From a virus, in the IMG/VR virus record IMGVR_UViG_3300025286_000158, positions 1 through 22,342 of that record: a stretch of DNA of 22,342 bases; one strand, given 5' to 3'. Each line of letters starts with the position of its first letter. Within the stretch, counting starts at the first letter, position 1. The notes below the pieces were generated by a model, which worked only from the letters and a program-made list of their open reading frames with translations, had not been told where the DNA came from and did not search any database. Below, piece by piece: positions 1 to 22,342 of the stretch. A program made the position numbers and the translations under genes.

Positions 1-1
1 A

Positions 2-286
2 GATAATCTTAAACATAAAAAGGAAAGAAAAAAACTAAAAGATACTTTTCAAACTGTTTATGGATCAACGCATTTTTCTATAGTAAAAAATAAACCCAAT
101 ACAGAAATAGAATATCTTGAAGACAATGATACTTTTCAAGATACCTACAATAATTATGAAGAAAATTATAATTATACGGGAATAGCACATTTAAAAATGT
201 GGAGATATTATAGAGGTAAAAAATATTATTATTTAATATCTATGCAAGACATTAGCGAACAAGAAGAAAAAGATTTTAAAAAATGA
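2..286 (+). CDS. Hypothetical protein, 5' end cut by window
   Basis: An open frame runs from the window edge to a TGA at 284-286, giving at least 94 residues. Its start lies outside the window. The visible part is lysine-rich at first, then rich in Asp, Asn and Tyr (a run of D, N, Y and E around codons 40-60), and ends in an acidic and lysine tail. There are no cysteines, membrane segments or catalytic motif that I can recognise. Its stop overlaps the next start (ATGA, 283-286), the tight coupling seen throughout this cluster. Function is unknown. The frame is supported by continuous openness and by the coupled downstream start. Confidence 0.6.
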   Translation, partial: DNLKHKKERKKLKDTFQTVYGSTHFSIVKNKPNTEIEYLEDNDTFQDTYNNYEENYNYTGIAHLKMWRYYRGKKYYYLISMQDISEQEEKDFKK

Positions 287-450
287 AAAAAGATGAAATT
301 AAATTACTGTGGAGGGGAAACAAAATACCCTGTGAAGATTGTAAAGTTGTATTTAAAAACAGATTTGGCAAAGAATATACAGTGGAAATATCCAGATTGG
401 TTAGAGTATTTAATAATAATATTTGGCAACACACGAAAAGTGTAAAATGA
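283..450 (+). CDS. Small hypothetical protein, 55 aa
   Basis: The ATG at 283 overlaps the preceding stop by 4 bases, and the TGA is at 448-450. The product is a short basic protein with one Cys-x-x-Cys pair (residues 17 and 20) in a KIPCEDC context, followed by a beta-type stretch. A single CxxC is not enough to call a zinc site. It is part of a plus-strand chain of mini-genes (2-1701) in which each start overlaps the previous stop, which suggests translational coupling. Function is unknown. Confidence 0.5.
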   Translation: MKKDEIKLLWRGNKIPCEDCKVVFKNRFGKEYTVEISRLVRVFNNNIWQHTKSVK

Positions 451-656
451 ACGATGAAACAAAACAACTAATAGAAGAACTTAAGGTCTATCGTGATGAT
501 ATGGTTGCCAGGAACTACCCATTTCAAACCATTAGTGACATCATTACTAAATGGGAAGTGAAGAAAGATTTCTTAGAAGAAACTGAGAAAGAAGGGAGGA
601 AACTCAATGACAGTTACCAAGAATCAGTCAGACAAGCAAAAAGCAGAAAAGAATAA
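447..656 (+). CDS. Small charged hypothetical protein, 69 aa
   Basis: I chose the ATG at 447 because it overlaps the previous stop (ATGA). A longer reading from a TTG at 423 would overlap the upstream gene more and has no better ribosome site. The protein is mostly helical and highly charged, with a likely coiled coil towards its C-terminus (rich in E, K and R). No domain is recognised. It overlaps the next gene by 50 bases, so one of the two could be a minor product, but the next gene has the stronger ribosome site. Confidence 0.5.
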   Translation: MNDETKQLIEELKVYRDDMVARNYPFQTISDIITKWEVKKDFLEETEKEGRKLNDSYQESVRQAKSRKE

Positions 657-786
657 TTGGGGAGGAGCAAGAGAAGAGTGTCTGGTAATTAAAAAACACG
701 CCGATAAGTGGTGTAAAGATAATGGCTATCCTGTTCGTAAACGAAAGAGAACAAGGTATCATACTGCTAATTTTATTTTACCGTGA
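607..786 (+). CDS. Small basic hypothetical protein, 59 aa
   Basis: The ATG at 607 is preceded by a strong GGGAGG ribosome-binding site about 8 bases upstream (593-598), which supports a real start despite the 50-base overlap with the previous ORF. The product is basic, with a NWGGAREE stretch early, a central region holding two cysteines, and an Arg/Lys-rich stretch near the end (VRKRKRTRYHTAN). The basic tail could bind nucleic acid, but no family is recognised. The stop overlaps the next GTG start (GTGA). Confidence 0.55.
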   Translation: MTVTKNQSDKQKAEKNNWGGAREECLVIKKHADKWCKDNGYPVRKRKRTRYHTANFILP

Positions 787-959
787 ACTGTTGGCATTGC
801 AATACAGAATTAATATGGGGCGGAGACCATAATACTGAAGACAATGAAAACTATGATATTGTCAGTAATCTATCCTGTCCAAAATGTCATGCAGCGGTAG
901 ATGTCTGGCATCCATCTGAAAAATTAATGAAAGAGTACGAGGACTATGAAAAAACCTAA
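783..959 (+). CDS. Small zinc-ribbon-like protein, 58 aa
   Basis: It starts at a GTG overlapping the previous TGA by 4 bases. Two CxxC knuckles (C3/C6 and C32/C35, the latter CPKC) separated by an acidic loop are the layout of a small zinc ribbon. The N-terminal pattern NCWHCNTELIWGGD resembles tiny ribbon proteins I associate with marine phages; this resemblance is from memory and was not searched. The role is unknown; a nucleic-acid or protein adaptor is possible. The C-terminus overlaps the glycosyltransferase start by 14 bases. Confidence 0.6.
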   Translation: MNCWHCNTELIWGGDHNTEDNENYDIVSNLSCPKCHAAVDVWHPSEKLMKEYEDYEKT

Positions 960-1701
960 AATCTACGTGGCTATGCCATGTTTTGATTCGATGAGGGTTG
1001 AAACCTGTGTATCTTTACTAGATACATTTTCAACAATGGGTCGAGCTGGAATTGAATGTAGATTCAAATCAGTTAAATCGTCTCTTGTAACACATGGTAG
1101 GAATTTGTTAACTACGGGATTTCTAGATTCTGAATGTGATTATATGTTGTTCGTTGATGCTGATGTAGAGTTTCCAGCTGAAGCTGTGGCTCGAATGTTG
1201 GTGCCAAAAAAGGACGTAATTATAACTCCTTACAGGTTAAAAGAAACCCCTAATGTTGAGAAATATCCTATTAAGTTTAAGGATTCTAATGATATTAAGA
1301 TATTACCCTGGGGGCTGGTCGAGTTACAGTCTGGTCCTGCTGGATTAATGTTAATTAAAAGAGATGTGTTTATAACGTTGATGAAGGAGAGACCTGAATT
1401 GAAGATAAACTTTGATAAGGCAACGAGGGCCAAGATGAATAAAGAGATAGGCTCCACTAATGATGCCATAGATAAATATATGTACAACTTCTGGGATACG
1501 ACTTTTAGGTTAGATACTGGTGAGTGGAAGGGTGAGGACATGGCGTTCTGCGAACTATGCACCGAGGCTGGTATACCAATATACGCGAACATTGAATCAT
1601 GGACCACGCATCACGGATCATGGGGCTTCAATGGCAAGTTTGGTGATACTCTGATCAGGTCTGTTTCCCCTGACAATTATGTCAAGAATAAGGCAGAATA
1701 G
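946..1701 (+). CDS. Glycosyltransferase, GT-A / family 2-like
   Basis: This 251-residue protein carries the signatures of a nucleotide-sugar glycosyltransferase with a GT-A fold. The N-terminal strand reads IYVAMPCFD. A hydrophobic strand ends in a DAD metal/nucleotide motif (residues 71-73, LFVDADVEF). A QSGPAGLMLIKRDVF segment lies near 128-142. An acidic GEDMAFC motif (196-202) could hold the catalytic base, and a THHGSWGF motif follows at 221-228. Phage enzymes of this kind may modify DNA bases, virion proteins or host surface sugars; nothing here tells which. The ATG at 946 has a GAGG site 4 bases upstream. It is the largest gene of the leftmost cluster and is followed by a 292-bp gap, so it probably ends the operon. 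The family assignment is confident; the acceptor is unknown. Confidence 0.82.
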   Translation: MKKPKIYVAMPCFDSMRVETCVSLLDTFSTMGRAGIECRFKSVKSSLVTHGRNLLTTGFLDSECDYMLFVDADVEFPAEAVARMLVPKKDVIITPYRLKETPNVEKYPIKFKDSNDIKILPWGLVELQSGPAGLMLIKRDVFITLMKERPELKINFDKATRAKMNKEIGSTNDAIDKYMYNFWDTTFRLDTGEWKGEDMAFCELCTEAGIPIYANIESWTTHHGSWGFNGKFGDTLIRSVSPDNYVKNKAE

Positions 1702-1993
1702 TGTTCAAAATAAAGCAAATGACAGGTTCTGTATATGTATGGTAAAAAAAATAAAAATAAAAATAAAAACTACTCTAGAAAAAGTGTCTTTTGTGTCATT
1801 TTGATTATAAGTGTTGGTATACAACAATAATGATTGCCAAATTGTTAAAATAAAAAGTGTCATGTGACAGATTATATTGTCACTTAAGGCATAATCTCAG
1901 ATTGCCCGCGCGCGAAGCGATTCATTTTCATAGAAAAACTGATTTTTTTACCATACATATACAGAAAATTTAAGAGGTTAAAAAAATAAGATA
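1702..1993. other. Gene-free interval with regulatory-looking dyads
   Basis: This gap lies between the glycosyltransferase and the next plus-strand ORFs. It contains the 24-bp inverted repeat and a cluster of TGTCA/TGACA half-sites around a minus-strand TATAAT (1871-1876), but no convincing -35 box at 16-18 bp. Only a 14-codon ORF opens at 1701. I see no tRNA and no T-tailed terminator stem. Confidence 0.5.
1727..1966. repeat. Perfect 24-bp inverted repeat pair around 192 bp
   Basis: The arms at 1727-1750 and 1943-1966 are exact reverse complements over 24 bases (core CTGTATATGTATGGTA followed by seven A). The 192 bp between them has no convincing gene. They hold an ATAAAA triplet repeat (1751-1768), several TGTCA half-sites (1794-1798, 1858-1862, 1878-1882) with an opposing TGACA (1865-1869), an AGATTAT / ATAATCT dyad (1869-1875 and 1891-1897) and a GC patch near 1905-1915. 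No transposase or target duplication flanks the arms. Possible roles are an invertible segment, a long RNA stem, or paired protein-binding sites. Confidence 0.85.
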
Positions 1994-2161
1994 ATGACAG
2001 AGCAGGAGTTTTGGGATAGGTTTAACAGGAAACACAATCCAGGGTACTACTATGCCAAAAAGAAAACCAAAGAAGAGAAAACCGAGAGCGAAGAGAAAAG
2101 TCGTGGAGCCTACTCAACCGAGCGATATACCTTTTCAAAAAGTACGTGTGGAGTGGATTGA
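1994..2161 (+). CDS. Possible small ORF overlapping the next gene
   Basis: The ATG at 1994 follows an AGAGG site (about 14 bases upstream) and opens a 55-residue frame that begins MTEQEFWDRFNRKHNPGYYY and ends inside the next gene in another frame (110-base overlap). The N-terminal part looks protein-like (aromatic and helical). The part after residue 20 is very lysine/glutamate rich because it reads the neighbour's basic codons out of frame. It may be a short leader peptide, a real small gene, or chance. Confidence is low. Confidence 0.3.
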   Translation: MTEQEFWDRFNRKHNPGYYYAKKKTKEEKTESEEKSRGAYSTERYTFSKSTCGVD

Positions 2162-2375
2162 CATCCTGAGTGATAGCGGTTGGGCCGATGACAAGCAGTT
2201 TAATAAAATGCAGTTAGCCTTTCCTGTAAATGAGGGCTGGTTGTACTCTAAAGATAAAGATTCAATTAAACTATTTGCTTCTTACGATAAAGATCCATTG
2301 ACTAAAGAAATTACTTTTGGGGATCGGACGATGATTCCTTTGGCTTGTGTAAAGAAGCTGACGAAGGTTCATTAA
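2052..2375 (+). CDS. Hypothetical phage protein, 107 aa, basic N-terminus
   Basis: The first 20 residues are almost all Lys, Arg and Pro, a disordered basic arm. After residue 30 comes an ordered beta-rich segment (VRVEWIDILSDSGWAD, then a C-terminal GDRTMIPLACVKKL). This pattern of EW-D-SDSGW plus a closing IPxxxVKKL resembles a small protein common in marine phages, of unknown function. The ATG at 2052 follows an AGGG 8 bases upstream. The gene runs 65 bases into the 3' end of the minus-strand terminase small subunit, so the two are convergent and overlap tail to tail. Confidence 0.65.
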   Translation: MPKRKPKKRKPRAKRKVVEPTQPSDIPFQKVRVEWIDILSDSGWADDKQFNKMQLAFPVNEGWLYSKDKDSIKLFASYDKDPLTKEITFGDRTMIPLACVKKLTKVH

Positions 2376-2850
2376 CCTCTAATGACTCACCCTCAATTTG
2401 TTTCGCATTTAGAATTGGTGCGTAGTCGTCTAGTATTTTTTTCATTTTTTCTTCCAACTGCTCTTCTGTTAGTTCCTCTAGTTTTCCAGTTTTTATTATT
2501 TTCCTGTCTATATATAGTCCTGCAGCCATACCTCTATTCTTTTCAGCGTTGGTGGCAGCGGAGAAGGCGCCTTTCTTTAAAGCGGCCTCTCTAATCATAC
2601 CTAGTTCTGCGACATGTTTGTCATAGGTAACTTCAAACTTCTTAAGTTTTTCTTCTCTTAACGCTCCAATATATTGTACTACTAGTGGAGACAACCTGGG
2701 GTTTTGTAGCTCTGAAGCTTCAACTTTAGCTCTTTTAGAACTATAACCAGCAGCTATCGCTGCATCTGAGCCTGTGGTCCTACCTTCATTGTATACCAGG
2801 TATTCAGCAAACCTCTTCTGCATTTCTGTCAATCTTTTTGCAACTCCCAT
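2311..2850 (-). CDS. terS: Terminase small subunit
   Basis: This 179-residue protein has the N-terminal terminase small-subunit pattern: residues 7-50 read LTEMQKRFAEYLV, then DAAIAAGYS, then KRAKVEASELQNPRL. This is the helix-turn-helix DNA-recognition layout of the Terminase_2 family. A central helical region (about 60-130) would oligomerise, and the acidic, serine-rich tail (150-179) is probably disordered and could contact TerL. TerS recognises the packaging site on the concatemer and hands it to TerL. Usually terS sits next to terL; here it is about 6.8 kb away on the opposite strand, sharing overlapping promoters with the 2887 gene. The ATG lies about 7 bases from a -10 box, so its mRNA may be leaderless. 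The 3' end overlaps the convergent 2052 gene by 65 bases. Confidence 0.85.
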   Translation of the reverse strand: MGVAKRLTEMQKRFAEYLVYNEGRTTGSDAAIAAGYSSKRAKVEASELQNPRLSPLVVQYIGALREEKLKKFEVTYDKHVAELGMIREAALKKGAFSAATNAEKNRGMAAGLYIDRKIIKTGKLEELTEEQLEEKMKKILDDYAPILNAKQIEGESLEVNEPSSASLHKPKESSSDPQK

Positions 2851-2851
2851 G

Positions 2852-2885
2852 TTGACAATTTAAGGTAACTGTCCTATATTGTCAA
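2852..2885. promoter_or_regulatory. Overlapping symmetric divergent promoters
   Basis: The plus promoter has TTGACA at 2852-2857, a 17-bp spacer and TATATT at 2875-2880. The minus promoter has TTGACA at 2885-2880, a 17-bp spacer and TAAATT at 2862-2857. Each -35 shares one base with the other's -10, and the outer TTGACAAT / ATTGTCAA arms make an 8-bp dyad centred at 2868.5. The start codons (2850 minus, 2887 plus) are equidistant from that centre, each about 7 bases past its -10, so transcripts should begin at or next to the start codon. Confidence 0.7.
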
Positions 2886-2886
2886 T

Positions 2887-3123
2887 ATGAAAGATGATCG
2901 AGGAGAGTTGGATTTAACCAAGCAGATAGAAGAAAAAGATGCGCTCATACAAGAATTACGTATGCGTATTAGAGATATGTTATTAATAAGTGAACAACAT
3001 AGAAGTATATTGGGAGCTGAAATAACTGACAGAAAAAGATTGGAGAAAAAAGTTAGTGACTTAAAAGTACAAATGTCAGAGTATTTAAACGTGCGTACTA
3101 AAGGAGCTGGAAGTGTTAGTTAA
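2887..3123 (+). CDS. Coiled-coil hypothetical protein, 78 aa
   Basis: The product is almost wholly helical. Residues 10-30 (TKQIEEKDALIQELRMRIRD) and 45-70 show heptad spacing of leucine, isoleucine and valine among charged residues, which fits a dimeric coiled coil. No catalytic motif is seen. It is read from the plus side of the overlapping promoter pair shared with terS, with the ATG at the predicted transcription start and no ribosome site upstream, so initiation is probably leaderless. It overlaps the next GTG start by 11 bases. The context, opposite terS, allows a role in early gene control or packaging, but this is guesswork. Confidence 0.6.
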   Translation: MKDDRGELDLTKQIEEKDALIQELRMRIRDMLLISEQHRSILGAEITDRKRLEKKVSDLKVQMSEYLNVRTKGAGSVS

Positions 3124-3343
3124 AGACTTACAACAATTTTTGGGAACATTCACAGACCGACTTAAGGGTAATGCAATTAGTCATGCTAGAATATTTGTTG
3201 AGAAGGATGGTTTCCTTGAAGAGATTAAAAGAATGGAAGTGCAGGAGCATGCTATTATTGGGCAACCAGGTTTGAGGTTAGTTATGAAGACTCAGAAAGA
3301 AAAGAAAATACACATGGACGATAAATTAATTAAACCGTATTAG
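3113..3343 (+). CDS. Hypothetical protein, 76 aa
   Basis: It begins at a GTG (3113) with AAAGGAG about 8 bases upstream inside the previous gene. The protein alternates short helices and strands (DLQQFLGTFTDRL, then ARIFVEKDGFLEEIKRMEV, then GLRLVMKTQ), suggesting a small alpha/beta fold with no cysteines or membrane segment. No family is recognised. It sits between a coiled-coil protein and a VRR-type nuclease gene in a compact plus-strand cluster. Confidence 0.55.
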   Translation: MLVKDLQQFLGTFTDRLKGNAISHARIFVEKDGFLEEIKRMEVQEHAIIGQPGLRLVMKTQKEKKIHMDDKLIKPY

Positions 3344-3345
3344 AA

Positions 3346-3504
3346 ATGAGGAAAATGGAAATAACAGATGAACAAAGAAAGCAACTTTTGGAATATTTAT
3401 CTAAAAGACCTTACGCTGAAGTGTTTACTTTAATTGCTATGTTAGTGTCTCTGAAGCCTAAACCTAATGGCAAAGAGAGAGACAAGGTTACCCCTAAAAA
3501 CTAG
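3346..3504 (+). CDS. Hypothetical protein, 52 aa
   Basis: This small ORF begins MRKMEITDEQRKQLLEYLSK. A helical N-terminus is followed by a hydrophobic patch (EVFTLIAMLVSL) that could be one short helix but is too short to call a membrane span, and a basic tail. An alternative start at ATG 3355 is close behind a GAGGA, but the spacing is very short. The last base is shared with the GTG start of the nuclease gene (TAGTG), which supports coupling. Confidence 0.45.
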   Translation: MRKMEITDEQRKQLLEYLSKRPYAEVFTLIAMLVSLKPKPNGKERDKVTPKN

Positions 3505-3881
3505 TGGGTCCAGAGCAGAAATTATACAAAAAACTTAAAGCTAAAACACCAAAAATTATTTGGAATAGGATTGAAAACCTTAGCATTCCTGGTATGCCTG
3601 ATCTATTGGGCTACAATACTTTTGGCACATTTTTCACAGTTGAACTGAAAGTAACCAAGGGTAGAAAAATTCGATTTTCACCACATCAAATTTCGTTCCA
3701 CGTGACACATCCCAACAACACATTTATCTTAGCCGAGGCCCTCGGTCCGTGTGCCGGGAATCGTTTTCACTTGTACCGTGGTTCATGCATCATGGATCTG
3801 GTGCCGGCCGGCTTGGAGCTTGAAGCTTGTTGCTTGGGGCTTGATGCTTGTAACTTATTATTCGAGAAGCTTGGAGCTTAA
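3504..3881 (+). CDS. VRR-NUC-type nuclease with repeat-derived C-terminus
   Basis: Residues 1-90 fit the VRR-NUC branch of the PD-(D/E)xK nucleases: an early Glu (E4), G30-x-PD (D33), ELK (E47, K49) and a downstream Q62 after a basic stretch. Such enzymes act on flapped or branched DNA, and phage copies are thought to help replication or recombination intermediates; this is family knowledge. It starts at a GTG overlapping the previous stop. From residue 101 onward (nt 3804) the frame runs through a CCGGCCGG palindrome and GCTTGNN heptads, giving a Cys/Leu-rich tail (GLELEACCLGLDACN) unlike any nuclease end. The original stop was probably near there and was replaced by repeat insertion. It ends 4 bases into the convergent 3878 ORF. 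Confidence 0.75.
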   Translation: MGPEQKLYKKLKAKTPKIIWNRIENLSIPGMPDLLGYNTFGTFFTVELKVTKGRKIRFSPHQISFHVTHPNNTFILAEALGPCAGNRFHLYRGSCIMDLVPAGLELEACCLGLDACNLLFEKLGA

Positions 3882-3889
3882 GGCTTGCC
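3804..3889. repeat. CCGGCCGG palindrome plus GCTTGNN heptad array 1
   Basis: A GCCGGCCGGC palindrome (3803-3812) abuts six in-phase heptads starting at 3811 (GCTTG followed by GA, AA, TT, GG, AT, TA), then two degenerate units and three more from 3869, out of phase by 2. It forms the 3' end of the nuclease gene. Confidence 0.85.
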
Positions 3890-4093
3890 CATGAGTCTGA
3901 ATGCAAACTTAGCATAAGACCTTGCTCTAAGTTCACCGTCGCTTGAAGCTTGGACCTTGGCGCTCGGCCGTTCCGGCCGGGATTCTTGTTGCTTGGAGCT
4001 TGTTGCTTGAAGCTTGTCGCTTGCAGCTTGGAGCTTTCTTCTCTCAGCTCTCAACTCTGCGTAATGTTTTGGGTGCCTGAATGTAAATGTCAT
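3878..4093 (-). CDS. 71-aa ORF built largely of heptad repeats
   Basis: The start overlaps the stop of the upstream GP88-like gene by one base (TAATG), which argues for translation. Residues 1-18 (MTFTFRHPKHYAELRAER) and 52-71 (ending YAKFAFRLMGKP) look like unique sequence. Residues 19-51 are encoded by GCTTGNN heptads and a CCGGCCGG element read on the minus strand, giving a seven-residue period (KLQAASD, KLQATSS, KQQESRP). It appears to be a small protein split by insertion of the repeat, which keeps frame because the array has no stops in this frame. Function is unknown. Confidence 0.5.
   Translation of the reverse strand: MTFTFRHPKHYAELRAERRKLQAASDKLQATSSKQQESRPERPSAKVQASSDGELRARSYAKFAFRLMGKP
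3941..4039. repeat. GCTTGNN heptad array 2 with internal CCGGCCGG
   Basis: Heptads from 3941 (GCTTGAA, GCTTGGA, then two degenerate) are followed by CGGCCG (3965-3970) and CCGGCCGG (3973-3980). Seven further in-phase units run from 3984 to 4032 and a decayed one follows. It lies inside the 71-aa minus-strand ORF. Confidence 0.85.
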
Positions 4094-4728
4094 TAGTGTT
4101 TGCTGTAACTAACATTAGCAAATGATTTTGTCCAACACTTCCGACAATTTCTACACTTGCCTCCTTGCTTAGGGGCTGGGCAGCTGGCATTCTTCGTCAC
4201 GACCGATGATGTGTGAGTCCAGGCTGTGGGGGCCGGCCCGTCAATCTTGGATCCTGATAAACGAATAACTAAATTGCTTGGAACTTCTTCAGGATCTGGC
4301 AGGTATGACCGCTCTTGTGTTGGCAGCCAGTGCATGGTGTCAGGTGTTAACCTGCAGACTGTTAAAATTTTTTGCATGTGATCATGAGACTGGACGTCGC
4401 CCGCGTCATGCCATCTAAACCAGCGTTGCCTCTTCACTTGTGCAACCATGGCCGTGACCCAGGAATCATGAACCAGGCTAGCCAGTCTAAAGTACTGAGC
4501 TTTTTTAATTGCTGGGTATCTTGTGTAGTTTCCTTTGAGTGCATAGCAGCCGAAGCACGGTGTGCCTTCAACCTTACGTAGCTTAGAGCCTGTTTGACAC
4601 TCCCATGCTGGGAGGCTGTAGCTCAGGCCAGGCATTTTTTTTGTACGGGTCATTGAGCCCGTTATTTTTTTTGCTTCTTTTACTTTCATACTTTCTAATT
4701 TCATTATACTATTTAATTGTGGCAGCAT
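4093..4728 (-). CDS. GP88-like phage protein (cysteine-rich)
   Basis: This 211-residue protein resembles the phage Gene product 88 (GP88) family as I remember it. A GLSYSLPAWECQTGSKL start region (residues 34-50, C44) leads to TPCFGCYALKG (C58, C61), a WFRWHDAGDVQSHDH motif (103-117), a LPTQERSYLPDP segment, and a C-terminal Cys cluster (C183, C192, C195, C198) likely to bind a metal. Biochemical function is not established to my knowledge. The start is uncertain: ATG 4728 gives an unusual 8-residue leader, and ATG 4704 (MKLESMKVKEAKK) may be the true start; neither has a clear ribosome site. A GGCCGGCC copy (4231-4238) is read in frame near residue 165. It is the third gene of the minus-strand operon. 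Confidence 0.7.
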   Translation of the reverse strand: MLPQLNSIMKLESMKVKEAKKITGSMTRTKKMPGLSYSLPAWECQTGSKLRKVEGTPCFGCYALKGNYTRYPAIKKAQYFRLASLVHDSWVTAMVAQVKRQRWFRWHDAGDVQSHDHMQKILTVCRLTPDTMHWLPTQERSYLPDPEEVPSNLVIRLSGSKIDGPAPTAWTHTSSVVTKNASCPAPKQGGKCRNCRKCWTKSFANVSYSKH

Positions 4729-4733
4729 TAAGG

Positions 4734-4807
4734 CCGGCCGGGAAGCTTGGTGCTTGAAGCTTGCCGCTTGCGGCTTGAAGCTTGGTGCTTGAAGCTTGTT
4801 GCTTTTT
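4734..4807. repeat. CCGGCCGG plus GCTTGNN heptad array 3
   Basis: CCGGCCGG (4734-4741) is followed from 4745 by eight perfectly phased heptads (GCTTG plus GT, AA, CC, CG, AA, GT, AA, TT) and a ninth running into a T tract. This is the cleanest array in the window. It is intergenic, between the 57-aa gene and the GP88-like gene. Confidence 0.9.
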
Positions 4808-4819
4808 TTTATTTTTAAG

Positions 4820-4845
4820 CCGGAACCGCGTGGCCGCGGCTCCGG
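4820..4845. other. GC-rich hairpin, 11-bp stem
   Basis: The arms at 4820-4830 and 4835-4845 pair with a 4-base loop. There is one A/C mismatch on the plus strand, which becomes a G-U pair in minus-strand RNA, so the stem is intact in the transcript of the minus operon. There is no U tail in that direction (A-rich sequence follows), so it is not a standard terminator. It may act as a processing or stability stem between two operon genes. Confidence 0.6.
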
Positions 4846-4856
4846 TATTCCAATGT

Positions 4857-5030
4857 TTAACGGTCATCTTTTTGTTCTATTAAATACTCGTCTTCAACGC
4901 CGTCCAGGCCATCAGCTATCCAGCTGTGATCACCGTCATATTCATAGAATTTCTGATTGCCTTTACTGTCCTCCTTATACAATACTATTTTCCAAATTTT
5001 AGTTGGAATTTCATTCCATTTTTTAGACAT
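4857..5030 (-). CDS. Small hypothetical protein, 57 aa
   Basis: The ATG at 5030 overlaps the stop of the upstream gene (TGATG), and the frame runs to TAA at 4859-4857. The protein starts MSKKWNEIPTKIWKIVLYKE and has a short beta-rich body (KFYEYDGDHSWIADGLDG) with a strongly acidic end. It is small, soluble and without cysteines; no family is recognised. The coupled start and the coherent composition support it as the second gene of the minus-strand operon. Confidence 0.6.
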   Translation of the reverse strand: MSKKWNEIPTKIWKIVLYKEDSKGNQKFYEYDGDHSWIADGLDGVEDEYLIEQKDDR

Positions 5031-5590
5031 CAGTTTGCTTTCTTTTTGGCTGTGCCACCCTGCGTTGCTATGTTGTCAGCTCCAAAGTTTTTAGTTAACA
5101 TTTTTCCAAGTTGGCTGATCATCTTCACTTCAGCGTGTGGTTCGTGTTTGTCTTTGTATTTGATATATTCCTTGTTCATGGTCACTGGCTCAAACTTGGT
5201 ATAATAACAAAAACGACCGCTGTCGTAACCGTCTTTAGTTTTATATGATTTTTGAGTTGATACATGCCAACGATTATCTTTGAAGATATAAATATATTCT
5301 ATAAATATATCTCCTTTCATATAGTCCATGAATATCCACTCATCACGATAGGTTTTAGCCGCCTCTTCTTTTCTGTCCCAGTCACGACCATAAAAACTAC
5401 ACTCGTCTATGGTATCACCTAAATAACTGGCGTCGCCATGTTCAAATAATAGTTCTGCAAGTTCGCGTTTGTTATAATTGTCAACTAGACATTTACCAAC
5501 GCCATAAGGATAACCATCACTATGGACATAGATAACTTTCACCCTCTTAGTCTTTGGGTCTTCTATTGCTATATTACTTCTTGTACTCAT
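5030..5590 (-). CDS. Conserved phage hypothetical protein, 186 aa
   Basis: The N-terminus (MSTRSNIAIED, then VIYVHSDGYPYGVGKCLVDNY, then LFEHGDASYLGD) matches a type of protein I have often seen in phage and bacterial genomes, beginning M(S/A)TRS and carrying a YxHxDGYP motif; function is not known. The middle is rich in Tyr, Asp and Trp with alternating strands, and the tail (150-186) is helical then basic. The start has AAGGA about 9 bases upstream and follows a TTGACA-17-TAGGAT promoter, making it the first gene of a minus operon that continues through 4857, 4093 and 3878. Confidence 0.7.
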   Translation of the reverse strand: MSTRSNIAIEDPKTKRVKVIYVHSDGYPYGVGKCLVDNYNKRELAELLFEHGDASYLGDTIDECSFYGRDWDRKEEAAKTYRDEWIFMDYMKGDIFIEYIYIFKDNRWHVSTQKSYKTKDGYDSGRFCYYTKFEPVTMNKEYIKYKDKHEPHAEVKMISQLGKMLTKNFGADNIATQGGTAKKKAN

Positions 5591-5613
5591 ATTTGTTTTT
5601 CCTTTCTATTTTT

Positions 5614-5642
5614 ATCCTATAACATCCTTCAGCCGTTGTCAA
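5614..5642 (-). promoter_or_regulatory. Promoter of the minus-strand operon
   Basis: On the minus strand TTGACA (5642-5637), a 17-bp spacer and TAGGAT (5619-5614) precede the ATG at 5590, leaving a leader of about 17 bases with AAGGA. The -35 box is exact and the -10 matches 4 of 6. It abuts heptad array 4. Confidence 0.65.
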
Positions 5643-5668
5643 GCTTGGAGCTTGGAGCTTCCGGCCGG
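5643..5668. repeat. Short GCTTGNN array 4 ending in CCGGCCGG
   Basis: Two identical GCTTGGA units and a partial third run directly into CCGGCCGG (5661-5668). Here the palindrome is on the opposite side of the heptads compared with arrays 1 and 3. It lies directly upstream of the minus-operon promoter. Confidence 0.8.
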
Positions 5669-5673
5669 ATCTA

Positions 5674-5702
5674 TTTAGAATGATTTTTAGAATCATTCTA
5701 AA
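5674..5702. other. Perfect hairpin, 12-bp stem
   Basis: TTTAGAATGATT (5674-5685) pairs exactly with AATCATTCTAAA (5691-5702) across a 5-base loop. It is AT-rich and has no T tail, so it is more likely an operator or a processing stem than a terminator. Confidence 0.75.
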
Positions 5703-5719
5703 CTGTATTCATATTAACC

Positions 5720-5747
5720 CATACGAGTTTACTATAGAACTCGTATG
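5720..5747. other. Perfect hairpin, 10-bp stem
   Basis: CATACGAGTT (5720-5729) pairs exactly with AACTCGTATG (5738-5747) across an 8-base loop, 17 bases after the previous hairpin. Neither strand has a T tract behind it. Confidence 0.75.
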
Positions 5748-5806
5748 AGCAAAACCTGGCGCGCACGTGTAGGCCGGCCGCATGGCGCTGATTTTTCTCA
5801 TTATTC

Positions 5807-5928
5807 CTGATCCCAGATTGGTGACTAGCGCTATCCCTTCGCACCAGTAATTACTCTGGCTTCGGTTGTTCCTGTGCCACCAATCAGGGATCAGTTCTGG
5901 TTGCCTTTAAGTCAGTACACAACCAGAA
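5807..5928. ncRNA. Candidate structured RNA or dyad cluster
   Basis: The arms 5807-5823 and 5878-5894 pair over 17 bases with one central mismatch, enclosing a 54-base loop that itself holds two palindromes (TAGCGCTA 5826-5833, AGTAATTACT 5846-5855). Immediately after, TTCTGGTTG (5895-5903) pairs with CAACCAGAA (5920-5928). The two stems abut without a gap. This may be a phage non-coding RNA, a replication origin or a regulator-binding region; no known RNA family is recognised and the strand is undecided. Confidence 0.4.
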
Positions 5929-5993
5929 GTTGTCCCGTTATTTTGAGTTTTTAATTCCGTAAATAACAAAAGGGAATATAATCCTATTTAATG

Positions 5994-6023
5994 CTTGACA
6001 ATAGTTTTGTCAAGTGTTAATTT
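5994..6023 (+). promoter_or_regulatory. Promoter with overlapping dyad
   Basis: TTGACA (5995-6000), a 17-bp spacer and a weak TAATTT (6018-6023) lie upstream of the gene at 6048. An 8-bp dyad, CTTGACAA / TTGTCAAG (5994-6001 and 6007-6014), covers the -35 box and spacer, so a dimeric repressor bound there would block polymerase. Confidence 0.55.
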
Positions 6024-6047
6024 AAAAATAATTAACGAAAGGCAAAA

Positions 6048-6257
6048 ATGCAAACAAATAAAAAAACAAATCCGGCCGGAGAAGCTTTTGATATGGCAAA
6101 ATCAATTAACAATGTATCAAGAACCGGAATGTTATACGGTAAATTATTTGCAATTAAAGATGTGCAAATCTATTTACTTAAACAAGAAAAACTGATAAAC
6201 GAAGAAATAGAAAGATGTGAAAATCTTGAAAAACTAAAAGAAAGGAAAAACAAATGA
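6048..6257 (+). CDS. Helical hypothetical protein, 69 aa
   Basis: The ATG at 6048 follows an AAAGG about 7 bases upstream and the dyad-covered promoter at 5994-6023. After a short polar N-terminus, residues 15-69 look helical and highly charged (ending in a Glu/Lys-rich helix), fitting a small coiled-coil protein. A CCGGCCGG element (6072-6079) is read in frame near residues 9-11 (PAG), one of the few copies inside an otherwise unique coding sequence. The stop overlaps the next start by 4 bases. Confidence 0.6.
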   Translation: MQTNKKTNPAGEAFDMAKSINNVSRTGMLYGKLFAIKDVQIYLLKQEKLINEEIERCENLEKLKERKNK

Positions 6258-7240
6258 GTAAAATAAGAATGAATACTGAGTTCAGAAATAAAATTCTGAA
6301 TAGGTATATTGAAAGTGCAGAAAACGAGAACACGCAAGAAAGAGAAAGCTATCTTGACGCAAGAGAAAAGGTTGATGAGTTATATCCACAAGCTTTTGAA
6401 CTTGCAACAGATGTTGTCAAAAGGTCTTACCCAGAAGAAGATGTTCAAACTTGCAAAAGTTTAAAACAAAAGTATGGACAACCTTTAGATGTTGTTGCAA
6501 AAGATAAATGCTTTTATTTTTCTTATGCAAAAGATGAACTGAACGAAGATGAAGATGAAAGCGACAGAAATATATCTGAACATTTTGATTTTGGTTTATA
6601 TGGTGAGTGTGATAGTTCTGATAGATATAATAATATGAGTGGTAAGCAATTTGCTTATGCTTATAAAAGAGAAGAACTCAAAGAGAAAGAGTGCAACCCA
6701 GATATATTTGCACAACAAAATGGCAAGGAAGATAATCCACATAAAACTAAACACATTGACGCAAACGACAAAGCTTTAGGATATTCTGGTTATAATCGTT
6801 ATGCAGATGATAACCAAATTGGAATGACTAAACAATTTGATAGTCAATGGTATTTAGATATTATTGGTACTCAACATTGTCGTTCAAGAACTATTGCTTG
6901 TAATAAAGATGAGTTTTCTTTTTTCCAAATTTGGAAACAAGCTAAAGCAAATGTAATAGTCTGTCATCAAAAATGGATTGATAGCATTGAGAAACAAAAA
7001 TCAGCTATGAAAACTGGTTTGAAAGCTTATAGATATTTAAGCGAGGGCGTTGAGTTGATGAAAGAACTAGACATTGAGATTGATGAGGCAGAACTTGTAA
7101 GATGTAATTCTACCGGCTTAACAATCTACAATCCACAAAATCTGGCTAGTATGATTAAAGGCATGAAAAATACTACTATGACTAGAGAACAAAAAATAGC
7201 GATTAGAAAGGAATATGAAAAACAAAATAAATTAAATTAA
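6254..7240 (+). CDS. Hypothetical protein, 328 aa
   Basis: This is the largest gene of the left half with no recognisable family. It is hydrophilic and acidic in the middle (an NEDEDESD patch near 100), with Tyr- and Asn-rich segments (120-200), a possible ordered core (SQWYLDIIGTQHCRSRTIACNKDEFSFFQIW, given in parts: SQWYLDIIGTQHC then RSRTIACNKDEF), and a helical C-terminus with a basic end. A few scattered cysteines do not form a clear metal site. No signal peptide or membrane segment is visible. It is translated from an ATGA overlap with the 69-aa gene and is followed by a new promoter at 7245. Possible early host-takeover protein, by position only. Confidence 0.65.
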   Translation: MSKIRMNTEFRNKILNRYIESAENENTQERESYLDAREKVDELYPQAFELATDVVKRSYPEEDVQTCKSLKQKYGQPLDVVAKDKCFYFSYAKDELNEDEDESDRNISEHFDFGLYGECDSSDRYNNMSGKQFAYAYKREELKEKECNPDIFAQQNGKEDNPHKTKHIDANDKALGYSGYNRYADDNQIGMTKQFDSQWYLDIIGTQHCRSRTIACNKDEFSFFQIWKQAKANVIVCHQKWIDSIEKQKSAMKTGLKAYRYLSEGVELMKELDIEIDEAELVRCNSTGLTIYNPQNLASMIKGMKNTTMTREQKIAIRKEYEKQNKLN

Positions 7241-7244
7241 GCTA

Positions 7245-7279
7245 TTGACATCTGGGACAATATCCATTATTGTCCCAGA
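7245..7279 (+). promoter_or_regulatory. Promoter overlaid by a perfect 12-bp dyad
   Basis: TTGACA (7245-7250), a 17-bp spacer and TATTGT (7268-7273) form the promoter. A perfect inverted repeat, TCTGGGACAATA / TATTGTCCCAGA (7251-7262 and 7268-7279), covers the spacer and -10. The ATG is at 7301. The lack of a T tail makes an operator more likely than a terminator, although it also sits just after the stop of the previous gene. Confidence 0.6.
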
Positions 7280-7300
7280 ATAACAGAAAGAAGAAATAAC

Positions 7301-7513
7301 ATGGAAAACAATAAAACATTTACAATCACATTTACAAAGCAAAATGGTGAAAGTACAACAAGACAGGCAAAATGGACGGACAAGTGTCGAGAGTTCAAAG
7401 CGTTGGCGGGGCATATGTGTTTAACTTTTTTAGATTTAGACGCAACTGAAAGATATGGAAAAGACCAATATAGAATGGCAACTAATATGATAACTCCATG
7501 GAGTATTAAATAA
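7301..7513 (+). CDS. Small hypothetical protein, 70 aa
   Basis: The N-terminus (KTFTITFTKQNGESTTRQA) is a clear beta hairpin pattern, followed by a helical, mixed segment and a DATERYGKDQYR stretch near the end. No catalytic or metal motif is evident. It is the first gene after the dyad-covered promoter at 7245-7279, with a weak purine-rich ribosome site. The stop and the next start share one base (TAATG at 7511-7515). Confidence 0.6.
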   Translation: MENNKTFTITFTKQNGESTTRQAKWTDKCREFKALAGHMCLTFLDLDATERYGKDQYRMATNMITPWSIK

Positions 7514-7863
7514 TGCCTAATAAACATTTTTGCCAAGGGCCGGCGTGTCATACTAGAGAAACATCAGATAGGTTTCTAAAATCTAAAGGCATAATTCGTG
7601 GGAGATATGCGTATGCTAAAATAGATGAAACTAGATATTATCACGAGTCAGATAAATACTTTTGCTCTCAATCTTGCAAACTGCAATGGCTTAATGAAAA
7701 CATGCAGAATATTGAACGAGGTATTCCTGTTCCATTTATTCGTGAGCGAAGAATAAGTGAGGGATATGAGAAAGCAACAGAAAAACATAGGTGGGGAAAT
7801 TATTCAACAATACGAAAAATACCTGTTGACAATGATAATGATAATGATAGGATTATCCCATAA
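7513..7863 (+). CDS. Zinc-finger-like protein, 116 aa
   Basis: Two cysteine pairs, C7/C12 and C51/C55 (FCSQSC), frame a 40-residue segment. The FCSxxC motif with a following aromatic helix resembles MYM/FCS or TRASH-type treble-clef zinc fingers, so metal binding is likely and nucleic-acid or protein binding possible. The C-terminus contains an Asp/Asn triplet repeat (VDNDNDND) encoded by an ATGATA repeat at 7832-7849 that overlaps a promoter for the next gene. It starts on a one-base overlap with the previous stop. It carries a near-copy of the GC palindrome (7538-7544) in its fourth block of codons (QGPAC). Confidence 0.6.
   Translation: MPNKHFCQGPACHTRETSDRFLKSKGIIRGRYAYAKIDETRYYHESDKYFCSQSCKLQWLNENMQNIERGIPVPFIRERRISEGYEKATEKHRWGNYSTIRKIPVDNDNDNDRIIP
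7826..7853 (+). promoter_or_regulatory. Candidate promoter inside the 7513 gene
   Basis: TTGACA (7826-7831), a 16-bp spacer and TAGGAT (7848-7853) precede the DUF3846 gene at 7879. The spacer is an ATGATA repeat, so its length could vary by slippage. The same TAGGAT is used by the minus-operon promoter at 5614-5619. Confidence 0.45.
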
Positions 7864-7878
7864 CAGAAAGGTATATAA

Positions 7879-8187
7879 ATGACAAAACCAAAAATAAACA
7901 CAGAAGCATCAGAGTTTAAAATCATCGAGAATAAAAAAGATGAGCCACAATATAAGGAAGTATCTAAGTTCGTTGGTGGAATGGTTGAGTGTATACAATT
8001 CCCTAATGGAGATTTATTATTACTCAATGAAGAGGGCAAGTTAATGCAACTACCATTAAATCCAGAAGCGACAGCATTATGGAGAACTACATTTACAGCG
8101 GATAAATATATTACAGGAGTTAACGACTATGTTGTTGGTCCGGCTATCTTAATCAAAAAGAATGCGCTCAATACATGGGCAAACTAA
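7879..8187 (+). CDS. DUF3846-like protein
   Basis: The central part matches the DUF3846 pattern: a short strand region (KFVGGMVECIQFPNGD), then LLLNEEGKLMQLPLNPEAT, and a closing NDYVVGPAILI strand. The NEEGKL..LP.N..AT signature is the main evidence. DUF3846 proteins are small and common in phages and plasmids; their function is unknown. Compared with the usual domain, this copy has a roughly 25-residue charged N-terminal extension. An AAAGG ribosome site lies about 10 bases upstream of the ATG. It is the last gene of the plus-strand block before the GC-palindrome region. Confidence 0.7.
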   Translation: MTKPKINTEASEFKIIENKKDEPQYKEVSKFVGGMVECIQFPNGDLLLLNEEGKLMQLPLNPEATALWRTTFTADKYITGVNDYVVGPAILIKKNALNTWAN

Positions 8188-8211
8188 TAGTCTTCTGTTA
8201 GACTAGTCATC

Positions 8212-8233
8212 GTGGCGCGCTAACGCGCGCCAC
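8212..8233. other. GC-rich hairpin, 9-bp stem with TAAC loop
   Basis: GTGGCGCGC (8212-8220) pairs exactly with GCGCGCCAC (8225-8233) around a four-base loop, 24 bases after the DUF3846 stop. It is very stable for an AT-rich genome. No T tract follows on the plus strand, so if it stops transcription it is not a standard intrinsic terminator. It may protect the 3' end of the mRNA. Confidence 0.65.
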
Positions 8234-8279
8234 ATCCCCACATAAATCAATAGAGGTACCAAACTCAATCCGAAAATTT

Positions 8280-8321
8280 CCGGCCGGCCGGGCCCCCATT
8301 CCCCCTTTTTTAAAAAAGGGG
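8280..8321. repeat. Extended CCGGCCGGCCGG and 20-bp palindrome
   Basis: The longest copy of the GC element (8280-8291) is followed by a perfect 20-bp palindrome, CCCC, six T, six A, GGGG (8302-8321), with no loop. Both lie in the 215-bp gap (8188-8402) ahead of the late operon. The remaining bases of that gap show no gene. Confidence 0.8.
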
Positions 8322-8361
8322 TCCCACTACTTCAGGTTGTATTGCTTGATTTGGAGAGCCG

Positions 8362-8390
8362 TTGACAAAAATTTCATTTTATCCTATAAA
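8362..8390 (+). promoter_or_regulatory. Strong promoter of the late operon
   Basis: TTGACA (8362-8367), a 17-bp spacer and TATAAA (8385-8390) match sigma-70 consensus at 11 of 12 positions, the best in the window. Transcription should start near 8397, leaving only a few bases before the HNH gene ATG at 8403. No other clear promoter was noticed over the next 13 kb, so it probably drives HNH, terL and the head genes. Confidence 0.75.
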
Positions 8391-8402
8391 GTAGGGTAAA
8401 AC

Positions 8403-9620
8403 ATGAAAGAAAATAATATTTATACAAGAGTTAAAATTTTAGAAGATGGGACTCCAGTTAGATTAGAGAATAAATTTAAAAAAAGTAGTTACATTAAAAA
8501 AAATAAAATAAAAAAATATATTTCAAAAATTAATGGTAAATATGTTTATCCATACAAATATATACCTGTAAAAAAAGGACCTTATTTTTCTTCAGGTAAG
8601 AAGAAAAAAATGTATATAGAAAATGGAAAATATATTTATATAAATCCTTTTAAACCTTTAGAGTTTTTTGGTCCGCCTCTTCCTCCCGCTTTGTTGTCCT
8701 TCTCGGAACCTAAATTATTACCTCCTCCCGTGCTTCATGGTCAAAGAGGACCCATACCTTATGGTTATTATTACAGAAATGCTGAAACTGTTAAACAAAA
8801 ACAAAAAGACAGAAGACTGGCTTTTAATAAAACACTCCCTCCTCTTAATCTTACTTGTGCATATTGCAATAAACCTTTTATTTTACCGGGAATGAAAGAG
8901 AATGGGCACAAACAACAGCCAGTTAAACATTGTAGTTATCTTTGTCATAAGAGAGAAGAGCGATTTAGAAAATTATGGATTCCTAAATGGTTATATAATT
9001 TTTATTTAGATAAAAAGTTATGGCGTTTTGTTGTTGGATTTAAAGTATCTAAATACAGTATCTTTTCACCGAAAAAAAAATTTAAAGTGTTTGGCACCAA
9101 AAGATACTATAGTCTTAAAGGCTTTTTTATACTGTATCATCCAAGATCTTTTTTAAGAAAGAGGTATAAATGGATAGGTAAATTGATAAAAAAGTTTCAA
9201 GAAAAGAAACGTTTAAAGTGGATAAAAAAATATACAAAAACCCCTAGATTCAAATCAACGCAACGAAGTTGGATGAAGAGACAACCTAAAGATTCAAATT
9301 TTAAAATAGCTAATGCTCTAAGAGCTTCTATAGTGGGAGCCCTTAAAAGACAGGGAGTAAGAAAACACCGTAAGACAGAAGAGCTTCTTGGCACTAATAA
9401 AGTAACTGCAAGAAAACACATAGAATCTCTATTTAAACCTGGAATGACATGGAAAAATCATGGACAATGGCACATTGATCATAAAATTCCTTGCGCTTCT
9501 TTTTATCTTAAATGCCCTGTTCAACAATTAGCCTGTTGTTATTACAAAAATTTGCAACCTCTTTGGGCGATTGATAATATAAAAAAAGGTGCTAAATTAG
9601 ATTACAATGAATTTAAATAA
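8403..9620 (+). CDS. HNH endonuclease next to TerL
   Basis: The C-terminus is a clear HNH nuclease: WHIDH (residues 356-360), then a NLQPLWAIDN segment (383-392) closing with KKGAKL. A treble-clef-like zinc site precedes it (C152/C155 and C177/C181). The N-terminal 90 residues are Lys/Tyr-rich with a duplicated GKY(V/I)Y pattern, and the middle (190-300) is very basic, suited to DNA binding. HNH proteins beside terL can be homing endonucleases or helpers of DNA packaging (as HK97 gp74); both are family knowledge, and I cannot choose between them. At 405 residues it is long for a packaging HNH, which leans towards a mobile gene. It overlaps terL by 14 bases and is A/T-richer than terL. Confidence 0.85.
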   Translation: MKENNIYTRVKILEDGTPVRLENKFKKSSYIKKNKIKKYISKINGKYVYPYKYIPVKKGPYFSSGKKKKMYIENGKYIYINPFKPLEFFGPPLPPALLSFSEPKLLPPPVLHGQRGPIPYGYYYRNAETVKQKQKDRRLAFNKTLPPLNLTCAYCNKPFILPGMKENGHKQQPVKHCSYLCHKREERFRKLWIPKWLYNFYLDKKLWRFVVGFKVSKYSIFSPKKKFKVFGTKRYYSLKGFFILYHPRSFLRKRYKWIGKLIKKFQEKKRLKWIKKYTKTPRFKSTQRSWMKRQPKDSNFKIANALRASIVGALKRQGVRKHRKTEELLGTNKVTARKHIESLFKPGMTWKNHGQWHIDHKIPCASFYLKCPVQQLACCYYKNLQPLWAIDNIKKGAKLDYNEFK

Positions 9621-11085
9621 TGTTGATATTAGTAAACTTCCAGCCGACATCAGAAAGCAATTTAGACAGCTTCAAGTTTTACACGCTGAAAAAAAGATAC
9701 AAAACAGGGCAAAAGATGATTTTTTAAGCTTTGTTAAATGCGTTTGGCCAGAGTTCATTGAAGGAGCGCACCATAGACACATAGCTAAGAAATTTAATGA
9801 CCTTGCAGAAGGCAAGATCACACGTTTAATCGTGAACATGCCACCCAGGCATACAAAATCAGAATTTGCGTCCTATCTTTTGCCCGCCTGGATGGTGGGC
9901 CGTAATCCAAAACTCAAAATCATTCAAGCGACGCACACTGGTGAATTAGCCATTCGTTTTGGTCGTAAAGCCAAGCACTTAATTGATTCTTCTGAGTACC
10001 ATAAAATTTTTATAACTTCTTTAAGAGAAGATTCACAAGCCGCGGGCCGTTGGGAGACAGCTCAGGGTGGAGAATACTTTGCAGCTGGTGTTGGTGGAGC
10101 AATAACAGGTCGTGGTGCTGATTTATTAATCATTGACGATCCACACTCGGAGCAAGATGCATTATCACCTACAGCAATGGAGAATGCTTACGAATGGTAT
10201 ACATCAGGACCTCGTCAAAGACTTCAACCTGGTGGAAGAATAGTCTGTGTCATGACGAGATGGTCAAAAAAAGATTTAACGGGCATGTTATTGTCAAAAC
10301 AGAAAGAAGCTAAAGCAGATCAATGGGAAGTGGTCGAATTTCCAGCGCTCATGGACCACGGAGCAGAAGTAGAACCCGTTTGGCCTGAATATTGGAATTT
10401 AGAAGAGTTAGAGAAGGTAAAAGCGACATTACCAGTTGGAAAATGGAATGCACAGTGGATGCAGAACCCAACTTCAGAAGAAGGAGCAATAATTAAACGT
10501 GAATGGTGGCGTAAATGGAATAAAGATACAATTCCTCCTCTACAACATGTAATTCAGAGTTATGACACCGCTTATATGAAAAAAGAGACTGCAGACTTTA
10601 GTGCAATCACTACTTGGGGTATATTTTTCCCCGATCAGGACTCAGGGGCCAATTTAATACTTTTAGATGCTGTAAAAGGCAGATATGAGTTTCCTGAACT
10701 AAGAAGGAAGGCGCTAGAGCAATATAAATACTGGAATCCAGAAACAGTTATTGTTGAAGCAAAAGCATCAGGGCTGCCTTTGACCTATGAGCTTCGTCAA
10801 ATGGATATACCAGTTATTAACTTTACGCCAAGCAAAGGAAATGATAAACATGTCAGAGTAAATACATGTGCACCTCTTTTTGAGTCTGGAATGATATGGG
10901 CGCCAGATCAGAATTTTGCAGAAGAGGTAATTGAAGAATGCGCAGCATTCCCACATGGTGATCATGACGACTTAGTCGATGCAACGACTATGGCTGTTAT
11001 GCGCTTCAGGCAGGGCGGATTAATCAAGCACCCCGAAGACTATGTAGAAGAAAAACGAGCGCCTAGGAAAAGGGTCTATTATTAA
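9607..11085 (+). CDS. terL: Terminase large subunit
   Basis: This is the ATP-driven DNA packaging motor and nuclease, 492 residues, a normal length. The ATPase half has a Walker A of the PPRHTKSE type (79-86), a Walker B LLIIDD (173-178) and a coupling TRW motif (217-219). The nuclease half is RNase H-like with D320 in SYDTAY, E384 in VIVEAKASG, and an HDDLVDA acid cluster (453-459). The core residues look present, so it should be active. It works with TerS (encoded at 2311-2850 on the other strand) and docks on the portal (16060-18543). The ATG overlaps the HNH gene; the stop shares a base with the next ATG (TAATG), so it is cotranslated with the giant protein downstream. Confidence 0.95.
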   Translation: MNLNNVDISKLPADIRKQFRQLQVLHAEKKIQNRAKDDFLSFVKCVWPEFIEGAHHRHIAKKFNDLAEGKITRLIVNMPPRHTKSEFASYLLPAWMVGRNPKLKIIQATHTGELAIRFGRKAKHLIDSSEYHKIFITSLREDSQAAGRWETAQGGEYFAAGVGGAITGRGADLLIIDDPHSEQDALSPTAMENAYEWYTSGPRQRLQPGGRIVCVMTRWSKKDLTGMLLSKQKEAKADQWEVVEFPALMDHGAEVEPVWPEYWNLEELEKVKATLPVGKWNAQWMQNPTSEEGAIIKREWWRKWNKDTIPPLQHVIQSYDTAYMKKETADFSAITTWGIFFPDQDSGANLILLDAVKGRYEFPELRRKALEQYKYWNPETVIVEAKASGLPLTYELRQMDIPVINFTPSKGNDKHVRVNTCAPLFESGMIWAPDQNFAEEVIEECAAFPHGDHDDLVDATTMAVMRFRQGGLIKHPEDYVEEKRAPRKRVYY

Positions 11086-13241
11086 TGAAAAAATTTTTTC
11101 AGTTGCTGTTTGAAGCTTTTATAAAAAAAGAAGGCAGAAAACCCAACAATCTAGAAATGATATTGCTTAAACGAGAAGCAATGAAAAAATCTATTGATGA
11201 AAGAAAAATTTTAGACCTGAGAGGTGATGTTCTTGATCCTAATAAACCTATACTGGGTGGTACACAATCTGGAACTAAATTAGACAAAGAGTTTGCAGCT
11301 GGAATTATTAGAGCCACAAAACAAAAACCTACTGTAGTAAAAACAGAGGCACAAATAAAAAAAGAATTAGACAAACAAAACAAAGAATCAATAAAACGTT
11401 TTAAAGATAAAATGAAAGACCCAGAAGACTTGGCAGGCGGCGGTATCGCAGGCATGTTAGGTGAACCAACATACATGGATGAGAATCATAGAGTGCCTTT
11501 TAAAAATGCTAAATCAGTTGAAGGACCTTCTATGGGTCCACAGAATTTTTATGACATAGGTTTTGATTCAATTTTAGAAGATGTTATGAAAGGCGGCCCT
11601 AAAAGAGAATATACTGAAAAAGATTTAAAAAATATTTGGAATATTCTTCAAGGAGATCAAGATATGGATATTGAAGATTTAATGTTTAGATTTGGTAGAA
11701 TGAATCCAGATAAAAAATCTAATTTATTTTTTGAACTAGGTAAAGATAAAGCAGGGATTGGTTGGAAAAAACAATTTAATGAAGGTGGAAGAGTGCCATT
11801 AAAAAAAGGTAAAACACCTAAATATAAAAAAGATCCAATTGATTGGTGGGACCTTATAGGTGATGAACTAGATCCTGACGAATGGGAAGCTATAAAAAAA
11901 TCAGTAGGAGCTTATCAAGCAGGAGGCCGTGTTCCGTTTAAAAAGGGCAAGTTAGCATTTTTAGAAGGCATTGGAAAAATAATGGATGAGTTTTTTCCAG
12001 GAACCACGAAACTTGGAAAGAGATCCAAGCCATTTCCAAAAAAAGTAAAAGATAAAATGGATTTAAGAAAAGCACTTGCTGAGTTTCAGGCAAGAGAGAA
12101 AAGCAAAAAACTTATTGATGAGGATATAAAAATTAGAGCAAAGGAACTGGATTTAGATGAGGGATACTTGAGGAGTACACATAAAACCCATATTGAAGAT
12201 AAAGCAGGTGTTGGTAGCTTGGAAGATTTTACTGCTGATTTTAACAAAGAATTAGGATTAAATGTTTCAAAAGAGGTTTTAAGACATCCATGGAGAATGA
12301 AAAGATCTTATCCATTCAGTACCCCCATAGTTGATAAAAAAGGAAAATATATAGGTGATGAAGCTACACAAAAAATGTACCCTAAGTCTAAAAAATTTAT
12401 AGTAAAAGATTCTGATACATTAACTAAGGAAATTGAAGGTAAACTTCCTTCGGGTGAAAGAGCGGGTATTGATGTTCCTCATATGCCAGCAGGTTTTAAA
12501 TTAAGTAGAGAAAAATTAGAACAAAATTTTCCAGAGCTAGGTTTAGATGAAATTGATGAAATAATGAATCTAGATAAAGAAATGCAAGGTAGAGTTATTA
12601 CAATGCTAAAAAACAGAAGACTAGATCCAGATTTATATGATGAGTTATTATTAAAACATGGTGATACTTTAGAATTTCAAGGTGAATTTGATAAAGCTAT
12701 TAGAAGAAGAAAAAATGCACAAGGTGGCATTATTGACAGAGTTCCGTACTGGGCAGGTGGATCATGGAATATGATCAAGGAAGCAATTAAACATAATAAA
12801 ATATTCGGACTTGGAGGCCCTCCTTATAAGCCTGGAGCAACTTCCTTTGATATTAAAAAACTTACCAAAGATAGATTTGGAAGTGAATTAAGTTTACAAG
12901 ATCTAAAAGATACCGCTATAAAAGACAAAAGTTTTTCTAAATTTTTAACAGGATTTAAAGAATATAAAGCAGGTGTTATTAGACAGCAGTTATTAAACTC
13001 TAAACAAGAGGCACAGCTTCGTCTTAAACTTGCTAAGGAGATGCTGGAAGGAGGAGGCCCAAAAGAAGTTGATCAAGCTATGAAAACTAAAATAGGTAAT
13101 CAAATGGTTAGAGAGTCTAAACAACGATTAGAAGATCTTAATAAAGCTTTAGAAGATATTGATATCTATAAAGCAATGAAAGAAAAAACAGGAGTGTCGT
13201 CTCATGCATCAGGCGGCGTTGCAGGAATGTTAGGCGAATGA
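11085..13241 (+). CDS. Large glycine-motif phage protein, 718 aa
   Basis: It is lysine-rich and mostly hydrophilic. The visible hallmark is a set of short Gly motifs between helical blocks: GGGIAGMLGE (118-127), EGGRVPLKKGK (233-243), AGGRVPFKKGK (279-289), QGGIIDRVPYWAGG (near 546-559) and a terminal ASGGVAGMLGE (708-718). The N-terminus (FIKKEGRKPNNLEMILLKREAM) and these motifs recur in large uncharacterised proteins of marine phages, as I remember them. There is no enzyme motif, signal peptide or membrane span. It lies between terL and portal, where virion, ejection or packaging-associated proteins are found, and is coupled to both neighbours (TAATG upstream, ATGA downstream). Possibly an internal virion protein, by inference. 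Confidence 0.7.
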   Translation: MKKFFQLLFEAFIKKEGRKPNNLEMILLKREAMKKSIDERKILDLRGDVLDPNKPILGGTQSGTKLDKEFAAGIIRATKQKPTVVKTEAQIKKELDKQNKESIKRFKDKMKDPEDLAGGGIAGMLGEPTYMDENHRVPFKNAKSVEGPSMGPQNFYDIGFDSILEDVMKGGPKREYTEKDLKNIWNILQGDQDMDIEDLMFRFGRMNPDKKSNLFFELGKDKAGIGWKKQFNEGGRVPLKKGKTPKYKKDPIDWWDLIGDELDPDEWEAIKKSVGAYQAGGRVPFKKGKLAFLEGIGKIMDEFFPGTTKLGKRSKPFPKKVKDKMDLRKALAEFQAREKSKKLIDEDIKIRAKELDLDEGYLRSTHKTHIEDKAGVGSLEDFTADFNKELGLNVSKEVLRHPWRMKRSYPFSTPIVDKKGKYIGDEATQKMYPKSKKFIVKDSDTLTKEIEGKLPSGERAGIDVPHMPAGFKLSREKLEQNFPELGLDEIDEIMNLDKEMQGRVITMLKNRRLDPDLYDELLLKHGDTLEFQGEFDKAIRRRKNAQGGIIDRVPYWAGGSWNMIKEAIKHNKIFGLGGPPYKPGATSFDIKKLTKDRFGSELSLQDLKDTAIKDKSFSKFLTGFKEYKAGVIRQQLLNSKQEAQLRLKLAKEMLEGGGPKEVDQAMKTKIGNQMVRESKQRLEDLNKALEDIDIYKAMKEKTGVSSHASGGVAGMLGE

Positions 13242-16051
13242 GAAGTATATTAGATTACATAAAAGTATTTAAGAATATAGAGACGTACAAAAAACCAAGG
13301 TCCACGATTCAGGAACCACGGAACATGGAACTTGCAAAAGCAAGCGACATTCCCGACGCTTTCGATCCAGATTTAGAACAATCAGAATTTTTAAGACCAG
13401 GAGAAACATTAGAAGACTGGAAACCTAATCCGTTTTTAAAACCACATGCTGAAGGTGGACGGATCGGGTATGATGATGGTCAGTTAGTACAAAACACGGC
13501 TGATGGATCGAGACCAGGGTATGGAGGACCTGGAGGAGGAAAACCTGGTAGATCATTTAAAATTATAGATAAAGAATTATTAGAAACGATTGTAAATGAA
13601 GCAAACCTTAGTGATAAATGGCATTCTGAGGAAGATATAGCGAAATTATATGCAGAAGCAACAGGAGATACAAACGTTACTAAAAGAAAAGTAAAAGATA
13701 AAACCGTAACTTATAAAAAATTAGATAGTCCTACGATAAAAAACGCTGGAGGACTTATTTCTAAAGAACAAAAAATTCAAAACGTTTTTAATGACCTTTT
13801 AGCTATGGATGGTCCTGTTCCTGAAGTCGATTTAATAAAATATAAAGACAGAAATATATCCAATTATAAAAAATATATTATGTCTAAAACTGGACTGGGA
13901 ACAACTTTTGTTGATCAAACTGTTAATAAATTACCTACTTTTAAAAAACATAAAAAAGCATTTAAGTATTTATGGACAAGTGGTTTAGCAAAAACAGATT
14001 TAGCTAATATGTCTTTAACTGAGCAATTAAATTGGGCAATAGATGCTGGGAAAGGAAAACCTGTTTTTACAGGAGTCAGCAAGTTAAATATAGAAGATCC
14101 AACCTTTACTCTTATGAGAATTGCTAAAGAAAATTGGAATAAAAATAAGGGCGCTGGAAATATACAATTTTATGATAAAAACGGAAAGATAACATGGAAA
14201 CATGGATTAAAAATGAATATTAACAATGTTTCTTTTTCTAAAGATAAATCTAAAAAAAGATTTACTTTAGGTGATAAAAAAGGAGCTATAAATGTTCGTC
14301 TTGAAGGTGAGAAGTATTTTCCAGAAGTTTTTGAGAATCAACGATACATTAACGAATTAAAATCAACTTGGGTTGATAATCCTTTTAAACCTGGAAAACA
14401 AATAGAGTTTGGTAAATTAATGAGAAAAGTTTATATGCAAGGACATGGTTGGAAACCTCACGCTCCTTTGTTTTCTATTTTTCATGGACCTGAAGGTATT
14501 ACTAAAGAACCTTTTAAAAACTTAAGTTTTGGAATGCAGGATTTAAATCGTGCTTTATATCATATGGACAATATTCCTCTTAAAGGTCTTAAACAAAAAG
14601 TTATTGATCAAGCTCTTGTAGGGTTAAAAGGAAAGAAAGGAGAAAAACTTCTTGAAGCAATAGTTGCAAAACATTCCGAGCATGCATCACAAGTAGCTGC
14701 AGGAAAAAAATTTGATAGACCATTAAGGATTCAAGTTTTGGAGGAGGTGGCAAAAACTGGAGATTTAGGGCCTAAAGAAACTAAAGTTGTAGCAAATATC
14801 CTAGCCGGCTGGTGCAGTAGTGGTGCACAAAGAGTTGGCAAAGATGAAGGCGGAAGAATCGGTTTTGGAGGTTGTCCTGATGGTGAAAAAATAACCAATA
14901 TGAAAAATGCAGCGGCTAAATTAAAGCAGCATGATAGATATTTACGAGGACTTTCTGATACAACTCCTTTTGCAGATAACGCAGCAGCTAAAGCGTTAGC
15001 TTCAAAGATGGCTAAGTCGGGAGGATTATTAAGAAGAGCAGGTAGACTTGCTATAGGTCCAATGACTCTTTGGGGTGAACCACTTTTTGAAGGGGCGTTT
15101 GTAGCTCATGATATATTAGGAACTGGAACTCCTTGGAAAGAAGCAGTTGCAAAATCTTTATGGGCAAAACCTGCTATTGCAATGGGTTTACTTAAACCTG
15201 CAGATCAACAATACGATGAAGCTTTATGGCAAGTTCGAGACGAAGAAGGAAGAGCTTTACTTAAGAAAGATCAAACAATGGCAGCCCCTGGTGCGCCAAT
15301 GGAATTAAGAACTAGAACTGGAGTTAAAAGATTCATAGATAATAATAAAAAATTAGATGAGTTGAATAGACTTTTTGCTATTAAGCAAGGAGTTAGAGGA
15401 GCTGGAAGATTGAGTCCTGATAAAGTTGCTAGAAATAAAGCAACTGCAGATAAAAACTATAAAGATTATTTAGAATCTTTAGGCGGAGCTGAAGGAGTAA
15501 GGGATATTAAAATTCAAATAGAAAATGATAGAGAATCATATGATGATAGAGTTGCTGCTTTAGAAATTGAAAGAAAAGGACTTACTGAAAAAGATATATT
15601 TTCACCTAGCGCGCAACGAGCTGCTGACATAAAGCAAAAGCAAGCAGAAGAAGATATTATGTATCAAAAATATGGAAAGACAAGAGTTAAAAGTGCAGGA
15701 ATAAAAGGAACTCCTGGTGAGTTTAAGAAGCAATGGATAATAGATCCAAAATTAAAAGATTCATTTTTCCCTGAAGAGGTGTTAGATCCTAATTTTATGA
15801 GAACGGTATTAGATTTACCAACAGAAGAAAGCTGGAGTCCTAATTATCCAAAAACATATCGTGATTTTTATCCTACACCTTCATCAAGATATGGATGGTC
15901 TCAAATGGGACCTATAGCACAAGCTGGTGGTATTTCTAAACTAGCAGGCGGCGGTATGGTAGGAATACGTAAACCTCATGCAATAGCACCAACTGGAGGA
16001 CCCATGCATCAAGGGTTGCGTTCACTATATATTGATGATATGGATTACTAG
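13238..16051 (+). CDS. Giant glycine-motif phage protein, 937 aa
   Basis: It is the partner of the preceding gene, translated from an ATGA overlap. It shares the Gly motifs: EGGRIGYDDGQ (about 71-81), EGGRIGFGGCPDG (about 537-549), and a C-terminal AGGISKLAGGGMVGIRKPH (from about 895) ending in a PTGGPMHQGLRSLYIDDMDY tail. Between them are ordered-looking blocks: a 150-500 region with a beta-rich stretch (FYDKNGKITWKHGLKMNINN), and a 600-690 region rich in Ala/Gly with weakly hydrophobic helices (LLRRAGRLAIGPMTLWGEP). The latter could insert into or cross a membrane during genome ejection. No enzyme signature is recognised. Its size and place before the portal fit an internal virion or ejection protein; this is inference. 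Confidence 0.7.
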   Translation: MRSILDYIKVFKNIETYKKPRSTIQEPRNMELAKASDIPDAFDPDLEQSEFLRPGETLEDWKPNPFLKPHAEGGRIGYDDGQLVQNTADGSRPGYGGPGGGKPGRSFKIIDKELLETIVNEANLSDKWHSEEDIAKLYAEATGDTNVTKRKVKDKTVTYKKLDSPTIKNAGGLISKEQKIQNVFNDLLAMDGPVPEVDLIKYKDRNISNYKKYIMSKTGLGTTFVDQTVNKLPTFKKHKKAFKYLWTSGLAKTDLANMSLTEQLNWAIDAGKGKPVFTGVSKLNIEDPTFTLMRIAKENWNKNKGAGNIQFYDKNGKITWKHGLKMNINNVSFSKDKSKKRFTLGDKKGAINVRLEGEKYFPEVFENQRYINELKSTWVDNPFKPGKQIEFGKLMRKVYMQGHGWKPHAPLFSIFHGPEGITKEPFKNLSFGMQDLNRALYHMDNIPLKGLKQKVIDQALVGLKGKKGEKLLEAIVAKHSEHASQVAAGKKFDRPLRIQVLEEVAKTGDLGPKETKVVANILAGWCSSGAQRVGKDEGGRIGFGGCPDGEKITNMKNAAAKLKQHDRYLRGLSDTTPFADNAAAKALASKMAKSGGLLRRAGRLAIGPMTLWGEPLFEGAFVAHDILGTGTPWKEAVAKSLWAKPAIAMGLLKPADQQYDEALWQVRDEEGRALLKKDQTMAAPGAPMELRTRTGVKRFIDNNKKLDELNRLFAIKQGVRGAGRLSPDKVARNKATADKNYKDYLESLGGAEGVRDIKIQIENDRESYDDRVAALEIERKGLTEKDIFSPSAQRAADIKQKQAEEDIMYQKYGKTRVKSAGIKGTPGEFKKQWIIDPKLKDSFFPEEVLDPNFMRTVLDLPTEESWSPNYPKTYRDFYPTPSSRYGWSQMGPIAQAGGISKLAGGGMVGIRKPHAIAPTGGPMHQGLRSLYIDDMDY

Positions 16052-16059
16052 GAGTATAA

Positions 16060-18543
16060 ATGGCAGATATAGATAAATCACTCCCGAATGTTCGACACGA
16101 AGTAAAAATACCTGGTGCACAACCACCAACCGATGTTGACATCACGGAAGCACAACAAAGACAACCTGTAGAAGTAACACCTGACGAAGAAGGTGGTGCT
16201 ACAGTAAATTTCGAACCAAGTGCCGTGAACCAAGCTCAGTCAAACACGCACTTTGATAACCTAGCAGACATATTACCAGAAACAGTTTTAGATCCAGTTG
16301 GCATACAGCTTAGACAAAATTTCACAGACTATAAAATGTCTAGAAAAGATTGGGAACAATCTTATACAAATGGTTTAGATCTTTTAGGATTTAAATACGA
16401 TAATCGTAATGAACCTTTTCAAGGAGCAAGTGGAGCTACACACCCCGTTCTAGCTGAAGCTGTTACACAGTTTCAAGCACTAGCTTATAAAGAATTATTA
16501 CCAGCAGATGGACCTGTCAGAACTCAAGTTTTAGGCATATCCAATCCTGCTAAAGAAGCTCAAGGACAAAGAGTTAAAGATTTTATGAATTATCAACTTA
16601 TGGATCAGATGAAAGAATATGAACCAGAGTTTGATCAAATGTTATTCCATCTGCCCTTAAGCGGCTCAACCTTTAAGAAAGTTTATTATGACGATCTTTT
16701 AGGCAGAGCCGTATCAAAATTTATACCTGCGGATGATCTAGTCGTTCCGTATACAGCTACCTCATTAGATGATGCGGAAGCGGTTGTTCATGTCGTAAAG
16801 ATTTCAGAAAATGACTTACGTAAACAGCAGGTCAATGGCTTTTACACTGACATTGAGTTGACAAAACCAGTGTCAGATGTGAATGCAGATAAAGTTGTTG
16901 ATAAGAAAAGAGAATTAGAAGGAACGTCTAAATCTACCAGAACAGAAAGCGTGTATACTCTTTTAGAGTGTCATGTTAATTTAGATTTAGAAGGTTTCGA
17001 AGATGTTGGCCAAAATGGAGAGCCAACTGGAATAAAATTACCTTACGTCGTTACAGTCGAAGAAGGTAGTCAAAAAGTTTTGTCGATAAGACGAAACTAC
17101 GCGCCCAATGATCCACTAAGAAATAAAGTTCAATATTTTGTCCACTTCAAATTTCTGCCAGGACTAGGATTTTATGGCTTTGGACTCATTCATATGATTG
17201 GCGGTTTGAGCAGAACTGCAACTTCTGCTCTCCGTCAATTATTAGACGCAGGGACTTTATCAAATTTACCAGCAGGATTTAAACAGAGAGGTGTTAGAGT
17301 CAAAGATGACGCTGCACCGATACAACCTGGAGAATTCAAAGATGTTGACACACCAGGTGGTAATCTAAAAGATGCATTTGTATTTTTACCATACAAAGAA
17401 CCTTCAGCTACATTATTGCAGTTGATGGGAATTGTAGTAACAGCAGGACAGAGATTCGCGTCCATTGCTGACATGCAGGTCGGGGACGGGAACCAAGGCG
17501 CAGCCGTTGGTACGACCGTAGCTCTTTTGGAACGTGGTTCAAGGGTAATGTCAGCAATCCATAAAAGACTATACGTAGCCCTAAAACAAGAATTTAAATT
17601 ACTAGCAAAAGTATTTGCTCAGTACCTACCACCAGAATATCCTTACGATGTTGTTGGTGGACAAAGAAATATTAAAGTTCAAGATTTTGACGACAGAATA
17701 GATATACTACCTATTGCAGATCCAAATATATTTTCAATGTCACAAAGATTAACATTAGCTCAAACTGGTTTGCAGTTAGCAATGTCAAATCCTCAACTGC
17801 ATAATTTGTATATGGCGTTTAGAAAAATGTATGAAGCATTAGGAATAAAAGATATTGACAGAATTTTACCTCCACCTCCACCCAATGCACCTAAAGATCC
17901 ATCGTTAGAGCATATTGATGCTTTAGGTGGAAAACCTTTTCAAGCATTTCCTGGTCAGGACCACAGAGCACATGTTACAGCTCACTTAAATTTTATGTCA
18001 ACTAACATGGTTAGAAATAATCCAATGGTTATGGCTTCTTTACAGAAAAATATTTTAGAACATATTAGTTTAATGGCACAGGAACAAGTGCAATTAGAAT
18101 TCAATGAGCAAATTCAACAACTACAAGCTTTACAACAACAAGCTGCACAAAATCCACAAGCGCAACAACAAGTACAATCGATAACACAACAGATTGAAGC
18201 AAGAAAAGCAGTGTTGATTGCAGAAATGACTGAAGATTTCATGAAGGAAGAGAAGAAGATTACATCTCAGTTTGATCATGATCCATTACTTAAACTTAAA
18301 TCAAGAGAAGTTGATTTAAGAGCAATGGAAAATGAACGTAAACAACAAGAGATGCAGAAGAAAACTGAAATTGATCAAGCTAAATTAGTTCAAAATAGAG
18401 ATATTACGGATGACAAGCTTGAACAAGACGAAGAATTAGCAGAGTTAAGAGCTGATACTTCGCTAGAGAAGCAAGAAATGGCAAATGAGAATAGATTGAC
18501 ACTTGCAAGAATGAAGCCTAAAACAAATGGAAGTTCTAGATAA
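16060..18543 (+). CDS. Portal protein, P22-like
   Basis: At 827 residues this is a large portal of the P22/podovirus type: the dodecameric ring at the capsid vertex through which TerL threads DNA. Supporting segments are an acidic N-terminus, an early FTDYKMSRKDWEQ.. helix and GLDLLGFKYD block, PFQGASGATHPVLAEAV (about 125-141), a LPLSGSTFKKVYYD segment with a following FIPADDLVVPYTA strand, and a GATVAL-like AAVGTTVALLERGSRVM helix (about 482-498) typical of portals. The C-terminal 200 residues hold a proline stretch (PPPPPNAP), a long Gln-rich coiled coil (QQLQALQQQ.., about 685-715) and a charged helical barrel tail. AGGAG lies just upstream of the ATG. The neighbours, giant proteins before and scaffold and capsid genes after, support the call. 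Confidence 0.88.
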   Translation: MADIDKSLPNVRHEVKIPGAQPPTDVDITEAQQRQPVEVTPDEEGGATVNFEPSAVNQAQSNTHFDNLADILPETVLDPVGIQLRQNFTDYKMSRKDWEQSYTNGLDLLGFKYDNRNEPFQGASGATHPVLAEAVTQFQALAYKELLPADGPVRTQVLGISNPAKEAQGQRVKDFMNYQLMDQMKEYEPEFDQMLFHLPLSGSTFKKVYYDDLLGRAVSKFIPADDLVVPYTATSLDDAEAVVHVVKISENDLRKQQVNGFYTDIELTKPVSDVNADKVVDKKRELEGTSKSTRTESVYTLLECHVNLDLEGFEDVGQNGEPTGIKLPYVVTVEEGSQKVLSIRRNYAPNDPLRNKVQYFVHFKFLPGLGFYGFGLIHMIGGLSRTATSALRQLLDAGTLSNLPAGFKQRGVRVKDDAAPIQPGEFKDVDTPGGNLKDAFVFLPYKEPSATLLQLMGIVVTAGQRFASIADMQVGDGNQGAAVGTTVALLERGSRVMSAIHKRLYVALKQEFKLLAKVFAQYLPPEYPYDVVGGQRNIKVQDFDDRIDILPIADPNIFSMSQRLTLAQTGLQLAMSNPQLHNLYMAFRKMYEALGIKDIDRILPPPPPNAPKDPSLEHIDALGGKPFQAFPGQDHRAHVTAHLNFMSTNMVRNNPMVMASLQKNILEHISLMAQEQVQLEFNEQIQQLQALQQQAAQNPQAQQQVQSITQQIEARKAVLIAEMTEDFMKEEKKITSQFDHDPLLKLKSREVDLRAMENERKQQEMQKKTEIDQAKLVQNRDITDDKLEQDEELAELRADTSLEKQEMANENRLTLARMKPKTNGSSR

Positions 18544-18587
18544 AATGATTTCTAAAATTAACAAAAATAATATAGAAGGAGGATATT

Positions 18588-18758
18588 ATGGCTTGGAATT
18601 ATAAAACAGGTGGGAAAGCATTCAAGATCCCTGAGCAAAAAAAGATAGTTGATCCTAGATCTGCGACTAGCAGAGTAGTGAAAAACTATATTGCTAAAGG
18701 TGACGAAAATTCTGTTCCAGCAAAACAGAAAAAACCGTATAAAGTTAAGTGGTTCTAA
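18588..18758 (+). CDS. Small basic hypothetical protein, 56 aa
   Basis: It has the strongest ribosome site in the window, AAGGAGG about 6-7 bases before the ATG. The product is basic (MAWNYKTGGKAFKIPEQKK at the start, QKKPYKVKWF at the end), lacks cysteines and membrane spans, and resembles nothing I know. The strong site suggests high expression alongside structural genes; a minor virion or DNA-associated protein is conceivable. Confidence 0.65.
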   Translation: MAWNYKTGGKAFKIPEQKKIVDPRSATSRVVKNYIAKGDENSVPAKQKKPYKVKWF

Positions 18759-18759
18759 T

Positions 18760-19146
18760 ATGTGGTTTAGTGCTATAAAATTAGCTCTTAACGCTGGAAG
18801 TCACATTTATAAAAAGCGTCAAGAGACAAAAATGGCTATGGCTGATGCGCAGCATATGCATGCGTCTAAGATGGCCCGAGGTGAGGAAGCTTACCAGGGC
18901 AAACTTTTAGAAGCCCGTCAAAACGACTACAAGGACGAGGTCGTTTTAGCGATTCTCACACTGCCCATTTTGGTGCTCGCCTGGGGGGTCTGGTCGGACG
19001 ATCCGGCGGCCATGGAGAAGATAAAAATGTTCTTTGAGCATTTCTCGGCACTTCCATCATGGTTCACAAATTTGTGGATTCTTGTATGTGCGTCAATTTT
19101 TGGTATAAAGGGAACACAAATATTTCGTAATGGAGGAAAAAAATAA
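18760..19146 (+). CDS. Putative holin, GTA_holin_3TM-like
   Basis: I took ATG 18760 (128 residues), two bases after the previous stop, rather than a TTG at 18691 that would run through the upstream gene. Residues 20-60 are charged and helical. Two membrane segments follow, 61-78 (VVLAILTLPILVLAWGVW) and 101-117 (WFTNLWILVCASIFGIKG), separated by a short acidic loop with LPSWF, ending in a basic tail. This layout, with a lipid-facing G-x-KG at the end of the last span, resembles the GTA_holin_3TM family, which permeabilises the inner membrane at lysis. No endolysin is seen in the window. The holin call is tentative; it could be another small membrane protein. Confidence 0.6.
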   Translation: MWFSAIKLALNAGSHIYKKRQETKMAMADAQHMHASKMARGEEAYQGKLLEARQNDYKDEVVLAILTLPILVLAWGVWSDDPAAMEKIKMFFEHFSALPSWFTNLWILVCASIFGIKGTQIFRNGGKK

Positions 19147-19370
19147 TGAGAAGATATTATAATAAAGGTGGTGGAGCAGATATGGGTAGAGATCCGTTGT
19201 TGAAGAAATTAGATAAGATGACTTCAAACATTCCTACGATATCTAAAAAAAAACTTACTGAAAAACAAATAGAGCTTCTTAAAAAGAAATTTAAATTTAA
19301 ACCTACTGATCCAAAAAACAAACTTGAATCTGGTCCAATGAAGGGGACTCCATTGAAAGGAAAAAAATAA
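19146..19370 (+). CDS. Basic hypothetical protein, 74 aa
   Basis: It starts on a one-base overlap with the holin stop (TAATG), preceded by GGAGG within the holin's last codons. The protein is lysine-rich with a glycine opening (YYNKGGGADMGRDPLLKK), a helical centre and a GPMKGTPLKGKK tail. It is a short, probably disordered protein of unknown role, part of a coupled run of small genes between holin and co-chaperonin. Confidence 0.6.
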   Translation: MRRYYNKGGGADMGRDPLLKKLDKMTSNIPTISKKKLTEKQIELLKKKFKFKPTDPKNKLESGPMKGTPLKGKK

Positions 19371-19627
19371 TGTCGAGTAAATGGAACGCTGGGAAAAGAG
19401 TTTTTGAATTTCTTGTGCCGAAACCAAGTGTTGGTAAAAAATCTACAAGTAAGTTAAACATTTCAACAGGAAGAATGAAGGGCGCAGCAGCAAGATTAAA
19501 ACAAACTTTCTACGAAGCAGCCAATCCAAAATTTAGAGGCAAAGATTTTACATTTGATAAAAGACCTACAAGAACTAAAACTATTGACGAAAAAAGATAC
19601 GAAAAAGCACAAATAAAAAAAGACTAA
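19370..19627 (+). CDS. Basic hypothetical protein, 85 aa
   Basis: It is coupled to the previous gene by TAATG, with AAAGGA upstream. It is strongly basic throughout and rich in Lys, Arg, Thr and Ser (for example KPSVGKKSTSKLN, then DKRPTRTKTIDEKRYEKAQ). It could bind DNA, but no fold or family is recognised. Confidence 0.6.
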   Translation: MSSKWNAGKRVFEFLVPKPSVGKKSTSKLNISTGRMKGAAARLKQTFYEAANPKFRGKDFTFDKRPTRTKTIDEKRYEKAQIKKD

Positions 19628-19830
19628 TGGTAAATCCAAGATATAGACCCTTTAATGGTAATTCTAGAAAGCCTATTAAAAAACAGGCAGAAGTAAAATT
19701 AAGTGAAACAAAACAAGATTTTTTATTTCCTGAAGAGGAAACATACATTGGGTCACATATTAAAAGTGATCTAGCAGGTGAACCCGTTTCAAATAAAAGC
19801 TATGAGGAATATTATAAAGATTTAATATGA
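19627..19830 (+). CDS. Hypothetical protein, 67 aa
   Basis: It is coupled by TAATG to the 85-aa gene. The N-terminal third is basic (NPRYRPFNGNSRKPIKK) and the rest acidic (a DFLFPEEETYIGSH segment, then SYEEYYKDLI), so the protein is bipolar in charge. Its stop overlaps the next start (ATGA at 19827). The family is unknown. Confidence 0.6.
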   Translation: MVNPRYRPFNGNSRKPIKKQAEVKLSETKQDFLFPEEETYIGSHIKSDLAGEPVSNKSYEEYYKDLI

Positions 19831-20063
19831 ATCTAGAAAATGTAATCTATACTCTTCAAAGAGGTTTAGATAGAAGAATACAACAATTAGCAATCTCGGT
19901 AACGTCTGGTGGGGTTGACAGTATGGAAACATACAAGTATATAATAGGACAAATAAATGCCCTAGAGGCAACTAAACAGGAAATCTCTAACCTGCTTAAT
20001 GATAAGGAGCAAAATGAAGGAACAGTCGTCGACATCAACACAAAAAATTCATCTACCAAATAA
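19827..20063 (+). CDS. Helical hypothetical protein, 78 aa
   Basis: This small, probably two-helix protein has helices at 1-25 (NLENVIYTLQRGLDRRIQQL) and 35-60 (YKYIIGQINALEATKQEISNLL) joined by a Gly/Ser turn, followed by a polar tail. Paired helices of this size are common in small phage head or connector-associated proteins, but I have no specific match. The last 50 bases overlap the co-chaperonin gene in another frame. Confidence 0.6.
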   Translation: MNLENVIYTLQRGLDRRIQQLAISVTSGGVDSMETYKYIIGQINALEATKQEISNLLNDKEQNEGTVVDINTKNSSTK

Positions 20064-20451
20064 AAATTTAGTTGGTCTAAAAAGATCAGAAGATCAAAAA
20101 AAAGTTACCAAAGAAAAAACAAAATTACCAAAACCCACTGGTTGGAGAATACTAGTTTTACCATTTAAAATGAATGAGAAAACTAAAGGTGGTGTTTTAC
20201 TAGGACAAGAAACCTTAGACCGTCAACAAGTTGCATCACAATGCGGAAACGTAATTGCGATGGGAGACTCTTGTTATAAGGATAAAGAGAGATATCCTTC
20301 AGGTCCGTGGTGCAAGGTCGGTGATTGGGTGATCTTTGCTCGTTATGCAGGATCACGTATAGAAATTGAAGGGGGAGAGGTTCGTCTTTTAAATGAAGAT
20401 GAAGTTTTAGCAACAGTACAAGATCCAACGGACATCTTGCACAAATTTTAA
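20014..20451 (+). CDS. GroES-like co-chaperonin
   Basis: Residues 41-140 follow the GroES (Cpn10) fold: GWRILVLP at the start of the barrel, a mobile-loop region NEKTKGGVLLG (about 53-63) for docking to GroEL, GNVIAMGDS, a KVGDWVIFARYAGSRIEIEG core, and an RLLNEDEVLATV end. A 40-residue basic N-terminal extension precedes it. I chose ATG 20014 because AAGGAG lies 5 bases upstream; an ATG at 19999 is in frame without a site. Phage GroES homologues such as T4 gp31 retune host GroEL so that the capsid protein fits. Its place just ahead of the scaffold and capsid genes fits that role. The GroEL partner would be the host's. Confidence 0.85.
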   Translation: MKEQSSTSTQKIHLPNKNLVGLKRSEDQKKVTKEKTKLPKPTGWRILVLPFKMNEKTKGGVLLGQETLDRQQVASQCGNVIAMGDSCYKDKERYPSGPWCKVGDWVIFARYAGSRIEIEGGEVRLLNEDEVLATVQDPTDILHKF

Positions 20452-20465
20452 CATAGGAAGGAACT

Positions 20466-21422
20466 ATGCCAGAAGAAAATAAAATAAAGAAAGAAGATCC
20501 AAAAGTAGAGTTAGATACTTCAGGTCCTGAAGTAGATGTATCTTTACCAGAGGAAAAAAAGGAAGAAGTTGTAGAAACCAAGGAACAAGAAGCAGAAATA
20601 AAAGAAGTAGAAACCACGGAACAAGAAACAGAAACAAAAGATGATGATTCTAAACTAGAAGAATATAGTAAAGGCGTTCAATCACGTATTGCTAAACTTA
20701 CTCGTAAGATGAGAGAAGCAGAACGTAGAGAGCAAGCTGCTACTGAATATGCTCAAGCTTTAGAATATCAAAGAAGACAAGATCAGTCTCAATTTAAAAA
20801 AATGGATACTGATTATTGGTCTAGATTTGAGAAAAATGTAAAAACAGGAATGGAGTCTGCTCAAAAAGAATTAGCAAGCGCCATTGAGTCTGGAGATGCA
20901 TCAGCTCAAGTTGAAGCAAATAAAAGAATTGCTACATTAGCTTTTGAGAATGCTAAATTGGAGCAAAGACAAACACAACCTGTTGAAGAGGAGAAACCTG
21001 TTCAACAACTTTCAGACGGTGGAAGATTACCACAGCAAACACCACAAGAACTTCCTGAACCTGATCCTAAAGCGGAAATTTGGGCAAGTAAAAACACATG
21101 GTTTGGCAAAGACAGAGCTATGACTTTTACTGCCTTTGAAATTCACAAGGATCTTGTAAATGAGGGATTCGACCCTAAATCGGATGACTATTATTCTGAA
21201 GTAGATAAGAGAATAAAAGTTGACTTTAGTCATAAATTTGCTAAAGGTGGTTATATAGAGCATACGTCCAAGCCCGTACAGTCGGTGGCTTCAGCTCAGA
21301 GAAGCGTAAAACCTGGACGCCAAACTGTGAGACTCACTTCCTCACAAGTAGCAATAGCTAAAAAATTAGGAGTGCCACTCGAAGAATACGCAAAACAAAT
21401 AAAACTCACGGAAGGAGCGTAA
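20466..21422 (+). CDS. Putative scaffold / capsid assembly protein
   Basis: The first 60 residues are strongly acidic, including a 12-residue tandem duplication (VETKEQEAEIKE, VETTEQETETKD). Residues 65-175 form a long charged helix or coiled coil, and the C-terminal part (200-318) ends in a basic, helix-forming segment (TSSQVAIAKKLGVPLEEYAKQIK, split here as TSSQVAIAKKLGV and PLEEYAKQIK). Acidic, elongated, helical, upstream of the capsid gene: this is the usual profile of a head scaffold, which drives procapsid assembly and then leaves. There is no sequence-specific match, so the call rests on profile and place. GGAAGGA precedes the ATG. It carries DGGR (about 184) and KGG (about 260) motifs like those of the giant proteins. 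Confidence 0.65.
   Translation: MPEENKIKKEDPKVELDTSGPEVDVSLPEEKKEEVVETKEQEAEIKEVETTEQETETKDDDSKLEEYSKGVQSRIAKLTRKMREAERREQAATEYAQALEYQRRQDQSQFKKMDTDYWSRFEKNVKTGMESAQKELASAIESGDASAQVEANKRIATLAFENAKLEQRQTQPVEEEKPVQQLSDGGRLPQQTPQELPEPDPKAEIWASKNTWFGKDRAMTFTAFEIHKDLVNEGFDPKSDDYYSEVDKRIKVDFSHKFAKGGYIEHTSKPVQSVASAQRSVKPGRQTVRLTSSQVAIAKKLGVPLEEYAKQIKLTEGA
20571..20642 (+). repeat. 36-bp tandem duplication in the scaffold gene
   Basis: Units 20571-20606 and 20607-20642 encode 12 residues each and differ at a few bases. They keep reading frame and lengthen the acidic N-terminal domain, suggesting recent expansion by slippage or unequal exchange. Confidence 0.75.
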
Positions 21423-21423
21423 C

Positions 21424-21885
21424 ATGAAAAAAGAAGACAATAAGACCTCTCGTGCGAGTCAAACACGGTCAAACACTGAAAGACCAAAAGTGTGGACTCC
21501 TCCATCATCTCTAGATGCACCCCCTGCACCTGATGGATTCAGGCACAGATGGATACGGGCAGAGAGTTTAGGGTTTCAAGATTCTAAAAATATCTCTGGA
21601 AGATTAAGATCAGGTTATGAATTGGTGAGAGCCGATGAATATAAAGATCAAGATTATCCCATTATCCAAGATGGTAAATACAAGGGGATCATTGGGGTTG
21701 GCGGCCTATTGCTCGCTAGGGTACCTGAAGAAATCGCGAAGTCTCGATCTGAATATTTTGCTAAACAAGCAGAAGGTCAGGAAGAAGCGGTTGAACACGA
21801 TTTAATGAAGGAAGAGCATAAGAGTATGCCGATCAATGTTGATAGGCAGACTCGTGTAACCTTCGGTGGTACAAAGAAGAGTTAA
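21424..21885 (+). CDS. Head-associated conserved protein, 153 aa
   Basis: It starts one base after the scaffold stop, with AAGGAG about 7 bases upstream. The N-terminus is disordered and basic. Then come WTPPSSLDAPPAPDGFRHRW (25-44), a WIRAESLG, a helical RLRSGYELVRADEY block, and a compact GVGGLLLARVPEEIAKSRSEYF segment, with a charged tail. I associate this pattern with a protein found directly before the capsid gene in marine phages; its function is unknown, and a head decoration or assembly role is inferred from its position. The call as a real gene is firm. Confidence 0.7.
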   Translation: MKKEDNKTSRASQTRSNTERPKVWTPPSSLDAPPAPDGFRHRWIRAESLGFQDSKNISGRLRSGYELVRADEYKDQDYPIIQDGKYKGIIGVGGLLLARVPEEIAKSRSEYFAKQAEGQEEAVEHDLMKEEHKSMPINVDRQTRVTFGGTKKS

Positions 21886-21923
21886 TTTTTTAACTATTCC
21901 TACTCATCGATTTAAATTAACCC

Positions 21924-21941
21924 GTTTACATTTATGTAAAC
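21924..21941. promoter_or_regulatory. Hairpin in the leader of the capsid gene
   Basis: GTTTACA (21924-21930) pairs with TGTAAAC (21935-21941) around a TTTA loop, 16 bases upstream of the capsid ATG and before its AAGGAG. As DNA it is an 8-bp inverted repeat. With no T tail it is more likely an mRNA stability or processing stem than a terminator. Confidence 0.6.
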
Positions 21942-21957
21942 ATTCAAGGAGTAAAAC

Positions 21958-22342
21958 ATGGCTAATAGAAACTCAGCCGGTTTTGGGTTTAGACCAAATG
22001 GAACGTTAGGTAATACACCTGCGACTCAAGGTCTTTCTCAGTACTGGATTGATTCTGCAGCAACAGTTGATCTTTTTAACGGTATGGCGATGAAATCGTC
22101 AGGCGGTTATATGATTACTGGTGAAAGTGCAACTACAGTTACGACTATAGGTGTTCTCTTCGGAATCTACTATACAGCAGCTTCTACTAATAAACCCACT
22201 TGGGCACATTGGTATGATGCAACAATTACTCCAGCAAACAGTGAAGACACACAAGCGTTTGTTAATGATTATCCTTTTCAGAAGTATACTATAGCTTCAG
22301 ATGCAGCAGTAGCGTCAGACGTTCCTGCAGCTCACGTGCTAT
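21958..22342 (+). CDS. Putative major capsid protein, 3' end cut by window
   Basis: The frame is open from ATG 21958 to the window edge (128 codons). AAGGAG lies about 8 bases upstream. The N-terminus MANRNSAGFGFRPNGTLGN is the type seen at the start of marine phage structural proteins that follow scaffold genes, and the visible body is beta-rich and Thr/Ala/Ser-rich with few charges, as expected of a shell or decoration protein. Placement directly after the scaffold and 153-aa genes and an isolated leader with its own hairpin fit a highly expressed capsid gene. I cannot see the C-terminal half, so a decoration or other virion protein is possible. Confidence 0.6.
   Translation, partial: MANRNSAGFGFRPNGTLGNTPATQGLSQYWIDSAATVDLFNGMAMKSSGGYMITGESATTVTTIGVLFGIYYTAASTNKPTWAHWYDATITPANSEDTQAFVNDYPFQKYTIASDAAVASDVPAAHVL

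Follow-up and report, generated by a model that had tools for sequence, protein, structure and literature searches.

A 34-bp element between the terminase small subunit gene (terS) and a small divergent gene is likely to be a dedicated bidirectional leaderless promoter of HTVC027P/HTVC023P-type marine phages, in which the two directions would be mutually exclusive and the divergent side favoured. The window analysed here is the whole of a 22-kb IMG/VR fragment from a phage related to Pelagibacter phage HTVC027P. Its TerL protein is nearest to that of HTVC027P (71.5%), followed by those of phage 023Pt_psg01 and HTVC023P. HTVC027P and HTVC023P infect Pelagibacter, which ranks with the most abundant marine bacteria. 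In the proposed mechanism, a host sigma-70-type RNA polymerase would bind the same stretch of about 34 bp in either orientation, and in each orientation transcription would begin at, or a few bases from, the A of the start codon. One orientation would yield a leaderless mRNA for the terS side and the other a leaderless mRNA for the small divergent gene. Because each promoter's -35 hexamer adjoins and shares sequence with the other's -10 hexamer, the two polymerases would be mutually exclusive. The divergent promoter would take priority and keep terS expression low until its own strength falls or the terS side receives assistance, probably from a factor that reads the conserved spacer. The features of the region are collected in Table 1.

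Table 1. Positions of the promoter element and its neighbouring genes in the window
Feature	Position	Strand	Remarks
34-bp element, two fully overlapping divergent promoters	2852-2885	both	present in 80/80 loci retrieved with TerS
Divergent-gene promoter, TTGACA-17-TATATT, 11/12	2852-2880	+	-35 2852-2857, -10 2875-2880
terS promoter, TTGACA-17-TAAATT, 10/12	2857-2885	-	-35 2885-2880, -10 2862-2857
terS start codon (predicted +1)	2848-2850	-	6 nt between -10 and ATG
Divergent-gene start codon (predicted +1)	2887-2889	+	6 nt between -10 and ATG
Spacer core, GTTACC	2864-2869	-	invariant; GTT spans roughly -19 to -17 in the terS promoter
Freely varying 5 bp separating two conserved blocks	2870-2874		from locus comparison
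terS, terminase small subunit, 179 aa	2311-2850	-	PHROG 51, E=1.3e-11; Pfam Terminase_2 PF03592, above cut-off
First divergent gene, 78-aa protein, coiled-coil-like matches	2887-3123	+	from profile search
Downstream small genes	3113-3343, 3346-3504, 3504-3881	+	3504-3881 matches PHROG 2165

The gene at 2311-2850 is identified as terS by its matches to TerS-family profiles (PHROG 51; PF03592), and of 144 elements, 141 have a member of the 78-aa divergent protein's family beside them. HTVC027P gp31 gave no alignment with the second divergent gene (3113-3343), and homology between the two was rejected. A protein encoded further along, at 4093-4728 on the minus strand, matches Pfam GP88 and seems unlinked to the element. 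Arrays of a 7-bp unit (GCTTGAA/GCTTGGA) lie within and between the small genes at 3811-3851, 3985-4036, and 4742-4798, and the gap between gp34 and gp35 of HTVC027P holds repeats that resemble them. An Rfam search of the window returned no match, and a structured RNA was rejected.

The initial annotation had described two TTGACA-17-(-10) promoters lying in complete overlap on opposite strands, and its coordinates proved exact. Each -35 touches the opposite -10, as it had proposed, through one base common to both (2857 and 2880). The flanking arms, TTGACAAT at 2852-2859 and ATTGTCAA at 2878-2885, do form a dyad, with perfect 8-bp arms in the window. The two ATGs are equidistant from the centre at 2868.5, the A of each lying 18.5 bp from it as the seventh base past its own -10. 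The predicted starts in the window are 37 bp apart and the -10 hexamers are distinct (2875-2880 and 2857-2862). With two opposite-strand -35/-10 pairs whose polymerase sites overlap, the element has the layout of overlapping divergent sigma-70 promoters. Lying beyond the reach of the initial annotation, which had the single sequence to work from, were the invariant spacer core, the deep conservation, and the weaker terS-side promoter.

Conservation was assessed in 80 loci of a first clade that were retrieved with the TerS protein alone, so that the DNA element played no part in their selection. The element is present in all 80, 76 times directly before terS and 4 times separated from terS by an insert, which is 40 nt long in L052, L054, and L070 and comprises an extra gene in L027. 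In the three 40-nt inserts GTAGCCA can pair with TGGCTAC, and terS would there have a leader. The consensus on the terS strand is TTGACAATATA-N5-GTTACC(Y)TAA(A/T)..GTCAA-ATG; among 59 distinct loci most positions outside N5 are invariant, including GTTACC in 59 of 59, and N5 varies freely. Pairwise identity is 0.89 over the 34 bp versus 0.70 at the third codon positions of terS. Across 33 distinct clade-1 elements, the divergent promoter has the -10 TATATT in all 33 and the -35 TTGACA in 27 or TTGACT in 6, and the terS promoter has the -35 TTGACA in all 33 and TAAATT, TAAAAT, or TAAAAA as its -10.

A pooled set, assembled from a motif scan of viral contigs and from other loci, holds at least 198 loci with the element; since it was partly selected by motif, it informs on context and not on frequency. 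Among the loci listed from this set, terS was found downstream by tblastn in 195, two more end just past what is evidently the start of terS, and the remaining one, L200 from Aquimarina, resembles a chance match; the largest distance from element to terS among the matches listed is 500 bp. The motif scan of genome contigs gave only three matches. Two come from marine bins and lie on phage-like contigs that carry terS; the third is again the Aquimarina locus, and a host regulatory motif was rejected. A generic multi-site phage promoter was likewise rejected, because each locus, like the complete HTVC027P genome, has one copy of the element.

A sister clade, found by searching with HTVC027P terS, carries a diverged form beside terS in HTVC027P and its relatives, CAT-GGG-TTGATTTATA-N5-AGTTGTATTAAATATCAAG-T-ATG. 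In HTVC027P it lies between gp31 and gp30 and occurs once in the genome. The layout is alike while the letters have changed: the distance from ATG to ATG is typically 38 nt in both clades, and the spacer core is GTTGTA or GTTATA instead of GTTACC. What both clades keep is a -35-like hexamer (TTGACA, TTGATA, or TTGACT) and a TATA-type -10. In clade 2 the terS-side promoter is a poor match to the consensus (7-9 of 12) and may therefore depend on assistance or see little use. Among 22 distinct clade-2 elements, TTGAT is paired with ATCAA in 19 and with GTCAA in 3. The expectation that relatives would retain the symmetry and both ATG distances was thus borne out for the promoters and the distances, but arm symmetry is lost in those 3 of 22. 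Neither -35/-10 pair is lost in clade 1, and both are recognisable in clade 2, the terS side weakly. More distant relatives show the same idea in other letters (e.g., CATTGACA...TGTCAATG in L236), and the element is absent near terS in HTVC023P, 023Pt_psg01, and DSL-LC04. By eye, a TATA-type -10 is seen only 8-9 nt before the terS ATG in HTVC023P (L087, about 5940-5962) and 023Pt_psg01 (L086, about 5960-5992), so leaderless terS may predate the mirror element.

Among 150 distinct clade-1 elements, the terS-side ATG lies 1-2 nt past the element in 143 and the divergent ATG 1-4 nt from it in 137. The first gene on the terS side can be terS or one of several unrelated small genes, which form five unrelated clusters besides terS, and a gene inserted before terS normally starts at the usual terS spot, 1-2 nt after the element. 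No Shine-Dalgarno-like site precedes terS or the divergent gene in the window. Ahead of terS, such a site was found in 0 of 62 loci classed as having terS immediately behind the element versus 19 of the 48 remaining loci, a contrast that is, if anything, understated because the remainder includes about ten drifted elements. Short leaders follow the other sigma-70-like promoters in the window (5642-, 7245+, and 7826+), and an AAAGG site is present in two of the three; other HTVC027P promoters have leaders of 17-28 nt, most of which contain an AAAGG-type site. These phages seem to have in common a second class of promoter, TTGACA-16/17-TAGGAT, whose leaders measure 17-28 nt and include an AAAGG site; examples are found at 5642-5614 (-) and 7826-7853 (+) in the window and at gp34, gp36, and gp38 of HTVC027P. 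HTVC027P gp35 (L283, about 18180-18219) may be another leaderless gene: 6 nt separate its ATG from the end of a TTGACT-17-TAAAAC promoter match, and it lacks a Shine-Dalgarno site.

Leaderless mRNAs occur in alphaproteobacteria, with 119 leaderless transcripts reported in Zymomonas mobilis (PMC7566282). As predicted at the element, the start codon of these transcripts is at the 5' end of the RNA; unlike it, their promoters are not presented in the available text of that report as mirror-image pairs sharing a site (PMC7566282). At both genes flanking the element, the predicted +1 lies no more than 5 nt from the start codon and a Shine-Dalgarno site is lacking, as is expected of leaderless genes. 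Given the start-codon register, the lack of Shine-Dalgarno sites, the leaders seen elsewhere, and the alphaproteobacterial precedent, leaderless initiation in both directions is the simplest reading, in agreement with the initial annotation. This sequence evidence strongly supports two divergent promoters, both apparently leaderless.

Full overlap of the promoters implies, on physical grounds, that two polymerases at the element would exclude each other, a claim that we regard as physically reasonable. Opposing polymerases cannot co-bind bidirectional promoters, yet five such promoters tested in E. coli had low basal activity, and interference between them appeared only upon activation of one side (PMC12825309). 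The overlapping, apparently leaderless pair proposed at the outset is strongly supported, but its description as a switch goes beyond overlap, since a switch requires feedback or a regulator, none has been identified, and overlap alone need not interfere. Among 55 distinct elements, the divergent promoter matches the consensus as well as the terS promoter in 17 and better in 38, and never more weakly. A match at least as good in 55 of 55 suggests that the divergent gene would have priority, if strength follows consensus. In HTVC027P, gp30 is the first gene on the terS side and gp29 is terS. The published infection RNA-seq describes gp30 as the sole member of its cluster, with one expression peak at 3 h and another at 12-15 h (PMC12753301); the main text of that paper says nothing about gp31 or gp29 expression, and the hint concerns gp30 only. 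The name ArfA for gp30 rests on the published paper only, as its Pfam match is below the cut-off (20.2 vs 25.5 bits).

Several other explanations of the element have to be weighed. Promoter-like matches are frequent in this AT-rich DNA, with 36 in 8 kb of the window against 25 expected, which could favour a chance resemblance. The plus-strand pair is nevertheless the top promoter match in the scanned region (11/12), and a mirror pair scoring at least 9/12 on both strands occurs once in the 22-kb window, at this element only. Dinucleotide-preserving shuffles produced a mirror pair of at least 10/12 on both strands in 3 of 400 cases and one with both ATGs in register in 0 of 400, even at the laxer threshold of at least 9/12. 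In the junctions of both clades (n=64), 61% score at least 9/12 on both sides versus 0.3% of shuffles. Together with retention of the element in 80 of 80 relatives, the shuffles led us to reject a chance origin, whose probability is negligible. Packaging sites are often near terS, and the element lies at the terS start in nearly all loci as a single copy per genome, as might be expected if it were chiefly a packaging recognition site for TerS (a pac or cos region), its promoter likeness being secondary. We consider this very unlikely: what is conserved on both strands corresponds to correctly spaced promoter hexamers, and even unrelated genes have their start codons in register. A fixed cos end also predicts contigs that start at the element, but among the 80 terS loci the nearest contig end is 118 nt before terS.

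The dyad invites the further reading that TTGACAAT and ATTGTCAA form the binding site of a single palindromic repressor, with the promoters incidental. The perfect arms in the window fit such an operator, as does the joint change of both arms between the clades. The arms are unequal in 3 of 22 clade-2 elements, however, which weakens a strict palindrome; in clade 1, variation of the inner arm letters is confined to one side, and the changes preserve a -35-like hexamer rather than symmetry. A palindromic operator is thus highly improbable, and the dyad is probably in the main a by-product of the two overlapping promoters, since the mirror layout of promoters with 17-bp spacers makes a dyad by itself and the arms are not always symmetric. 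The spacer is another matter. Sigma-70 has no need for the invariant GTTACC, so the element exceeds two core promoters, and it is plausible that a further regulator, or TerS, acts there. Promoters are known to benefit from a T at -18 (PMC10268837), and the GTT at about -19 to -17 could partly reflect this effect; the remaining core suggests a further protein. It is possible, though below an even chance, that the promoter pair doubles as an operator at which a phage regulator, such as TerS or the divergent protein, reads the spacer and picks the direction, acting as an early/late switch. Consistent with this, GTTACC is needed by neither promoter, the GTTGTA/GTTATA core of the sister clade changes alongside the arms as expected if a diverging protein reads the spacer, the element occurs once and is linked to terS, and gp30 is expressed in two phases. 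Against it stand the part that the -18T effect could play, the failure to identify a regulator gene, and a simpler cause for co-conservation with terS, which may merely need its promoter. A fuller version, in which two leaderless promoters have merged with a site for a co-evolving TerS or divergent protein into a 34-bp single-copy composite switch, is rather unlikely.

Among known systems, the PRM/PR region of phage lambda has the leaderless cI mRNA beside a divergent promoter and is likewise a phage divergent pair with a leaderless mRNA. Lambda, however, has adjacent promoters with an operator each, whereas the element has both promoters on one 34-bp stretch; a leaderless mRNA is made on a single side in lambda, and its gene encodes a repressor, not a packaging protein. 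The bidirectional promoters of Warman, Grainger, and colleagues are common in bacteria and have a shared -10 with starts 18, 10, or 23 bp apart (PMC12825309, PMC10268837). Like the element, they are pseudo-symmetric DNA that sigma-70 RNA polymerase can occupy in two mutually exclusive orientations. The element falls outside the definition of Warman et al., having separate -10s that each touch the opposite -35 and predicted starts about 37 bp apart; its two RNAs are both coding and apparently leaderless, and its -35s are at or near consensus. Overlapping divergent promoters also act in the Pc/Pr switch of pLS20 (PMC4207663) and in the EcoRV and CfrBI restriction-modification systems (PMC5333194), where polymerase sites overlap as in the element and polymerase itself regulates. 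These systems differ from it in having a known regulator gene (RcoLS20 or a C protein) and another architecture; Pc lies 461 bp from its gene (PMC4207663), and the EcoRV C mRNA is not leaderless (PMC5333194), unlike the mRNAs predicted here.

Our literature search found no description of the element, no promoter study of HTVC023P-type phages, and no comparable leaderless terS promoter. As a layout with -35 on -10 that is leaderless on both sides, placed at a packaging gene, and conserved over a large phage group did not turn up in the literature searched, we regard the element as a new variant: overlapping divergent promoters are already known, and the conserved, apparently leaderless version with -35 on -10 at terS is new. 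It provides a natural, strongly conserved example of overlap between -35 and -10, a layout unlike that of the bidirectional promoters reported to date, which have a -10 in common. The conserved site apparently sets terS against the divergent gene and is a small, directly testable control point, for which a cultured model exists in HTVC027P on HTCC1062, with published RNA-seq. If the composite switch were true, the choice between early and packaging-phase transcription would be made at one site across many abundant SAR11-type phages.
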